A stretch of DNA of 64,000 bases from Vibrio penaeicida (GTDB taxonomy: Bacteria; Pseudomonadota; Gammaproteobacteria; Enterobacterales; Vibrionaceae). The DNA is taken from contig NZ_AP025145.1 in assembly GCF_019977755.1 (NCBI RefSeq), forward strand, positions 2,232,001-2,296,000, given 5' to 3'. The position numbers and the translations under genes are program-made. A model generated the notes under the pieces. It searched no databases and was not told the origin of the DNA. It was given only the letters and a program-made list of their open reading frames with translations. Within the stretch, counting starts at the first letter, position 1, and each line of letters begins with the position of its first letter. Of this stretch, positions 1 through 64,000 are shown piece after piece.

Positions 1-164
1 TCGTTGTTCACCCGCATTAATACCAATGCCATCGCCAGTTGGTCGTCGGCAACTTGCCCATCAAACCATCCTCTCAACAAATCAAACGATTCTTGTTCAG
101 TGAGCGGTCTTCTTCCACGCTCACCTTTCCCGAGAGCCTTAATACACTGAATAGCGATAGACAT
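1..164 (-). CDS. TrpD2/YbiB-like glycosyltransferase-family protein (partial)
   Basis: Only the first 54 codons are present; the gene runs off the left window edge. The N-terminus (MSIAIQCIKALGKGERGRRP, then an LLRGWFDGQVADDQ-like helix and LALVLMRV-like stretch) resembles the helical N-terminal domain of anthranilate phosphoribosyltransferase relatives of the TrpD2/YbiB type, whose E. coli member binds nucleic acid rather than making tryptophan. An AGGAAG ribosome site lies just before the ATG at 164. It follows cobA by 40 bases and is probably the third gene of the nitrate operon; such genes are commonly found beside nas clusters. The family call rests on a short stretch. Confidence 0.6.
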   Translation of the reverse strand, partial: MSIAIQCIKALGKGERGRRPLTEQESFDLLRGWFDGQVADDQLAMALVLMRVNN

Positions 165-204
165 TTACTGCTTCCTTTTACTGCACCTTTTGACGAAGTG
201 GTCA

Positions 205-1074
205 CTATACAGAAAACTCCACGCTCTGTGATATCAAAGCTGAAATACTTGCTCTTATATTCACCACTTCGCCCAAGATCATCAGTGCAGGGCTAATGCC
301 CTTTAATTTCTTGGCAGCATCATTTAGTTGGTTCAGTGTTAGGGTATGAATGTTTTCGTCATCGCTGCATCCGTTGGTCACAATGGCGACAGGCGTTTCT
401 CCCTTTAATCCATTTTTAATCAGCCCTTGCTGGATCTCGTTTGCTTTTTCTAAGCCCATGTAAAAAACCAGCGTTTGCCCGCTATTCACCAAACCACTCC
501 AAGCAGGTAAAGCGCCCGTCACCACGTTCCCTGTAACTAGCGTGACGCTGCGCGAAACTTCTCGATGAGTCAGAGGAATCAGTGAACTGGCAGCACAGCC
601 GATCGCAGCAGTAATGCCAGGTATCACTTCAAACGGGATCTGATATTTCGCTAATTCCAATGCTTCTTCACCACCCCGACCAAATATAAAAGGGTCGCCC
701 CCCTTTAGCCTTACGACCTGTTTGCCTTCCTTGGCTAACCGGACAAGTAATGCGTTTATCGCTTCTTGCTTCATACTTGGATGACCGCAGCGTTTACCAA
801 CATAAATGGTTTCCACATGTGGGCTGGCGAGCGTTAAAATGTCTTGGTTGATCAAGCGATCATACACCAACACTTGGGCATCTTGAATGGCTTTAAATGC
901 TTTGATGGTTAGCAATTCGGGGTCACTCGGACCACACCCCACCAATTTAACTGTTCCCCCACCCTTTCCGTTTGTCTGATGCGTTGTGGGTGCGCGCGCA
1001 TCTAAGCTAACTTTCTTAAACAGCAGAGGTCTGAATGAAGTCGATCTACAATCCGTTTGCATTACTTTTGTCAT
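205..1074 (-). CDS. cobA: Uroporphyrinogen-III C-methyltransferase (SUMT)
   Basis: Transfers two methyl groups from S-adenosylmethionine to uroporphyrinogen III to give precorrin-2, the precursor of siroheme used by nitrite and sulfite reductases. The 289-residue protein shows the SUMT signatures: VGCGPSDPELLT near residue 45 (family form VGAGPGDPELLT), GKRCGHPS, the KGGDPFIFGRGGEE substrate loop and the PGITAAIGCAA helix. A roughly 40-residue N-terminal extension precedes the core; an internal ATG four codons in is an alternative start. It lies 13 bases after nasA on the same strand, so it is almost certainly co-transcribed to supply siroheme for nitrite reduction. No CysG-type dehydrogenase/chelatase domain is fused to it. 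Confidence 0.93.
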   Translation of the reverse strand: MTKVMQTDCRSTSFRPLLFKKVSLDARAPTTHQTNGKGGGTVKLVGCGPSDPELLTIKAFKAIQDAQVLVYDRLINQDILTLASPHVETIYVGKRCGHPSMKQEAINALLVRLAKEGKQVVRLKGGDPFIFGRGGEEALELAKYQIPFEVIPGITAAIGCAASSLIPLTHREVSRSVTLVTGNVVTGALPAWSGLVNSGQTLVFYMGLEKANEIQQGLIKNGLKGETPVAIVTNGCSDDENIHTLTLNQLNDAAKKLKGISPALMILGEVVNIRASISALISQSVEFSV

Positions 1075-1087
1075 TCCAGAATATCCC

Positions 1088-3742
1088 CTACTTCATAAAA
1101 ATTACGTTTTGTTCCAAAGCGTTACTGAGCTCGGGAATGCATGACCCGCAGTTGGTTCCGCACTTAAGTACGGCCTGCAATTGGTGTAATGATTGAATGT
1201 TGTGTTGCTCAATCGCTTGCTGAATTTGACTGTCTGACACCCTAAAACAGCTGCAAACCAAGGTGCCTCGCTCACGACCAGACAACCCTTGAGATAAGTT
1301 TCGAATATCAAGTGGCTTTCCTAACATCTCTGCAATTTCATTGGCATTCACAGGCATAGGTTTGTGGCTGATCACCGTTATCGCGTCTGTCACAAAGCAT
1401 TTTTCTAACGGTTCAAACCGTCCTGCGATTACGCACCAGCCTTGTGGTATGTCTAGAATCAGACATCCAGAAAGCGCCTGCATTAATGATGGTTTGGAAT
1501 AAGAAGTTGAAGTGCAATAACGCCAAACAACACTGGAATCGAGCGTTTGCATTGATGAATAAATAGGATGACTCTGCACAATGACATTCGGTTTGTTGTG
1601 ATCACCACGGCGCTGAACATGAGTGATGTAACTGCCCACTTTTGCGGGCATCAGAGATACGGGTTGGGATTTGAATGCGGGCTGCCCAGAAAGAGGATCG
1701 ACCACCGATTCGAGTACTCGATTTATTTGGCTTGCTGACTCATCATGGCCACTGTAGCAACCGGCCCAGTGCATGCTCATAAACACTTGCTTGGCATTCA
1801 GCCCTTTATCCCATTTTGCTTTGGCGTAAACAATAGAACCTTCGGCAAGAGTTGGATGCTGAATTTTAACCAGTTCACCTTCACTAACGCCTAGCATTTC
1901 ACCGCTCAGTGAGTTGAGATACAAGGTAGGTTCTGGATCGAGTTCTGAAAGGTGCTCGATGTGCCCTGTTCGCGTCATCGTATGCCATTGGTCTCGGTGT
2001 CGCCCCGTATTCAGCCACCATGTTGGATCGGCTTTATCCGATTCGTTGGGCTTGGTCACCAAGAAGTTGGCTCTGCCAGAAGCCGTGCTAAACCGACCAT
2101 TACGATAAGGGGCGGCGTCTTCATTTAAAGGCCATCGAGCTGGCGTCCAGTGTTGATACTCATCATCTGAGATGTCTGCCAATTCTGATATATCGAGCAG
2201 AAGCGGCGAATCGTGATTTATGGATGTCATTCGCGCGTATTCTCGAAATACATCGGCTTCAGACTCGAAATCAAACCCGCTTTCTATGCCCATTTTTTCG
2301 CACAATGCCCGACCTACCGCGCTGATGGTTTCCCAATCGGTTTTGGCTTCACCCGGCGGTGCCATAAAACGGCGCTGACGCGACATGCATCGCTCGGAGT
2401 TTGTCACCATGCCTTGTTTTTCGCCCCATCCAGCCGCGGGAAGCAATACATCAGCGTATTGAGCAGTGTCGCTGTCTGGCGTAATGTCGGAGACGATCAC
2501 CATGCCACACTGAGCGAGTGCACGGCGCACTTTGTCGGCATTCGGCATGGAAACCACTGGGTTGGTAGCCATAACCCAAATGACTTTTACCTCCCCTTTT
2601 TCCACCGCGTCGAATAAATCCACGGCTTTCAAACCCGGTTTGGTTGCTATGTTTGGCGCCCCCCAAAACTGAGCCACTTTTTCAATCGAATTCTCATCAA
2701 AGCCTCGATGCACGGCTAGCATATTCGCTAGACCACCCACTTCTCTCCCGCCCATGGCGTTGGGTTGCCCAGTTATTGAAAAAGACCCGCTGCCCACTTT
2801 ACCTATTTTTCCGGTAAGTAAGTGGGCGTTGATAATGCTATTGGCCTTATCGACGCCTTCACTAGACTGATTGATTCCTTGGCAAAATACGGTAATTGCG
2901 GTGGGAGACAGTGCGAACCATTGGTAGAAAGTACGTAATGGTCCTACATCCAGCCCTAACGTTTGCGCAACGTTGCGAAGCTCATATTCAGGCGTGGTAA
3001 CAAGTTGAGACAGCGATTCAAAACCATTGGTGTGGTGCTCAATAAAGCGCTCGTCCATATGCCCGTTTTCAATACAAAAACGAATCAAGCCGTTATAAAG
3101 CAAGATGTCGCCATCGTTTTCTAATGCCAAGTGTAAATCGGCTTGCTCCGCAGTGACGGTTTTACGAGGGTCTAGCACCACTAAACGTAAATGCGGGTTT
3201 TGTTCTCGTGCTTGCTGGATCTGACGAAAAATCACAGGATGAGTCCATGCGGTATTCGCCCCGGTTATGACAATCAGATCGGTTTTAAGTAGGTCGTCGT
3301 AGTTAACGGGTACGACATCTTCACCAAACGCACGAATGTGTGCAGCCACCGCCGACGACATACACAACCGTGAGTTGGTATCAATATTGGCGCTCCCGAC
3401 ATACCCCTTCATCAATTTATTGGCGACGTAGTAATCTTCGGTGAGTATTTGCCCTGAGACATACATGGCTACGGAGTCCGGTCCGTGCTTTTCTATTGTG
3501 TCTTTCAGCTTGTCTGAAATGGTATCTATCGCCCGCTGCCAAGTCACCGTCTCGCCCTTAATTCGGGGATAAAGTAACCGCGATGGCATATTCAAACTTT
3601 CTTTCAGAGCGGCGCCTTTTACGCATAACGCACCTTTGTTGGCTGGGTGCTTTTCATCACCTTTGATTTGATCTTCAGCAACGCTTACACCGCACCCAAC
3701 CCCACAGTAAGGGCAGGTAGATTGTATTTCACATTTCGACAT
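1088..3742 (-). CDS. nasA: Assimilatory nitrate reductase, large catalytic subunit
   Basis: Cytoplasmic molybdopterin enzyme reducing nitrate to nitrite for nitrogen assimilation. About 884 residues from the ATG at 3742, which has an AAGGGAAG ribosome site; a longer reading to 3889 runs through the leader and is not used. The N-terminus carries the [4Fe-4S] cysteines CPYCGVGCGV followed by CVKG, then the Mo-bisMGD domains (NSRLCMSSAV, GANTAWTHP, QGINQSSEG, GQPNAMGGREVGG) and the dinucleotide-binding domain. The C-terminus has a BFD-like [2Fe-2S] domain (LVCSCFRVSD, then CGTNCGSCIPEL), the arrangement of NasA/NarB-type enzymes fed electrons by a small partner. No nirBD or nitrate transporter is in view. 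Expression should be set by the sigma-54 promoter and leader just upstream. Confidence 0.94.
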   Translation of the reverse strand: MSKCEIQSTCPYCGVGCGVSVAEDQIKGDEKHPANKGALCVKGAALKESLNMPSRLLYPRIKGETVTWQRAIDTISDKLKDTIEKHGPDSVAMYVSGQILTEDYYVANKLMKGYVGSANIDTNSRLCMSSAVAAHIRAFGEDVVPVNYDDLLKTDLIVITGANTAWTHPVIFRQIQQAREQNPHLRLVVLDPRKTVTAEQADLHLALENDGDILLYNGLIRFCIENGHMDERFIEHHTNGFESLSQLVTTPEYELRNVAQTLGLDVGPLRTFYQWFALSPTAITVFCQGINQSSEGVDKANSIINAHLLTGKIGKVGSGSFSITGQPNAMGGREVGGLANMLAVHRGFDENSIEKVAQFWGAPNIATKPGLKAVDLFDAVEKGEVKVIWVMATNPVVSMPNADKVRRALAQCGMVIVSDITPDSDTAQYADVLLPAAGWGEKQGMVTNSERCMSRQRRFMAPPGEAKTDWETISAVGRALCEKMGIESGFDFESEADVFREYARMTSINHDSPLLLDISELADISDDEYQHWTPARWPLNEDAAPYRNGRFSTASGRANFLVTKPNESDKADPTWWLNTGRHRDQWHTMTRTGHIEHLSELDPEPTLYLNSLSGEMLGVSEGELVKIQHPTLAEGSIVYAKAKWDKGLNAKQVFMSMHWAGCYSGHDESASQINRVLESVVDPLSGQPAFKSQPVSLMPAKVGSYITHVQRRGDHNKPNVIVQSHPIYSSMQTLDSSVVWRYCTSTSYSKPSLMQALSGCLILDIPQGWCVIAGRFEPLEKCFVTDAITVISHKPMPVNANEIAEMLGKPLDIRNLSQGLSGRERGTLVCSCFRVSDSQIQQAIEQHNIQSLHQLQAVLKCGTNCGSCIPELSNALEQNVIFMK

Positions 3743-3810
3743 GCAGACTTCCCTTGGCAGATTATGCTCCGTAACCTTGTTAACCTCGCCTATCGAGGTT
3801 GCTTGGATAC

Positions 3811-3925
3811 AAAAAAAGGCACCCAACCAGCGAAAGCTGGAAAGGCACCATTGCCTTTGACATTGTTTTGAATTTTGAACCCAAGACACTCATATCACAT
3901 CGCTTCCGTACGCTTATATGAGGTA
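3811..3925 (-). promoter_or_regulatory. nasA leader: candidate ANTAR-type antitermination element with intrinsic terminator
   Basis: Read on the minus strand, the predicted transcript begins near 3925. Hairpin P1 is CTCATAT (3922-3916) paired with ATATGAG (3895-3889), with an inner 3-bp stem holding hexaloop ACGGAA. Hairpin P2 is AAAGGC (3858-3853) paired with GCCTTT (3846-3841), hexaloop AATGGT. Both loops have A at position 1 and G at position 4, the ANTAR signature. The P2 3' arm overlaps a terminator: GGTGCC (3849-3844) can pair with GGTGCC (3823-3818) around an inner CCAGC/GCTGG stem, followed by seven T. P2 and terminator are mutually exclusive, as in NasR/NasT-controlled leaders. The 30-base P1-P2 linker is long for the class. 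Folding is by eye. Confidence 0.6.
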
Positions 3926-3936
3926 AAAAGACAAGA

Positions 3937-3951
3937 GCAAAGAATGAGCCA
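3937..3951 (-). promoter_or_regulatory. Sigma-54 promoter for nasA
   Basis: On the minus strand the sequence TGGCTCATTCTTTGC has the -24 GG and -12 GC separated by exactly 10 bases, matching the consensus TGGCAC-N5-TTGC. The predicted start, about 12 bases beyond, falls at the first base pairs of leader hairpin P1. This fits NtrC-type nitrogen control of the nitrate operon. An NtrC enhancer site was not identified. Confidence 0.7.
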
Positions 3952-4008
3952 AAAGATAATCTACATATAATTCAATACATTAATAAAACCACCTTACACC
4001 GAGTTGCA

Positions 4009-4755
4009 CTACTTCTGAGCAATTCCACCCAATATAGTGCGGATGCCTTCACCCCGAATGCGATTCACATTCCGATTCATTAGATGACGCAAAACATAGC
4101 GAAACAGGACGCGTTTTACTCCTTTCAGGTTACTCCCTTTTTCGGCATAAAAAGCATCAGGGTGAGTGTAAACACCAAAGTCATCGACAATACCTTCTCG
4201 CTGAATATAGGTGTTCCCACCATTCCAATCATTTTCCGGATTTTGTAAGCATGAAGTCGCAATTCCATAACCACGAAAGGCATCACATTGGTCTGAGAAT
4301 CGTTGCTGTACCCGAGAAAGGTAATCACTGTCGATGATATAACCTTCAACCTCCCGCCATTGATCCCCATACCAAATTTCAACCCAGCTATGGATAATTC
4401 TTTTTGGCGCCGCCACAAACAAGTAAGCCGGAATCGCCCCTTTTTGAAGTTGGTTGTCGATAGTAAACCCATGAAAACGAGTGTGAACCCCCACCGCGCG
4501 GAGCAGTGCTATCAACAAAGTGCCTTTAGTATTGCATTGCCCATACCCATCTTTCAGAACTTGGCTTGCTGGGATCGTATCGTCGAAGTTATAGCCGAAG
4601 AGAATGTCGTCACGGACGAAGTTGTATATGGCTTTTATAGCGCGAAAAGGAGGTAGCGCACGCCAACCCTTTCGCTCAATTAGGGATTGGATGGAAGGGT
4701 GCTCAAAATCCACCATAGGGCTAGATACAAGATATTGGTTGAAATCGTTATTCAT
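4009..4755 (-). CDS. Transglutaminase-like superfamily protein
   Basis: A 248-residue protein with the papain-like transglutaminase fold signature: catalytic Cys74 in YGQCNTKGTLL, His122 in IHSWVEIWY and an acidic residue about 15 to 20 positions later (EVEGYIID). Bacterial members are proteases, amidases or cross-linking enzymes; the substrate here cannot be read. No signal peptide is evident, so it is probably cytoplasmic. A strong AGGAGG precedes the ATG at 4755. It stands alone on the minus strand between the nas leader and an AraC/LysE pair, and is probably a single-gene unit. Confidence 0.75.
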   Translation of the reverse strand: MNNDFNQYLVSSPMVDFEHPSIQSLIERKGWRALPPFRAIKAIYNFVRDDILFGYNFDDTIPASQVLKDGYGQCNTKGTLLIALLRAVGVHTRFHGFTIDNQLQKGAIPAYLFVAAPKRIIHSWVEIWYGDQWREVEGYIIDSDYLSRVQQRFSDQCDAFRGYGIATSCLQNPENDWNGGNTYIQREGIVDDFGVYTHPDAFYAEKGSNLKGVKRVLFRYVLRHLMNRNVNRIRGEGIRTILGGIAQK

Positions 4756-4794
4756 ATTACCTCCTGCGATTTAGAGGTCTCAGATTACGAAAAC

Positions 4795-4823
4795 AGCCAG
4801 AAAAGAAATTGAATAAACTGGCT
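4795..4823 (-). terminator. Weak hairpin terminator after the AraC gene
   Basis: Six-base arms AGCCAG (4795-4800) and CTGGCT (4818-4823) with a 17-base loop, followed on the minus strand by GTTTTC. It lies just beyond the AraC stop codon. The long loop and short U-tract make it a weak call. Confidence 0.35.
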
Positions 4824-4847
4824 ATAAAAACTGGTTATATGAACGAC

Positions 4848-5588
4848 CTAATGCTGCTCAAAGAGCTTTATGGCTTCGCGAATGGTTAGCCCAAAGTGTT
4901 GTTTAAACGTTCGGCTCAGATGAGCACTGTCGGCAAATCCTGACATATAGGCAGACTCGGTCGCACTCTTCCCTGAATTCAACATACCAATGGCACAAAG
5001 CAGACGACGCCAAAGTAAGTAAGGTCGCCATGCGATCCCCATATTTTCTTTAAACAAATGTAGGAATCGGCTCTCGGATAAAGCGACATCTTCGGCAACA
5101 TCACTCGCTCCCCAATGATCTGGCTTTACGCACACTTGCCCAAAACACTGGTTCAGCCGTTCCAATAAACCCTGTATTCGGCTGTCGAGCTGAACATATT
5201 CCGTTTCCATTGGAAAGCGATGCCTACTGAGATGAGGCGATTGTTTTTCGATCCTCTCTGACACAAAATCAAACTGTTGATTTATATCGACATCACACGA
5301 CAACGCCTTCACAGATATGCAAGTGTCTCCATTGAGTCGTTCCAGAAAGACTTCCCCCAATGTCGACTCAGGTTCAACCAGCCAAACCCACCCAGACTCC
5401 ATATCGAGTTGGTGCATAACATTAGGGGCTAATAGTGAAGCACCACTGAACGTAGCACCTTCGATAGCCAGCTCCGCACTTCCATCGGGGATAGTAAGCT
5501 GAATCGCATGGTGGCGGTGGCTACCCGCTTCTAACATTTGGCTATAGCAGGCAAATAAGCCCGGTTGAAGCCGAAAATTAGCTGGCAT
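4848..5588 (-). CDS. AraC-family transcriptional regulator
   Basis: 246 residues. The C-terminal 100 residues form the two-HTH AraC/XylS DNA-binding domain (DVALSESRFLHLFKENMG, RRLLCAIGMLNSG, SAYMSGFADSAHLSRTFKQHFG). The N-terminal half resembles a cupin-type sensing domain. Its start overlaps the stop of the upstream LysE-type exporter by 11 bases, so the two are translated from one message; the regulator probably controls this exporter in response to the exported compound or a related amino acid. The inducer cannot be read. Confidence 0.88.
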   Translation of the reverse strand: MPANFRLQPGLFACYSQMLEAGSHRHHAIQLTIPDGSAELAIEGATFSGASLLAPNVMHQLDMESGWVWLVEPESTLGEVFLERLNGDTCISVKALSCDVDINQQFDFVSERIEKQSPHLSRHRFPMETEYVQLDSRIQGLLERLNQCFGQVCVKPDHWGASDVAEDVALSESRFLHLFKENMGIAWRPYLLWRRLLCAIGMLNSGKSATESAYMSGFADSAHLSRTFKQHFGLTIREAIKLFEQH

Positions 5589-6219
5589 TCGACGTAATCA
5601 TTAACTTGATGCCGAAGTAACCAAACAGCGAACCTGCTGCGCGTTTTGTCCAGCGGATAATGGTTTCGCTTTGCTGTACTTTTTTGCTGACTTTTGCTGA
5701 GCTCCAAGAAAGGAACAGCAACCAGAACATGCCGTTAACGTTAAATACAACACCAAGTATCAAAAAGGCTAGTGCTTTGCTGTCACTTTCCGCAGAAATA
5801 AACTGAGGAACAAAAGCGAGGAAAAACAGCGCCACCTTAGGGTTAAGAACGTTGGTAAGAAAGCCTTGTAGAAAAATATTCTTTAAAGGGGCTTTATTCA
5901 GTTTTGCTGGTGCGTCTGAGTTGGAATTAGAAGGCTTAGAAAACAGCAGCATTGCCGCCATATAAAGAAGATATAAACCACCTATAATTTTGACGACCGT
6001 AAACGCCATAGCCGAGGTGGCTAAAACAGCGGATAGACCAAATGCCGCTGCAAAAATGTGAAACAAAGTACCCGCGCCAATACCTGCCCCAGCCACAACT
6101 CCTGCCTTCATTCCTTGTGTGGCACTTCTCCCCATCACATACAAAGAGTCGGGGCCAGGAATCAAATTAAGCGCAATTCCTGAAACAACAAACAGCCAAA
6201 AGTTTTCAATACCGAACAT
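5578..6219 (-). CDS. LysE/RhtB-family amino-acid exporter
   Basis: 213 residues, about six hydrophobic membrane segments, with the family signature near the N-terminus (NLIPGPDSLYVMGRSATQG) and LNPKVALFFLAFVPQF in the third or fourth segment. Members export amino acids or homoserine lactone in exchange for protons. It is the first gene of a two-gene unit with an AraC regulator. AAGGAA precedes the ATG at 6219. Substrate unknown. Confidence 0.9.
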   Translation of the reverse strand: MFGIENFWLFVVSGIALNLIPGPDSLYVMGRSATQGMKAGVVAGAGIGAGTLFHIFAAAFGLSAVLATSAMAFTVVKIIGGLYLLYMAAMLLFSKPSNSNSDAPAKLNKAPLKNIFLQGFLTNVLNPKVALFFLAFVPQFISAESDSKALAFLILGVVFNVNGMFWLLFLSWSSAKVSKKVQQSETIIRWTKRAAGSLFGYFGIKLMITSNAS

Positions 6220-6513
6220 TCAAATTCCTTTTTCGAGGTGGGTAAGAAAGGATTGTACTCTTCTAAAAGTAAATTGAATATTATCAAAAAGTATATTCGA
6301 AAGAATACGTTATGAGTCATGCACATAAGTGCGAATGGGGTCGAGATAAAGGAGTTAAGTAGTGGATAACAAACTTAAAAAAATGAAGTCAGTCGAAGTA
6401 ATAATGAAAACCTGACGTCCAATTAGCACAGCTGATGGAGATCAAGGTAGCGAGACGGGAACACTCTATAGTGGCGAGTCACTGAGTGTCATTCTCTAAA
6501 AAAGGTTAAACCA

Positions 6514-6969
6514 ATGAAATTTATACTGTATTTTTTCGTTCTGGTCCTCGCTGCTGCAATCGGCTTCGTCGTTCATGTTATCGAAGCTGAATGGCTTAGA
6601 GCTTGGATATCTCAGCAAATGACAGGGAAATCGGTGATGCCGAGTTGGGATGTCCGATATGTCGCAATGGCTTTGGCGATAGAGTCTTCCATTGGTGTCT
6701 TTATTGTATACCTGCTATTACGCCAAAAAATCGGTAACTGCAGTTTATTGATACAAGTAGGTGCGCTCAGCGGCATTATTCTAGCGATGAAATCGATGTT
6801 AATCCGCCAGCCTGTAATGGATTTTATTATCGGGAACCCAATTCACGTTGTTGCTGCCCAGAATTTGTTGAAATGGATGACCCCAATTCTCATGTCCACA
6901 ATCATTGTTGTCGGTTACTTTTTGATAGAGAGATTTTTTGTAAATAGCGGGCTGCGTATAAGAAAGTGA
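6514..6969 (+). CDS. Small integral membrane protein, function unknown
   Basis: 151 residues with four clear hydrophobic segments (about residues 3-22, 48-68, 78-95 and 122-142) and a basic C-terminal tail (GLRIRK). AAAAAGG lies nine bases before the ATG. I do not recognise the family. It is a single gene; the 294 bases upstream contain no other gene, and it is convergent with the small secreted protein at 7019. Confidence 0.65.
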   Translation: MKFILYFFVLVLAAAIGFVVHVIEAEWLRAWISQQMTGKSVMPSWDVRYVAMALAIESSIGVFIVYLLLRQKIGNCSLLIQVGALSGIILAMKSMLIRQPVMDFIIGNPIHVVAAQNLLKWMTPILMSTIIVVGYFLIERFFVNSGLRIRK

Positions 6970-7018
6970 GAGATGCCGAAAACAGCAAGCGACATAGCCC
7001 ACCCACAACAAAAAACGT

Positions 7019-7345
7019 TTATCGAGTAAGGCGGACCCAAGCGACGACAGAACGATTTCCTTCGCACACTTCTCTATCATGAAATGCTAAGTTTCCGTTT
7101 GTAGTAAACGCCGTTAATACCAGTGAGAACTTTCTATTTGCAACGGCTTCATTTGGACTTTTTACTCGATAAAGGTTTGATCCACAGCCATTTCTTACTG
7201 AAGAGTTAAACTCAAAAACCGTCGCATCGCTATCAAGCTGATATACGTAATTCACGTTACTTTTATGAATATCTTTAGCTGCAAAGCTAAAACCAGAAAC
7301 AGAAAGCAATAAAGCGGACGTAATCAGAATTTTAAAAGGTTTCAT
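7019..7345 (-). CDS. Small secreted protein, function unknown
   Basis: 108 residues from the ATG at 7345, chosen because a GGAG site lies just before it and because the product then begins with a good signal peptide (MKPFKILITSALLLSVSGFS, cleavage after FAA). The mature part of about 85 residues has two cysteines (NGCGSN and REVCEG), which could form a disulfide in the periplasm. Family not recognised. Confidence 0.6.
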   Translation of the reverse strand: MKPFKILITSALLLSVSGFSFAAKDIHKSNVNYVYQLDSDATVFEFNSSVRNGCGSNLYRVKSPNEAVANRKFSLVLTAFTTNGNLAFHDREVCEGNRSVVAWVRLTR

Positions 7346-7682
7346 TTCAATCTCCATGTTTAAACAAGAAATAAGCAACTCACACCATATCAAATAAAGG
7401 TTTTATTTTTCAAAAAGTTAAGACCACAATTTGTGATAAGAGTCTAATATATAAATCATTTTTACAATCCGAGCTGATTAAAATGCATGGAAAGAAACAC
7501 CCTCTTTCTTTAAAAATCACCTAACCTATCAATCTGCAATTCAAAATGCAGAATAAAGAAGCACTTCCCCAAACATACGCACTCTAGACACCCAATCATA
7601 TTTAAAATCAGTACGTTAATGAGTGGCACAAATAGTGCTTTATTGGGCTATCAGTGTTTAGAGTATTAAAAAGGAAAGCTTG
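7346..7682. other. Intergenic region between divergent genes
   Basis: AT-rich spacer holding the promoters of the small secreted protein (minus) and the glycosyltransferase (plus). I saw no coding frame, strong palindrome or recognisable operator in it. Confidence 0.5.
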
Positions 7683-8609
7683 ATGGCTAAAGTATCGGTG
7701 ATTATTCCCACTTATAACTGCATTGCTTATCTACCCAAAGCAATTAACAGTGTTTTGGACCAAACTTTTGACGACTATGAAGTGATCGTCATCAATGACA
7801 ACAGCACTGATGACACCAGCACCTATTTAAATCAAATCACTGATACAAGGTTAAAAGTTCTGACAACGAAAGGCGTTGGAGCGTCTGAGGCTCGAAATAT
7901 AGGGATACGAGAAACGAATGGGGAATTTGTCGCTTTCTTAGATGCCGATGATTTTTGGCACCCAGAAAAGCTAGAGAAACAGCTGAATCTTCACGCCAAT
8001 TACCCCAACCTAGCCATGAGCTTTACAAACTACGATCACCTAGATGAACAATACCAACTCATTATCGACTGCTTTGGGTATTGGAATCAGTTTCAGGTGA
8101 CCGAGCAGGATCTTTGCCTAAGCAAACCGCTAGAATGCGTTATCGAAAACAACATCGTCGGCACATCTACCGTTATGGTAAAGCGTGTGGTTCTGGAACA
8201 GTTAGGCATGTTTGATGCGCAAACCACTTATGCTGAAGATTGGGAGCTTTGGCTAAGAATATGTGACCAGCATGACGTGGGTGTCGTAAATTCCGTTTTA
8301 ACGGGATACCTGATGCGCAATGGCTCAGCAACCCAAACAGATAGCCGTCGATTAGATAACCTAAAAAGTGTCGAATCCATTATTAAGAAATATCAAAGCG
8401 CCCGTGATTTAGAACGCGTAGGTTATGCCTCTTTTAACAAAGCCAACGCAAGAGTTCTTGAAGGGTACGCGGATTACTATCGGGGGCTAAAGCAATTTTC
8501 CACAGCCATCTTATTCGATCTACGAGCGCTGAAATTGGACCCTCAAATCAGAAGATTTCGAAGCTTGTTGGGGGATTGCAAGAAACTCACGCGCTTGATT
8601 ATTCAGTAA
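7683..8609 (+). CDS. Family 2 glycosyltransferase (GT-A fold)
   Basis: 308 residues. The N-terminal half is a GT2 catalytic domain: SVIIPTYNCIAYLPKAINSV, NDNSTDDT nucleotide-binding loop, SEARNIG, and the metal-binding LDADDFW. A later AEDWELWLRI matches the ED(x)ELW-type acceptor motif of the family. It transfers a sugar from a nucleotide sugar to an unknown acceptor, typically polysaccharide or LPS. The ATG at 7683 is preferred over the TTG one codon earlier; AAGGAA lies upstream. No other glycan genes are nearby, so it is an orphan. Confidence 0.88.
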   Translation: MAKVSVIIPTYNCIAYLPKAINSVLDQTFDDYEVIVINDNSTDDTSTYLNQITDTRLKVLTTKGVGASEARNIGIRETNGEFVAFLDADDFWHPEKLEKQLNLHANYPNLAMSFTNYDHLDEQYQLIIDCFGYWNQFQVTEQDLCLSKPLECVIENNIVGTSTVMVKRVVLEQLGMFDAQTTYAEDWELWLRICDQHDVGVVNSVLTGYLMRNGSATQTDSRRLDNLKSVESIIKKYQSARDLERVGYASFNKANARVLEGYADYYRGLKQFSTAILFDLRALKLDPQIRRFRSLLGDCKKLTRLIIQ

Positions 8610-8642
8610 CACCTGAATTCAGTTTACATTGTAAATTCTTGG

Positions 8643-9047
8643 CTATGCGTCTCTCGGCGGTGCTTCCTCGTACTGCGGTACGCCATCGGCAATCAATTCC
8701 CACGTCGATTTGGAACCCACATAAATATGCCGACTGAGCGAAATTTCTGGGTCGCCATTGATGCAGCCCAAAGTAACGCCATGTACTTCGCCGTTGAATA
8801 CACCGGTCAGCGTCGAGCCGCATTTTGAACAAAACTGCAGCCCGAATCCGTGTTCGCCAACATAAGATGTCAATTTATCTTCACCAGACAACCATTCAAA
8901 TTCGCCTTCTTTCACCAGCGCATACGCTGAAGCCTGAGCACTAAATGCTTTTCGGCATCGAGAACAATGACAAGATCGAGCATCGTGAAGCGTTCCATTG
9001 ATCTTGTATTTTATGTCACCGCAAAAGCACTCACCTGTCATCGACAT
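8643..9047 (-). CDS. GFA/CENP-V family zinc-binding protein
   Basis: 134 residues with the GFA-domain zinc cysteines: GECFCGDIKY, SCHCSRCRKAFS and FCSKCGSTL. Members are often labelled glutathione-dependent formaldehyde-activating, but most have no proven reaction; a small-molecule thiol-related role is likely. Single gene, convergent with the glycosyltransferase 33 bases away. Confidence 0.85.
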   Translation of the reverse strand: MSMTGECFCGDIKYKINGTLHDARSCHCSRCRKAFSAQASAYALVKEGEFEWLSGEDKLTSYVGEHGFGLQFCSKCGSTLTGVFNGEVHGVTLGCINGDPEISLSRHIYVGSKSTWELIADGVPQYEEAPPRDA

Positions 9048-9348
9048 GACGTATCCTTATGTCTATGGTTTGAAAACTAGATTACACCGAATAAAAGTTC
9101 ATTTCTTACTCCCGAACCAGTTCTGGGATTTTTTTGTACAGAAAATTCAATTGCACATAAAGGTATTTTATATTTTCATTTGCTACGAAGTGGTTTCTTG
9201 CTTCATATCAGTCTATGTGGATTTACCCAAGCATACTGAACGCTTCTAACGTCTTTTCTCGTGCTGCCTTAAATCCGTGGCATAATCCGATGAAACTAAA
9301 GGAATAGTGTCTTTTCCTTTGCAACGTTACGTCTTATAGGAATCCAAA
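9048..9348. other. Intergenic region between divergent genes
   Basis: Spacer between the GFA-domain gene and the acetyltransferase. No coding frame with a ribosome site and no clear palindrome was seen. Confidence 0.45.
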
Positions 9349-9843
9349 ATGAAGCTTGTGCAGTTAAGTCCGATTCAGTTTGAACACATCTTAGTTGGTG
9401 AGCCGACTTTTTCTCATATGGACGATGCGATTCCGCCTAATCACGTGTTAATACGAGCATGGGAGCAATATCAAAACGCTGTAGATGTTATGTGGGCGTT
9501 ACCCTATTTCATTGAAGTCGAAGGAGAAGTAGTGGGTAGCTGCGGTTTTAAATACGCCCCGAAAGATGATGGCGTAGAAATAGGTTATAACGTTGCCCCT
9601 CGTGCTCAAGGAATGGGGATTGCGACATCTGCTGTAAAAGCACTCAACAAAATTGCCTTTCATTCCGGCATCATCAATCATACCAAGGCGCTGATATCAA
9701 AAGATAATATGGCATCTTTAAACGTCATTAAAAAGAATGGCTTTGTTTACAAAGGGATAGTTGTGGACAGTGATGGTGAGCAATTGGAATATTGGGAATT
9801 AAGCCAACCCCTGTACTCAGTGATTAACAATGGTGACACTTAA
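9349..9843 (+). CDS. GNAT-family N-acetyltransferase (RimJ/RimL-like)
   Basis: 164 residues. The acetyl-CoA-binding core is visible as VEIGYNVAPRAQGMGIATSA (Q/RxxGxG/A loop) followed by LISKDNMASLNVIKKNGF, the typical GNAT C-terminal motif. RimJ/RimL relatives acetylate protein N-termini, antibiotics or small amines; the target is unknown. TAGGAA precedes the ATG. The two small membrane-protein genes downstream may share its transcript (21-base gap to the first). Confidence 0.85.
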   Translation: MKLVQLSPIQFEHILVGEPTFSHMDDAIPPNHVLIRAWEQYQNAVDVMWALPYFIEVEGEVVGSCGFKYAPKDDGVEIGYNVAPRAQGMGIATSAVKALNKIAFHSGIINHTKALISKDNMASLNVIKKNGFVYKGIVVDSDGEQLEYWELSQPLYSVINNGDT

Positions 9844-9864
9844 CGGAAAATCAGGAGTGATTAG

Positions 9865-10119
9865 ATGAAGATCATTTATTTTGCGACGGGTATCGGCATT
9901 TCTTGGGTGGGGATCGAAATCATCTCATCAGGAAACTCTGTTGTTCCCGGTTGGATACTATTACTTGTCGGTGTACTAACCGTTGTTTACTCCTTTTTTG
10001 CCTCTGAAAATCGCCCCGCTAACCGAGGCGGCAGTGATGGCTCAGGTTCTGGTCCGCATCATTATTATGACAGTAGTAATGATAGCGGCGGAGATGGTGG
10101 CGGTGGTGGCGGTGACTAG
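9865..10119 (+). CDS. Small membrane protein with glycine-rich tail
   Basis: 84 residues: two hydrophobic segments (about residues 3-22 and 27-46), a short polar stretch, then a low-complexity Gly/Ser/Asp tail ending in a run of glycines and Asp. An AGGAG site precedes the ATG by nine bases. Function unknown; glycine-rich tails of this kind occur on small envelope proteins. Probably co-transcribed with the GNAT gene before it and the TM2 gene after it. Confidence 0.6.
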   Translation: MKIIYFATGIGISWVGIEIISSGNSVVPGWILLLVGVLTVVYSFFASENRPANRGGSDGSGSGPHHYYDSSNDSGGDGGGGGGD

Positions 10120-10165
10120 CTACGTCAATATGGCTTTAGGCAGCAAATAGTGTATAGGAGCATGT

Positions 10166-10468
10166 ATGACAGAAACTTCAAATCAGAAAAATCGAATATT
10201 CGCACTGGTGTTAGGGATGTTTCTCGGTGTCCTAGGGGCAGACCGGTTTTATCTTGGTAAAAAGAAATCAGCCATATTGAAAATGGTCACGCTTGGTGGG
10301 CTGGGTTTGTGGTGGTTTATTGATAATGCGATGTTAATGATTGACGCCTTTTTATATACCCTTGGTAAAGACACTGGAATGGTAAAGGATGCATCCGGAA
10401 ACCATCTTAAATATGGTTTATCTCTCTATCGCTATAAAAATGGTCAGTTTGAGAGAGATTGGTGTTGA
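10166..10468 (+). CDS. TM2-domain membrane protein
   Basis: 100 residues. The TM2 signature is clear: a first membrane segment (FALVLGMFLGVLGADRFYLG), a short turn, and a second segment with LGGLGLWWFIDNAMLMIDAF. TM2 proteins are two-pass membrane proteins of unknown role across bacteria and eukaryotes. TAGGAG precedes the ATG. It follows the glycine-rich protein by 46 bases. Confidence 0.8.
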   Translation: MTETSNQKNRIFALVLGMFLGVLGADRFYLGKKKSAILKMVTLGGLGLWWFIDNAMLMIDAFLYTLGKDTGMVKDASGNHLKYGLSLYRYKNGQFERDWC

Positions 10469-10582
10469 TCCAATTCATCTTCATTCATCGTATTGGTACG
10501 CACATCGTCTTTTAATGTGCTCTTGTTTTCCTTAGCCATTTACAATTATTGAAAATACTGACGCACCCAACCGAGAACCTAC

Positions 10583-10732
10583 ATGCCGCCAAAAGAACGA
10601 AATCTGCCATCCCAACGTATTTCTAGGTTTGGCAAATTCGCATCACTCGCCGCACGTGTTGCCGGTAACGTCTTAGCGTAAGGCTCTATACAATTGGCTA
10701 AATTGGCACTTGCCAGCTATTCCTTCAGTTGA
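10583..10732 (+). pseudogene. 5' remnant of an ABC1/UbiB-family kinase-like gene
   Basis: Reading from ATG 10583 gives 32 codons (MPPKERNLPSQRISRFGKFA and an SLAARVAGNVLA-like continuation) that match the characteristic N-terminus of ABC1/AarF/UbiB-like proteins. A TAA at 10679 sits where the family has a Glu codon (A-E-G-S-K-Q-L); after it the same frame continues GSIQLAKLA and then is lost by about 10732. The remaining roughly 400 codons are missing, so this is a decayed fragment. The family match is from memory of the N-terminal motif. Confidence 0.55.
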
Positions 10733-10753
10733 CAAGTGCGCGGTAGGGGCAGC

Positions 10754-12316
10754 TTAGAATAAATCTAAATGCAGTTTTTCCTCTGCAACTAACTTATTGT
10801 ACAAATTAGCCTCAGAAGATGAACTCTCAGACGTCTGTAATGCATTAAACATCGGTTCAATTTGGCTGGCTAGATTCTGCTTTCTCCCACATACATACAC
10901 GTTCGCTCCCTGATAAATAAGATTCTGAACAAGATCTCCCTGCTCTTTCACGGAATCCTGCACGTAACGCTTACTTTCTTGGTCGCGAGAAAATGCCACA
11001 AAGCAGTTTTGCAGAACACCTGTTTTCAACCAATGCGCGATTTCATCGCGATAGACATAGTCTTCGCCTTCGTGCTTTTCGCCATAAAACAGGATGCAAG
11101 GTGCTAACGCTTTTTGCTGTGCTCTGGATTGCAGATACCCAATAAAGGGGGCGATACCAGCACCCGTTGCAATAAGAATGCTAGGGGCATTGAAGTCAAA
11201 GTGAAAATGCGGGTTAGAACGTACAAAGATTGGAACACTATCCCCAACGTTTAGCGATTGCAGATACGCCGTCGAACACCCCGGTGTCGGCTCTGCATTT
11301 TCTGGATCGCTCCACACTTCTCGTACGCATAATTCCAAAGCATCAGCATCGGCAAGTTGGCTAGATGCAATGGAGTAAGTGCGAGGCTCCACGCTGTTCA
11401 GAAGCTCAGAAAAGTCCATTATCGACATGGTTTGGGGAGGGTAAAAGTCCCGTAATAAATCGATAAATTGGTGCCTTTTAACGTATTCCATCAACGCGAC
11501 TTTATTACGATTTTTCAGTAACGCTTTTAAGTCGCTATTTGGGAAACGCTGAGTAACTTTGCGAATAGCCGATTTACTGATCCGAGCAATTTCCTTGTCT
11601 TTCAAACAAGTCTCTACCTCACCGACTGGCAGACTAAAGAAATCCGCATAAGGCATAAGAAGCGATTCCGTATTGCTCAGCATCAAATGAACAATATCGC
11701 CCGGTTGATAACGAATACCGCTGCCTTCTATCGATAAATGAATTCGGTATAAGCTAGGAAAAGTACCCGAGATTTGAGATGCAGAAATCAAGCTGGCTGG
11801 ATAAGCAGCATGTTCACCATAAGACGTGACCGAAATATCGAGATCTTTCCCTGCTTGTAAATCATTGTTCAGTAGCACAGCTTTCAGCGTTGATTTCCAC
11901 ATTTCAAACAGTGCTGGGTAATTGAGGTCGGAATCGACTCGGTTGATCAGTTTTTCTGCTCCGCGTGTCGACAATGCATCATCCAAGTTTTTACTGAACC
12001 CACAAAAATTGGAATAAGCGGTATCACCGAGCCCAAAAACACCGTAAGAAAACGATAAGGATGCTGTATTTTCTTGAAATATCTGCCAAAAATTTTCGGC
12101 GTTACTTGGGGGTTCACCGTCGCCAAACGAGCTGGAAATAAAGGCGACAAAGGAATCTGTTGTAAGGTTGGACGGTTCGAATTCATCCAGCTCTTGAAGA
12201 GTTATATCAAAGCGCTGCGTCAGTTCGCTATCGGAAAAGAGCTGGGCTGCCAGCTCTTGTGCATTTCCGGAAACAGAACCATACACAACATAAACGTTCT
12301 GAATGGCTGGCTGCAT
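10754..12316 (-). CDS. CysJ-like diflavin reductase (FMN/FAD/NADPH)
   Basis: 520 residues from ATG 12316. An N-terminal flavodoxin domain (YGSVSGNAQELAAQ, SSFGDGEPPSN, FGLGDTAYSNFCG) is followed by FAD-binding (RTYSIASSQ) and NADPH-binding (ATGAGIAPFIGYLQSR, VYVCGRKQN) domains, ending in a C-terminal aromatic residue. The layout is that of sulfite reductase flavoprotein CysJ or P450 reductase, moving electrons from NADPH to a heme or iron partner. No CysI partner is present. Instead it follows a lone PAS protein by four bases, and the pair sits behind a Fur box, so the acceptor may be involved in iron metabolism. The longer frame to 12376 would overlap the PAS gene and is rejected. Confidence 0.85.
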   Translation of the reverse strand: MQPAIQNVYVVYGSVSGNAQELAAQLFSDSELTQRFDITLQELDEFEPSNLTTDSFVAFISSSFGDGEPPSNAENFWQIFQENTASLSFSYGVFGLGDTAYSNFCGFSKNLDDALSTRGAEKLINRVDSDLNYPALFEMWKSTLKAVLLNNDLQAGKDLDISVTSYGEHAAYPASLISASQISGTFPSLYRIHLSIEGSGIRYQPGDIVHLMLSNTESLLMPYADFFSLPVGEVETCLKDKEIARISKSAIRKVTQRFPNSDLKALLKNRNKVALMEYVKRHQFIDLLRDFYPPQTMSIMDFSELLNSVEPRTYSIASSQLADADALELCVREVWSDPENAEPTPGCSTAYLQSLNVGDSVPIFVRSNPHFHFDFNAPSILIATGAGIAPFIGYLQSRAQQKALAPCILFYGEKHEGEDYVYRDEIAHWLKTGVLQNCFVAFSRDQESKRYVQDSVKEQGDLVQNLIYQGANVYVCGRKQNLASQIEPMFNALQTSESSSSEANLYNKLVAEEKLHLDLF

Positions 12317-12320
12317 ACAT

Positions 12321-12749
12321 TTATGCCTCGTCGTAGTATTCGTCGTAGACTTCCTTAGAAAATTCAACGGCATCAAAATCCGCCATAAGGTCGTTAATTA
12401 CACGCCTAACACTGATGTATTCGGTGATCTCTCCTTTCTCATCAAATACTGGCTGTACCGACGTATCCACCACGTAAATACCGCCGCCTTTGCCTTTGTT
12501 CGGCACAATGCCTGTCCAGATTTTTCCTGATTTAATCGTATCCCACATGTCTTTGTACACGGCTTTCGACACTTGCTCTACGCGTACAATACTGTGTGGT
12601 TGACCAATCAACTCATGTTCTTCGTAACCTGTTAACTCGCAAAAAAGAGAATTTACATAGGTAATATTACCTTCTAGATCCGTTTTGGAGATAACCATTG
12701 CGTTATGAACTGCGGTCATAATTTGGTCATTTAGGGTTACTTGACTCAT
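12321..12749 (-). CDS. Stand-alone Aer-like PAS-domain protein
   Basis: 142 residues made almost wholly of one PAS domain: ISKTDLEGNITYVNSLFCEL, TGYEEHELIGQPHSIVR, MWDTIKSGKIWTGIVPNKGK and an ISVRRV strand. It closely resembles the FAD-binding PAS of the aerotaxis receptor Aer, including the GQPH-(N/S)-(M/I)-VR and GxxWxGIVxN segments, but has no HAMP, transducer or kinase domain. It may bind FAD and exchange electrons with the diflavin reductase encoded four bases downstream. AGAGG lies upstream of the ATG at 12749. Confidence 0.85.
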   Translation of the reverse strand: MSQVTLNDQIMTAVHNAMVISKTDLEGNITYVNSLFCELTGYEEHELIGQPHSIVRVEQVSKAVYKDMWDTIKSGKIWTGIVPNKGKGGGIYVVDTSVQPVFDEKGEITEYISVRRVINDLMADFDAVEFSKEVYDEYYDEA

Positions 12750-12766
12750 GTGTTAAACCTCTTTTT

Positions 12767-12785
12767 GATAATGGTTATCATTAAG
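12767..12785 (-). promoter_or_regulatory. Fur box upstream of the PAS/diflavin operon
   Basis: The plus-strand sequence GATAATGGTTATCATTAAG matches the 19-bp Fur consensus GATAATGATAATCATTATC at 15 of 19 positions. It lies 18 bases before the PAS start codon, where Fur-Fe2+ binding would block transcription or early elongation. This predicts induction of the operon in iron starvation. Confidence 0.7.
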
Positions 12786-12789
12786 ACTA

Positions 12790-12820
12790 ATATAAGTTGT
12801 ATTTTAAATGCAACTTATAT
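12790..12820. promoter_or_regulatory. Ten-base perfect inverted repeat (possible operator)
   Basis: ATATAAGTTG (12790-12799) and CAACTTATAT (12811-12820) form a perfect dyad with an 11-base AT-rich spacer, five bases beyond the Fur box. It could be an operator for a second regulator or part of the promoter. No known consensus was recognised. Confidence 0.5.
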
Positions 12821-12856
12821 TTTCATATTAATTCAATCAGTATAACGTGCTGATTT

Positions 12857-13199
12857 TTATTGCTTTAAAATTGAAAATGTCGCAGCAAGATCACTTGTTT
12901 GAGATTGCTTTTTACGCTCAAGGCTGGCTGTACCCAAGTAACCTAGAGATGCTTGGGTATTTTTGGGCGATATCAAGAAACACTTGTAAGGGCTCCACAG
13001 ACACGACTTGATACCCAAGGCGAGACAGTGCTGCTGAGTTTTGCCCCACGCCAGACCCCACATCCAATACTCTGCTTAATATCCGTGGTAAGAAAGGGAT
13101 AAACTCTTGGTTAACCTCTTCAAATTTGAGATTCAGGCTCGCCTGCGCAAACGCGTCGACGCCTTGTTCGTATCCTTGTGTACCTTTAACTGTATTCAA
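12857..13199 (-). pseudogene. Truncated SAM-dependent methyltransferase
   Basis: The first 83 or so codons from 13199 encode a class I methyltransferase N-terminus with motif I (SRVLDVGSGVGQNSAALS) and the acidic motif II (VVSVEPL). After QKYPS the frame enters a palindromic repeat (12930-12960) and stops at 12918 (93 codons). A second frame on the same strand continues to 12857 without recognisable domains. Functional relatives are about 200 residues, so the SAM pocket is incomplete and motifs III and IV are missing. Probably inactive. Confidence 0.6.
12929..12962. repeat. Short palindromic repeat TACCCAAG...CTTGGGTA
   Basis: TACCCAAG and CTTGGGTA arms flank a loop with CTAGAG. The same motif occurs as the terminator at 35117-35152 and as a half copy (CTCTAGATGCTTGGGTAT) at 46680-46697, so it is a small repeat family in this genome. 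Here it lies at the point where the methyltransferase frame breaks. Confidence 0.5.
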
Positions 13200-13264
13200 A
13201 AAAATTCAACCTCATACCATTGCATCATTAGTGCCTTTTTCACCGTCCTAAAACTCTGGCTTAA

Positions 13265-13903
13265 TTACTTTGCCGCACCAAATACCTGTGTCCAATAATA
13301 ACGATATTTGGCATCGCTGTTTTCAACCATGGCAGCACCTACTTCCTTAAACCCAGCTCGCATGATGTTTTCGCAGTGCCCTTTACTCGACATCCACCCT
13401 GCCATTACATCATGAATATTGGTTCGCCCTGCTGAAATATTTTCACCGACGTAATTTCCGGCATAGCCTACATCTTTGGCTCGATCTGCTGGTTTCTTGC
13501 CATCCAATCCATCGTGGTCAAAAAAATTGTAATTTGCCATATTAGACGAGTGCACATGTGCCGCTTCGGTCAGTTGTGTGTTCCAGGTAAGAGGTGCTAC
13601 GGCTGGCATGCTCCTGCCCCCGCACACCTGAGAAGAAGCCCGATACTCATTGATTACTTCAAGCATTTCTTTGGCAAAGGCTTCTTGCTCTATGGGTGGC
13701 TTTGTTGGTTTTGTTGGTTTTGTTGTAGGCGGTTGAGTAGTGGGCGGCTGAGTTGTTGGTGGCTGAGTTGTGGGTGGCTGAGTTGTGGGTGGATTAGTCG
13801 TTTGCCCTCCCGTTGATGTGCTCGAGCTGTTGTCACTGCCACACCCCGCCAGAATAGATAAAGAAACTGCAAGTAAAGTACCTGTTTTTACACCATATAA
13901 CAT
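13265..13903 (-). CDS. CAP/SCP-domain lipoprotein
   Basis: 212 residues. A lipoprotein signal peptide with lipobox LAGC (Cys21) is followed by a Ser/Thr stretch and a Pro/Thr-rich spacer (about residues 36-70, four QPPTT units), then a CAP (cysteine-rich secretory/PR-1) domain of about 130 residues: VINEYRASSQVCGG, LTWNTQLTEAAHVHSSNMA, FFDHDGLDGKKPADRAKD, GENISAGRT, WMSSKGHCENIM and YYWTQVFG. The CAP pocket His/Glu residues (HVHSSNMA, GENI, GHCENIM) are present. Bacterial members are surface proteins of uncertain activity. Single gene. Confidence 0.88.
   Translation of the reverse strand: MLYGVKTGTLLAVSLSILAGCGSDNSSSTSTGGQTTNPPTTQPPTTQPPTTQPPTTQPPTTKPTKPTKPPIEQEAFAKEMLEVINEYRASSQVCGGRSMPAVAPLTWNTQLTEAAHVHSSNMANYNFFDHDGLDGKKPADRAKDVGYAGNYVGENISAGRTNIHDVMAGWMSSKGHCENIMRAGFKEVGAAMVENSDAKYRYYWTQVFGAAK
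13718..13795 (-). repeat. 15-bp tandem repeats encoding PPTTQ
   Basis: Within the CAP lipoprotein gene, about five 15-bp units encode (N/Q)PPTT, then two PTK units. The unit is a multiple of three, so changes in copy number alter only the length of the surface spacer. Confidence 0.7.
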
Positions 13904-14053
13904 AAAATTCCTTAGCTTCTGGATTAGAGAGTCCCGACGCTAAACGGAAATTTATAAAAGTTAAACAGGCAAACAGCATTACTGATTAACTGTTTTCAGA
14001 GCACTGACATTACGCTGAAATTGTGAGAAGTAATCTGAGGAAATGGACTGTTT

Positions 14054-15061
14054 TTAACCAATAACATCGACGCTGTTTCTGATCACCAATGTTGGCTCTA
14101 ACTGCACCACTTGAGGCTCTGTTGTCTCTTTCTCCAGTTTCTTGAGCAACGTCTCTACCGCCGCTTTCCCTAAGCTGTGCTTGGGCTGGTGAATAGTAGT
14201 AAGTGGTGGTGTCATGAACTTTGCGATATGAATGTCATCGTAGCCAATCAGTGACACGTCGTCTGGGATTTGAATGCCCATTTCATGTGCGGCGTTGATT
14301 GCCCCCATCGCCATCATGTCGTTACAAACAAATATGGCACTCGGCAACGGCCCTTTTGCGTGCATTTTCTTGAATGCTTCATACCCGCCCTCACATTCAA
14401 AGTCCGATTCAATGATCCAATCTGGGTTGAATGCTAACCCTTCCTCATTCATTGCGCGTTTATAGCCTTCATAACGCATTTGCGCCTGATGTTTGGCTAA
14501 CGGACCAGTAATGCAACCAATGTTTTGGTGCCCTGATTCAATCAGGTGCTTCGCGGCCATGTAACCACCGCGCAGGGAGTTATCTTGAATTTTGTCGCTG
14601 GCAAACAGCATCGGCCCCCAATCCATCACCACCACTGGAATATCAGGGTAGCGATCGAAAACGTCGATTTTCTCACCTTCAAGGGTGGAACACATCAGCA
14701 GTAAGCCATCGACGCGCCTTTGCAGTAACGTATCGATAGAGGCTTTCATGCGTTCATTGTCACCTTCGGTGTTACACAAAATGAGGTTGTAGCCCTTTTG
14801 ATAACAACTGCGCTCGACCCCTTTTACCACTTCTCCGAAGAAGGGGTTGGTCGAGGTTGTCACTAGCATGCCTATGGTTTGAGTACGATTGATTTTGAGG
14901 CTACGCGCCAAAGCTGAAGGCGCGTAGTAATTGAGTTCTTTGGCGGCGTTGTTGACACGAAGCGAGATTTCTTCGCTGACATAACGAGATTTATTTATGA
15001 CATGGCTAACAGTCGATGTAGAAACTCCTGCGAGTTTTGCTATGTCTTTCATCGTTGCCAT
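14054..15061 (-). CDS. rbsR: LacI-family ribose operon repressor
   Basis: 335 residues. N-terminal LacI HTH (MATMKDIAKLAGVSTSTVSH), hinge helix (YYAPSALARSLK) and a periplasmic-binding-protein-like effector domain (IGMLVTTSTNPFFGEVVKGV, GYDDIHIAKFMTPPLTTI). It is the last gene of the ribose operon, 12 bases after rbsK, and should bind the palindrome at 20232-20251 in the absence of ribose. GGAG precedes the ATG. Confidence 0.93.
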   Translation of the reverse strand: MATMKDIAKLAGVSTSTVSHVINKSRYVSEEISLRVNNAAKELNYYAPSALARSLKINRTQTIGMLVTTSTNPFFGEVVKGVERSCYQKGYNLILCNTEGDNERMKASIDTLLQRRVDGLLLMCSTLEGEKIDVFDRYPDIPVVVMDWGPMLFASDKIQDNSLRGGYMAAKHLIESGHQNIGCITGPLAKHQAQMRYEGYKRAMNEEGLAFNPDWIIESDFECEGGYEAFKKMHAKGPLPSAIFVCNDMMAMGAINAAHEMGIQIPDDVSLIGYDDIHIAKFMTPPLTTIHQPKHSLGKAAVETLLKKLEKETTEPQVVQLEPTLVIRNSVDVIG

Positions 15062-15073
15062 GCAGTTCTCCGT

Positions 15074-15991
15074 TTAATGGTCAGCAATAAATGCCTCGAC
15101 TTCTTCACGAGTCGGAATAGATGTTTGCGCTCCGAAACGAGTAACGGAAATGGCTGCCGCAGCATGCGCAAACTGGATAGCTGATTCTAAAGGCATATCT
15201 TCTAATAAACCAGTGACCAATGCCCCATTAAACGTATCTCCTGCAGCCGTTGTATCCACAGCGTCCACACGGAATCCGGGTACCGATTCACCTCGCCCAT
15301 TCTGGCTCAGCCATACGCCTTTCGCTCCCAGCGTAATCATAACGATCTCGATGCCTTTTTGGTGCAAGACATCCGCCGCTCGCTGTGCAGATTCATCGTC
15401 GGTAACCGTGATTCCCGTTAGCACTTCTGCCTCAGTTTCATTTGGGGTTATTACGTCGACGCATTCAAGCAAACTGTCTGGTAATTCACGGGCGGGGGCA
15501 GGGTTTAAGATAACGTTGGTGCGGCTTTCCTTCGCGATTTGAGCGGCTTTTTCAACCCCATCTAATGGCGTTTCTAGCTGCATTAATAAGAATTTCGCAC
15601 TGCGAATCTGCGCTAGATTTGGCTCCAATGCCTGTGCGGTTAATTTTGCGTTCGCCTCGGCAGACAAGCAAATGGTGTTTTCACCACTATCTGAGACTTG
15701 AATCATGGCGATGCCCGTAGGGCAGTTGGTCTGCACTTGAACACCAGAGATGTTGATACCATCCGATTGGAAGCTTTCACGTATATTGATGCCAAACGCA
15801 TCATCACCCACACACGCAATAAAACCGACGTCGGCTTTCAAACGCGCGGCAGCAACCGCTTGATTGGCACCTTTGCCACCGGGAATCACCTGATAATTAT
15901 CCCCGTGCAGTGTTTCTCCTGGTCTCGGAAAAGAAGGGACTTGAAGAACGTGGTCTGCATTAACACTACCTAAAACCACTAACTTATTCAT
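15074..15991 (-). CDS. rbsK: Ribokinase
   Basis: 305 residues of the PfkB family. Phosphorylates D-ribose to ribose-5-phosphate with ATP. Signature 1 GGKGANQAVAAARL and signature 2 DTTAAGDTFNGALVTG with the catalytic Asp of AAGD are intact; the N-terminus (VVLGSVNADHVLQV) and NPAPAREL are typical. AAGGA precedes the ATG. The 121-base gap to rbsB upstream is larger than elsewhere in the operon. Confidence 0.94.
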   Translation of the reverse strand: MNKLVVLGSVNADHVLQVPSFPRPGETLHGDNYQVIPGGKGANQAVAAARLKADVGFIACVGDDAFGINIRESFQSDGINISGVQVQTNCPTGIAMIQVSDSGENTICLSAEANAKLTAQALEPNLAQIRSAKFLLMQLETPLDGVEKAAQIAKESRTNVILNPAPARELPDSLLECVDVITPNETEAEVLTGITVTDDESAQRAADVLHQKGIEIVMITLGAKGVWLSQNGRGESVPGFRVDAVDTTAAGDTFNGALVTGLLEDMPLESAIQFAHAAAAISVTRFGAQTSIPTREEVEAFIADH

Positions 15992-16132
15992 ACGGTTGTC
16001 CTTGGGTCAATTTGAACGCTTTGAATGTCACTATGATACAAAAGGGTCTGTATTAGAAAGTGCCCCCTCCTCCAACGACAGGAGATTTAAGAAGAAGAGG
16101 GCAACATGTTTTCTATTTGAATCTATTTTCGG

Positions 16133-17011
16133 TTACTTCGTCACTACTTTTAGTGGCACAGGAATGTACGCTTTCACTTTCCCACCGTTTAACACTTTAA
16201 CGGCATTTTCTACACCGAGTGCGCCAATCATATCGGGTTGTTGGGCGATCGTTGCCGCAAGCTTGCCACGGTTAACCGCCGCGATACCATCATCTGTGCC
16301 GTCGAAACCGACGATCATCACATCTTTACCTGATGCCTGCACAGCACGTAGCGCGCCTAGAGCCATTTCATCATTTTGTGCGAATACCGCTTGTACGTTC
16401 GGGTTCGCAGCAAGCAAGTTCTCCATAACATTCAGCCCTTTAGTGCGATCAAAATCCGCAGGCTGACTGGCAAGCAGTTCCAGCTGGCTGCCCTCTACCG
16501 CTTTCTTGAAACCTTCACCACGTTCGCGTGCAGCCGACGTACCTGCAATGCCTTCAAGTTGAATGACTTTCGCTTTCTCGCCTACTTTTTCAACAATGTA
16601 GCGCCCAGCCATTTCACCGCCCGCCACATTATCCGAAGCGATATGGCTGACGACTTCACCACGGCTTGCGCCTCGGTCGAGGGTTAAAACTGGAATTTTC
16701 GAACGGTTAGCAATGCGAATAGCGTTGGATACGGCATCAGAATCCGTTGGATTAATAAGGATGGCTTTCACTCCGCGAATGGTTAAGTCTTCTACGTTCG
16801 AAAGCTCTTTACTTGGATCGTTTTGAGAGTCCAATACGATCAGTTTGTAACCAAGCTCTTCCGCTTTGGCTTCCGCGCCATCTTTCATCGTAACGAAGAA
16901 TGGGTTGTTTAGCGTTGAAAGTACAATTGCCAAGGTATCTTGTGCCTGTGCCGATACCGACACAGTTGAAGAAAGCACTGCAGCAGAAATAAGGGTTGCA
17001 AGTTTTTTCAT
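16133..17011 (-). CDS. rbsB: Periplasmic ribose-binding protein
   Basis: 292 residues with a signal peptide (cleavage after SAQAQ). The mature protein has the family pattern [67 protein letters not shown] and [12 protein letters not shown]. It captures ribose for the RbsAC transporter and may serve as a chemotaxis ligand. AAAGGA precedes the ATG; an 82-base gap separates it from rbsC. Confidence 0.94.
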
Positions 17012-17093
17012 TGTTATCGTCCTTTTTGTAGGGTTGTCACCAAGACCGTGAGGGTTGTAAGTTCTCCCCAGTCACGATCTGTTCTGAGAAGAA

Positions 17094-18077
17094 TTACTTG
17101 TTTTTGTTGTCTACCAGTACTGCCAGAAGAATCACCACAGCTTTTGCGATCATTTGGTAGTAAGAAGACACATCTAATAGATTCAGAGCGTTGTTTAAGA
17201 AGCCGATAATCAGCGCACCAATTAACGTCCCCATGATGCGACCCTTTCCGCCCATTAGGCTTGTACCACCCAGCACAACAGCGGCAATAGCATCGAGCTC
17301 GTACCCCATTCCAGCGGTTGGCTGAGCAGAAGATAAACGTGATGTCACAATGATGCCGGCCAACGCCGCCAGCAGACCACAAATCGCATACACGCCGATT
17401 TTTACGCGATCCACATTGATGCCAGAAAGACGCGTCGCGGATTCATTGCCGCCCAAAGCGTAAACATAGCGACCAAAACGTGTGTGGTTGAGCAAATACC
17501 AAACCGCAGCAAACACTCCAACCATCAACCAAACGGGAACAGGTATACCTAACGCGTACCCCGTACCAAACCAAGCAAAGGCATCTGCTGTGTCGGTAAA
17601 CCCTGCAGAGATTGGGCGACCATCGGTGTAAACCATGGTCACGCCGCGTAGTAATGTCATTGTTACCAGCGTCGCGATAAAGGCTTGAACTTTCCCTTTA
17701 GCGATAATGATGCCGCTAATGGCTCCCAGTGCAGCACCAGCAAACAAAGCGGTAGGTACAGCAATGAGTACGGGAACTTCAATCGCTATTAGGCTGGCAG
17801 CAAATGCACCACACAACGCCAGCACGGAGCCGACACTTAGGTCGATGCCCGCCGTTAAAATAACCAGTGTCATTCCCACAGCGATAATGGCGTTAACCGA
17901 TGTTTGACGAAGGATGTTAAGAATGTTGTCTACGGTGAAAAAATTCGGATTTAAAAACGACACCACAACAATCAAAAGCAACAACGCAATCAGCGACTTT
18001 TGGTCGATTAGCCATTCTTTACTAAACAGTTTCTTGCCACTTTCCGGTGCGGATTTATCTAAGGTTTTGGTACTCAT
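17094..18077 (-). CDS. rbsC: Ribose ABC transporter permease
   Basis: 327 residues with about eight to ten membrane segments and the RbsC/XylH permease pattern ([59 protein letters not shown]). Its ATG overlaps the rbsA stop by four bases (translational coupling). Forms the inner-membrane channel with RbsA. Confidence 0.94.
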
Positions 18078-19579
18078 GCTGCTTCCTCATTGATTTTCTT
18101 GCCTACTGCACACGCAAGCAGCTTTTCTTGGTCGGCGTCTTTTGCATCAAACTCTCCACTGATGCGCCCTTCATGCATCACTAAAATGCGATCACTCATG
18201 CCCAGCACTTCTGGCATTTCTGAAGAAACCAAAATGATGCTCATGCCTTCGCTTTTGAATTTATTGATAAGTTGGTAGATCTCTTTCTTGGCGCCCACAT
18301 CGACACCACGGGTGGGTTCGTCGAGAATCAGCACCTTGGGTTTGGTCATTAGCCCTTTGGCAATGGCGACTTTTTGCTGGTTACCGCCCGATAAATTCCC
18401 GATAATTTGGTCGCGCGTTGGGGTTTTAATGTTGAACAGCTGAATGAAATCTTCCACCGCTATCGCTTCGTCACCATGTTGGATCTGAACGCCTTTTGTC
18501 AGTTGGTCCAACGCGCAAAGGGACATGTTTTCTTTTACCGACAACCCAAGCACTAAACCGTCGCCCTTTCTGTCTTCGGAAATGTACGCGATGCCATTTG
18601 ATAAACCGTCTTGAGGGCTCACTGGGTTAATGGTTTTTCCATTCAAATTGATAACGCCACGCTCAATAGGCAGCGCGCCGTAAATCACTTTCATTAATTC
18701 CGTTCGCCCGGCTCCCATTAGCCCAGATACACCCAGAATTTCACCTCGATTAAGCGCAAAATTGATATCGTGCACACCCGATCCCGTTAAGCCGCGAACC
18801 TCTAAGCATACGTCTCCGTGGTTAACGTCAACACGTGGGTATTGTTCTTCCAATTTGCGACCGACCATCTTCTCGATAAGCCCGTCTTCATTGGTCTCGT
18901 TGACTGCACATTCACCGATGAACTTACCATCACGTAAAACGGTTATGTCGTCGCAGATTTCAAAGATCTCTTTCAATCGATGAGAGATATAAACAATGCC
19001 GCAGCCTTGATCTCGCAGTTCATTGATAACACGAAACAAAGACTCCGTTTCAGTGTCGGTGAGCGCATCGGTCGGTTCATCCATGATGATAACTTTGGAT
19101 TCAAACGACAGTGCCTTAGCGATTTCAACCATCTGTTGCTCGCCAAGACTTAAATCGCCCAATAACGTTTTCGAGCTGTGCTTTACGTTTAAGCGAGCCA
19201 GTAAAGCATCAGCCGCTTCGTACATTTTTCGCCATTGAATACGCCCAAATTTATTGGTCTGCTCGCGCCCCAGAAAGATGTTCTCTGCAATGGTCAGTTC
19301 AGGAATGAGGTTCAACTCTTGGTGAATGATACTGATACCCGCTTGCTGTGAGTCTCGTGGCCCTTTAAAAGTCGCGGACTTATCTTGATAGCGAATGGCA
19401 CCAGAATCTTTGGAGTAAATGCCTGTTAAAACTTTCATCAGGGTTGATTTTCCAGCACCGTTTTCTCCCAAAAGCGCCATGACGCGCCCCGGATAAACTT
19501 TTAAGCTCGCTTTATCTAATGCTTTAACGCCCGGAAACGCTTTTTCGATATCGCTGAGTTGCAAAATGGCTTGAGTCAT
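18074..19579 (-). CDS. rbsA: Ribose ABC transporter, duplicated ATPase subunit
   Basis: 501 residues with two nucleotide-binding domains. Domain 1 has Walker [13 protein letters not shown], signature [15 protein letters not shown] and Walker [12 protein letters not shown]; domain 2 has degenerate Walker [14 protein letters not shown], signature [15 protein letters not shown] and Walker [13 protein letters not shown]. This is the normal RbsA/MglA/XylG arrangement. GAGGA precedes the ATG. It is 41 bases from rbsD. Confidence 0.95.
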
Positions 19580-19620
19580 AATTTGTCCTCAACATTGAGG
19601 GGTTCAAAACATTGGAGAGG

Positions 19621-20079
19621 CTAAAAAACCACGCCAGCCTGAAAAATTACATTTGCGTAAGGCGTGCATTCGCCAGCCTGAAAAATTACATTTGCGTAAG
19701 GCGTGCATTCGCCAGTGCGAATAACGGCTCGGCTTTGATGCGTACGCGTTTTAAATGCTTCGTGGGAAACATAATGAATAGCGATATTTTTGCCGGAGTT
19801 CTGTTCTTCTTTCTTCAATTCCGCCACCAACATGCTGTGATGTTCTGGGCTAATTTCCGCAAATTCATCAGCGATAACAACGCCTTCTATTTGGCACTCA
19901 GACAACACTGCTTTAACCGTTTCCAAAAACTGGGGTACGCCGTGCGTCAGTGCCAAATCGATTCGCTGAACCGCTTCTGGAATCGGCAAACCTGCATCAC
20001 AAATCGTGATTTCATCGGTATGACCTAAAGTGGCAACCAGATACGACAATTCCGAGTTGATGAGGGTACTTTTCTTCAT
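19621..20079 (-). CDS. rbsD: D-ribose pyranase with duplicated active-site segment
   Basis: Interconverts beta-pyran and beta-furan forms of D-ribose for ribokinase. 152 residues from ATG 20079 (AAGG seven bases upstream; an ATG two codons earlier is poorly spaced); the E. coli enzyme has 139. Catalytic His20 (LGH) and Asp28 (ICDAGLPIP) align with E. coli. The 13 extra residues come from a perfect tandem duplication: GECTPYANVIFQA occurs at 123-135 and 136-148. This segment carries the family's active-site Tyr and Asn (PYAN), so two copies of that strand and loop now compete for one pocket. First gene of the operon, 153 bases after the RbsR operator. Confidence 0.92.
   Translation of the reverse strand: MKKSTLINSELSYLVATLGHTDEITICDAGLPIPEAVQRIDLALTHGVPQFLETVKAVLSECQIEGVVIADEFAEISPEHHSMLVAELKKEEQNSGKNIAIHYVSHEAFKTRTHQSRAVIRTGECTPYANVIFQAGECTPYANVIFQAGVVF
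19633..19710 (-). repeat. Perfect 39-bp tandem duplication in rbsD
   Basis: The 39-base unit at 19633-19671 is repeated without mismatch at 19672-19710, followed by a 5-base partial third copy. The unit is 13 codons, so the frame is kept. Absence of any mismatch suggests a recent event or ongoing repeat-mediated instability. Confidence 0.95.
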
Positions 20080-20231
20080 TTTCATACCTTTAATGGTTAG
20101 GCAAATTGCCCTAATTCGTAGCTAAAAATCATAAAAAACATGCAAACAGCTCTAATCTTCTGATAAACATCACCATCTGAATTTTTATAGCTACAGGCTA
20201 TTTATGTTGGTTTTCTTTATTGTTAGAAAAC

Positions 20232-20251
20232 TCATCGAAACGTTTCGATGA
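20232..20251. promoter_or_regulatory. RbsR operator (20-bp perfect palindrome)
   Basis: TCATCGAAACGTTTCGATGA is a perfect 20-bp dyad with the central ACGT of LacI/PurR-family operators (GAAACGTTTC). It lies in the rbsD promoter region, 153 bases upstream of the rbsD start. The rest of the 20080-20422 gap has no gene; a TGTGATTTTGAT at 20295-20306 is at most a weak CRP half-site. Confidence 0.8.
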
Positions 20252-20422
20252 CTGTATCGCTAAAATTTTTTTTTGCATCACAGCGGCAATTAATGTGTGA
20301 TTTTGATCTTCCAAATAAGGAAATGAAGATGGGAAAAAGTGAGGGCGATCACTGATGATTTAACCGAAACGCCCAAAGCGAATACGTAAAATGCGCGGGT
20401 CACATAAATCTATGCCAATGGT

Positions 20423-21310
20423 TTATACCACTGCTGCAAGTTCTCTTAACCCATGCCAGATATGCTCTCCGGCTTTGTGCAACCTCGCTTGATAGCGGTA
20501 AGCGTAGAAAGAGATCGGGCAAATCAGATCATCTGCCCCTACTACGGTAAGCTCGTTGTTTCTCAGTTCCTTTTGAATGGCGTAGTCTGGCAGCCACGCA
20601 ACACCCGCCCCGTTTAGCACTTGAGTTTTTAGCAAATCCGTCATGGACGAAGTAAACACCACGTCTAAATTAGAATGAGGGCGCACTTTTTCAACCTGTC
20701 TGCCCATGTACGAATTTAGGCTATATGCCAAACAAGGGATCGTTTCTTGGCTTTCTAACTGGTAAATTGCTTGCCCATTTTCGTTACAAGCGCACACAGG
20801 CAACAGCTCGGCATCCCCCACCTTCAAAGACATATAAGGCGGTAGCCTTAACCTTTCATCATCGAATGCGAGCAAAATGTCGCACTCTCCTTGTTGCAGC
20901 GCTTCAATTGCCCGATCCACATCGATCGCTTCTACGCTCAAAACCGGCTTGATGCTTTCACTGTTTCTCATTGCGTGAAGTTTAGGCACCAAACTGCTTG
21001 CCAAAGAATGCGCCGCCGCAATTTTGACCACGTTACCATCAAGCCGAGATATTCCCAGTAATTGATCGACGGAGTCGGTAATTTGAATCAACAGATTTCG
21101 GGCTGACGTTCGGAATACTCGCCCACTTGGGGTCAACTCAATGGGGACTTTGCTTCTATCGATCAACTGTGAGCCCAATGCCTCTTCAAGCGATTGAATC
21201 CTCCGGCTGAATGCCGGCTGCGTCATGTTTCTGAGTTGTGCCGCTTTGGAAAAGCTCCGGTATTCGGCTAGCGCTTCAAAATCTTCTAACCATTTACTTT
21301 CTATATTCAT
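20423..21310 (-). CDS. LysR-family transcriptional regulator
   Basis: 295 residues from ATG 21310, chosen for its AGGGAAG site and because the HTH begins there in the usual position (WLEDFEALAEYRSFSKAAQL, TQPAFSRRIQSLE). The longer frame upstream to 21514 overlaps the divergent racemase gene and is rejected. The C-terminal effector domain includes LLKTQVLNGAGVAWLPDYAI. It is divergent from the racemase and symporter genes, so it probably controls them, with an acidic amino acid as a likely inducer. Confidence 0.88.
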   Translation of the reverse strand: MNIESKWLEDFEALAEYRSFSKAAQLRNMTQPAFSRRIQSLEEALGSQLIDRSKVPIELTPSGRVFRTSARNLLIQITDSVDQLLGISRLDGNVVKIAAAHSLASSLVPKLHAMRNSESIKPVLSVEAIDVDRAIEALQQGECDILLAFDDERLRLPPYMSLKVGDAELLPVCACNENGQAIYQLESQETIPCLAYSLNSYMGRQVEKVRPHSNLDVVFTSSMTDLLKTQVLNGAGVAWLPDYAIQKELRNNELTVVGADDLICPISFYAYRYQARLHKAGEHIWHGLRELAAVV

Positions 21311-21416
21311 ACGCTTCCCTACGTTATCTAGACTCGCATTTACATTATGCGTAACTTGCATGAAGCAAAGGAACTCGGCATTTATCAAACGATCTCTCGT
21401 GGCGTAGATTAGTTCC

Positions 21417-22139
21417 ATGCTTACTAATATGAATAATATCAGAATGGACAGAGTTATTGGTGTTCTTGGTGGTATGGGACCGCTTGCTACTGCCGAGTTT
21501 ATGAAGAAGGTCATATTACATACGCCCGCCAGTGTCGATCAGGAACACATTCCTATGCTTATTCGGAATATTCCACAAGTCCCTGACCGTACAAATTTCT
21601 TGATGGGTTTTGGGACCGATCCTTTTGCCGCGCTTGAACACGGTTTTGGGGAACTGCTCAAAGCTGGAGCGACGTGCATTGTTATCCCCTGTAATACGGC
21701 TCACCACTGGTACGAGCGCCTCATTCATAACAGACACGTTCACACAATTAGTATTATCGAAAGTGTCGTTGAACAAGCAATCTCCCGTGGTTTTCAGCGT
21801 GTTGGCATACTGGCCACCGATGCCACTATTCAAACCAACTTATACCAATCTTCATTAGGGCAGTATGGCATTGAAGCACTAGTCCCTAACCACTGGCAGC
21901 AAATGGCCGTTATGGAGGGGATTAAAGCGGTGAAATCTGGGCATTTGAACGTGGCCACCAATATTATCGAGCCCATTTTCGATGAATTGGTAAAGCGCGG
22001 TGCTGACGCAGTGATCTTAGGGTGTACTGAGATCCCTGTTGCTCTAGAAAAAATCGAACAAGAAGTGCCTGAGAAATGCTTGGACTCTTTAGAAATTTTG
22101 GCTCAAAAGTGCGTACTTTGGGCTAAGTCATCGGCATAA
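21417..22139 (+). CDS. Aspartate/glutamate racemase family protein
   Basis: 240 residues. N-terminal VIGVLGGMGPLATAEFMKKV and both catalytic cysteines are present: CNTAHHW (near residue 93) and LGCTEIPVAL (near 201). Such enzymes (YgeA/RacX/aspartate racemase) invert the alpha carbon of Asp, Glu or other amino acids without PLP. The true start is uncertain: none of ATG 21417, 21429 or 21444 has a strong ribosome site. The next gene is an acidic amino-acid symporter 17 bases away, suggesting joint use of D- or L-aspartate/glutamate. Confidence 0.88.
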   Translation: MLTNMNNIRMDRVIGVLGGMGPLATAEFMKKVILHTPASVDQEHIPMLIRNIPQVPDRTNFLMGFGTDPFAALEHGFGELLKAGATCIVIPCNTAHHWYERLIHNRHVHTISIIESVVEQAISRGFQRVGILATDATIQTNLYQSSLGQYGIEALVPNHWQQMAVMEGIKAVKSGHLNVATNIIEPIFDELVKRGADAVILGCTEIPVALEKIEQEVPEKCLDSLEILAQKCVLWAKSSA

Positions 22140-22156
22140 ACTAAATTGGAATTACT

Positions 22157-23404
22157 ATGGATAGGTCAAATAAAATGGATGTTTCATTCCCCGAAAAAGG
22201 GATCGCACTTTGGAAAAAAATTTTTATTGGTATGCTTTGCGGCATCGTTGTTGGCATTGTGGCGGGCCCCGATGCTGTACTACTAAAACCCATTGGCGAC
22301 ATTTTTCTTAATGCGATAAAAATGCTTATTATCCCTCTTGTATTTTGTTCTCTCGTTGTGGGTGTTACCGCAATAAGTGACACTCAGAAAATGGGGAGAA
22401 TTGCAGCAAAATCAATCGGTATATATCTTGTAACTACGGCTCTTGCCATTAGCCTTGGTCTGATTGCTTCTTCACTGATTTCGCCAGGGGTAGGGTTAGA
22501 AATGAGCCTTTCCGCCACACAAGTTGCCTCCAAATCTGAGCCTTCGTTTTTGGACACATTGATAAATCTGGTACCCAAAAACCCCATTAGCGCTCTGGCC
22601 TCTGGTAACGTTTTGCAAACCATTGTTTTCGCTATTGGTCTTGGGATAGCGCTGTCGTTAAGTGGTGAAAAAGCTAAGCCCGCGGTTCGAGTCTTTGAAA
22701 GCTTGGCTGAAGCCATGTACAAACTCACCTCACTGGTTATGAAGTTTGCACCCTACGGTATTTTTGCGCTTATCGCCGTGGTCGCTGGGCAATATGGATT
22801 GGATATTTTACTGCCGCTTATCAAAGTGATTTTTCTGGTGTACTTATGCTGCATCATACAAGTGTTAGTGGTGTATTCGGGCATTTTAAAGGTCGTAGCA
22901 AACCTCAGCCCTATTCACTATTTGCGAGCTTTAGCTAACCCTGCTGCTGTCGCTTTTACTACAACCAGCAGCTCGGGAACATTACCCGTAACCATCCGTA
23001 CAGCCCATGAAGAATTGGGCGTGTCCCGCGAAATTTCGAGTTTTGTATTGCCCCTTGGCGCAACAATTAACATGGATGGTACAGCCATTTACCAAGGTGT
23101 GGCGGTCATATTCATTGCTCAAGTCTTTGGCGTTTCATTGGATGTGCAGGATTACCTCATGATCATTATGACCTCCACACTGGCATCGATAGGTACGGCT
23201 GGCGTTCCAGGGGCTGGTTTGATCATGCTGTCTTTGGTTTTATCTACGGTAGGGTTACCGCTGGAAGGGCTTGCGATTGTCGCTGGCATCGACCGAATCC
23301 TTGATATGGCGAGAACCAGCGTGAATGTGTGTGGCGATCTTATGATTTCGGTGTTAATCAGCAAAAGTGAGAAAGGATTGGATACATCCGTCTACGAGAA
23401 GTAA
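22157..23404 (+). CDS. Dicarboxylate/amino acid:cation symporter (DAACS, GltP/DctA type)
   Basis: 415 residues with eight membrane segments plus two re-entrant loops. The family signatures are clear: TTTSSSGTLPVTIRTA (HP1 serine-rich loop) and LPLGATINMDGTAIYQG (TM7 NMDGT), then SIGTAGVPGAG in HP2. An Arg/Asp pattern in the last helix (GIDRILDMARTSVNVCGD) supports transport of acidic amino acids or dicarboxylates with Na+ or H+. Co-transcribed with the Asp/Glu racemase and followed by a terminator. Confidence 0.93.
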   Translation: MDRSNKMDVSFPEKGIALWKKIFIGMLCGIVVGIVAGPDAVLLKPIGDIFLNAIKMLIIPLVFCSLVVGVTAISDTQKMGRIAAKSIGIYLVTTALAISLGLIASSLISPGVGLEMSLSATQVASKSEPSFLDTLINLVPKNPISALASGNVLQTIVFAIGLGIALSLSGEKAKPAVRVFESLAEAMYKLTSLVMKFAPYGIFALIAVVAGQYGLDILLPLIKVIFLVYLCCIIQVLVVYSGILKVVANLSPIHYLRALANPAAVAFTTTSSSGTLPVTIRTAHEELGVSREISSFVLPLGATINMDGTAIYQGVAVIFIAQVFGVSLDVQDYLMIIMTSTLASIGTAGVPGAGLIMLSLVLSTVGLPLEGLAIVAGIDRILDMARTSVNVCGDLMISVLISKSEKGLDTSVYEK

Positions 23405-23438
23405 AACATTTTCCTTCCCTTAAGCCTACAAGGCTTTT

Positions 23439-23466
23439 GCCAGCCGCGACCCGGTTGGCTTTTTTT
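23439..23466 (+). terminator. Intrinsic terminator after the symporter
   Basis: GCCAGCC pairs with GGTTGGC (one G-T wobble) around a 7-base loop, followed by seven T. Ends the racemase/symporter transcript. Confidence 0.85.
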
Positions 23467-23503
23467 GAAAGTTCAAGGCGAAGGTTACTCTCTCATCACT
23501 TAA

Positions 23504-23541
23504 CGCCCCAGCACTATAAGACATAGAACTGGGGCGATTTT
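23504..23541 (+). terminator. Second hairpin, possible terminator
   Basis: CGCCCCAG (23504-23511) pairs with CTGGGGCG (23529-23536), with an inner CTAT/ATAG stem, followed by ATTTTT on the plus strand. It lies between convergent genes and could back up the first terminator. Confidence 0.6.
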
Positions 23542-23561
23542 TACAGTGTAAATCTGGTCAG

Positions 23562-24191
23562 CTAGATTCGAGTATTGGTTAACGTTGCACCAAACCCGAT
23601 AAACAATGTGCCACTCACATAGTTGAGCCAGCGAGACGTTTTAGGTGCCGATAACCAAGCTTTCAATTTGGTGGCAAAAAAGATCACCACAACAAACCAA
23701 CTTCCCACAACAAGAGATTGAACCCCTCCAAGTAGCATGCTCTGTTCAAGAATGAACTCTGGCTCGACAAATTGTGGAAATATCGACAGATAAAAAAGCA
23801 CAATTTTTGGGTTGAGAAGGTTTGTTAGCAGCCCTTTAATAAAGCCGCTGGAAAGGGTTTCGGCTTTAGGCACTTTCTGGGTATCAAGCTCGATTTTAGT
23901 CATTCGTAACCCACTGCGAATGTTCGAGAAGCCCAACCAAAGTAGGTAAATGACGCCCACCCATTTAAATAGGGCAAACGCTGTAGCAGACTGAGACATT
24001 AAAAGGCTCAACCCCTTTGCAGAGATAAAAGCGTGAATGAAAAAGCCCACCGCAAAACCAAAAATATTGGCCAATGCACAACGCTTTCCGGCCGTGATAG
24101 AGGTATGCAGAATAAGTAACGCATTCGGGCCGGGTACGATAGCCAGCAAAAAGGTGATGCCAGCGAAAGCAATTAGAGTATCAATAGTCAT
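23562..24191 (-). CDS. LysE/RhtB-family exporter
   Basis: 209 residues from ATG 24191, which has AGGAGC upstream; the longer frame to 24269 lacks a site. Six hydrophobic segments, N-terminal signature FLLAIVPGPNALLIL and GLLTNLLNPKIVLFYLSIFP. Amino-acid or homoserine-lactone efflux is likely. Second LysE-type gene in the window; unlike the first it has no adjacent regulator. Confidence 0.88.
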   Translation of the reverse strand: MTIDTLIAFAGITFLLAIVPGPNALLILHTSITAGKRCALANIFGFAVGFFIHAFISAKGLSLLMSQSATAFALFKWVGVIYLLWLGFSNIRSGLRMTKIELDTQKVPKAETLSSGFIKGLLTNLLNPKIVLFYLSIFPQFVEPEFILEQSMLLGGVQSLVVGSWFVVVIFFATKLKAWLSAPKTSRWLNYVSGTLFIGFGATLTNTRI

Positions 24192-24517
24192 TGTTTGCTC
24201 CTGTTTCGAAAATACATGTTTGTATTTCCTATATAAAAACGTGACGCACTCATCACGTAAGATGTACACGAGATAAGGGAATCTCTCTCATTTCAGGAGC
24301 AGGGTGGGCAGCGGTTACAGCCACAAAGAGCGGCTTTAACTACCGATAAATTCGTGCACATATCAGTAACTCAAACTCATTGATGTTCTATCGATAATCA
24401 CATTATCATTACTGCTATTCAAGGCATAACGCAACGCAAACGCCTCATTCTCGATAGTGATAAATCGAAGCGTCTGAACGTTATGAAAATAACCTTAACA
24501 TGCGGGTGATAACATAC
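24192..24517. other. Intergenic region between divergent genes
   Basis: No gene seen. It contains GATAATCACATTATC at 24393-24407, a 6-bp inverted repeat resembling a Fur box but with the wrong spacing. Promoters for the LysE gene and the nucleotidyltransferase must lie here. Confidence 0.4.
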
Positions 24518-25054
24518 ATGAACGCCATTATCGAACTTCTTAAACGCGATCCTTTACGGCAAAAAGCGTTGGAGACGGTTGCTGAACTTGAACTCCCTCA
24601 AGGCTATTTGGCCGCCGGATTTGTTCGGAACTTAGTATGGGATCATCTGCATCAAAAGTCGGAGCCCACGCCACTCAATGACGTGGATGTGATTTACTTT
24701 GATACGAGGGAGCACGATTCCCAACAGTGTTTGGAGTACGAAAAAGTGTTCAGAACCCGTATGCCTCAACTCAATTGGCAAGTGCGAAATCAAGCCACAA
24801 TGCACTCTCGTAATGGCGATTTACCTTACAAAAGTTCGGTGGATGCAATGAGCTACTGGCCCGAGAAAGAAACCGCAGTAGGGGCAAGAATTATCGATGA
24901 AGGGCAGTACGAAGTTGTCTCGGCGTTTGGCTTCGACTCACTGTTTGATTTGAAAATCACCCATAACACGAAGCGCTCTTTTACCATATTTGAACAACGC
25001 ATCTCAAACAAAAACTGGCTTAAACAATGGCCCAAATTAGAAGTTAGAAGTTAG
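24518..25054 (+). CDS. Nucleotidyltransferase-family protein (DUF925-like)
   Basis: About 178 residues. The pattern GYLAAGFVRNLVWDHLH followed by NDVDVIYFD (the DxD of a nucleotidyltransferase fold), then WQVRNQATMHSRNGDLPY and AFGFDSLFDLKI, matches the DUF925 group of uncharacterised nucleotidyltransferases. ATG 24500 would add six residues; the ATG at 24518 is preferred but neither site is strong. The last four codons and stop lie inside a heptamer repeat tract, so the C-terminus may vary between strains. Confidence 0.8.
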   Translation: MNAIIELLKRDPLRQKALETVAELELPQGYLAAGFVRNLVWDHLHQKSEPTPLNDVDVIYFDTREHDSQQCLEYEKVFRTRMPQLNWQVRNQATMHSRNGDLPYKSSVDAMSYWPEKETAVGARIIDEGQYEVVSAFGFDSLFDLKITHNTKRSFTIFEQRISNKNWLKQWPKLEVRS

Positions 25055-25107
25055 AAGTTAGAAGTTAGAAGTTAGAAGTTAAGAAGTTAAGAAGTTAAGA
25101 AGTTAAG
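25037..25107 (+). repeat. Microsatellite: TTAGAAG x6 then TTAAGAAG x3
   Basis: Six perfect copies of the 7-mer TTAGAAG (25037-25078) are followed by three perfect copies of the 8-mer TTAAGAAG (25079-25102) plus a 5-base partial. The two blocks differ by one inserted A per unit. The tract includes the stop codon of the nucleotidyltransferase gene. Confidence 0.95.
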
Positions 25108-25138
25108 CAATAAAAACGAACAAACTAAGAAGAATATC

Positions 25139-25177
25139 AACACAAAGGCTGCGTAAGAACGCAGCCTTTGTGTTTTT
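25139..25177 (+). terminator. Strong intrinsic terminator after the nucleotidyltransferase
   Basis: A perfect 15-bp stem, AACACAAAGGCTGCG with CGCAGCCTTTGTGTT, closes a 6-base loop and is followed by a T-run. It separates the gene from the convergent rhomboid operon. Confidence 0.9.
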
Positions 25178-25191
25178 AGGCTAATCAACCG

Positions 25192-26274
25192 TTAGCGCTG
25201 AATCTTGACCGCATCGTGGCTGAGCAAGTTGATCATTGGGTTGTCCGCCAATACTCGCTCTTTCATCCAGTAAGCCACTAGCAAACCGGCGAAGAAGCCT
25301 CCCAAGTGCGCAGCGTAATCCACACCTTGGTTCGCCATGATCATTCCAAAGAGGTTAAACCCTAACCATATGATAAAGAAAAGAATCGGCGAGATTTTCT
25401 TTTGGAAAACAACAATCATAAACGTCAAGCTTGCGTGGCGGAACCACAACAAGTAAATACCAAAGAAGCCCGCTATCGCGCCACTCGCGCCAACTGATGG
25501 GATTAAGCCATCCATATTGGATGCAAAACTCACCAATGAGGCAGCAATCCCACAGAAGAAGTAGAGAGCAAGGTACTTCTTATGCCCTACGGCGTCTTCT
25601 ATGTTGTCTCCAACCACATACAAAAAGTACATGTTTCCGGCTAAGTGCATAAGGTCGCCATGCAAGAACGTGGCCGTCACGAGTGTCCATAATTCTCTTC
25701 CCGCCAAGATGTCCGCTGGCGTCATGGCAAGGTGTTCGATAACCCAATCGGTAGTTTCATAACTGAATGCATACAGAGAAAAAATGATGCAGTTAAGGGC
25801 GATGATGATCCAGTTACACCAAGGTAATGTCTTGGGTTTCAAATTGTATTCGACAGGCATTTGAGTCAAGAATTGAAAGAGATACGTTTTCCAGCTGATT
25901 TTTTGGTTCAATTCTCCCAAGACTTTACGGAGTTCAGGGCTACGCTCCACCGCTTCCAATTCATCTTTATCAATCCAACTTCCGTCACATGAGCGGCAAA
26001 TGTCGATTTCATGCTGATAGCTTTGCAATAAATGGTGGCGCTCCATTGGCTTGGCGCAATCTGGGCATAGGTATTCTGATTCACCCAATTCTTCACCAAA
26101 ATGCTCGCTGTAGCATTCACCTATAGGACCGTCATAGACTTCATCGATCAGTCGGTTCACTTCGTTTTTTTCAAACCAAAGCCCACCACATTCTAAGCAA
26201 ATATCAATTTCTTCACTTTCGTATTGCGTGGCTTTCAATTGGGAGTTATCACATTTTGGGCACTGCTTAGTCAT
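25192..26274 (-). CDS. Rhomboid-family serine protease with two N-terminal zinc ribbons
   Basis: 360 residues. Residues 1-120 hold two TFIIB-type zinc ribbons: CPKC (5-8) with CLECGGLWF (26 on), and YLCPDCAKPM with CRSCDGSWID. A six- or seven-TM rhomboid core follows: LHGDLMHLAGNMYFLYV, the catalytic Ser in SVGASGAIAGFFG and the catalytic His in YAAHLGGFFAGLL. It should cleave membrane-spanning substrates within the inner membrane; the zinc ribbons face the cytoplasm and may recruit substrate. It follows a single-TM protein gene by five bases (26280-26849), so the two are co-expressed. Confidence 0.92.
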   Translation of the reverse strand: MTKQCPKCDNSQLKATQYESEEIDICLECGGLWFEKNEVNRLIDEVYDGPIGECYSEHFGEELGESEYLCPDCAKPMERHHLLQSYQHEIDICRSCDGSWIDKDELEAVERSPELRKVLGELNQKISWKTYLFQFLTQMPVEYNLKPKTLPWCNWIIIALNCIIFSLYAFSYETTDWVIEHLAMTPADILAGRELWTLVTATFLHGDLMHLAGNMYFLYVVGDNIEDAVGHKKYLALYFFCGIAASLVSFASNMDGLIPSVGASGAIAGFFGIYLLWFRHASLTFMIVVFQKKISPILFFIIWLGFNLFGMIMANQGVDYAAHLGGFFAGLLVAYWMKERVLADNPMINLLSHDAVKIQR

Positions 26275-26279
26275 GGCTA

Positions 26280-26849
26280 TTAACCTCCTTTGATTGAGCC
26301 TATCACGACACCATTTTTAGCCAACTCGGTTTTCAGCTGATTGGCACTTTTTGCAATGTACGGCAAGGTTTCGTTTTTCATATCGTCAACCAGCACTTGC
26401 AGTTGATCGCCTGCGTATTTCGCCCCTAACCTGCGCGCCATTGCCCTATCTAAAATATCTTCCGATTTGGCATAAAAGCGACGGGCAGCCGTTAGCACTT
26501 CATTTGGGGTTTCTAATGTGGTGGGGTTGTATTTCATCGTTTCCCAAATGTATTTACTCATATCTGGGCGATTGTCTTTCATTTCTTGTGCTGGCGGATT
26601 TCGAGAAAGGTAATCATTGATATAAGCCTGCAAATCGTTGGTGTTGTCCGTAAGCTCATCATGCAGTGACATGCGAAGATAGTAGTTATCTTCCATTTTA
26701 CTGTAGGTATCAAAGGTGAGCGCCTGCTGTAAACCACTCTGGGCCGCGAGGTAAACACCGACTATTGTCGACACAATCATAAACATTTGATTGAGCCAAA
26801 AGCCTGAGCTTTTTAGCTCTTTATTATCCAACTGCTCTTTAAGTTTCAA
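26280..26849 (-). CDS. Single-TM membrane protein, partner of the rhomboid gene
   Basis: 189 residues with one hydrophobic segment (about residues 17-40, NQMFMIVSTIVGVYLAAQSG) and a largely helical, charged remainder. Family not recognised. It is the first gene of the two-gene rhomboid unit, five bases upstream. A single-TM protein co-expressed with a rhomboid is a natural candidate substrate or adaptor, but this is inference only. Confidence 0.7.
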   Translation of the reverse strand: MKLKEQLDNKELKSSGFWLNQMFMIVSTIVGVYLAAQSGLQQALTFDTYSKMEDNYYLRMSLHDELTDNTNDLQAYINDYLSRNPPAQEMKDNRPDMSKYIWETMKYNPTTLETPNEVLTAARRFYAKSEDILDRAMARRLGAKYAGDQLQVLVDDMKNETLPYIAKSANQLKTELAKNGVVIGSIKGG

Positions 26850-27167
26850 AACAACGTCCTTTACTTTTTTATTCGATATTCACTCTTACTTTGCTCAAAA
26901 CACGACTAAGCGCAACTGAGCATATCAGAGTGAATAAATACTAAATAAAACAAGATATTGTTAAATGACAAAAGTAAGAAATGTTGAAATGAAGCAGGGG
27001 AATTTCAAAAGAAATGGAGGAAGCTCGCATAAGTGAAACGTTGGGAGTAGCGTCACGATGACAATCACTTTAAGAAGCTTCCTTGTGGCACGGACATCGT
27101 GCCACGTAAAGGGCGTCTACCGTCAACAACTGTAGAGTATGATCCAAGGTATTCGAATTTGTAAAAC
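26850..27167. other. Intergenic region with one hairpin
   Basis: No gene seen. A perfect hairpin GTGGCACG (27085-27092), loop GACAT, CGTGCCAC (27098-27105) is present without a T-run on either strand. The promoter of the rhomboid operon lies near 26850-26950, which is AT-rich. Confidence 0.45.
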
Positions 27168-28046
27168 TTAGCCTTTCTCGGCTTCACGACGCACTGCTTT
27201 TAGTAATACCGATGTGTCCATTCTACCTTCACCGGATTCAGACAAAGCCTTATAAGCGTTATTGGTTTTCTCGGTCAATGGCAATTGAAGCCCTTGCTTA
27301 TTGGCTTCATCTAGACAGAAACCTAAGTCTTTGATCATCCAATCGATGGCGAAACCAAAATCGAATTTGTCTTGCGACATGGTTTCGGCTCGATTCTCCA
27401 TTTGCCAAGATCCCGCTGCGCCATTCTTCAAGCAATTCACCAAAGTCGGGATATCTAAACCCGACTTTTCAGCCAGAAGTAACCCTTCGGAAAGACCATT
27501 AAGCACACCAGCAATACAGATTTGGTTGACCATTTTTGCGCGTTGCCCTTGCCCTACTCTTCCCATCAAAACGGAGGACTTGCCATAAGCATTAAATATT
27601 GGCTGTAACGCATCAAACAAAGCTTGGTCGCCGCCACACATGATGGTCAGAACGCCATTTTCAGCCCCCGCCTGCCCGCCCGATACCGGAGCATCCATAA
27701 ATTGAATACCCGCATTCTTCGAAGCCGTTTCCAGTTCTTCAGCCAATTGAGCAGACGTGGTGGTGTGGTCGACTAAAATCGCGCCTTGCTTCATGTTCAC
27801 TAGTGCGCCAGATTCACTGGTCGTCATACTACGAACATCATCATCATTACCCACACAAGTTAAAACAACGTCGGCTTCTTTCACGCACTCGGCAACGGTT
27901 TCTGCAATGTTGCCTTTGTACTTTTCCTGCCATGCCTGCGCTTTAGCATACGTTCGGTTGAATACGGTAACTTCAAAACCTGCATTCACTAAGTGTCCAG
28001 CCATGGGAAAACCCATCACACCTAATCCGATAAAACTCACTTTCAT
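27168..28046 (-). CDS. 3-hydroxyisobutyrate dehydrogenase-family oxidoreductase
   Basis: 292 residues of the beta-hydroxyacid dehydrogenase family. Rossmann motif SFIGLGVMGFPMAGHL, substrate motif DAPVSGGQAGAENG and the catalytic Lys region GQGQRAKMVNQICIAG are intact. It may act on tartronate semialdehyde, 3-hydroxyisobutyrate or a related acid using NAD(P); the substrate cannot be set from sequence. Single gene; 119 bases from the terminator of the yebC-like gene. Confidence 0.88.
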   Translation of the reverse strand: MKVSFIGLGVMGFPMAGHLVNAGFEVTVFNRTYAKAQAWQEKYKGNIAETVAECVKEADVVLTCVGNDDDVRSMTTSESGALVNMKQGAILVDHTTTSAQLAEELETASKNAGIQFMDAPVSGGQAGAENGVLTIMCGGDQALFDALQPIFNAYGKSSVLMGRVGQGQRAKMVNQICIAGVLNGLSEGLLLAEKSGLDIPTLVNCLKNGAAGSWQMENRAETMSQDKFDFGFAIDWMIKDLGFCLDEANKQGLQLPLTEKTNNAYKALSESGEGRMDTSVLLKAVRREAEKG

Positions 28047-28164
28047 TACAATTCTCCTTGCTTCACTAAATTCTGGCTTTCTGGTCAGTCTATTTATCTC
28101 GTCAATTTACTAATAATGTACGGATAACTGAGCTTAACCAATGAATAATCTGAAATACAAAGAT

Positions 28165-28192
28165 AAAAAAACCGAGCACTTAGGCTCGGTTT
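28165..28192 (-). terminator. Intrinsic terminator of the yebC/yeeN-like gene
   Basis: On the minus strand ACCGAGC, loop CTAAGT, GCTCGGT is followed by a run of T. It lies just beyond the stop codon at 28200. Confidence 0.88.
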
Positions 28193-28199
28193 CTATCAA

Positions 28200-28928
28200 T
28201 TAAGGTTGATAATACAGTTCAGCGTTATGGTAAACCTGCTGTACGTCGTCACACTCATCTAGCATGTCCAAGAATTTTTGGAACTTCTCTGCATCTTCGC
28301 CTGCGACTGGCGTGTGCGTTTGTGGGACAAACGTAATTTCTTCTACATCCATTGTCAAATCAGGGTATGCGCCTGTTAGAGCTGTCTTCGTTTTAAAGAA
28401 TTCAGTGTGTGGCGCAAATACCGTAATTACACCGTCTTCCAACTCAACATCAGTAACATCCACATCATCCATCATTAGCGTTTCTAAGATGATTTCGTCA
28501 TCGTCGCCTTTGAACTGGAATACCGCTTGATGATCAAACATGTGAGAAACAGAGCCTTCAACACCAATTTTCGCACCGGTTTTCACAAAACACTGGCGAA
28601 TATCTTGGAAAGTACGGTTACCGTTATCCGTTAGACAATCTACGATCACGCTTGTACCGCCAGGTCCAAAACCTTCATAGCGCGCTGGTTGGTAATCTTC
28701 ACCGCCACCGCCATTCGCTTTATCAAGGGCTTTATCGATAACGTGCGCTGGCACTTGGTCTTTTTTCGCTTTGGTAATCAGATGCTTAAGCGACAGGTTC
28801 ATGTCTGGGTCTGAACCACCGTTTTTCGCGCATACGTAAATTTCTTTACCGTATTTGGAATAAACTTTAATTTTTGCGCCTGCAGTTTTTGCCATAGAGG
28901 CTTTGCGCACTTCAAAACTTCTTCCCAT
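28200..28928 (-). CDS. YebC/PmpR-family protein, YeeN type
   Basis: 242 residues with all three YebC domains: N-terminal [20 protein letters not shown] and [20 protein letters not shown], then [19 protein letters not shown] and [13 protein letters not shown], ending [13 protein letters not shown]. YebC proteins act as transcriptional regulators or, as shown for some, relieve ribosome stalling. The opening MGR and the insert length are closer to E. coli YeeN than to YebC. Flanked by its own terminator. Confidence 0.92.
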
Positions 28929-29038
28929 CGGGATGTTCTCTCTGATTCAATTAATGCGAAAGATTGTATACCCAAACCAAGTCAAGATGCTAGATTCAGC
29001 GAGATTTGCTTGGCTTTGTTAGGTTTTACAAGGGGCGG

Positions 29039-29248
29039 CTAAGCCACACCCATAACTCTTTTATACTTTGCTACCGATTGCTCGAATAACTCGACTTCTG
29101 ATTCCAGCTTCAGTTTCGATTTGTGCTCAACCAACACTTCAGGGCCAGCCTGAGCTTGCTTGATTTTCCACACCAAAAACGAAGCTTGCTTGTCGATTTC
29201 TACTTCATTTTTCTCTTCAGAAGGAAGGAGTGAAAGGTTAAACGACAT
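29039..29248 (-). CDS. Small cytoplasmic protein, function unknown
   Basis: 69 residues from ATG 29248 (AGGT seven bases upstream); the longer frame to 29461 crosses sequence with no similarity and overlaps a gene remnant. The product is charged and mostly helical, with no TM segment. Family not recognised. Confidence 0.5.
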   Translation of the reverse strand: MSFNLSLLPSEEKNEVEIDKQASFLVWKIKQAQAGPEVLVEHKSKLKLESEVELFEQSVAKYKRVMGVA

Positions 29249-29407
29249 AGTAAGACCTGCATCGATAGTTTGAAAGGGCAAGAATATATCACAGCCTAAG
29301 CTGTTAGGTAGAGAGTTACAGGGGAATTCAAAAAGAAAAGTGACAGGAATCAAGAATGGGGGACAAGATGAACCTTGTAATTTAGGGGGGTTCTCCATAC
29401 CCAGTAA

Positions 29408-29671
29408 TTGCCAGATACCAATATCATGCGAGATGGAATCCAGTGGTATGTATCCGATCAACAGACCAAGAAAGCGATCATTTTGAGTGGTCTAGGCTGG
29501 GGAAGATTGCCTGAACATGAAGCAAATCTCGAAAAGATAGACAATAAGTTATTCGAAGTGAAGTCTCAGGAGACAATGCAAATACCTATTTATGTTGCAA
29601 AGGTAAAATCAAATTCTTTAGAACCGGTTGGAAATACGATCTGGAACTTTTTCTCTTTAATTAAACAATAA
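29408..29671 (+). pseudogene. 3' remnant of a LysR-family regulator gene
   Basis: The frame encodes the C-terminal end of a LysR effector domain (MRDGIQWYVSDQQTKKAIIL then SGLGWGRLPEH, as in the usual AGLGWGRLP-H motif) and stops at 29671. The DNA-binding domain and most of the effector domain are missing and no start signal is visible, so this is a leftover of a deleted gene. Confidence 0.65.
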
Positions 29672-30403
29672 ATCTAATGCTTCCCATAAAATTATTTAAT
29701 AGTAATAATTAAATTATTGAAATGTTATTACATATCAACTTTAACATTATAGATAATAATATTAAATATATAGATTTAAATTCAATACTCATTCAATTTA
29801 AATCTACACTTAAAATCTCTCATCTGAATTACGATCACATTTCACCTTGTATTATTTATTGTAAATAACGATCTTTATTCATCTTTCTAAAAGAAAATTC
29901 AATTTTATTAATAATCAGCAAGTTAGAGTATTAACTCTAACTTAATATTTACTAGAAATAATCAAAATACACTTAAAATACAGATAGTTACAAAAGAAAT
30001 CTTATCTCTATTAATATTAATTCATATTCATTCCTTACAGCTCTTATTATCTGTCGACGCTACACTAGTAACTTATTTATCAACAAAACTGAACTCCAAT
30101 GCTATCAAGTCCTGCCGAATAATATTGCTAAGGAAATTTTCTTTAACACATATTCTCATTCAAATTTCAAGTACCAGAATAGCCTCCGACTAGAGACATT
30201 TGTAATAAACCCAGCGTTTTATAAAATGATAATCACTTGGTTAGCAAGCCAATAAAGAATTAGGCTTAAACGCCAAGTAATAAAAGAATAGTCACTTAAA
30301 AAATTGAGTTATAAGCCTTACAGGCATCACTCATAAATAATTAAGAGTTTAGCAGTCCTACTTTCTCAAAATTTAGGACCCAAATAGCAATAAGGATAAA
30401 AGA
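29672..30403 (+). promoter_or_regulatory. Long AT-rich promoter region of vibriolysin 1
   Basis: 732 bases with no credible gene and strong AT bias. CTAGTAACTTATTTATCAACAA at 30065-30086 agrees with the LuxR/SmcR/HapR consensus (TTATTGATAAATTTATCAATAA) at 15 of 22 positions, mostly in the right half. TAAAATGATAATCACTTGG at 30222-30240 agrees with the Fur consensus at 13 of 19. Both are weak in such AT-rich DNA. Quorum-sensing control of vibriolysin genes is established in other vibrios. Confidence 0.35.
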
Positions 30404-32260
30404 ATGAATACTAAAATTGGACTTATTCCCTTGCTGGTCGGTATGGCTTTACCGACGACTGCACTTGCACAAGTGGATATTAATAACATCACAGAATCTG
30501 GACGCCCTACGTTTGCAGTTGGTGCATTGGGTGCCGCACAACTTAATGCTGATGTGGAAACGCTAAAACAGTACCTAGCAAATACCCCTTCCTACAAATC
30601 CACAGGTAACGAAGAATTTGTTGTGGAGCGCCAATGGGTCGACGAGCTTGGCAAAAAGCACACCGTATTTAACCAAACCATTGATGGTATTAAGGTACAC
30701 AACAGTCAAATTACGTTGCATACCGATGTCACACTTGGAAACGGTTTTGCTCCTGAGAATGAGTCTATCTACGCGGTGTCGGGAACGGTCGCAGTGCCGA
30801 CAGCATCACCTGCAACATTTGCACCTATACGTATGAGCAATGATGACGGTATACAAGCAAAATCGGTCGTTGAAAGCATTGGTGACGTCGTGACAGAGCC
30901 AGAGCTGGCTTACGTGTATCTTCGTGATATTGACGATACGAAATTGGCTTGGCGTATGGAAGTTAAATTCTTCCAGGGGTCTGGGCATTCTTTCGGACAC
31001 GATCTAGTGTACGTAGATGCACTTACTCATGAAATATTGTCCCGTGAAACCTTAATCCATCAAGCTAAGAACTGGAAAACACACACGTTAGATGGAGGAG
31101 ACTATCGCAGCCGACCAGGTAGGCTGCTTTGCACTAACCAAGAAGATTGTGGCAACAATCTATCGGCTCAACGAGCACATGATGGTGCGTCGACGGTGTA
31201 TGACTATTACAAAGAGAGACACAATCGAAATGGTTTAGATGATCGTGATATGACGATGATTTCGAGTGTGGACCTGGGTGTAGCGAATGCGTCGTGGTAT
31301 TTGGGACAAATGTTCTACGGTAAATCCAGAACAGGCGCCGATTACACAACAGATTTCGATGTCATTGGCCACGAGTTTACTCATGGCGTTATCGATTCAA
31401 CCGCCGATTTAATTTATCAAAACGCATCGGGCGCGTTAAACGAAGCGTGGGCAGACATTCTAGGGATCTCGGCAGAAGCGTATAAAAATGGCAAAACAAC
31501 CTCTACTTGGTTGCTAGGTAACGAACTGTATCAAAGGCCAGGGCAAGCGTTGCGCTATATGAACAATCCAACCAAAGATGGGCGTTCTAAAGACTGGTAC
31601 CCAGAGCGCAGACCTTTTGTAAAAAATCCGGGTCAGAATAATGACAATGGTTGGGTTCACCTAAACTCTGGTATCGCAAACCTTGCCTATGTTCTGTTAG
31701 TTGATGGCGGATCCCATCCACGTGGCAAGTCGGACGCGGTTGTTGATGGTATTGGTTTACTTCAAGCGGAAAAAGTATTCTACCGCGCGCTCAACACCTA
31801 CATGGGTCCAAACACTAATTTCCCTGAAGCTCGTACGGCAACAGCTCAAGCGGCGGCTGACCTATATGGCCAAAGTGCAAAACACTCTGTTGAAACAGCG
31901 TGGTGTGCAGTTGGCGTAGGTGAGTGTCCAGCAGCGATACCAACATCGGAAAAGCCAACATCACTTAGTGAAGCAGTAAGCGATATTTCCATTCCTTTGA
32001 ACGAATGGAAACACTACACGCAAGACTTGGGTGAAGGCTACTCCAAAATGACGATTAAAGCAGAGGGTGGCTTAGGTGATGTAGACCTATACGTAACCTA
32101 TGGAAAAGAATCGACAGCAACCGCATTCGATTGTGAGTCAAACACCACTTCCAATGCTGAGGAATGTGTTATTACAAACCCGAAAAAGGGCGCTTGGCAT
32201 ATTGATTTATTCGGTTATAAAGCGAGCTCTGGTGTCACGCTAACACTGACTGCAGAATAA
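30404..32260 (+). CDS. Vibriolysin-type M4 zinc metalloprotease 1
   Basis: 618 residues; secreted elastase-like endopeptidase (HapA/VvpE/EmpA group). Signal peptide to about residue 22, FTP/PepSY propeptide to about 195, then the thermolysin-fold catalytic domain with HEFTH (His323, Glu324, His327), the third zinc ligand Glu347 in ALNEAWAD, and the catalytic-site VHLNSGIANLAYVLLVDGG. One C-terminal PPC domain (about 535-618, GDVDLYVTYG, WHIDLFGYKASSGVTLT) is normally removed after secretion. The protein is exported by Sec and the type II system in relatives. It is paralogous to vibriolysin 2 (38254) but has one PPC domain and no poly-Pro linker. Confidence 0.95.
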   Translation: MNTKIGLIPLLVGMALPTTALAQVDINNITESGRPTFAVGALGAAQLNADVETLKQYLANTPSYKSTGNEEFVVERQWVDELGKKHTVFNQTIDGIKVHNSQITLHTDVTLGNGFAPENESIYAVSGTVAVPTASPATFAPIRMSNDDGIQAKSVVESIGDVVTEPELAYVYLRDIDDTKLAWRMEVKFFQGSGHSFGHDLVYVDALTHEILSRETLIHQAKNWKTHTLDGGDYRSRPGRLLCTNQEDCGNNLSAQRAHDGASTVYDYYKERHNRNGLDDRDMTMISSVDLGVANASWYLGQMFYGKSRTGADYTTDFDVIGHEFTHGVIDSTADLIYQNASGALNEAWADILGISAEAYKNGKTTSTWLLGNELYQRPGQALRYMNNPTKDGRSKDWYPERRPFVKNPGQNNDNGWVHLNSGIANLAYVLLVDGGSHPRGKSDAVVDGIGLLQAEKVFYRALNTYMGPNTNFPEARTATAQAAADLYGQSAKHSVETAWCAVGVGECPAAIPTSEKPTSLSEAVSDISIPLNEWKHYTQDLGEGYSKMTIKAEGGLGDVDLYVTYGKESTATAFDCESNTTSNAEECVITNPKKGAWHIDLFGYKASSGVTLTLTAE

Positions 32261-32270
32261 GCTTATTCAA

Positions 32271-32298
32271 GAAAGGCAGCAATTGCTGTCTTTCTTTT
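32271..32298 (+). terminator. Terminator of vibriolysin 1
   Basis: GAAAGGCAGC, loop AATT, GCTGTCTTTC (one G-T pair) followed by TTTT, ten bases after the stop codon. Confidence 0.8.
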
Positions 32299-33116
32299 CG
32301 TACCGCGCACCGTGCGTGCAAACTTTTATGTTTACCTAAATAATCTAAATTGTTATTTAATAACATAACAATTTAGATACTTATATTAATAGCAAACGTT
32401 TAAATGGGAATATGGCTATTTATCTCTTATAAACACTAAAGAGAAAATATAATAATCGCATGTGCTTATTTGAATTGTGATCACATTGGAATATGTAAGT
32501 TTTCGATAAACCAAGATCCCTGCCATGTTTCTATTTATTTTCAGTTAGTTGGTGAAATTAAAGTTTTTACTCTAAAAACAATTTAGTCATCAGCATATCA
32601 ACAAGAAGGAAAAGACCTTTAATTTCATAACATTAAAAGAAAAGTACGAATCAAATACGTTTGGTAGACAACGAGAAACACTCCATAACTCATCCAGTAT
32701 TCGCTAGGCTTAACGCATTATAATTTACATGATTATCAATAAATTCTGAAACCTATAGTCATCAATACTTATAGAGTAGGTAAGATAAAAAAACACAATA
32801 GCGATACATAAATACAGTAAAGTTTCAACCCACTAAATGTATTAACTGATTGAACTATTGTTAGCGTAAAATAACTCTAATAGAATCCTCTTCTCCCAAT
32901 CAGGAGAGGTTCCTTGTTTTATTTTAATCCTGACAAAATAAAACAAGGAATTAACAAAGAGTTTTAATTTAAAGATTTATCATCCAAGAATTATACGTAC
33001 GTATAGCCTTTTGCACACAACGTAAAGGGGCGGAGTCTGACTAGATAGTAGGCTCCAAACAAACCGAATTCTTAATATTTTTGCCATAAACATAATTATT
33101 GGTAGGGAGATTTTTT
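32299..33116 (+). promoter_or_regulatory. Long AT-rich promoter region of the propeptide-like gene
   Basis: 818 bases without a credible gene. TAATTTACATGATTATCAATAA at 32721-32742 agrees with the LuxR/SmcR/HapR consensus at 16 of 22, with a perfect TTATCAATAA right half. TTGTGATCACATT at 32475-32487 looks like two CRP half-sites fused without the 6-base spacer. CTCCCAATCAGGAG at 32894-32907 is a small hairpin. Function of all is unproven. Confidence 0.35.
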
Positions 33117-33824
33117 GTGAAAATAAAACCCATATTAATCGCGATAGGGTTAGCTGTGCCTTTATCTTTCTTTATTTTTAGCGATATATCTAACGATCCA
33201 AATACATCGCTAGATACCAATTCTTCTAAAAATTTAAAAGCGAGCAGAAGCTCTGAAGAAAGCAGCATTCTTGACAAACAAGCGGGTCGAAAAAAGCAAG
33301 AGAGTGGCAATCATCACGCAGCGAAAATAGATGAACCCATTCATTTAGAAACGCAAAGCAAGAAAAGCGCTCATGAGGAAGAAAAATCGCTTGAGGAAAC
33401 AAGAGTACATGAAGACAAATCTCATGAGCCAATAAGCTTGGAACAAGCTTGGATAGATGTAAATCCAAGCGAAACACTTGTAAGCATAAGACCTAAAGGT
33501 GAAGCCATAGAAAGTATTAAAGCGATTGAGTTTTCGAATGTATCAGAATTCCAATCTCTAAATACAAATGACAACGTGACTCTCAACTTACCGGATAACA
33601 CTGACATTGATATCGAAGTGGAATCAAACGAATTTCAAAATGAAGGTGTAAGAACTTGGTCGGGGAATTTCAAAATTGATAATCAGAACTACCCAGCCAC
33701 CTTCACTTTTGGAAGTTCTTCAATTTTTGGTTTTATTGGTCACCCTAATGGTCCAATTAAAATTGAAGGCTCTGGAAACACTGCATGGATTTATGAAGTC
33801 CCAGATACTCATGGATACGACTAA
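33117..33824 (+). CDS. Separate propeptide-like protein preceding the M12 protease
   Basis: 235 residues from GTG 33117 (GGGAG eight bases before). An N-terminal signal or anchor (KIKPILIAIGLAVPLSFFIF) is followed by a Lys/Glu/Ser-rich linker to about residue 110. The C-terminal 120 residues (VTLNLPDNTDIDIEVESNE, GVRTWSGNFKIDN, YPATFTFGSSSIFGFIGHPN, GNTAWIYEVPD) resemble the N-terminal propeptide normally fused to reprolysin-like zinc proteases. The next gene, 63 bases on, is such a protease with no propeptide of its own. The likely role is a chaperone or inhibitor acting in trans. The family match is by pattern only. Confidence 0.6.
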   Translation: MKIKPILIAIGLAVPLSFFIFSDISNDPNTSLDTNSSKNLKASRSSEESSILDKQAGRKKQESGNHHAAKIDEPIHLETQSKKSAHEEEKSLEETRVHEDKSHEPISLEQAWIDVNPSETLVSIRPKGEAIESIKAIEFSNVSEFQSLNTNDNVTLNLPDNTDIDIEVESNEFQNEGVRTWSGNFKIDNQNYPATFTFGSSSIFGFIGHPNGPIKIEGSGNTAWIYEVPDTHGYD

Positions 33825-33887
33825 TTAATAAATGCAGTTCAAATAAAAACAAACTAATTAATTAAAGATACTATTTTAGGATTTAAA

Positions 33888-35111
33888 ATGAAAAAAACGT
33901 TATTAGCGGCGATTGTTGCGTCGAGCTTTGTTGCACCACTTGCACACGCAACAACGAATATTGATGTACTGGGTGTTTACACAACAGAAACCGCGCAAAA
34001 AATTGACCACATCACTGCTATTCAACATCGTTTCAATGTTGGTAATAAGATTCTTAAGGACAGTAAGCTAGACATAAGAGTCAATCTCGCTGGGCTGAAA
34101 GAATACAACTTCGACTCCGAGCCCGGTAGAAAAAAAGAGCAAGATGTTGCTTTGAAAGCGATGACACCTGGATATAACCAGTCCGCGTTGTTCCGCGATA
34201 TCGAGCAAGTAAGAAAAGATGAAGGCGCGGATATGGTAGCTATGTTCCGCTATCTAGACCTCGACAACTCTCCGGATTACGAACGCACCGCCAATGGTTA
34301 TAGCATCAGCTGTGGTGTGGCTTGGGTAATACCAGCATTTCATTGGGATGGTGACCAATCTTGGGCGAAAAGCAGAATGTACAGCCATACCTACATTAAC
34401 GAATGTGGTGGTGATACGTTTATTCACGAATTAGGTCACAACTTTGGTATTTACCACGCACGTGAGCAATACAACAGTTTGCCTCATCTCGAAAGTGGAG
34501 CAGAAAAAGATGCTTATGGTTATGGCGTAAACGGGCAATTTGCAACGACAATGGCTTATGGGTACCTTTTCGGTATAAAAGGGCGTTCTTACAATTTCTC
34601 TAACCCAGAAGTAGAGTGTAAAGGTCAACCATGTGGTCGCAAAGGGGTAGCAAATGCCGCTCGTGCTATTGGTCTAACCGCACCTAAAATTGCCAATATC
34701 TATCAAAGTAAAACCGATGGTACGGATACAGGTAAACCGACTCAGCCAATCGATCCTAAAGAACCCAACAACATCTTTAAAATCGACTCCCCTGTAGCAA
34801 TTCCAGACCAAGCTCAGGTAGACATTCCTCTTAAGGTGTCCTTCGAAGGCGAGATCACCAAACCAACAATCGCGCTAAACGTGGAACATGAGTTCATTGG
34901 TGATTTGTCTATTCGACTTATTGCGCCAGATAATAGCTACTGGATTTTGAAGAAAGCGAACAGTAGAGATCGTGGTGAAAAATACAATGTTACTTTCACC
35001 TTGCAAGATATTGAAGGTATCGACTTCAACGGTCAGTGGACACTGCGTGTTACGGATAAGTTCGAACGAGATACTGGCGTAGTTAAAAGCGCCGTTCTAA
35101 CCCTTAAGTAA
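33888..35111 (+). CDS. Reprolysin-like (M12) zinc metalloprotease with P/homoB domain
   Basis: 407 residues. Signal peptide (cleavage after HA, about residue 21) leads straight into the catalytic domain (TTNIDVLGVYTTETA); no propeptide is present. The zinc site is HELGHNFGIYH (His180, Glu181, His184, His190), with MAYGYLFG as the expected Met-turn. Two cysteine pairs are visible (SCGVAW/NECGGD and VECKGQPCG). After a Pro/Asp-rich linker (about 275-290) comes a P/homoB jelly-roll domain of about 115 residues (VEHEFIGDLSIRLIAPDNSY, FNGQWTLRVTD). Secreted; likely activity held by the propeptide-like protein encoded just upstream. Confidence 0.88.
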   Translation: MKKTLLAAIVASSFVAPLAHATTNIDVLGVYTTETAQKIDHITAIQHRFNVGNKILKDSKLDIRVNLAGLKEYNFDSEPGRKKEQDVALKAMTPGYNQSALFRDIEQVRKDEGADMVAMFRYLDLDNSPDYERTANGYSISCGVAWVIPAFHWDGDQSWAKSRMYSHTYINECGGDTFIHELGHNFGIYHAREQYNSLPHLESGAEKDAYGYGVNGQFATTMAYGYLFGIKGRSYNFSNPEVECKGQPCGRKGVANAARAIGLTAPKIANIYQSKTDGTDTGKPTQPIDPKEPNNIFKIDSPVAIPDQAQVDIPLKVSFEGEITKPTIALNVEHEFIGDLSIRLIAPDNSYWILKKANSRDRGEKYNVTFTLQDIEGIDFNGQWTLRVTDKFERDTGVVKSAVLTLK

Positions 35112-35116
35112 TCCGT

Positions 35117-35152
35117 ATACCCAAGAACTCTAGAGGTTCTTGGGTATTTTTA
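35117..35152 (+). terminator. Terminator of the M12 protease gene
   Basis: A perfect 12-bp stem ATACCCAAGAAC / GTTCTTGGGTAT around loop TCTAGAG, followed by TTTTT. It belongs to the same short palindrome family as 12929-12962. Confidence 0.9.
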
Positions 35153-36065
35153 TTAGAAAGAGTCAGACAAATAACACGCATAAGGAGAAGAAAATGAATT
35201 AAGATTTGAATATTAATTTACGTTACTGTATAACATAACAATATTAATTCTGTTGTTTACAGGAAGGCAAACGTTAAACAATGAAATATGTATTTTCATT
35301 CTCATTATTGGAATGACATAACTCTGACATTAATTATAGTAATTCCTGAATAGTTATCACATGAAATTAATGAAACGAATGAAAAATACAATTTTAAAAT
35401 TGGCTCAACTCGTTACTTTGGGATAAAAATAAAGTATAAGTCTTTCAATTACTTATGCTTTAGATATGTAAAAGCGCACAGCAATCCGTTTAATTCATAT
35501 ATCATTAATTCAATTATAAGTTTATATATATCAATAAGTTGAAAATTAAACTCTTATTCAACGCAACATTGATCTCATTTATTCTTAATTTTTTACCCTT
35601 ATTCATCTTCTGTTCACGTGATTTCTACTAGGGATGATTGCTAGGGGAATGGAAAATATTTTTTACACTCTTTGCTGTATCGCCTATATACCAAGCATAT
35701 TTCGTTATACACGTACCGTAAAAAAACACCAATAAACATATTAGATAACACCTGTCAACATAATAAGGTTTTCTAAATTCTTCTGAAATTTGTTTTTTCT
35801 CACACCATTGATAACAATCTCTGTACTCAGTCACTGATACGGCTGTGTATTTGATTAATTCGAACTTTCTAAAGTGGGATAGGGTTTGGCTCTATTTCTG
35901 TTTTCTTTTGATGCTTGAGGAAAATCATATTTTCAACAAACATTAATAAGCTAATTAATAGCTATAGTCACATGACTTATAAAATATAATATTGAGTTAT
36001 ATAAGTGTTCACTTATTTTAGTGGGTATAGGCTTTTTTTAACTTTAATAATTTCGGGAATAAGAA
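35153..36065 (+). promoter_or_regulatory. Long AT-rich promoter region of the aminopeptidase gene
   Basis: 913 bases of AT-rich sequence. A 68-codon minus-strand frame at 35628-35834 lacks a convincing ribosome site and known motif. ATAAGTTTATATATATCAATAA at 35516-35537 is a weak LuxR-type match (15 of 22, low complexity). I see nothing else firm. Confidence 0.35.
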
Positions 36066-37967
36066 ATGAAAGTTAAGTATTTGTTACTCGTCACAGCAAT
36101 TAGCGCTACAAATTCAATCGCTAGCCAAAACACTATAAATCCAAACGAACCAACAAAAGCTTGGATAACAATTGGTAGCGACGCAATTCAACACTTTACA
36201 ACAGCGCAAGAACACAAAGGGTTGGCTTTTTCATCTCAAACAGTACAAGGCGTTAATGGCATTACCGTATCGGAGATTAATACCGCCGATATAAACAATT
36301 TGAGTGAGCTCATGCACCATGAATTCAAACGCTGTGGTGGATTCTTTTATCACGATTCGTTTGAAGAAGCGCAGGCATACGCGAAACAAGCCGCGAATGC
36401 GAATCAGAGCTTTGCCAATTTTGCAGCCGTTAACTACACCATCGATAACGAGTCTGTCACCAATGCGATGATGTCAGAAACGTCACAGCAAAACCTAACC
36501 AATACCGTCAATACATTATCCAATTACTACGATCGTTATTATACGTCTCAGTCGGGTTACGACGCTGCAAAATGGATAAAGGATCATTGGGTTCAACTTT
36601 CGCAGGCACGCAGTGATATCAGTGTGGAATTTTTTAATCACAGCTGGAAACAACCTTCTGTTATCGCAACGATAAATGGTACAACTCTTGCCGACGAAAT
36701 CGTCGTTATCGGCGGGCACCTAGACTCCATCAATACACGAAGCCCAGGTAACGAATCCGCCCCAGGTGCGGACGATAATGCTTCTGGTATTTCTGTTCTC
36801 ACTGAAACGCTAAACGCGATCGTTAAAAGCGGATTTAAGCCTAAGCGTACCGTTAAAATCATCGGTTATGCCGCAGAAGAAGTCGGGCTACGAGGTTCTA
36901 AAGCCATCGCCCAGTCTTACAAAAGCTCTGGTAAGAATGTGGTGGGTGTCGCTCAGTTTGATATGACGGGCTATAAGGGGACATTTAATCGCGACATCGT
37001 ACTCATCACTGACTACACCAATTCAGGACAAAACCAGTTTATTCGAAACCTGATCAACAAATACTTGCCGAATATGACGCACGGTAATTCGCAGTGTGGT
37101 TACGCGTGTTCCGACCACGCCTCTTGGTACAATGAGGGCTTCCCTGCTTCTATGCCAGCTGAAGCAAATTTCCACGATTCGAACCCACTCATCCATACAG
37201 CAAATGATACCCAATTTGACTCAAGCCATGCGATTAAGTTTGCCAAACTGTCCGTTGCCTTCATTTCTGAACTCGCTAAAGGTACGATTGCAGGAACCCC
37301 TCCACCACCGCCACCTACTGGCGAAAACGAACTGCAAAATGGTGTGGCAAAAACCAACATATCTGGGGTAGCTAAAGCGCAAAACTTTTATACGTTTAAC
37401 GTTCCAGCAGGGGCTTCCAACCTGAAATTCACAACATCAGGCGGAACTGGCGATGCAGATTTATACGTAAAATTTGGCTCCAAGCCAACACTTAACAGTT
37501 ATGACTGTAAAAGCACCAACAGTTCAAACAATGAACAATGCCAAATTCCAAACGCACAAGCGGGAACCTACCATGTGATGGTCGAGGCTTGGTCTTCGAT
37601 ATCTGGCGTATCTCTTACAGCAAGCTATACCGACAGCGGTAACCCACCGCCTACAGGCATTGAACCCATTAACGAAACGGCTACTAATATTTCTGTTTCT
37701 CGTGGTCAGTGGCAACGCTACACCCAAACACTAGGCGAAGGTTATTCAAACCTAACCGTCACGATATCGGGTGGATCAGGCGATGCAGATCTGTACGTTC
37801 GCCATGGCGCTCAATCTACGTTTGGGCAACACGACTGCCGACCTTACCTCAATGGGAATAATGAAAACTGCCCAATCACGTCACCGCAATCTGGCGTTTG
37901 GCATATCGACATCTACGGATATTCAACAACGACAGGGCTAACGCTCAATATCAAAGCCACACCATAA
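36066..37967 (+). CDS. Secreted M28 leucyl aminopeptidase with two PPC domains
   Basis: 633 residues. Signal peptide (cleavage near IASQ, residue 20), an N-terminal propeptide to about 150, then the M28 catalytic domain with zinc ligands and base in VVIGGHLDS (His218, Asp220), GADDNASG, GYAAEEVGLRGS, QFDMTGY and CSDHASWYNEGFPA. Two C-terminal PPC domains follow (TGDADLYVKFGSKPTL and GDADLYVRHGAQSTF), joined by Pro-rich linkers. It removes N-terminal amino acids from peptides released by the neighbouring endoproteases. GGGAAT precedes the ATG. Confidence 0.93.
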   Translation: MKVKYLLLVTAISATNSIASQNTINPNEPTKAWITIGSDAIQHFTTAQEHKGLAFSSQTVQGVNGITVSEINTADINNLSELMHHEFKRCGGFFYHDSFEEAQAYAKQAANANQSFANFAAVNYTIDNESVTNAMMSETSQQNLTNTVNTLSNYYDRYYTSQSGYDAAKWIKDHWVQLSQARSDISVEFFNHSWKQPSVIATINGTTLADEIVVIGGHLDSINTRSPGNESAPGADDNASGISVLTETLNAIVKSGFKPKRTVKIIGYAAEEVGLRGSKAIAQSYKSSGKNVVGVAQFDMTGYKGTFNRDIVLITDYTNSGQNQFIRNLINKYLPNMTHGNSQCGYACSDHASWYNEGFPASMPAEANFHDSNPLIHTANDTQFDSSHAIKFAKLSVAFISELAKGTIAGTPPPPPPTGENELQNGVAKTNISGVAKAQNFYTFNVPAGASNLKFTTSGGTGDADLYVKFGSKPTLNSYDCKSTNSSNNEQCQIPNAQAGTYHVMVEAWSSISGVSLTASYTDSGNPPPTGIEPINETATNISVSRGQWQRYTQTLGEGYSNLTVTISGGSGDADLYVRHGAQSTFGQHDCRPYLNGNNENCPITSPQSGVWHIDIYGYSTTTGLTLNIKATP

Positions 37968-37982
37968 AATAGTGGCGCTTCA

Positions 37983-38010
37983 CTGCCCTTTTCGAATCGG
38001 AAAAGGGCAG
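37983..38010 (+). terminator. Hairpin after the aminopeptidase gene
   Basis: CTGCCCTTTTC (37983-37993) and GAAAAGGGCAG (38000-38010) form an 11-bp stem 16 bases after the stop codon. The T-run is poor (ATTAAAC), so termination efficiency is uncertain. Confidence 0.6.
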
Positions 38011-38186
38011 ATTAAACACATCCAAATTTGATGAGTTTGTCATTGCATGAACTATTTCCTATGCCGTTTTAGTTAATAGAACAGCATGAATAAGCACATC
38101 AAATTAATACTGAAATAGATAATAAAATCTTTGGTATTAATGGAATAACGTCTCTTTTTAAATAAAAGAATACGTATAAGGAAACC

Positions 38187-38264
38187 ATGAATATTCATGG
38201 TGGATGGAATGTTGGAGATATCCAGCGATCCTTTAAATACAGGAAAATAAATCATGAAGTTTAA
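38187..38264 (+). CDS. Candidate 25-residue upstream ORF of vibriolysin 2
   Basis: ATG 38187, four bases after AAGGAA, opens a 25-codon frame whose TAA stop (38262-38264) lies 8 bases inside the vibriolysin coding region, overlapping its ATG at 38254. Such overlap would couple the two translations. The start codon also sits in a perfect 18-bp palindrome (ACCATGAATATTCATGGT, 38184-38201) that could hide it in a hairpin. No conserved product is recognised. Confidence 0.4.
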   Translation: MNIHGGWNVGDIQRSFKYRKINHEV

Positions 38265-40464
38265 AATAGGAATTATCCCCTTAGTGGTCGGTATTACATT
38301 ATCGACCTCTGCTTTCGCACAGATGGAAATAAAAACAGCGACAGATACTGGGCGACCTTCATTTGTCACTGGGAACTTAGGTAATGCAACTGCAGGTGCT
38401 GAAGTTCAGGCGTTAAAGCAAATTCTGGCCAGCAACCCATCGTATAAGTCGACGGGAAGCGAAGAATTTGAAGTTTCTCGCCAATGGGTTGATGAACTGG
38501 GGAAAAAGCACACGTTTTTTGATCAGAAAATTAATGGCATTAAAGTCTATGGCAACAGTATTGCTTTGCACACAGAAGTCAGCAATAACGCTAACGGCTT
38601 GCTGAACAATGCCCCTGTTTATGCGGTAACAGGCGCACTCGCGGTTTCTTCTGCTCCGGCTTCGGCTGCGTTTGCCACCAAGCAAAGTAATGACAATGGT
38701 AAACAGGCTCGCTCAGTTGGAGAAAGTATTGGCTCAGTTCAAACACAACCTGAACTGGCTTACATCTACTTGCCGGATCAAGACGAAGCAAAACTCGCTT
38801 GGCGTATGGAAGTCGTCTACTTTGCAGGTGCTGGACCATTTGGTCGTGACATAGTTTACATTGATGCCGCAACCAATGAAGTGCTCGCACGACATGCACA
38901 GGTACACTCGGCAAAGAGTTGGAAAACGTACACCCTTAACGGCGGTAATCAAAACTCTGCACCAGGGCAACTGCTTTGTACGAACAACCAAAATTGTGGC
39001 GGCAACGCTGCGGCGCAACGCGCTCATGATGGTGCAGCAACAGTTTACGATTATTACCAACAGCGACATGGTCGTGACAGCCTCAACAACAACGGGATGA
39101 CGTTGGTATCCAGTGTCGACCTTGGTGAGCAAAATGCGTATTGGACTGGTTCGCAAATGCTTTATGGTCAAGCTGGTGGCGGGGTTGATTACGATTTCAC
39201 CTCAGATTTCGACATCATTGGTCACGAGTTTACGCACGGTGTCACCAACTTCTCTGCCCGTCTTGTTTACCAAAATGCACCTGGTGCATTGAATGAAGCA
39301 TGGTCAGATATTCTTGGTCTATCCGCAGAAGCGTTCAAAAATGGTACAACGACATCCAGCTGGTTACTAGGCGACGGTTTGTACAACCAACCCGGTAAAG
39401 CTTTCCGCTACATGAACGATCCCACCAAAGATAATTACTCAAAAGACTGGTACCCAGAACGCATACCGTTCAGCAATAATCCTAACAGAGACAACGATTA
39501 TGGCGGCGTACACGGCAACTCCGGTATTGCGAACTTAGCGTACGTATTGCTTGTAGACGGTGGAACACACCCTCGCGGAAAATCCAATGCACAAGTGCCA
39601 GGCATCGGTATGCTCAAAGCTGAGAAAATCTTCTATCGCGCGCTGGTCACCTACATGAACCAAAACACCAACTTCTCGGGTGCTAGAACAGCAACCGCTC
39701 AAGCAGCGCAAGACCTGTATGGCGCAACAGAGAAAAACGCTGTTGAAACCGCTTGGTGTGCCGTTGGTGTGGGCGATTGCCCTACAACAACACCGCCTCC
39801 ACCGCCCCCTACTGGCGATAACGAACTGCAAAATGGCGTTCCTGTAACGGGGATTTCAGGCGCAGCGAAAGATCAGAAATTCTACACATTCCAAGTTCCT
39901 GCGGGCGCGACAAACTTGCGTTTCGTTACAATGGGCGGCTCGGGTGATGCGGACCTTTACGTAAAATTCGGCTCCAAGCCATCGCTAAGCACTTACGATT
40001 GTAAGAGCACCACCAGCTCAAGCAACGAAACCTGTGCGATCAGCAATATCCAAACGGGCACTTACCATGTCATGGTTGAAGCTTGGAATCAGATAAGTGG
40101 CGTAACTTTAACTGCCAGCTATGATGGTGGTACAACACCTCCGCCGCCACCTAGCGGACCAACACCAATCTACGACACACTGGGCAACATCTCTGTTGGC
40201 GGTGGTCAGTGGCAACGCTTCACTCAAGAATTAGGTACGGGCTATTCAACCATGACGATTACCACGTCTGGCGGGTATGGTGATGTCGATTTGTATGTTA
40301 GAAAAGGTTCCGACCCTACACTCTACCAATACGACTGCCGTCCTTGGAAAAATGGCAACAATGAATCTTGTACGTTTACCAACCCTGGTGCAGGCACTTG
40401 GCACATCGGTATTTACGGTTACTACAATAGCTCTGGCGTCACATTAACGCTGACAGCAGAATAG
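38254..40464 (+). CDS. Vibriolysin-type M4 zinc metalloprotease 2
   Basis: 736 residues, closely related to the product at 30404. Signal peptide, FTP/PepSY propeptide, catalytic domain with HEFTH (His324, Glu325, His328), Glu348 in ALNEAWSDILG, and VHGNSGIANLAYVLLVDGG. After residue about 508 a poly-Pro linker leads to two PPC domains (GSGDADLYVKFGSKPSL and GYGDVDLYVRKGSDPTL). The first linker/PPC unit is nearly the same as that of the adjacent aminopeptidase, suggesting domain exchange. Secreted endopeptidase; expression may be affected by the overlapping upstream ORF. Confidence 0.95.
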   Translation: MKFKIGIIPLVVGITLSTSAFAQMEIKTATDTGRPSFVTGNLGNATAGAEVQALKQILASNPSYKSTGSEEFEVSRQWVDELGKKHTFFDQKINGIKVYGNSIALHTEVSNNANGLLNNAPVYAVTGALAVSSAPASAAFATKQSNDNGKQARSVGESIGSVQTQPELAYIYLPDQDEAKLAWRMEVVYFAGAGPFGRDIVYIDAATNEVLARHAQVHSAKSWKTYTLNGGNQNSAPGQLLCTNNQNCGGNAAAQRAHDGAATVYDYYQQRHGRDSLNNNGMTLVSSVDLGEQNAYWTGSQMLYGQAGGGVDYDFTSDFDIIGHEFTHGVTNFSARLVYQNAPGALNEAWSDILGLSAEAFKNGTTTSSWLLGDGLYNQPGKAFRYMNDPTKDNYSKDWYPERIPFSNNPNRDNDYGGVHGNSGIANLAYVLLVDGGTHPRGKSNAQVPGIGMLKAEKIFYRALVTYMNQNTNFSGARTATAQAAQDLYGATEKNAVETAWCAVGVGDCPTTTPPPPPPTGDNELQNGVPVTGISGAAKDQKFYTFQVPAGATNLRFVTMGGSGDADLYVKFGSKPSLSTYDCKSTTSSSNETCAISNIQTGTYHVMVEAWNQISGVTLTASYDGGTTPPPPPSGPTPIYDTLGNISVGGGQWQRFTQELGTGYSTMTITTSGGYGDVDLYVRKGSDPTLYQYDCRPWKNGNNESCTFTNPGAGTWHIGIYGYYNSSGVTLTLTAE

Positions 40465-40507
40465 ACAGTAAACAACTCGTAAGATAAAAAATCCAAAATG
40501 TAATTTG

Positions 40508-40532
40508 AGAGGGGCAGTAAAGCCCCTCTTTT
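40508..40532 (+). terminator. Terminator of vibriolysin 2
   Basis: GAGGGGC, loop AGTAAA, GCCCCTC, then TTTT, 45 bases after the stop codon. Confidence 0.88.
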
Positions 40533-40758
40533 CTGTTATCAAACCCAACCCATCGAATTTATCTATCAAAGCTATAAATATAATCGAATATACCTTTCAA
40601 AGTGTAAAGGGTAGCCTTAACTTGTTCTTAATTAACCCTGATTTAAATAGGGATTATGTAGTCGATGTACTAGATTATTAATGGCTATGTTTCTTTGTTT
40701 TCGGATTGTCCTATGGTCAACGAATTCATCTAAAAAAATACACTGTAAGGAATATATT

Positions 40759-42201
40759 ATGAGTAAGAAGCTAACGACCGCAGCAGGTTGCCCTGTTGCA
40801 CATAACCAGAATGTTATGACCGCTGGCCCGCGAGGACCGCAACTTCTTCAAGATGTTTGGTTTTTGGAGAAACTGGCTCATTTTGACCGTGAAGTAATCC
40901 CTGAAAGGCGTATGCACGCCAAAGGATCTGGCGCTTACGGCACCTTCACAGTGACACATGATATTACTCAATACACTCGGGCAAAAATCTTCTCAGAAGT
41001 AGGGAAAAAGACCGACTTGTTCGCACGTTTTACTACCGTCGCCGGAGAACGAGGCGCAGCAGACGCAGAACGGGATATTCGTGGTTTCGCGCTTAAGTTT
41101 TACACCGAGGAAGGCAACTGGGATTTGGTTGGAAATAACACCCCTGTGTTCTTTTTACGAGACCCTCTAAAGTTCCCCGATTTGAACCACGCGGTAAAAC
41201 GCGACCCAAGAACCAATATGCGAAGCGCAGTAAATAACTGGGACTTTTGGACATCTTTGCCTGAAGCTTTCCACCAAGTCACCATAGTTATGAGTGACCG
41301 AGGCATTCCTGCCAGCTACCGTCACATGCATGGTTTCGGGAGCCATACGTTCAGTTTTATTAATGCAGACAGTGAACGTTACTGGGTGAAATTCCACTTT
41401 AAAACACATCAGGGCATCAAAAACTTAACCGACGAAGAAGCCACCATTTTGTGTGGACGAGATAGAGAAAGCCATCACCGCGATCTTTATGACAACATCG
41501 AAAACGGAAACACGCCTAAATGGACCATGTACGTTCAAATCATGCCGGAGCTGGAAGCCGATGAGGTCAATTTCAACCCATTCGATTTGACCCGCGTGTG
41601 GTCTCAGAAAGATTATCCGTTGATCGAAGTGGGCGAGCTGGAACTTAATCGCAACCCAGAAAACTTCCACGCAGAAGTTGAACAGTCGGCATTTAACCCA
41701 GCTTCCATTGTTCCGGGTATTGGTTTTTCCCCAGATAAAATGCTTCAAGGTCGTTTGTTCTCTTACGGTGATGCGCAGCGTTATCGTTTAGGGGTAAACC
41801 ACCATCAGATCCCTGTGAATGCGCCAAGATGCCCAGTGCACAGCTACCACCGTGATGGTGCGATGAGAGTCGATGGCAACTACGGTTCCACCATTGGTTA
41901 TCAGCCAAATTCACAACAAGAGTGGGAAGAGCAACCCGATTACTCCGAGCCACCGTTGCGTATTTCTGGTCATGCGGATCATTACGACCACCGTGTAGAC
42001 GAAGATTACTTTACTCAGGCCGGCGATCTTTTCCGCCTGATGGATGAGCAAGAGCGACAACGTTTGTTTGATAACACCGCCCGTTCCATCAAAGGGGTAC
42101 CCGACTTCATACAGCAACGTCATATTGACCACGCGTATCAAGCAGACAAGGCATACGGTGAAGGGTTAGAGAAAGCCATTAAAAAAGCAAACGCATCATA
42201 A
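40759..42201 (+). CDS. katA: Monofunctional heme catalase (small-subunit, clade 3)
   Basis: 480 residues from ATG 40759 (AAGGAA seven bases upstream); the longer frame to 40681 has no start signal. Catalytic His53 lies in [20 protein letters not shown], the active-site Asn in the [10 protein letters not shown] region, and the proximal heme Tyr336 in [14 protein letters not shown]. No C-terminal flavodoxin domain, so it is a small-subunit enzyme converting hydrogen peroxide to water and oxygen, probably cytoplasmic. A very short ORF and a terminator follow. Confidence 0.95.
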
Positions 42202-42251
42202 TAAACGCCGTGTTCCTAAATCAGAAAAGAGAAACCAGAAAGGAGAACGCC

Positions 42252-42311
42252 ATGAGCGAACAAGATTTTATGACACTATTTAACACCACGGATCTGTTTA
42301 TCTTTTACTAA
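42252..42311 (+). CDS. 19-codon ORF with strong ribosome site after katA
   Basis: AAAGGAG lies six bases before an ATG that opens 19 codons ending TAA at 42311 (MSEQDFMTLFNTTDLFIFY). The ribosome site is too good to ignore. It may be a small protein, or the surviving start of an ankyrin-repeat gene of the kind that follows katA in other bacteria. No coding similarity can be shown at this length. Confidence 0.3.
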   Translation: MSEQDFMTLFNTTDLFIFY

Positions 42312-42345
42312 TCCGACAAGTTAATTAACGAACCATTAGAAACGC

Positions 42346-42377
42346 AAACAGCCTGACAAATTCAGGCTGTTTTTTTG
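42346..42377 (+). terminator. Terminator of katA
   Basis: AAACAGCCTGA and TCAGGCTGTTT form an 11-bp stem with a 5-base loop, followed by a T-run. It also lies just beyond the convergent beta-barrel gene. Confidence 0.9.
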
Positions 42378-42406
42378 GGTGAGGCATTAGGTGAGGTTGG
42401 ACAGAA

Positions 42407-42934
42407 TCAAAATTTCATACCAAATGTGGCACTCAGCTGAGTCACATTGACACCGTCCATTTTGCTTCTATCAGCGCCGAAATCGACATAAAAGCCATAG
42501 TTGGTCGAGAACCGTATACCCGCTCCGCCGTATGCGGCAGATTCGTTCACTTTTTGGGTCGTCGTGGTACCTTCAATTCGATGGTTGGCATAACCCACTT
42601 CAATGTAAGGTTTGATAAATGAACCATCGGATAACACGTAAGAGTACCCTAGTTCTCCCCCTGCTTTTAAGGTGTGCCCTTTCAGCTCATCTTTAGTGTT
42701 GTTCTCGTAAGACGCCTTTAACGCGGCAAACCCATTGAAGTTGTATGTGGTTTCCAATCTCAACCCAGAGCCTGCATCTTCTGTAATTGAGAACCCTCCA
42801 AGGCTCGCTGAATAATCGGTATCAGAATACCCCGCACCAAGGCTCCAACCTTCCAATCGATTAAAATCTTGAGCACTCGCAAAGCCAGACATCAAACCGA
42901 CGATGAGAACCAAGCCACTACGTAATTTCTTCAT
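42407..42934 (-). CDS. Small outer-membrane beta-barrel protein
   Basis: 175 residues from ATG 42934. Signal peptide (LRSGLVLIVGLMSGFASAQ), then alternating aromatic/polar strands (WSLGAGYSDTDYSASLGGFS, LRLETTYNFNGFAALKASYE, ELGYSYVLSDGSFIKPYIEV, GIRFSTNYGFYVDFGADRSK) and a C-terminal Phe (ATFGMKF), the usual signal for BAM insertion. This is the eight-stranded OmpA/Opa-like porin family. Specific role unknown. Confidence 0.85.
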   Translation of the reverse strand: MKKLRSGLVLIVGLMSGFASAQDFNRLEGWSLGAGYSDTDYSASLGGFSITEDAGSGLRLETTYNFNGFAALKASYENNTKDELKGHTLKAGGELGYSYVLSDGSFIKPYIEVGYANHRIEGTTTTQKVNESAAYGGAGIRFSTNYGFYVDFGADRSKMDGVNVTQLSATFGMKF

Positions 42935-43283
42935 AATTCCACTACCCATTTTTCTTTTAGAATCCGGTTTTATATTCACGCAACTTTACTAAATTCCTGA
43001 CTCCACCTCACAGTTTTTCATTGATGAGTCATGGTATTGCGACCCACCTCTACCGCCATAAATGCAAGTACATCTCAAAAGAACGAGTAAAGCGGTAACG
43101 ATCAGACATTTATGTAAAATCAAACAATTGCAAAATCTAAACACCCGCAACGCAGAAAAAATCAGACCTCAGCAATCCTGATCGCCTGCTTCAATTTTAT
43201 TGATTGGATTTGAATCAAAGAGTGTTGCTAGCATGCTCACAGCTATCAGTATTCTTACAAAATTAAAAAGGAGTGAGATCCGC
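42935..43283. other. Intergenic region between divergent genes
   Basis: 349 bases between the beta-barrel gene and the SLC13 transporter. The frame from TTG 43200 is treated as untranslated. No clear operator was seen, although the transporter's LysR regulator is downstream rather than divergent. Confidence 0.4.
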
Positions 43284-44723
43284 ATGTCAGACCCAATCTC
43301 CACAACGATAAAAGCGCCGCCTTCACCCGACGCTTCGCCATCAGAAAAAAAAGCAAAGAATCTTAGGGTAGCCGCAGGTATTACTCTATTCAGTGTATTA
43401 ACTGGCATCGTAGTCGCGCAATTTCAGTCGACTCAGCTCGCATCTGTTGCGGCACTAACGGTGTTTTGCATAGGCTTGTGGGCGACGGTCGTCGTGCCGG
43501 AATATTGGACGGCATTGAGCTTTTTTCTTATCGCCATCGTTTTCAATATTGCACCCGCTTCCGTTGCGCTTTCTGGATTTCAATCCTCTACGTTCTGGTT
43601 ATTGTTTGCTGGGTTGGTTCTTGGAGCCGCGTTCAAACATACAGGGCTGGGAAAGCGCATCGCCCATTTGCTCGCTTCTGCGCTAGGTACGCGCTATAAC
43701 ACCATAATTTGGCGGATTGTCATTTTCGGTATTGCACTCGCCTTTATCATGCCATCTTCCATGGGCAGAATAGCGCTCTTACTCCCTATAATTATGGCGT
43801 TATCGGAGCAAATGGGATACCAAAGTGATTCTAAAGGACGCATTGGTATGATTACCGCCACGGCTTTTGGAACTTGGTTACCTGCTTTCACCATTTTACC
43901 CGCCAACGCGCCCAATATGATCCTTGTGGGTATGGCTGAAAACCTTCACGGTTTGCAACTTTCCTACTGGGATTACTTGCTGATCCACTTCCCTGTGTTA
44001 GGTGCGCTGAAAGGTGTGGTATTGGTTTTGTTGATTTTAAAAATGTTTCCTTCCGACGATCCAAAGCACACAACAAAAGAAACGGTCTCTTTGCCCTCTG
44101 TAACAAAGGATGAGAAAACGCTGGCTTACATTATTTTGGGTTGTTTGGTCATGTGGCTAACAGACGGCATTCACCATATTTCTCCGGGATGGATTGGGCT
44201 TGCTGGTGCGGTGATTTGTTTATGCCCATTTTTGAATTTAACCACCAAAGCCAGTTTTCAAGCCGATTTGAACTACAACTCTCTTTTCTTCGTGGCGGGT
44301 ATTATTGGCTTGGGTGCGGTCATTGCGCAGTCTGGCTTAGGGGAAACGCTAATCGCAGCTCTGGGTGATAGCGTGCAGTTTTCACCGCGGGAACAACTGC
44401 AAAGTATAGTTTCGCTGACGTTCATCTCAACGATTGTTGCTATTACCACCAGCTTGCCTGGGGTTCCAGCGGTAATGACCCCCATTGCAGGCGACCTTGC
44501 ACTATCCACTGGTTTGCCTATCGCCACCGTTTTGATGACACAGGTTTTTGCCTTCTCCAACATTTTATTGCCGTACCAAGCTCCTCCGCTAGTCACAGCA
44601 ATACAAATGGGTAAGTTACCCATCGCAGCCATCAGTAAGTTATGTTTGGTCCTATTTTTCATCACAGTCGTGGTTCTTTTACCGCTCGATCTATTATGGT
44701 GGCGTCTTATCGGTCTATTCTGA
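43284..44723 (+). CDS. SLC13/DASS-family sodium:anion symporter
   Basis: 479 residues from ATG 43284 (AGGAG ten bases upstream). About 11 to 12 membrane segments with DASS motifs: LAFIMPSSMGRIALLLPI (first SNT-like loop position), LPANAPNMILVGMA and the C-terminal TTSLPGVPAVMTPIA. Members carry dicarboxylates, citrate or sulfate with Na+. A LysR regulator follows by 39 bases on the same strand, so substrate-induced control is likely. Confidence 0.87.
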   Translation: MSDPISTTIKAPPSPDASPSEKKAKNLRVAAGITLFSVLTGIVVAQFQSTQLASVAALTVFCIGLWATVVVPEYWTALSFFLIAIVFNIAPASVALSGFQSSTFWLLFAGLVLGAAFKHTGLGKRIAHLLASALGTRYNTIIWRIVIFGIALAFIMPSSMGRIALLLPIIMALSEQMGYQSDSKGRIGMITATAFGTWLPAFTILPANAPNMILVGMAENLHGLQLSYWDYLLIHFPVLGALKGVVLVLLILKMFPSDDPKHTTKETVSLPSVTKDEKTLAYIILGCLVMWLTDGIHHISPGWIGLAGAVICLCPFLNLTTKASFQADLNYNSLFFVAGIIGLGAVIAQSGLGETLIAALGDSVQFSPREQLQSIVSLTFISTIVAITTSLPGVPAVMTPIAGDLALSTGLPIATVLMTQVFAFSNILLPYQAPPLVTAIQMGKLPIAAISKLCLVLFFITVVVLLPLDLLWWRLIGLF

Positions 44724-44762
44724 AGTAGGTCATGTTGGCAAAAAGAGGAGGGAGAAGGGGTA

Positions 44763-45656
44763 ATGGACAACCACCAACTACGAACGTTTGTCGTCGTCGC
44801 TCAAGAAGGCAGTATTACACGCGCGGCAGAGCGGCTTTTTTTGAGTCAACCAGCCATAAGTGCGCACATTAAAGCGCTAGAGTCGTCTTTAGATCTCACG
44901 TTGTTTGAACGCACGCCTCAAGGTATGCGACTCACCTTAGATGGCCAGCGAATTTTGCTTAAAGCAGAAGAAACGCTACAAGCGCATCAAGACTTGGTCG
45001 AAGAAGCACGCAAGATCAAAGGGCAAATAGCGGGAGTGATCCAAGTTGGCGCAACCAGTCATACTGATCCCAAAACACTTGGGAAAATCATGATATATGT
45101 TGCTGAGCATTTCCCAGAAGTTGACGTAAAGCTGCAACATCTTTCAACGCAAGACATTGTCGCTGGTATTCGAAGCGGCGACTTGGATGCTGGTATTTAT
45201 AATGAATTCGGTGAAGCGCCAGAAGATTTTTTCTCTGCAGAGCTGTCTAAAATAAGGTTACTACTCGCTTCGTCCCCACATTTCCCTCAGCTCTACTCTC
45301 CTGTTGACTGGCAAGCGTTGCAGCACATCCCTTGGATTTACCCCGGTGAAGATACGTGCTGCGGAAAAGCCGCTGAACATTTATTCAAACAACGTGGCTT
45401 TCGCCCTAAAAAACTGATTCATGCCGATAGGGAAAAAGTCACTCGCACCTTAATTGCCGGTGGTCTTGGTATAGGGTTGGTTCACGACAAACCTCATTCT
45501 CAACCTCAATCAAGCGAACAAACAGACGACATCGTTATTCTGGATGACATATCCCTAAGAATCAGAACATTACTCGTTTGCAAGAAATCTCGCCAAACCG
45601 ATCCGGTACTCCACTCGTTGATAGACTCTATGGTTGGTAATCACAGCTCTAGGTAA
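44763..45656 (+). CDS. LysR-family transcriptional regulator
   Basis: 297 residues. N-terminal winged HTH (LRTFVVVAQEGSITRAAERL, LSQPAISAHIKALE) and a PBP-like effector domain (GVIQVGATSHTDPKTLGKI, LIAGGLGIGLVHDKP). Located directly after the SLC13 transporter; probably co-transcribed with it and likely to control it. Two cysteines (EDTCCGKAAEH) lie in the effector domain. Confidence 0.9.
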   Translation: MDNHQLRTFVVVAQEGSITRAAERLFLSQPAISAHIKALESSLDLTLFERTPQGMRLTLDGQRILLKAEETLQAHQDLVEEARKIKGQIAGVIQVGATSHTDPKTLGKIMIYVAEHFPEVDVKLQHLSTQDIVAGIRSGDLDAGIYNEFGEAPEDFFSAELSKIRLLLASSPHFPQLYSPVDWQALQHIPWIYPGEDTCCGKAAEHLFKQRGFRPKKLIHADREKVTRTLIAGGLGIGLVHDKPHSQPQSSEQTDDIVILDDISLRIRTLLVCKKSRQTDPVLHSLIDSMVGNHSSR

Positions 45657-45754
45657 CAGTATGTCTTTGATCCCTTTATTTTCTCAACAATGGGAAGTAC
45701 TTACGTAGATGGTCTAACCTATAATTCAGGTGATTTTAAAAAGGAGTCATATTT

Positions 45755-46597
45755 ATGATGGACAATATTTCGTTAGAACAAATCTACGAAAAAGCGTTAG
45801 AACTCGTTCTGACATTCGGACCTAAGCTCATTCTTGCATTTTTGGTCTTGGTCATTGGTTGGTGGTTAATTGGGAAAGTAACCAAAGGTGTTGACGTTGC
45901 ATTAGAGCGTGTTCGCTTAGAACAAGGGCTAAGAAGTTTCCTCTGCTCACTTGCCTCGGTCATTCTTAAAATTCTGCTCATTATCTCTGTCGCTTCGATG
46001 ATAGGGGTCGAGACCACGTCCTTCATCGCTATGCTGGGTGCCGCAGGTTTAGCCGTAGGTATGGCGCTGCAAGGGAGCTTGTCTAACTTTGCTGGTGGCG
46101 TACTCATTCTGTTCTTCAAGCCTTTCAAAATAGGCGATGTAATTGAAGCGCAAGGTCACATGGGTAAAGTGGTTGATATACAAATTTTTGTTACTGTATT
46201 AATCACTTACGATAATCAAAGAATCATTATTCCTAATGGTATGCTTTCTAATGGAACGGTTAAAAACCTCTTCTGTGAAGAGAATCGCCGCGTCGATATT
46301 GAATTTGGTATCAGCTACGGTGACGACGTACGTAAAGCGCGCGAAGTTCTCATGAAAGTATTGGCCGATTACGACCTTGTATTGGACGATCCTGAGCCAC
46401 TTGTTCACGTTAGCCAACACGGCGACAGCCATGTCGGTATGCTGGTTTGGGCTTGGGTGAAATCTGACGATTACTGGCCTGTGTATTTCAGCTTGTACGA
46501 GCGCGTGAAAATCGCCTTCGACGAACAAGGCATCACTATCCCGTTCCCTCAGCGCGATGTGCATGTTCATCAGTTCCCAGGCAAGCAAGCGTCTTAA
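45755..46597 (+). CDS. mscS: Small-conductance mechanosensitive channel
   Basis: 280 residues, the length of E. coli MscS (286). Three N-terminal TM segments, with the pore-lining TM3 rich in Gly/Ala (MLGAAGLAVGMALQGSLSNF, AGGVLILFFKPFKIGD), then the cytoplasmic vestibule (RIIIPNGMLSNGTVKN, RRVDIEFGISYGDDVRKARE). It releases solutes during hypo-osmotic shock. AAAGGAG precedes the start; two consecutive ATG codons are possible. Followed by a strong terminator. Confidence 0.95.
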   Translation: MMDNISLEQIYEKALELVLTFGPKLILAFLVLVIGWWLIGKVTKGVDVALERVRLEQGLRSFLCSLASVILKILLIISVASMIGVETTSFIAMLGAAGLAVGMALQGSLSNFAGGVLILFFKPFKIGDVIEAQGHMGKVVDIQIFVTVLITYDNQRIIIPNGMLSNGTVKNLFCEENRRVDIEFGISYGDDVRKAREVLMKVLADYDLVLDDPEPLVHVSQHGDSHVGMLVWAWVKSDDYWPVYFSLYERVKIAFDEQGITIPFPQRDVHVHQFPGKQAS

Positions 46598-46636
46598 ATT
46601 GCTGAGGTCTGTTGACCTTTCGAGATACGTTCTAAT

Positions 46637-46670
46637 AACACGCCAGCATTTTGCTGGCGTGTTGGTTTTT
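46637..46670 (+). terminator. Terminator of mscS
   Basis: AACACGCCAGC, loop ATTTT, GCTGGCGTGTT: a perfect 11-bp stem followed by GGTTTTT. Confidence 0.92.
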
Positions 46671-46730
46671 GTAACCGAACTCTAGATGCTTGGGTATAAT
46701 ACACCACCACTTTCAAGTAGATGAGCCCCC

Positions 46731-47366
46731 ATGAGCCTCGCGTTAAAATACGAAAAAGACTGCATTGAATTCATAACGAAAGAAATGGTCACCGACTCTG
46801 CCCACGACCTGCAGCATATTTTTCGAGTCGTCAAAACAGCGAAGTCGCTAGCAGACAAAGAGCAAGCCGACATCAATATTGTTTTACCTGCCGCTTATCT
46901 ACACGACTGCTTCACCTACCCTAAAGATCATCCAGAACGTCATCTAAGTGCTCAGATAGCCGCAGACAAAGCGTGCGAGTTTTTGCGCTCCATCGAATAC
47001 CCATCGCATTACTTAGACGACATTCACCACGCCATTATGGCGCACAGTTTCAGTGCGGAACTCACACCCAAAACCAAAGAAGCCAAAGTGGTTCAGGATG
47101 CCGACAGGTTAGATGCGTTGGGTGCCATTGGAGTAACACGGTGCATTCAAGTCAGCAGCGCGTTCGGTTCAGATTTATATCATCCTGATGACATGTTTGC
47201 CCAACATCGGCCACTTGATGATAAACGCTATACCATCGATCATTTTGAAGTGAAGCTGTTCAAAATTGCAGAAACAATGAATACCCTATCAGCGAAAAAA
47301 GAAGCTCAAAAACGCGTGGCGTTTATGAAAAGTTACCTCTTGCAACTGCAAAACGAAGCGGAATAA
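46731..47366 (+). CDS. HD-domain phosphohydrolase
   Basis: 211 residues. HD-superfamily residues are visible: AHDLQHIFRVVKTAKSL (first His), PAAYLHDCF (HD), HHAIMAHSFSAEL (His) and VQDADRLDALGAIG (final Asp). It resembles the YedJ/YpgQ group of nucleotide or phosphate-ester hydrolases. The start at 46731 has CCCCC in place of a clear ribosome site, so it is uncertain. A half copy of the TTGGGTAT repeat lies 35 bases upstream. It is two bases from the XRE gene. Confidence 0.87.
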   Translation: MSLALKYEKDCIEFITKEMVTDSAHDLQHIFRVVKTAKSLADKEQADINIVLPAAYLHDCFTYPKDHPERHLSAQIAADKACEFLRSIEYPSHYLDDIHHAIMAHSFSAELTPKTKEAKVVQDADRLDALGAIGVTRCIQVSSAFGSDLYHPDDMFAQHRPLDDKRYTIDHFEVKLFKIAETMNTLSAKKEAQKRVAFMKSYLLQLQNEAE

Positions 47367-47368
47367 AC

Positions 47369-48109
47369 ATGTCTGAAACAGATAAAGTCATCACAGAGCT
47401 CAAGCGCCAACTTAAAATCAGTGGGGTTAAATACACAGATGTAGCCCAAGCCCTGTCCCTCACTGAAGGCTCCGTCAAGCGCTTACTTGCCTCTGGTAAT
47501 CAAATCAGTTTGGAGCGCTTGAACGCCATTTGTGAGTTGATTGATATGGATATGGCCGAACTGTTTAAACTTGCATCGCCAACGCAGGCACTTACTGCAT
47601 TAACTTATGAACAAGAAAAACAACTCGTCGATGACAAAGCGTTATTACTGGTGGCGGTTTGTGTTGTGAACGGCTATCAGTTTGAAGAAATTCTTAATCA
47701 ATATGAATTCACTCAACCTGAGCTTATTAAATACCTCGTCCAATTGGATAAATTGGATATCATCGAGCTGCTTCCAAACAATAGGCTAAAACTTAAGCTC
47801 TCTCCCACGTTCTCATGGATTGCTGGCGGACCTATTCAGCGCTTTTTCCAACAACAAGTTCAAGACGAATTCTTCCGCAGTCACTTTTCTGGTGAAGATG
47901 AAAAACTGATGATGGCTACGGGTTTAATGTCTATCCCTAGTAACAAGAAAATTCAGAAGCGCATCGATAAACTCGTTTCCGATTTTTACACCGCCTGCCG
48001 TGATGATGGTGAACTGAACTTGGACGATCGCCATGGAACATCGATGATCGTTGGGATTCGTCATTGGAGCCTCCCACAATTTAAACGCCACGAAAGACCT
48101 AAAAAGTAA
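47369..48109 (+). CDS. XRE-family DNA-binding regulator
   Basis: 246 residues. Residues 1-65 form a Cro/CI-type HTH (VITELKRQLKISGVKYTDVA, QALSLTEGSVKRLLASG, ISLERLNAICELIDMDMAEL). The remaining 180 residues include a winged-helix-like segment (ILNQYEFTQPELIKYLVQLD) and a helical C-terminal part of unknown function. It begins two bases after the HD hydrolase gene, so the two are co-translated. Confidence 0.87.
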   Translation: MSETDKVITELKRQLKISGVKYTDVAQALSLTEGSVKRLLASGNQISLERLNAICELIDMDMAELFKLASPTQALTALTYEQEKQLVDDKALLLVAVCVVNGYQFEEILNQYEFTQPELIKYLVQLDKLDIIELLPNNRLKLKLSPTFSWIAGGPIQRFFQQQVQDEFFRSHFSGEDEKLMMATGLMSIPSNKKIQKRIDKLVSDFYTACRDDGELNLDDRHGTSMIVGIRHWSLPQFKRHERPKK

Positions 48110-48223
48110 CCATAACCGAATCAAAAGTTACGTATTATGTAACTCCATTTGTTTTTATTTTAAATCTGGTATTAATACAGCACATTAACCTCATGCACTA
48201 AGGCACTGCTCACTTCTTAAGGC

Positions 48224-48260
48224 AGTGTCTATTTCTAAAAATACTGTCTATTTCTAAAGG
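48224..48260 (+). repeat. Two 17-bp imperfect direct repeats (19-bp period)
   Basis: GTCTATTTCTAAA occurs at 48227-48239 and 48246-48258 just before the acyltransferase gene, with a third CTAT start near 48263. Possibly a regulatory or slippage tract in the 5' untranslated region. Confidence 0.5.
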
Positions 48261-48277
48261 CAGTCTATGAGGTTTAC

Positions 48278-48883
48278 ATGCACACTTATCTAAGACTCAT
48301 CAGCTCTCTATTCAGCCGCTTGCTTTATCGTATCCGCGTAAATGGCAAAAAACACATTCCGCAAAATGGAGCTGCACTGATCGTGGCTAACCACGTCAGC
48401 TACATAGACGCACTGATTCTTATGGGCTTGGCGAATCGACCAATTCGCTTCGTAATGGACAAGAGTTTAAGTGAGCTCCCCGTTCTTAAATACTTTTTCC
48501 GTCATGCCGGTGTCATCCCTATCTGCTCTCCGAAGCAGTGCTTAAAAACCTACAACCAAGCTTTTGATCAAATTGATGAGGCATTAAATCAAGGCCAATT
48601 AGTGTGCATCTTTCCAGAAGGACGCATCACTAAAAATGGTCAAGTAAACGAATTCAGACCGGGCGTGGAACGTATTTTGGCAAGTAATCCCGTACCTGTT
48701 GTCCCTGTTGCATTGAAAGGGCTTTGGGGGTCGTTTTTCTCGCATAAAGATGGGCACGCGTTCACCCATCTACCAAAACGATTTTGGTCAAAACTGGAAA
48801 TCAACATCGGTAAGAGCGTGAATGGAGCATCAGCAAGCCGTTCTCTACTCCAGCACCGCGTTGAAACATTGATAGCTCGGTAA
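48278..48883 (+). CDS. PlsC-like 1-acyl-glycerol-3-phosphate acyltransferase
   Basis: 201 residues with the acyltransferase blocks NHVSYIDALIL (catalytic NHxxxxD), a second block around FRHAGVIPI and FPEGRITKNG (block III). It lacks the longer C-terminal part of PlsC, so the substrate may be lysophosphatidic acid or another lysophospholipid. Membrane-associated through its N-terminal segment. Single gene. Confidence 0.88.
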   Translation: MHTYLRLISSLFSRLLYRIRVNGKKHIPQNGAALIVANHVSYIDALILMGLANRPIRFVMDKSLSELPVLKYFFRHAGVIPICSPKQCLKTYNQAFDQIDEALNQGQLVCIFPEGRITKNGQVNEFRPGVERILASNPVPVVPVALKGLWGSFFSHKDGHAFTHLPKRFWSKLEINIGKSVNGASASRSLLQHRVETLIAR

Positions 48884-48964
48884 TCTGGAAGGGAAACTGT
48901 TCACTTTAAACGGTTGACTTACCTACAACATCACAGATTTTATACCCAATTTGAAGCATAATAA

Positions 48965-49231
48965 TATACCCAAATACCTTCATGATGACGGGTTCAGCAA
49001 GAGTTACTTGGTTTTCAGGCAAGGCATCGATATGACGATCTAGTTATTCTAAATCTAATATAGATAACGAAGCATGGAAACCAAGTAAACTTGCCCTTTG
49101 GGAGCCAATTTTCTTATTAATTTCATCGTCAAAAAACTTGGAAAGGACGAGTCATTACACTGCGTTATTTTCCTTGAACTAAATAAGAAAATTAGGCTCT
49201 GAATCCAGCATCTTGAGGGCATTTGGGTATA
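48965..49231. mobile_element. 267-bp MITE-like repeat with terminal inverted repeats
   Basis: The left end begins TATACCCAAATACC and the right end closes GGCATTTGGGTATA; over 23 bases the two inverted ends agree at 20 positions, and weaker pairing extends further in. There is no ORF. A second partial end (TATACCCAATTTGAAG) lies at 48941. It resembles non-autonomous repeats scattered between genes in vibrios. The right end lies 73 bases before the next gene and may supply part of its 5' untranslated region. Confidence 0.7.
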
Positions 49232-49303
49232 ACGTCACATGTATTAACTCAAGGTCGCTGGTATACAGGTATCGTTGAGCAAGCAGGAGTACAGGAGACC
49301 GCA

Positions 49304-49927
49304 ATGAAAATCATCATTTTACATGGCTTATATATGCACGGTTTGGTCATGCAGCCGCTGAGCCAACGCCTTAGAAAACTCGGGTATGAAACCCAAGTTA
49401 TCAGCTATAACTCCGTTTCTATCGATGAAGATAAATTATTCCACTCAATTGATTCAGCACTAGATCGAACACAAAAAAATGTGCTGGTCGGGCACAGCCT
49501 TGGTGGTGTGGTGATTAAAAACTACTTAGCCTCTCGCTCTCCTTCGCCTTCGCTTGTTTCCCATGTCGTTGCCGTTGGCTCGCCACTTAAAGGGGCATCT
49601 ATTATTTGCAAAATTCAAGAGTTAGGTCTGGGCGCTATGTTGGGTAACGCCCCCGAATTTGGATTGAAAAAGCACGACGATGTATGGGGCTACCCACAAA
49701 AATTGGGCAGTATTGCCGGAACAATCCCCCTTGGCATGCGACCTTTATTGTTAATGGATAACGATACGTTATCTGATGGCACCGTGACGGTAGAAGAAAC
49801 ACAAATTGAAGGCATGACCGATCATTTACAAACCAAATCTAGCCACACCAGCATGATTTACAACCACTACCTTCCAAATCAGATCGATCACTTTATCCAG
49901 CAAGACCAATTCCGTCATACTCATTAG
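49304..49927 (+). CDS. Lipase-like alpha/beta hydrolase
   Basis: 207 residues from ATG 49304 (GGAG eight bases upstream); a TTG 27 codons earlier lies inside the MITE and is rejected. The oxyanion segment ILHGLYMHGL and nucleophile elbow VLVGHSLGGVVIKNYL are clear; an Asp (DGTVTVEE) and the final His (SSHTSMIY) complete a triad. No signal peptide, so cytoplasmic. Likely a lipase or esterase of the PGAP1/lipase-like group. A GC-rich hairpin overlaps its stop codon (49926-49941). Confidence 0.85.
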   Translation: MKIIILHGLYMHGLVMQPLSQRLRKLGYETQVISYNSVSIDEDKLFHSIDSALDRTQKNVLVGHSLGGVVIKNYLASRSPSPSLVSHVVAVGSPLKGASIICKIQELGLGAMLGNAPEFGLKKHDDVWGYPQKLGSIAGTIPLGMRPLLLMDNDTLSDGTVTVEETQIEGMTDHLQTKSSHTSMIYNHYLPNQIDHFIQQDQFRHTH

Positions 49928-50295
49928 GGGGGAATCCCCCTTTGATGCGAGAGAACTTTTGTAACGAGTCCCCCAAGAGCATACTTATTAACAAAGTCAC
50001 TCCTCTGCATTTCGTTTTCACCTTATATGCAAACACAACGTGATAAACAATAGTCGTCGATAAGCTGTACCAAAGACCATGTCGGAATTTAACTGCGTAT
50101 CACCCAATCTGTAATTCGATTTTATGGTGAGCCTAACCATGTAGAAGAAAAGAGACACGAAAAAATTAAAGCATAACATACTAATTAAATGGAAATTTAC
50201 CGTCCGTCGTTTAGCTCGCAAATTTATAAAGCGCATCTAATAATAAGAAATAAGATGCATTAACATTGGGAGCTCAACACAAAAGGACTTCAAAA
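49928..50295. other. Intergenic region
   Basis: 368 bases; apart from the hairpin AGGGGG-GAAT-CCCCCT at 49926-49941, which may terminate the lipase transcript, I see no gene. A 72-codon minus-strand frame at 50018-50236 has no ribosome site or known motif. Confidence 0.4.
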
Positions 50296-51024
50296 ATGAA
50301 AAAACTCGCTCTCCTCATCTCTTCATCTCTCTTACTAACAGCTTGTGGTGGAGGCGGCAGTGGTGATGGTGTATCAACAACGTCCAGTAATGGCAAAACA
50401 AAAATCACCGCAGAAAGCATAAACAATATGTCTACTGGCATTAGCAATATTGATTTTGATACTGCTCTTAACGTGGCCAATAGTTTTCGTAGCAACGGAA
50501 GCCAGGGAATTTCTCCCGCAGCGAATCAATTGGATAAAACTACAGCGTGTTTCAATGGTTCGGGAGATGTTGTTTTAACAACTAGCGGTAATGAAGATAC
50601 CAACAATGGTAGCCTATCAATCAATAGCTGTAGCTTATCGTATGATCTAAATATCAAGGTTAACGGCAAGCTTAACTATTCTAAGGTAGGGAGCGCGTAC
50701 ACCCTCAGTGGATTCTTTAGTATTACAGATGAAAATAAAGCCGAGGAATTACTGTCTTTCAAAAATATTGACTTCAAGTATACCGATCCAATCTTAGCGT
50801 TTAGTTCTACTATATCAGCAGGTGGTGAGACTCATGGAGTTACCATTAAGAATTCCAATAATAGCGATACTGCAATTTCTACAACGAGCATAAAGGTTGA
50901 AGGGGCAGCAGGAACATGGTTCCAAATCGATCAAACTACAAATACTCAATCAGACACGTTAACCAGTTGCAAACTTACTCAAAGTTCAAATCTTAGCTTT
51001 GCAGAAAGCGACGTGTGTAACTAA
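50296..51024 (+). CDS. Lipoprotein, function unknown
   Basis: 242 residues from ATG 50296 (AAAGGA upstream). Lipobox LLTAC gives Cys17, followed by a Gly/Ser-rich linker. The remainder is a Ser/Asn/Thr-rich beta-type domain with two likely disulfides (ACFNG/SINSCSLS and TSCKLT/SDVCN). Asn and Ser content suggests an outer-membrane surface protein. Family not recognised. Confidence 0.7.
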   Translation: MKKLALLISSSLLLTACGGGGSGDGVSTTSSNGKTKITAESINNMSTGISNIDFDTALNVANSFRSNGSQGISPAANQLDKTTACFNGSGDVVLTTSGNEDTNNGSLSINSCSLSYDLNIKVNGKLNYSKVGSAYTLSGFFSITDENKAEELLSFKNIDFKYTDPILAFSSTISAGGETHGVTIKNSNNSDTAISTTSIKVEGAAGTWFQIDQTTNTQSDTLTSCKLTQSSNLSFAESDVCN

Positions 51025-51119
51025 TTCTAACGGCTGATTTGTTTGGAAATATAACGCCAGACCTAATCAACAAATAACTTTGCTCGCTAAGTTTACCTCG
51101 AGTACAAAGGAAAATGAGT

Positions 51120-51151
51120 AAAGGGGATTTACATTGTAAATCCCCTTTTTC
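51120..51151 (+). terminator. Terminator between convergent lipoprotein and MFS genes
   Basis: AAGGGGATTTAC, loop ATT, GTAAATCCCCTT then TTTT: a 12-bp perfect stem usable in both directions. Confidence 0.88.
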
Positions 51152-51166
51152 TAATCACATTACTAA

Positions 51167-52384
51167 TCATTCTACTTTGAAGTACTTCGTACTCTTTTGC
51201 TTCATCGCGATCAACGGTGCGACCAAGCACACCGCACCGCACCCCAGAAGAACTGCCGTATTTCCAAACCACCCTGTAAGGGGAGCAATGGCTAACAGCC
51301 CTAATGGCGCGAAACCATAAGAACACAGGAAATCAATGGAAGAGATACGGGCTAGCTTGTCTTTGGGGATTTCTTTTTGCAAAGAAGAGAACCAAATAAC
51401 ATTAAAGATTTCTATACCGACACCTGCAACAAAATAAGCCACAACGGGCAAAAGCACAGAGTGATCAAATAAAAGGCTCAACGGCACAACACCGTAAACA
51501 GCGAGACCAATCAAAGCCCACCAGCCTTGAGGGTGAAACGTAAAACGCCCAAGAAGAACAGCACCCGTCAGCCCGCCCAATGCGTAAGCGGTCATGGAAT
51601 AAGTGAGAAGGCTAGAATCGCCAAAATTCGCTTTTGAAATCGTTGGAAGGAGAACGCTGGTGGCGGAATACCCAGCCGCAATCACAATGGTTAGCGCTAC
51701 CAAACTTACTATAAACCAAGGATGACGCTTCGCCTCTTCTAGCGCTTCTCGCATATCAAACCACATTGAAGAAACATGCAGCGAATCGGATTCTCTATGC
51801 CTTTTTTGTTCTGCAACCCAAGGGGGAACAAAGGCACTGACTAGCCAGCCAAAGATAAGAAGGGCAAATCCACTGTGAAGTCCTTGCCAGATAGCCAGCG
51901 CGGTTACAGCAGCCGGTCCGGCTAATGTCACCACACGAATGGATAAACTCATTGCTGCATTGGCGGGTTGCAATTGTTCGGGTTCAATAACTTTGGGAAC
52001 CAGTGCTTGAAAAGCGGGGCGGCATGCACCTTGCCCAAAGCCCGAAAGCATCGCGCCTGCAATCAAAAGGCTGATACTTGAACCGTGCTTTGTATCGATA
52101 GGTAAAGAAAGCAGAGTAAGCACGATACCAACGGCAGCAATGAGGCTGGCGATGAGCACAACACCTCGGCACGAATACCTGTCAGCAAAAATGCCTCCAA
52201 GCAATACTCCCACCAAAAAACCACCTGTTCGAAATGCCAACGCAATTCCCAGCTGCGCAGTCGTCAGCATATCTTGGGTCATGGCGTAGCCAAGCAAAAA
52301 TGGGAGCCCCCATGTCGCAAATCCTGATGTTGTGCTGCCGAGCCAAAGCCTGACAAATGCCCCGTTTCTCACTATCGTTAACAC
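51167..52384 (-). CDS. MFS transporter (enterobactin-exporter-like fold)
   Basis: 405 residues with 12 hydrophobic segments and MFS motif A-like loop FRTGGFLVGVLLGGIFADRY between TM2 and TM3. Probably a drug or metabolite:proton antiporter; the substrate is unknown. Single gene. Confidence 0.85.
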   Translation of the reverse strand: MLTIVRNGAFVRLWLGSTTSGFATWGLPFLLGYAMTQDMLTTAQLGIALAFRTGGFLVGVLLGGIFADRYSCRGVVLIASLIAAVGIVLTLLSLPIDTKHGSSISLLIAGAMLSGFGQGACRPAFQALVPKVIEPEQLQPANAAMSLSIRVVTLAGPAAVTALAIWQGLHSGFALLIFGWLVSAFVPPWVAEQKRHRESDSLHVSSMWFDMREALEEAKRHPWFIVSLVALTIVIAAGYSATSVLLPTISKANFGDSSLLTYSMTAYALGGLTGAVLLGRFTFHPQGWWALIGLAVYGVVPLSLLFDHSVLLPVVAYFVAGVGIEIFNVIWFSSLQKEIPKDKLARISSIDFLCSYGFAPLGLLAIAPLTGWFGNTAVLLGCGAVCLVAPLIAMKQKSTKYFKVE

Positions 52385-52584
52385 GTGTTCTCCAAATCTT
52401 TTCTTTTACCTAAGTAAAATCGATACGCCTTGATAGAAGCGTTAACTGGGTTATTTAGCAATCATTGTTACACTATTACATGATGGTGATATGGAATGCC
52501 CCGATATCGAGTAGGTACGCAGCGTCAGGCATTAAATTAGGTAAGGCAGCTTTGTTCGGTATTTTTCGAAGTAAACAAACAAAA

Positions 52585-52602
52585 AGCCGCACTTAGGCGG
52601 CT
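52585..52602 (-). terminator. Terminator of the nitroreductase gene
   Basis: On the minus strand AGCCGC, loop CTAAGT, GCGGCT, followed by a T-run at 52584-52581. Confidence 0.8.
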
Positions 52603-52632
52603 CACTTGATGTTGATATTCAACGTTTAAGAA

Positions 52633-53355
52633 TCACTTAATCGCCAAGCCTTTTCCGTTCAAATAACCTTTAATGTGAGGTCGAGATTCTCCTGAAAGTT
52701 TACCCGTAATTTGCTCCGACCACGTCACGCTTTTATTATTACCGCTTCGGCTTGAGTAGTAATCCAACATGGTTTGGTCGTACTCACCCACTTTGTTTTT
52801 ATCTAATGGCTGATACGTGTTTTCATGAAAAATCACATCTGGGCTTAACCGAGGTTTCACTTCAGGATTTTGGTCGGGGTGTCCTAAACACATTCCAAAT
52901 AAAACCGCAGTATGAGGTGGTAACTCCAGCAGTTCATCCACTTCTTGAGCACAGTTTCTTAATCCGCCAATGTATACACCACCCAGACCCATAGATTCCG
53001 CAGCTAACATGCAATTTTGAGCCATAATTCCGGCATCTACAGCGCCTATTAGAGTCAGTTCGGTAAACTCTGGTTTAACGTTCTCGTTCAATTCAACATG
53101 GCGTTGGAAATCAATACAAAACACCAGGAATTCCGGCGCCGAACCGACATATTTTTGGCCACCAGAAAACGTCACCAAAGCCTCACGCTTTACAGGATCA
53201 GTTACGCGAATAATGGAGTTTACCTGCAGTAAACTGGAAGAAGACGCCGCAATACCTGCACGAATGATGGTATCAAGCTGTTCTTTGGTCACGGCTTCTT
53301 GAGTAAATGCACGAATTGAACGGTGAGAAAGAATGGTGTCGATAGTCGAGTTCAT
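52633..53355 (-). CDS. nfsA: NfsA-type NADPH-dependent flavin nitroreductase
   Basis: 240 residues, the length of E. coli NfsA. FMN-binding residues are visible at the start (LSHRSIRAFTQEAVTKEQLD) and later AQNCMLAAESMGLGGVYIGG; the NADPH-binding arginine region is SGESRPHIKGYLNGKG. Reduces nitroaromatics and quinones. Single gene ending in a terminator. Confidence 0.9.
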   Translation of the reverse strand: MNSTIDTILSHRSIRAFTQEAVTKEQLDTIIRAGIAASSSSLLQVNSIIRVTDPVKREALVTFSGGQKYVGSAPEFLVFCIDFQRHVELNENVKPEFTELTLIGAVDAGIMAQNCMLAAESMGLGGVYIGGLRNCAQEVDELLELPPHTAVLFGMCLGHPDQNPEVKPRLSPDVIFHENTYQPLDKNKVGEYDQTMLDYYSSRSGNNKSVTWSEQITGKLSGESRPHIKGYLNGKGLAIK

Positions 53356-53470
53356 AAGCGTTCCATATTGAGGGATCTAAACGTGATTAACATTCGCAAA
53401 AATCTTTTATAGATAAATCCCCAAACGTTGTCGAATACCGCGATCGCAAACCCAGTAATTTCAACCGAGA

Positions 53471-55090
53471 TTACTGGTCAACCGCACCACTTTCCAGCTC
53501 TCTCTCGTCCGACTCTTGAATAATACGCTCTATCTCCAAGGTTTCCTCTTCATCTGCACCATCCAACAACGCCTCATAAATCAAAGCATTGATTCTGGCT
53601 TTTCGCAGTAAGAAAAAATCGTGTAATGAGTGGGCTATTTCGAGCCTTCGCTGCGGATATTGATTGATTAACTCGCTTAAAAGCTCTCCTGATTGCTTGG
53701 GATAGGCCATCGTAATATTGATAGCGACATCGTTGGCATTAAGCGACGACCCTTCCAACGCCGTACGGAACAACACCCCCGGGTCTGTCGGGTTTTGACC
53801 CAGTGCCGCGATCAGCAATTTAAGCTCTGGGTCGGCAATGTCGGTGTATTTGAAATCCAACATAGGATCTAACTCTGCGGTTCCCGTAGGAATCGGCTGA
53901 ACATTCACTTGATACTGGCTGACAGCTTCGAGCGTATCGGTACGCACAAAAACTTTGCGGTACATTAAGAAACCAAAGACAAATAAGTGAACCACGATGA
54001 GGTAGTAATAAAGCCAAACAATGGAAAACTCATTCATCAGATAGCCTGCAACGATGGGGCCCGTTACCCCGCCAATCCCAACCAGTATTTGCATGGTGCT
54101 TGTTGCAGGCATCGCCTCTTTAGGCTGAATGTGATCAAATACCTGAGTTACCGCGAGTGGGAACAACGCTACTCCAGAGCCGCCCGAAATCCAAAACAGA
54201 ACAGCGAGCATTTCAATCGGCATTGGGATGTAGTTCTCTAGAATGATCAAAGAATTACTGATGACTCCCATGAACATAAGCCCTGAAGCGACGACTCGTT
54301 TGTCGTATCGGTCGGCGAGCCAGCCAGTTGGAAACTGAGTCAACAACCCACCCATTTGGTAAGAGCCCAAAATCAACGATAACCAGATCCCAGAAATACC
54401 CTTTCCATACGCATATAAAGAAATCAAAGACACACTCGCGGCATTAATCAAACCAGCACAAAAACAAGAAAGCGTGCCCGAAGGTGAATAGTTCCACATT
54501 TTTTTAATGGTAAGCGGCGCGCTTTTTTCCGGTAATTCAGGCATGGGTAATCGGCTCATCGACATAATGATGAGGGCAATGCACAGAAACACCGAAATAA
54601 TCCCAAAGACTCGTGGATCCTGAGCGCCTGAAAATGCGATCAAAAAAGGAGCCGTACCGAAACCAATCGCAAAGCAGATTTGATAAGTGCCATATACCTT
54701 GCCACGGTTACTTCTATCACTCAGTACATTCAGCCAGCTCTCTAAGGTAATAAAACTGGTAACATAGCAAACACCTGACACCATTCTTAGCGCCGAAGTA
54801 ACATAAATATCATTGGAATAACTATGCACGACTGAAACAATCGCCAGCATGGCTGCCATAGAGGCAAAGGCTCGGATATGCCCAACTCGCAGAACGACCT
54901 TTGAGCCAAATAAGCCCGCGCAAATTGCTCCTGCAGCGAACATACTCATCGCTAAACCGATTTCAGAAGAATCAAATCCACCGTCTTTTAGGCGAATCGG
55001 CAACATGACATAAAAAAGGTTATGGCTGATCGCAAACGCAAAAATAGCGAACAGAATCGGTCTTATACGAATGAATATACTGTTTCTCAT
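53471..55090 (-). CDS. MFS transporter with long cytoplasmic C-terminal domain
   Basis: 539 residues from ATG 55090 (a TTG eight codons earlier is possible; neither site is strong). The first 390 residues form 12 TM segments with an MFS motif (TQFPTGWLADRYDKRVV). The last 150 residues are soluble and acidic/helical (LDPMLDFKYTDIADPELKLL, LLDGADEEETLEIERIIQ), well beyond the usual 400-residue MFS length. The extension has no recognised domain and may regulate transport or recruit a partner. Confidence 0.82.
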   Translation of the reverse strand: MRNSIFIRIRPILFAIFAFAISHNLFYVMLPIRLKDGGFDSSEIGLAMSMFAAGAICAGLFGSKVVLRVGHIRAFASMAAMLAIVSVVHSYSNDIYVTSALRMVSGVCYVTSFITLESWLNVLSDRSNRGKVYGTYQICFAIGFGTAPFLIAFSGAQDPRVFGIISVFLCIALIIMSMSRLPMPELPEKSAPLTIKKMWNYSPSGTLSCFCAGLINAASVSLISLYAYGKGISGIWLSLILGSYQMGGLLTQFPTGWLADRYDKRVVASGLMFMGVISNSLIILENYIPMPIEMLAVLFWISGGSGVALFPLAVTQVFDHIQPKEAMPATSTMQILVGIGGVTGPIVAGYLMNEFSIVWLYYYLIVVHLFVFGFLMYRKVFVRTDTLEAVSQYQVNVQPIPTGTAELDPMLDFKYTDIADPELKLLIAALGQNPTDPGVLFRTALEGSSLNANDVAINITMAYPKQSGELLSELINQYPQRRLEIAHSLHDFFLLRKARINALIYEALLDGADEEETLEIERIIQESDERELESGAVDQ

Positions 55091-55334
55091 AGGCACTTTG
55101 GACTTTTTAGGCAATCAATCGACGGCAAGGGTTGCTGATTAAAATATCAACTACAACATAGCACAGGTTAAAATTTATCCAGATATTTAGGAAGAAAAAG
55201 TATCGAACAATCAGAAGAAGTTGTGGGTGTTCTCAAGTTCGAGAGCTGAATTTGCAAGGTAAAAATTGAAGATCGCATTCGACCGTAAATAACGTTAAGG
55301 TGAGCCAAACTTAAAACCAATATGGAATATCAAG

Positions 55335-55991
55335 ATGCTTAGCTACGTTGAAGTTGAACCAACAACAAAAGCCACTGCCAGTGTGATTTGGCTGCACGGT
55401 CTTGGCTCAAATGGACACGACTTTGAAGCCATCCTCCCTGAATTAAAACTGCCAGCCGATGCCCCGGTTAGGTTTATTTTTCCACACTCGCCTTCCATTC
55501 CTGTTACCGTCAATGGTGGAATGGTGATGCCAGCGTGGTACGACATCATTGAAATGGGTGCGGGAAGGAAGTTGAATTCTCAACAGCTCATCGATTCTGC
55601 CCATCAAGTCGTTGAATTAATTAAGCAAGAACAAGAACGTGGCATCGCTTCAAACCGCATTATACTTGCCGGCTTTTCTCAAGGTGGCGCGGTGGCATAC
55701 CATGCAGCACTAAGCTTTGACCAACCACTAGCGGGCCTGTTAGCACTATCCACTTATTTCCCGACATCCGACTCCATTGAATACTCAGAAGCCAGCAAAT
55801 CTTTACCTGTAGAGATCATGCATGGCACCTTCGACCCTGTTGTATTTCCAGCGATGGGCGAAGAGGCGAAAACCGATTTAGAAGACGCAGGGTACAAGCC
55901 AAATTGGCGTACTTACCCAATGGAACATCAAGTTTGTATGCCCCAAATTAAAGACATCTCAGAGTGGTTGCACCGCATACTCGAACTTTAA
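55335..55991 (+). CDS. Carboxylesterase/phospholipase (alpha/beta hydrolase, EstB type)
   Basis: 218 residues. WLHGLGSNGHDFEAIL (oxyanion region), nucleophile elbow AGFSQGGAVAYH, Asp in MHGTFDPVVF and His in PMEHQVC form the Ser-Asp-His triad of the acyl-protein thioesterase/carboxylesterase family. Cytoplasmic; hydrolyses short-chain acyl esters. Single gene. Confidence 0.92.
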   Translation: MLSYVEVEPTTKATASVIWLHGLGSNGHDFEAILPELKLPADAPVRFIFPHSPSIPVTVNGGMVMPAWYDIIEMGAGRKLNSQQLIDSAHQVVELIKQEQERGIASNRIILAGFSQGGAVAYHAALSFDQPLAGLLALSTYFPTSDSIEYSEASKSLPVEIMHGTFDPVVFPAMGEEAKTDLEDAGYKPNWRTYPMEHQVCMPQIKDISEWLHRILEL

Positions 55992-56233
55992 AATCGGCTC
56001 TTTAGCCTCTTTATTCTACGTGTGGGGAATCCGCTCTCCGCACGACTTACCTAACGGAATGTCGCCGCTCCGCTACACCGTTACCACCAAAGAATGCCAA
56101 CCCCACCATAGAATTAATAAATTACTTAGCCTTTAATAATTTCTTCATTGAACCTCAATATTTCGCTCCTTAAGTTAGATCAAGTTATCCATCGATAACA
56201 TATTGATAAATAAGTAACTAAAAGGAATTGGCT

Positions 56234-57307
56234 ATGTATAGAAAAATTGCTTTTTTGGCTTGTATAGTATGCTCTGGCTACACGTTTGCTCAAACTGATT
56301 CAGCGACGCATTACGCAGTGCAATATGAAGGAAGAAGTGTAAAGGACTACGCAACGGGTACAGTTCAAATTAACTTCCCGGGCAGTGCGCTGAAAACGAA
56401 ATTCACGGGCACTCAGCTCGCAATCAATTTAAAAGGCAAAGGCGATCATTTTGATGTACTGGTCGATGGTGTCTTATCGCACAAACTTGTTACGAATATT
56501 GGCAACGAAACCCAAAAATTTGAGCTGTTCAAAAGTGTAGAGAAAAGCACGGTTGTCATCGAAGTGGTTAAACGAACAGAAAACTACGATGCCATGATTG
56601 AAATCGTATCGCTCGATCACGATGGCTTCCTAGAAGGAGTGTGGGAAAACCAACCGCATGTCCTGTTTATCGGGGATTCAATCAGTGCTGGGTTTGCCAG
56701 CGAATCAAACAAACGTGACTGTACATGGGACGAAGTGTATAACACATCCAACGCCCGTCTAGCCTTCCCACATCAAACAGGCGATCAACTGGATGCCAGT
56801 ATCACTCAAGTTTCGCTTTCTGGTTTAGGGTTAATTCGAAACTGGGACGGTAACCAATCTTTTCATGATGTAACCTATTACGCTGATAAATCCGGCGCTG
56901 TGTTTGGTAACGTGCAGCAATTTGAAGATAAACACCCAGACTTAATTGTTATCGAAGTTGGCACCAATGATTTCAGCACCGATCCAAAGCCTCATGAACC
57001 ATGGGCGAACATTGATGAAGTGAAAACAGCTTGGGTCGAGCGCATGGTGGAATTCACTGAGGAACTAAAATATCGCTACGACGATACCAATATTGTTTAC
57101 ATGCCTCGTCCAGCCTACCCATACGACTACATCATTCCAGCAACAAACGAAGCGATTAGCGTATTAAACAGCAAAGGGGTAACTGGTCTGTATAGCCATA
57201 CCTTTGTGTCGCCATTAGAAGGCTGCATTTGGCACCCAACAGAAGCCGAACACAAAGACATCGCGACGAAGCTCACCACCTTCATCAAGCAAAATGGTCT
57301 GCTTTAA
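56234..57307 (+). CDS. Secreted SGNH esterase, CE2 acetylxylan-esterase type
   Basis: 357 residues from ATG 56234 (AAGGAA eight bases upstream). Signal peptide (MYRKIAFLACIVCSGYTFAQ), an N-terminal jelly-roll domain to about 130, then a SGNH domain with the Ser of VLFIGDSISAGFAS, the GTNDFS Asn and the catalytic HPTEAEH His. This two-domain layout is that of carbohydrate esterase family 2, which removes acetyl groups from polysaccharides. Secreted to the periplasm or beyond. Confidence 0.88.
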   Translation: MYRKIAFLACIVCSGYTFAQTDSATHYAVQYEGRSVKDYATGTVQINFPGSALKTKFTGTQLAINLKGKGDHFDVLVDGVLSHKLVTNIGNETQKFELFKSVEKSTVVIEVVKRTENYDAMIEIVSLDHDGFLEGVWENQPHVLFIGDSISAGFASESNKRDCTWDEVYNTSNARLAFPHQTGDQLDASITQVSLSGLGLIRNWDGNQSFHDVTYYADKSGAVFGNVQQFEDKHPDLIVIEVGTNDFSTDPKPHEPWANIDEVKTAWVERMVEFTEELKYRYDDTNIVYMPRPAYPYDYIIPATNEAISVLNSKGVTGLYSHTFVSPLEGCIWHPTEAEHKDIATKLTTFIKQNGLL

Positions 57308-57352
57308 TGAACTTTCGAAACTAGAATGTTGATAGAAAAATAGCTAAACATC

Positions 57353-57377
57353 AAATGGGGCAACTAGCCCCATTTTT
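57353..57377 (+). terminator. Terminator of the CE2 esterase gene
   Basis: AAATGGGGC, loop AACTA, GCCCCATTT then TT: a 9-bp perfect stem shared with the convergent hydrolase gene. Confidence 0.85.
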
Positions 57378-57402
57378 ATGCCCACCTTTTAGGCGTATTA
57401 TC

Positions 57403-58542
57403 CTAGTCGTCTTTACGGACAATAGAAACGTTGGGGTGTTCAGACAGTATCAGTTCTTTATCTTTTAAATAGTGAGAGAAGAAGCCACTCATGCTTGTTT
57501 GAACGATGTCGTGTATATCGTTCGCCCCTATCCCTGAAGGTAACCCGACGCTCCATCGGCTTTGATCGGTAAAGTCACGATGACTCGTGCCTGCGACGGA
57601 CACCAAATAGGTATCGGATTGGTTTGCTTCATAGCCTTCGCTTAAATTGTGATCGGCTGCTTGCAGGAGCATCAAGGGTTTATTCATTGGAGATTCGGCG
57701 ACGCCTCCCAGAATAATGCCGTCCATATTGGCCGCTGCGACACATGCGGTAATCGCTTTGCAGCTGTTCATCGCTGCACTGCCACCTAAGCTGTAGCCCA
57801 AAGCCCCTATTTTTGAGGTATCCAGTTGATATTGAAAACGCCATTGGTTCCATAAAAGCCATTGGTACGTGGTGAAAACATCCTGAGTAATTTGCGGCGC
57901 GACAACACCATTAAAATACGCTTTACCTTTATCTGTATTCACGTCGTGCGATCCTTCAGGTATATACCCTTTCACCGTGCTGCCATCATTAAAAACCGAT
58001 ATGCCAGAGGCAAACGTATGGTTGATTGCTACAACGGCAAACCCTTGACTCGCGAGATCTTCAAGTAACTCGACATTGTCCTTCTCAAGTAGCATTGATC
58101 CATGAGAGTAAAAAAGTATTGGCCAACCTTGGTCTATTTCAGCAAGATCGGCATTTTTGACCGACCACGACAGCATCTTATTTAAATCATGTTGTTGTGG
58201 ATGAACGGGTGCATTGGGAGGGCGAAAACTAGATAAGTACTCGACTTGGTATCCACCATCATCAAAGTATTTTTCATACTGCTCGGATTCTGTATCACTT
58301 GGGTAATACACTTTAATATGGAGCTTACGCATCTCACCTGAAATCGGGTTTAGTGTATCTTCACGGTAATCGATTAAATCGAATTCTTGAGTCCCCACTC
58401 GATAAATACCGCTCGGTGAAGGGTAAACATGGTCGACTACCCGTTTGATATCTTCGACAGGTGATACCGTCTCATCATCACATCCTGTAAGCAGCGGCAG
58501 TGCAATAAAGAAAGGTAAGAAAATTGCAGTGTTAACGTTCAT
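57403..58542 (-). CDS. Lipoprotein alpha/beta hydrolase (PAF-acetylhydrolase-like)
   Basis: 379 residues from ATG 58542 (AGGAG eight bases upstream; the frame to 58584 is rejected). Signal peptide with lipobox LLTGC (Cys20-21 region). The core has ILFYSHGSMLLEK (oxyanion region), nucleophile elbow GALGYSLGGSAAMNS, an Asp before DHNLSEG and a His in AGTSHRDFTD. Resembles platelet-activating-factor acetylhydrolase-type esterases anchored in the envelope. It is the second gene after a membrane-bound AraC regulator. Confidence 0.83.
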   Translation of the reverse strand: MNVNTAIFLPFFIALPLLTGCDDETVSPVEDIKRVVDHVYPSPSGIYRVGTQEFDLIDYREDTLNPISGEMRKLHIKVYYPSDTESEQYEKYFDDGGYQVEYLSSFRPPNAPVHPQQHDLNKMLSWSVKNADLAEIDQGWPILFYSHGSMLLEKDNVELLEDLASQGFAVVAINHTFASGISVFNDGSTVKGYIPEGSHDVNTDKGKAYFNGVVAPQITQDVFTTYQWLLWNQWRFQYQLDTSKIGALGYSLGGSAAMNSCKAITACVAAANMDGIILGGVAESPMNKPLMLLQAADHNLSEGYEANQSDTYLVSVAGTSHRDFTDQSRWSVGLPSGIGANDIHDIVQTSMSGFFSHYLKDKELILSEHPNVSIVRKDD

Positions 58543-58594
58543 AAAGGCTCTCCTTGATTGAGAGCCTAATAGTGAGGGAGGCACAATATTCCGT

Positions 58595-58617
58595 CGTCCG
58601 ATTGCCTTATTTGGACG
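58595..58617. promoter_or_regulatory. Inverted repeat CGTCC/GGACG in the AraC-hydrolase gap
   Basis: CGTCC (58595-58599) and GGACG (58613-58617) flank a 13-base AT-rich centre; together with the adjacent TCCG/CGGA bases the arms extend to about 10 with one gap. It lies between the membrane AraC gene and its putative target, where an operator or processing hairpin would be expected. Confidence 0.4.
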
Positions 58618-58627
58618 TCCGGATTAG

Positions 58628-59668
58628 TTAATTAAGACGTTCAAGTGCTGATTTATACTGGGTTGGTGTGCATTCTTTGTATTTCTTAAATGCTGAGTTG
58701 AATGTTGACTTAGAACTGAACCCAGATTCAAATGCCAAATCTAAAACTGATTTATGGGGCTTTTGCTTAATCAATTCACACACATGAATCACCCTTTTTT
58801 GATTCACTAGGTCATAAAACTTGATACCTAATTGCTGGTTCAGAACTTGAGTCAACAAATAGGGTTTTACGCCAAGTTCTTTTGCTAACGACTGCAAATT
58901 CAAATCTGATTTTAAGTAAAGTTGTTTACTATCCATCAATAGGGAAACCTGTCTACCTAGCTCAACATCCAATTCACTCTCGTTGCATTCTTCCGTTGGA
59001 GCTTGCACTAGTGGCTCGAAATTCAACAGCTCTGGTTTAACCAAAAACAGGTACGTCACCAAAAAGACGAATAGGCTAACAAACAACTGAGGAAGAGGCA
59101 GCGCTGTGTTAAATGCAACTTGTAATGGAATGGTTGAAATCGCGACAATCAACCCTGCACATACGCCCCACATCAACCAAAGGTTTTCCCGGCTGAGATT
59201 CGCTTGAACGGTCTTTTGCTCTACTTGATAACGCCAAACCATTCGTATAGCAGCGACATTGTAAATAAGATAAACAAGCAATATTAAATACGTGGCAATC
59301 CAATGCCTTGTAGTAATCACAACAGAATCTGGGGATAAAGAAAAATCGTAGATAAGTGCACTGATCGCTAACCAAGGAATAAAGTGCACTGCAGCACGTC
59401 GTGTAATCTTTTCTTGGGTTAAACAAGCTCGAATGAATAAGAAGAACAGCACCGGATACAATAAAGCCCAACTAGCGTTAAGTCTGCTGTTCAACCATTG
59501 TTCATGTTCCGCAATTAACAAGATAAGATCCGCTGAAAATACGGCATGAACCAATGTTAATGACCAGAAAAGCGGCTGGGTTCGAGACCTCGAAAACAAA
59601 AACACCAGTAAGATTAAGCTCTGAATAAACCCTGCGAGCAACACGGCTGTGACCATATACAACTCCAT
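58628..59668 (-). CDS. Membrane-anchored AraC-family regulator
   Basis: 346 residues. The N-terminal 220 residues form about seven TM segments (VTAVLLAGFIQSLILLVFLF and others); the C-terminal 100 residues are an AraC HTH domain (LQSLAKELGVKPYLLTQVLN, SVLDLAFESGFSSKSTFNSA, CTPTQYKSALE). This 7TM-AraC layout senses a signal at the inner membrane. The next gene on the same strand is an envelope lipoprotein hydrolase, its probable target. Confidence 0.85.
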   Translation of the reverse strand: MELYMVTAVLLAGFIQSLILLVFLFSRSRTQPLFWSLTLVHAVFSADLILLIAEHEQWLNSRLNASWALLYPVLFFLFIRACLTQEKITRRAAVHFIPWLAISALIYDFSLSPDSVVITTRHWIATYLILLVYLIYNVAAIRMVWRYQVEQKTVQANLSRENLWLMWGVCAGLIVAISTIPLQVAFNTALPLPQLFVSLFVFLVTYLFLVKPELLNFEPLVQAPTEECNESELDVELGRQVSLLMDSKQLYLKSDLNLQSLAKELGVKPYLLTQVLNQQLGIKFYDLVNQKRVIHVCELIKQKPHKSVLDLAFESGFSSKSTFNSAFKKYKECTPTQYKSALERLN

Positions 59669-59707
59669 TTGTAAAAGGCAGCGAAGAACTGATTTTAGTC
59701 TAAGCTA

Positions 59708-60142
59708 TTAACTCGAGTGACCAAGCCAGTTTTCCCCTTTGTGTTCTTCGCCGTACTGGTCTTGAGGATTACGAAGAGCGCAATTTTCTAAAGACAAACA
59801 ACCGCAGCCAATGCACCCACCCAAGTCATTCTGAAGCGCCTGCAAGCGGCGGATTCTGTCTTCTAACATCGTGTGCCAACGGCTGGCTAGTGTATCCCAT
59901 TCTTTTTTGTTTGGTGCTTGGTGTTTGGGCAAGTGTGACAAAGCTTGGGCGATTTCTTCTAGCGACAGCCCCACTTGCTGGGCTGCTTTGATAACAGCAA
60001 TTCTGCGTAGCACACTGCGATGAAAGCGCCTCTGATTTCCAGCGTTCCTCCAACTGGATATCAACCCTTTTTGCTCATAGAAGTGAATAGCCGAGACTTT
60101 CACCCCAGCCCGTTTCGCTACTTCGCCAATGCCTATGTCCAT
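59708..60142 (-). CDS. soxR: Redox-sensitive MerR-family regulator
   Basis: 144 residues. MerR HTH (IGEVAKRAGVKVSAIHFYEQ, KGLISSWRNAGNQRRF) and the SoxR [2Fe-2S] cluster signature CIGCGCLSLENC near residue 110. Oxidation by superoxide or redox-cycling compounds activates transcription from SoxR boxes. Divergent from an MFS pump whose promoter carries such a box, the typical non-enteric SoxR arrangement (no soxS seen). GTAGG lies before the ATG. Confidence 0.95.
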   Translation of the reverse strand: MDIGIGEVAKRAGVKVSAIHFYEQKGLISSWRNAGNQRRFHRSVLRRIAVIKAAQQVGLSLEEIAQALSHLPKHQAPNKKEWDTLASRWHTMLEDRIRRLQALQNDLGGCIGCGCLSLENCALRNPQDQYGEEHKGENWLGHSS

Positions 60143-60173
60143 ATGCCACCTACCAAAAAGATCAAAAAAGACC

Positions 60174-60204
60174 TTTACCTCAACTTAACTTGAGGTTTTA
60201 GAGT
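60174..60204 (+). promoter_or_regulatory. SoxR box in a 19-bp-spacer promoter
   Basis: CCTCAACTTAACTTGAGG (60178-60195) matches the E. coli SoxR box CCTCAAGTTAACTTGAGG at 17 of 18 positions. It lies between a -35-like TTTACC (60174-60179) and a -10-like TAGAGT (60199-60204) separated by 19 bases, the over-long spacer used by MerR-type activators. The promoter faces the MFS gene. Confidence 0.88.
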
Positions 60205-60240
60205 AGCACGCAGACCTAAAGAATTCACGGAGGAAAAAGA

Positions 60241-61443
60241 ATGAAAAACAAAACCTTTCCCTACTTAGTTGGCCGCTTTTTTGATGGTATTTCATCTGGG
60301 CTTTTTATGATGGCATTACCATGGGTCATTTTATCTCAGCCCAATATGGGTACGTTCGTTGCCATGGTCGCACTCTTATGTACTGCCGTCTCTTTTGTCG
60401 CGACACCTTTCTTTTCTACTTTGATTGATCGCCATTCTCGAAAAAAATTATTGGTGATCAATCAAGTTATACAAGCCCTTACCGCCGCAATTGTGGTTGT
60501 CGCGTATTCACTCGATGCAGGATCGCATTGGTTGCTCGCCGGGGCTCAGTTGGTTATATGGGTTTCTAGCAACTTAGCGTGGTCAACCAACAATGCCTTC
60601 ACTCAAGAAAACTACGATTCGCATGAATATGCGTCTATTTCTGGCTACCAAGAAGTGGTCATGCAGGGCACAACTTTGGGTGCAGGTGCGCTGGGTGTGG
60701 TTCTGTTAGAAATGTGGAGTATGTGGGAATTCGCTTTGTTTGCTGCAATCTCGTCTGGGATTGCCTCTATCGCTTACCTGCTTACCCCGTATCGCAGAAA
60801 GCTAAGAAAAACCCAAGCAGTACCTTTCTTTGCCCAGTTAAAAGAGAGCAAAAGCATATTTGCCAAAGCACCGCGTTTCTATGCCTTCATTCTGTTGTCT
60901 TGCTTGTCTTACCCAATACTGACGTTTTTGGGAAAACTTGTCCCTATTTGGTTTTCTGAGGCGGGTATTTCTGGAGAGTGGCTTGCTGGTTACAACATCA
61001 GCTTTGGTTTAGGCTCGTTAATTACAGGTTTGTTGGTCAGTAAAATTTTGGCGAAACCGTCCCACCAAAATATTATGAAGTATTCCATGTTTGTGGTTGC
61101 CTTTATGTTAGTCGGAATGTCTATCTATCAACACCCAGCCTATTTGATGGCATTTACATTAGGCTTTGGGTTCTTTAATGCGCTTAACCGAATTGCGAGA
61201 ACCAACTGGATGCACCATAGCGTAAAGGTGTCTGAACGTGGTCGGGTAGACGGTGGGTTAGCGCTGTTTTCAACACTGGCTCAATCACTGAGTTACGTAT
61301 TAATCGCGTACCTTAGTCACCATGAGATAACTCGTTATGGATTTGTCATTGCTGCAGTCATTGTTATCGCTGCCGCCATACTCATGACATTGTTAAACAA
61401 AAGCAGCAACATTAACTTAGAACCGGCAAGTCAGGTGAATTGA
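60241..61443 (+). CDS. SoxR-controlled MFS efflux pump
   Basis: 400 residues with 12 TM segments; MFS motif between TM2 and TM3 is SFVATPFFSTLIDRHSRKKL. Drug or redox-cycler efflux is the likely role given its SoxR box and divergent soxR. GAGGAA precedes the ATG by five bases. Confidence 0.88.
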   Translation: MKNKTFPYLVGRFFDGISSGLFMMALPWVILSQPNMGTFVAMVALLCTAVSFVATPFFSTLIDRHSRKKLLVINQVIQALTAAIVVVAYSLDAGSHWLLAGAQLVIWVSSNLAWSTNNAFTQENYDSHEYASISGYQEVVMQGTTLGAGALGVVLLEMWSMWEFALFAAISSGIASIAYLLTPYRRKLRKTQAVPFFAQLKESKSIFAKAPRFYAFILLSCLSYPILTFLGKLVPIWFSEAGISGEWLAGYNISFGLGSLITGLLVSKILAKPSHQNIMKYSMFVVAFMLVGMSIYQHPAYLMAFTLGFGFFNALNRIARTNWMHHSVKVSERGRVDGGLALFSTLAQSLSYVLIAYLSHHEITRYGFVIAAVIVIAAAILMTLLNKSSNINLEPASQVN

Positions 61444-61459
61444 TATTACAGTATACCCA

Positions 61460-62101
61460 TCACTCAAGCTCCATTAGATCAGAATCCGGCTTTGCGTAGC
61501 TCAATCGCGCAAGTCGGGTTCCAATGTGATAGCTGTCTAGCCCCGAAACTGCAACCAGCTCTAGCGAATCTACATCAATTGAACCGTCTGTGTTTAACGC
61601 GTCATCTTGAACTCTTATCTCTTGGATCTCACCAATGATCAATTCAGTGTTGTTCACGCTCAACGTCGTGTGTTCTCTTAACGATAAGCCAATTTGGATA
61701 GGGCTTTCTTTTACATAGGGGGCGCGTATTTCACTTCCTAGAATAGGAGTAAGCCCAACCTTCTCGAACTCGGATTCTTCTTTTTTGTAACGAGCAGACG
61801 TTTGGTGGGCTGATTTGAAAATCGATTGGCATACGGAATTGATAGTGTATTGCTGGCTAACCAGAATATTCTCTAGCGTATGCCTTTCGACACTATGAGG
61901 GCGGATAATAAAACCCATTAAAGGTGGATTGGCTCCAAGGTGAAAAACGGAGCTCACGATAGACAGATTGTGTTGACCTTTGTCGTCTGTCGTACCTATC
62001 AAGTTAGCGCTCTTATACCCCGATAAAGAGTTAACAAACCGAGCTCGATATCTGTCTTCCATCTCTCTGATGTTCTTTTGCGTGTAACAGCTTTTGTTCA
62101 T
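61460..62101 (-). CDS. Flavin reductase-like split-barrel protein
   Basis: 213 residues with the FMN-binding split-barrel pattern of the flavin reductase/HpaC-like family (SGYKSANLIGTTDDKGQHNL, FHLGANPPLMGFIIRPHSVE, RHTLENILVSQQYTIN, HQTSARY). Likely reduces FMN with NAD(P)H or binds flavin as a small reductase. AGGA lies six bases before the ATG. Convergent with the SoxR-controlled pump. Confidence 0.82.
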   Translation of the reverse strand: MNKSCYTQKNIREMEDRYRARFVNSLSGYKSANLIGTTDDKGQHNLSIVSSVFHLGANPPLMGFIIRPHSVERHTLENILVSQQYTINSVCQSIFKSAHQTSARYKKEESEFEKVGLTPILGSEIRAPYVKESPIQIGLSLREHTTLSVNNTELIIGEIQEIRVQDDALNTDGSIDVDSLELVAVSGLDSYHIGTRLARLSYAKPDSDLMELE

Positions 62102-62218
62102 TTCATGTCCTGTAAAAAGCAGTGCCTGCGGGCCTAGTATCTTGGGTTACTTTTGCTCGGCAAGCACTGCATAACACTTGTTTTTTAATTTTTGGGTATT
62201 GGTTATTTATGGACTTAA

Positions 62219-62710
62219 TTACTTAGGCAAAATCACAGAATCAATCACATGAATAACGCCGTTACTCGCTTTGACGTCTGCCAGTACAACGTTCGCGTTA
62301 TCAATCATGACTTTGTCTCCCATTGTCTTGATCGATACATCTTGTCCTTGCACGGTTGACGCGCCTGATAGCTTAACCACATCTGACGCCATCACTTTTC
62401 CTGGAACAACGTGGTAGGTGAGAACAGCAACTAGCTTGTCTTTATTTTCTGGTTTTAGAAGCATGTCGACGGTGCCTTCAGGCAATTTTGCAAACGCCGC
62501 ATCGGTCGGAGCAAATACAGTGAACGGACCATTCCCCTTCAATGTATCCACCAATCCACCCGCTTTTACAGCGGCTACAAGCGTGTTGAATGACCCGTTA
62601 CTTACAGCAACATCAACGATATCTTTCTTCTCGCCATGATGACCCGCGTTGGTCATGAATGAAAAAGAAGTAAGAGCTACAGCGGCAACAAGCAGAATTT
62701 TTTTGAACAT
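62219..62710 (-). CDS. Secreted fasciclin-domain protein
   Basis: 163 residues. Signal peptide ([18 protein letters not shown]), then one FAS1 domain with the conserved [27 protein letters not shown] and [18 protein letters not shown]1 proteins mediate adhesion or protein binding outside the cell. GAGGA precedes the ATG. Single gene. Confidence 0.92.
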
Positions 62711-62883
62711 AGTTTTGTCCTCAGTTTTTGATCAACGGTTCCAGCAAATAGCTGGTTGCAGTAACTACGGCTGGATTTTCAAATGGGATCACAAGAAATT
62801 TTGCGAATATTTGAGAGTGAACCGAAGATAAATTTGTTGCGTACTTAAGCTGTATTGGAGAGTTCTATGGAAGGTGAGTTTCT

Positions 62884-63189
62884 ATGAAAATGACGTTAAA
62901 CAAAGCCAAAAAATATTTTCATATCGATAAATTGGTGATCCACTCTTTGGACATGTCACTCTATCAAGTCTCTGTTGTGATTGACGGCGAAGAGTGGTTT
63001 CTCACCGAGCAAGATGGGCAGTTAGTAAGAGCTTGGTCGTTCATAGAGATTCAAAAGCGTTGCCGAAATATTAACGCCATTGAACGAGTAATGCGCCAAG
63101 AAAGCGCTTACGACGAAATGGTTGGAGGACCAGATAAACCCATCAGTAATGCATTGGAAGTGCCGTTAGGCGACAACAAGCTTTACTAA
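62884..63189 (+). CDS. DUF6482-family small protein
   Basis: 101 residues, soluble, with ISLDMSLYQVSVVIDGEEWF and AWSFIEIQKRCRNINAIERV patterns typical of the short DUF6482 proteins common in gamma-proteobacteria; no function is known. AAGGTGAG lies before the ATG. Single gene. Confidence 0.75.
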   Translation: MKMTLNKAKKYFHIDKLVIHSLDMSLYQVSVVIDGEEWFLTEQDGQLVRAWSFIEIQKRCRNINAIERVMRQESAYDEMVGGPDKPISNALEVPLGDNKLY

Positions 63190-63376
63190 GCCAGTGAGCC
63201 ATAAGGGAGCGTGTGGCACCCTGTTTTACCTTGGCAAAAAGTCACGATATAACAACCTAGAAAATTGAACTGACAATTTCTAACTCTGTTTTGACAAATC
63301 CCCCCATCAGCACGGCAAACTTCTTCGCACTTCTGTTCATCGTACTTTAAAACCAATAAATCAATCAGGAATGGCT

Positions 63377-63721
63377 ATGGAGTTTACTCAACAAGACCGC
63401 GAAGCACTTTATCAAATCTGGATGTCGCAAAAAGCCAAAATGCGTATGACTCAAATGGAAATCACGAAACGACTTGGGATAAGCCAAATCGATTTTTCCG
63501 AGCTTTTAAGAGGAAGTGCACGGTTAGAGCCGGCTTTTGTTGAACAGTTTTGCAGTCAATTACACGTCGATCCTAAATCGGTTATCCCTTCACTAAAAAA
63601 CAACAATAACCCCAGCCAGATTATCTATCTGAAAAGTCGCATCACCGTCGATGGAGAGATCAAAAAAACCTACATTGAAGGTAACCAAGTCATTGTTGAG
63701 TATGCACATTCTATTGAATAA
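63377..63721 (+). CDS. Small HTH DNA-binding protein (XRE-like)
   Basis: 114 residues from ATG 63377 (AGGA seven bases upstream). Residues 1-60 look like a Cro/CI-type HTH (MTQMEITKRLGISQIDFSEL, LRGSARLEPAFVEQFCSQLH). The remaining 50 residues (IYLKSRITVDGEIKKTYIEG) form an unrecognised C-terminal part. Possible regulator; target unknown. Confidence 0.7.
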   Translation: MEFTQQDREALYQIWMSQKAKMRMTQMEITKRLGISQIDFSELLRGSARLEPAFVEQFCSQLHVDPKSVIPSLKNNNNPSQIIYLKSRITVDGEIKKTYIEGNQVIVEYAHSIE

Positions 63722-63919
63722 TTAACATCATAACCCCAGTGGTATCACTTAGAAAAAGCGCCAGCGCTTATGTTAAAGATTAGAATTGAAAATGCGTCTT
63801 TTAGCCCAAATTTCGCCAGCATTTGTATTCAACTTTTTAACGTATAGAGATTCGTTCCAATTCACCATCACAATTTAGAGTAAAAACACTAACTCAATTT
63901 AATAAGGGAGTTAATGCTT

Positions 63920-64000
63920 ATGCTCAGTTATCTATTACCCGTTATAACCAGTTTTAGTGCAATGCAACCATTCACATCACTGCTGGACTTAGACGTAACT
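63920..64000 (+). CDS. Unknown protein (partial, cut by window end)
   Basis: AAGGGAG lies nine bases before ATG 63920 (ATG 63914 is in the same frame). The 27 codons seen begin MLSYLLPVITSFSAMQPFTS; too short to classify. Confidence 0.4.
   Translation, partial: MLSYLLPVITSFSAMQPFTSLLDLDVT

What the first reader, a model, noticed from the sequence alone, without database searches (positions are those of the whole stretch)
33117..35111. Reprolysin-like protease whose propeptide is a separate upstream gene
The M12 protease at 33888 has an intact HELGHNFGIYH zinc site and P/homoB domain but begins its catalytic fold directly after the signal peptide. The gene 63 bases upstream encodes an exported protein whose C-terminal 120 residues look like the propeptide normally fused to such proteases (YPATFTFGSSSIFGF, WIYEVPD). 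A split propeptide would have to act in trans as a secreted or anchored chaperone or inhibitor, and its Lys/Glu-rich linker and N-terminal anchor could place it in the inner membrane. I do not know of a described example in this protease family.
Basis: partly seen in the sequence, partly recalled or inferred. Interest (0 to 1): 0.72.

Follow-up and report, generated by a model that had tools for sequence, protein, structure and literature searches.

The report
Protease with separately encoded propeptide chaperone
A marine bacterium makes a secreted zinc protease without the usual built-in folding segment and, from the gene just before it, a membrane-anchored helper that is a relative of that segment; such pairs are known in a few bacteria, but I did not find the family link between the helper and the built-in segment in print.

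Summary
The 235-aa protein at 33117-33824 has a hydrophobic N-terminal anchor, a Lys/Glu-rich linker and a ~128-residue domain. That domain is homologous to the N-terminal propeptide region fused to related M12 metzincins: a profile built only from 42 fused regions finds it at E 6e-16. The protease at 33888-35111 starts its catalytic fold at residue 22.

The claim that no example is described is wrong. As part of a 20-member profile the upstream protein matches CpaB, the membrane-anchored type II secretion chaperone of CpaA: the only significant PDB match, 6o38, E 2e-8. More distantly it joins BamI, partner of P. aeruginosa Mep72. The gene before mep72 was listed as a putative anchored chaperone in 2016.

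Not found in print is that CpaB, BamI and fused M12 propeptides are one family, fused in some lineages and split in others. Of 44 proteases with a short N-terminus, 37 have the domain in a same-strand neighbour. The own genome holds a second pair. One relative has the domain beside a trypsin-like protease. Function is inferred; no structure prediction started, because the queue was full.

The parts
33117..33824 (+). membrane-anchored trans-acting propeptide / chaperone, CpaB-BamI type (235 aa, GTG start)
   Evidence: ORF and start; fused-propeptide profile E 6.4e-16; CpaB 6o38_G E 2.1e-8 with the 20-sequence profile that includes it; paralogue in own genome E 1.9e-33
33132..33188 (+). hydrophobic N-terminal anchor (residues 6-24)
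   Evidence: best 19-mer Kyte-Doolittle mean 2.26 at residue 6
33189..33437 (+). polar Lys/Glu/Ser-rich linker (residues 25-107)
   Evidence: 27% K+E
33438..33821 (+). propeptide-like domain (residues 108-235), ending on an Asp that is aligned to the conserved D-x-x-x-P Asp of fused and standalone relatives
   Evidence: alignments; Asp column
33825..33887 (+). 63-base intergenic stretch, AGGA before the protease start, no terminator-like hairpin reported in it
33888..35111 (+). reprolysin-like (M12/M72-type) metzincin without own propeptide: signal peptide, catalytic domain, P domain
   Evidence: Pfam, NCBIfam Mep72 E 2.9e-39 over residues 25-294, below cut-off
34425..34457 (+). zinc site HELGHNFGIYH (residues 180-190)
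   Evidence: sequence; H180 E181 H184 G187 H190 invariant among 5 proteases
34866..35099 (+). P / homoB domain (residues 327-404)
   Evidence: P_proprotein E 2e-14
35117..35147 (+). terminator-like hairpin closing the two-gene unit
   Evidence: 13-bp stem followed by a T-rich tail

Best explanation
The two genes are a protease and its split-off propeptide. The upstream product is a single-pass inner-membrane protein whose C-terminal domain sits in the periplasm on a flexible charged linker. It catches the metzincin as it leaves Sec, helps it fold or stay stable, covers its active site with its C-terminal tail, and lets go when the protease is passed to the type II secretion system; the anchor keeps the helper behind. 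It is a member of the CpaB/BamI kind of chaperone, and that kind is homologous to the propeptide fused to other M12/M72-type metzincins. Shown here: the homology, the conserved pairing, a hydrophobic anchor by hydropathy, the lack of a fused propeptide, and a GspD in the genome. Inferred from CpaB and BamI: the binding, folding, covering and release steps.
For: The fused-only profile finds 21 of 21 standalone proteins, the window's at 6.4e-16; the standalone-only profile finds 25 of 50 fused regions at E 4.3e-5 or better (two proteins counted twice). The 20-sequence standalone profile has one significant PDB match, CpaB; CpaB's fragment ranks first of 2001 (itself and 2000 shuffles) with the standalone and with the fused-only profile. 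The top PDB match of the joint profile is CpaA, 2e-18, mostly through the catalytic domain. Of 44 proteases with a short N-terminus, 37 have a fused-profile hit in a same-strand neighbour; of 1643 other ORFs 15 hit, and each of these lies beside a protease ORF outside the 44. In 148 genomes of the genus the domain (E<=1e-10, 12 genomes) and the protease (E<=1e-30, 11 genomes) coincide in 11. Paired distances correlate, r 0.89 over 22 pairs. The own genome holds a second pair and a GspD. From print: BamI binds Mep72 and relieves its toxicity in E. coli, and Mep72 leaves by type II secretion; CpaB's anchor holds it in the membrane and its tail reaches the catalytic site.
Against: No function was tested and no structure could be predicted. 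A profile of 14 fused domains alone did not list CpaB in the PDB at E up to 10. By hhalign CpaB's fragment matches the pooled standalone set (2.5e-7) and the Microbulbifer-type proteins (1.4e-8) but hardly the fused set (3.6e-4, probability 37%), and not the Vibrio-type (0.027), Cellvibrio-type (0.028) or BamI-type (0.012) groups on their own. Vibrio-type and Pseudomonas BamI-type proteins do not match each other directly (0.007-0.008); the link runs through the fused and Cellvibrio-type proteins. The link of the window's protein to CpaB and BamI is thus transitive. 5 of 46 short-N proteases had no neighbour hit with either profile. One relative carries an orphan copy (L165) and one pairs the domain with a trypsin-like protease (L164), so the tie to metzincins is not absolute. 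Two genomes of the genus have weaker, shorter proteases without a significant domain. A review passage states that CpaB does not block CpaA activity, which speaks against the covering step as full inhibition.
Confidence: 0.8

Rival explanations
1. The upstream protein is only a safety inhibitor, like AprI for AprA: it binds the folded protease and blocks it in the periplasm but has no part in folding or secretion.
For: BamI is named an inhibitor and relieves Mep72 toxicity; its authors compare it with AprI and leave its mode of action open.
Against: Its domain is homologous to fused propeptides, and the relative CpaB is needed for stability and secretion of CpaA. A review passage states that CpaB does not block CpaA activity.
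Confidence: 0.12
2. The N-terminus is a cleaved signal peptide and the protein is secreted together with the protease as a non-covalent pro-form.
For: A related upstream protein, L050, looks by eye as if it had a signal peptide; removing the CpaB anchor lets the CpaA-CpaB complex be secreted.
Against: The window's hydrophobic stretch is followed by a long polar linker with no obvious cleavage site (by eye; no signal-peptide program was run). Of 23 standalone proteins scored, 20 have a 19-residue stretch with a mean above 1.3 near the start; L009, L047 and L054 do not as read.
Confidence: 0.06
3. Two independent genes that happen to be neighbours; the domain likeness is a chance likeness between small beta-rich domains.
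For: 5 of 46 short-N proteases have no matching neighbour, and an orphan copy exists.
Against: Shuffled controls, the pairing, and the paralogous pair in the own genome.
Confidence: 0.02

Closest known systems
CpaB-CpaA of Acinetobacter (membrane-anchored type II secretion chaperone and M72-type metzincin; PDB 6o38)
   Same: Single N-terminal anchor, periplasmic C-terminal domain homologous by profile (E 2.1e-8), gene adjacent to that of a secreted metzincin.
   Different: In Acinetobacter the chaperone gene lies downstream. CpaA carries four Ig-like repeats instead of a P domain. CpaB was assigned by its authors to an SRPBCC-like domain, not to propeptides.
BamI-Mep72 of Pseudomonas aeruginosa (PA2782-PA2783)
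   Same: Upstream gene, GTG start, short gap (78 bp in print), two-gene operon, Sec signal on the protease, type II export. A close relative, L118, shows 219 and 599 aa, GTG and a 76-base gap.
   Different: Mep72 ends in two carbohydrate-binding domains, not a P domain. BamI-type proteins are only distantly related to the window's protein.
Propeptides fused to other bacterial M12/M72-type metzincins
   Same: Same domain and the same conserved Asp.
   Different: Part of one polypeptide with the catalytic domain; no separate anchor.
ORF2, external chaperone of the propeptide-deficient serine protease ASP of Aeromonas sobria
   Same: External chaperone of a secreted protease; its C-terminal region contacts the catalytic site.
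   Different: Subtilisin-type serine protease, chaperone encoded downstream; homology to the window's protein was not tested.
Lipase-specific foldases (Lif/LipB) and RhpC
   Same: Anchored (Lif) or partner (RhpC) proteins for secreted or exported enzymes.
   Different: Lifs serve lipases; RhpC is cytoplasmic and its partner is an M4 protease. Homology was not tested.

Membership tests
CpaB/BamI-type membrane-anchored protease chaperones | C-terminal domain homologous to CpaB | tested here: met
   Profile of 20 standalone proteins including the window's: 6o38_G E 2.1e-8, only significant PDB match; CpaB first of 2001 with three profiles. The window's protein alone finds no such match, and the Vibrio-type group alone does not match CpaB by hhalign (0.027).
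CpaB/BamI-type membrane-anchored protease chaperones | N-terminal transmembrane anchor | tested here: met
   Hydropathy only, 2.26 at residue 6; no topology program was run.
CpaB/BamI-type membrane-anchored protease chaperones | encoded next to a secreted metzincin | tested here: met
   63 bases upstream; 13 of 13 domain-protease pairs in 11 genomes of the genus lie upstream on the same strand, read off the coordinates.
CpaB/BamI-type membrane-anchored protease chaperones | type II secretion system in the host | tested here: met
   GspD 532 bits, over cut-off; the rest of the system was not searched.
CpaB/BamI-type membrane-anchored protease chaperones | needed for stability or secretion of its protease | not testable with these tools
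   Needs a gene deletion.
M12 (reprolysin-like) metzincins | HExxHxxGxxH zinc site in a reprolysin-like domain | tested here: met
   Reprolysin_3 1.1e-16, over cut-off; zinc site invariant.
Mep72 (NCBIfam NF052434, equivalog) | score over the curated cut-off of 645 bits | tested here: not met
   135 bits over residues 25-294 only.
CpaA (NCBIfam NF033511) | score over the curated cut-off of 750 bits | tested here: not met
   20.3 bits.
Fused M12 propeptide family | sequence homology to the region between signal peptide and catalytic domain | tested here: met
   E 6.4e-16 with a profile that contains fused regions only.
AprI-type metzincin inhibitors | homology to AprI | not tested
   No AprI profile was compared; the PDB lists name no AprI chain.

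The most novel reading that the evidence does not exclude
CpaB, BamI and the window's protein are propeptides that became separate, membrane-anchored genes, several times, from fused M12-type proteases; the same anchored domain was then re-used for at least one protease of another class, a trypsin-like one. Type II secretion chaperones of proteases would thus be detached propeptides, and a conserved Asp behind the domain would be the part that reaches the zinc in both the fused and the split form.
Probability: 0.55. Interest if true: 0.68.

Novelty: new member of a known kind. Interest (0 to 1): 0.55.

Why it matters
It suggests an origin for a chaperone class whose mechanism is open. If CpaB and BamI are detached propeptides, then the question whether BamI inhibits its protease or only keeps it from its targets (left open by its authors) can be put as a propeptide question, and the CpaA-CpaB complex becomes a model for the latency of fused M12 propeptides, for which the PDB search with fused domains listed no relative. 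The membrane anchor offers a reason why splitting pays: the helper stays behind and could be used again. Naturally fused relatives give paired alignments for modelling such complexes.

Tried and rejected
Rejected: chance neighbours; see the rivals. Rejected: the pair as a strict Mep72 or CpaA family member (cut-offs not met). Rejected: the RhpP-RhpC pair as a near relative (M4 protease, cytoplasmic helper). The plasmid collection gave no match for the upstream protein. The window's protein alone finds nothing meaningful in Pfam, NCBIfam or the PDB. Rfam has no match over 29000-41000. The 199-aa and 198-aa neighbours of the short proteases in G872 and G780 look similar by eye but do not stand out from shuffles, so they are not counted. 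Four matches at 6e-4 to 8e-4 in very long proteins of the genus were not followed. The ORF after the L091 protease and probably the one before the L094 protease are front parts of broken-up proteases, not helpers. In the tree 12 partial proteases and 13 loci (duplicates, near-copies, long-ORF and no-domain cases) were left out, four states were set by hand to split (L117, L119, L061, L055) and four to fused-plus-neighbour (L029, L074, L077, L091); the direction from fused to split rests on a midpoint root and is not shown. In the group comparison two of the pseudomonad neighbours (L113, L114) dropped out of the script. One search left out L041 and L074 on purpose, and pairs whose protease was partial. 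Structure prediction was asked for 16 times and never started.

Full report
Observation. The window carries a GTG-started gene at 33117-33824 (235 aa) and, 63 bases on, an M12 protease at 33888-35111 (407 aa). The protease has a signal peptide (by eye), a reprolysin-like domain with HELGHNFGIYH and a P domain; its catalytic profile starts at residue 22, so nothing the size of a propeptide lies before it. The upstream protein has a hydrophobic start (mean 2.26 over 19 residues), a Lys/Glu/Ser-rich linker and a C-terminal domain of about 128 residues. A terminator-like hairpin follows the protease and none was reported between the genes.

Is the domain a propeptide? From these and from loci of genome searches I took the region before the catalytic domain of every protease where it begins 120-420 residues in, without regard to any match: 50 regions, 42 of them 120-300 residues long, which made the profile FUS. 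Seventeen standalone proteins made the profile SEP. FUS finds 21 of 21 standalone proteins (worst 2.6e-4; the window's 6.4e-16; best of 1050 shuffles 0.063). SEP finds 25 of 50 fused regions at 4.3e-5 or better (best 1.2e-20; best of 1000 shuffles 0.054); two proteins are in the 50 twice (L021 = L027, L022 = L028). Profile against profile gives 2.9e-16 (all). Earlier single-profile hits agree: three fused proteins in the class search (seen) and the table.

Is it tied to the protease? With FUS only, 37 of 44 proteases whose catalytic domain begins within 120 residues have a hit (E<0.01) in a same-strand neighbour. The seven misses are L042, L056, L075 and four pseudomonad loci (L112, L113, L117, L119). 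Of 1643 other ORFs in these loci 15 hit, each beside a protease ORF outside the 44: partial, duplicate, or with its catalytic start beyond residue 120. At least one of the 15 (L091) is the front part of a second, broken-up protease rather than a helper. With both profiles, which partly contain these same proteins and so are circular here, 41 of 46 short-N proteases have the neighbour and 48 of 55 long-N proteases carry a hit inside, six of these with a neighbour as well; two of the 48 (L055, L061) are weak and probably over-extended ORFs; 12 partial proteases were left out. In 148 genomes of the window's genus the domain profile matches 16 at 1e-3 and 12 at 1e-10; the Mep72 family matches 13 at 1e-15 and 11 at 1e-30; all of these 11 are among the 12 (Fisher 9e-16 on that table, with species that are not independent). 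The other two of the 13, G872 and G780, have shorter proteases and no significant domain. The own genome has a second pair: a 32%-identical helper and a 51%-identical protease without the P domain. Distances of helpers and proteases run in parallel (r 0.89, 22 pairs, 0 of 2000 permutations as high), as shared descent alone would also give.

What is known of its kind. The profile of 20 standalone domains has one significant match in the PDB, CpaB of 6o38 (2.1e-8); a profile of six gave 0.0066 and a profile of 14 fused domains did not list it. CpaB's fragment stands first of 2001 sequences with SEP (27.4 bits, next 8.3) and FUS (15.8, next 5.5); by hhalign it matches the pooled standalone set (2.5e-7) and the Microbulbifer-type group (1.4e-8), the fused set only at 3.6e-4, and the Vibrio, Cellvibrio and BamI groups not at all on their own (0.012-0.028). 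CpaA is the top PDB match of the joint profile (2e-18). From passages of PMC7542363: CpaB is membrane-bound, CpaA's stability and secretion depend on it, loss of the anchor lets the complex be secreted, and its tail lies in the catalytic site like the zymogen segment of related enzymes. A passage of PMC9952577 says CpaA activity is not blocked. PMC4713064 (passages; section 15 in full) lists the gene before mep72 (printed PA2872) as a putative anchored chaperone, 77 bp apart, helix 5-24. PMC4334185 (abstract, passages, discussion and section 16) reports that BamI binds Mep72, relieves its toxicity in E. coli, and that Mep72 leaves by the Xcp type II system; the word propeptide occurs only in its reference list. 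PMC4222646 was seen in passages, PMC5638518 in passages, PMC6490944 in abstract and passages.

Pseudomonads. In the family of a genome picked by its OprF, taken to be Pseudomonadaceae, 23 of 348 genomes have a Mep72-type protease at 1e-30, 18 of them over the family's cut-off. Each of the 29 loci has a same-strand gene of about the right size next to the protease. In the five loci below the cut-off it matches at about 1e-42; in 22 of the 24 over it the best match lies between 0.011 and 2.5e-8; in L117 and L119 it is no better than 0.2. L118 fits the published BamI-Mep72 in lengths (219, 599), GTG start, signal-peptide end and gap (76), but has 19 Ala in the first 60 residues where PA2782 has 23; it is taken as a near relative, its organism unnamed. 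BamI-type and Vibrio-type proteins do not match directly (0.007-0.008) but both match the fused ones (1.2e-9 to 1.6e-9, and 5.9e-15) and the Cellvibrio ones (4e-8 to 1.1e-6, and 4e-15).

Evolution. In a quick tree of 88 catalytic domains all 39 split ones fall into one 51-row group (SH-aLRT 93) with 10 fused and 2 unassigned ones; the fewest changes between fused and split, unassigned rows not counted, are four. Fused forms fill the rest but for one unassigned row, from Acidobacteriota, Planctomycetota, Actinomycetota and others. This fits several splits from a fused ancestor, but the root is a midpoint, 13 loci were left out and some states were set by hand.

A possible working part. Just behind the domain an Asp, mostly followed four residues on by Pro, is nearly fixed: Asp in 10 of 10 fused rows with a letter there (1 gapped) and in 10 of 10 standalone rows with a letter (3 gapped); Pro at +4 in 10 of 11 fused rows and 6 of 9 standalone rows with a letter. 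In the window's protein the last residue, an Asp, is aligned to it, though the alignment around it is gappy. Since CpaB's tail enters the catalytic site, I infer that this segment may be what covers the zinc. No model could be made to check it.

Re-use. In one genome of the genus (G786) a 253-aa anchored protein of the family (SEP 1.4e-15, FUS 1.2e-5) overlaps by ATGA the end of a gene for a trypsin-like protease (Trypsin_2 2.5e-9, Trypsin 1.8e-7; L164). No other of 148 genomes matches that protein at 1e-3. So the family is not bound to metzincins, on one case.

Verdict. The pair is a new member of a known kind, the CpaB/BamI type of anchored protease chaperone; the new point is that this kind is homologous to fused M12 propeptides. 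Searches that did not find this in print: in a library that lacks the two main CpaB papers, so it may have been said there. How the window's protein works is inferred from its relatives.

Noticed in passing
L164:2934-5452 (G786): A trypsin-like protease gene overlaps by ATGA a gene for an anchored protein of the same chaperone/propeptide family: the module beside another protease class.
   Followed up: partly
window 30404-40464: The pair sits in a row of secreted-type peptidase genes on one strand: M4 (30404), M12 (33888), M28 (36066), M4 (38254), three of them with PPC domains.
   Followed up: no
L165:8520-9185 (G818): An orphan copy of the helper gene (221 aa) with no protease ORF next to it, about 3 kb from an intact pair.
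   Followed up: partly
L020:142-2226 (G308): A fused form in which a long Ala/Glu-rich stretch, probably helical (by eye), separates propeptide domain and catalytic domain.
   Followed up: no
L029:337-900 and L084:2180-2788: Neighbour genes of the family that start, by eye, with a lipoprotein-like signal (a Cys soon after the hydrophobic stretch): a possible other way of anchoring the helper.
   Followed up: no
L029, L074, L077: Loci where a protease with a fused propeptide also has a neighbour gene with the domain; in L074 another protease ORF lies on the other side of it.
   Followed up: no
L055:2449-3933: In a planctomycete the domain is the C-terminal part of a 494-residue ORF upstream of the protease.
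   Followed up: no
L113-L116, L127-L129, L132: Four genomes of the pseudomonad family carry two Mep72 genes about 4 kb apart on opposite strands, each with a helper-sized gene before it, some of them weak matches.
   Followed up: no
L161:856-1455 and L162:869-1465: Short M12 proteases followed by a 199-aa and a 198-aa single-anchor protein that look like the helper by eye but do not score above shuffles.
   Followed up: partly
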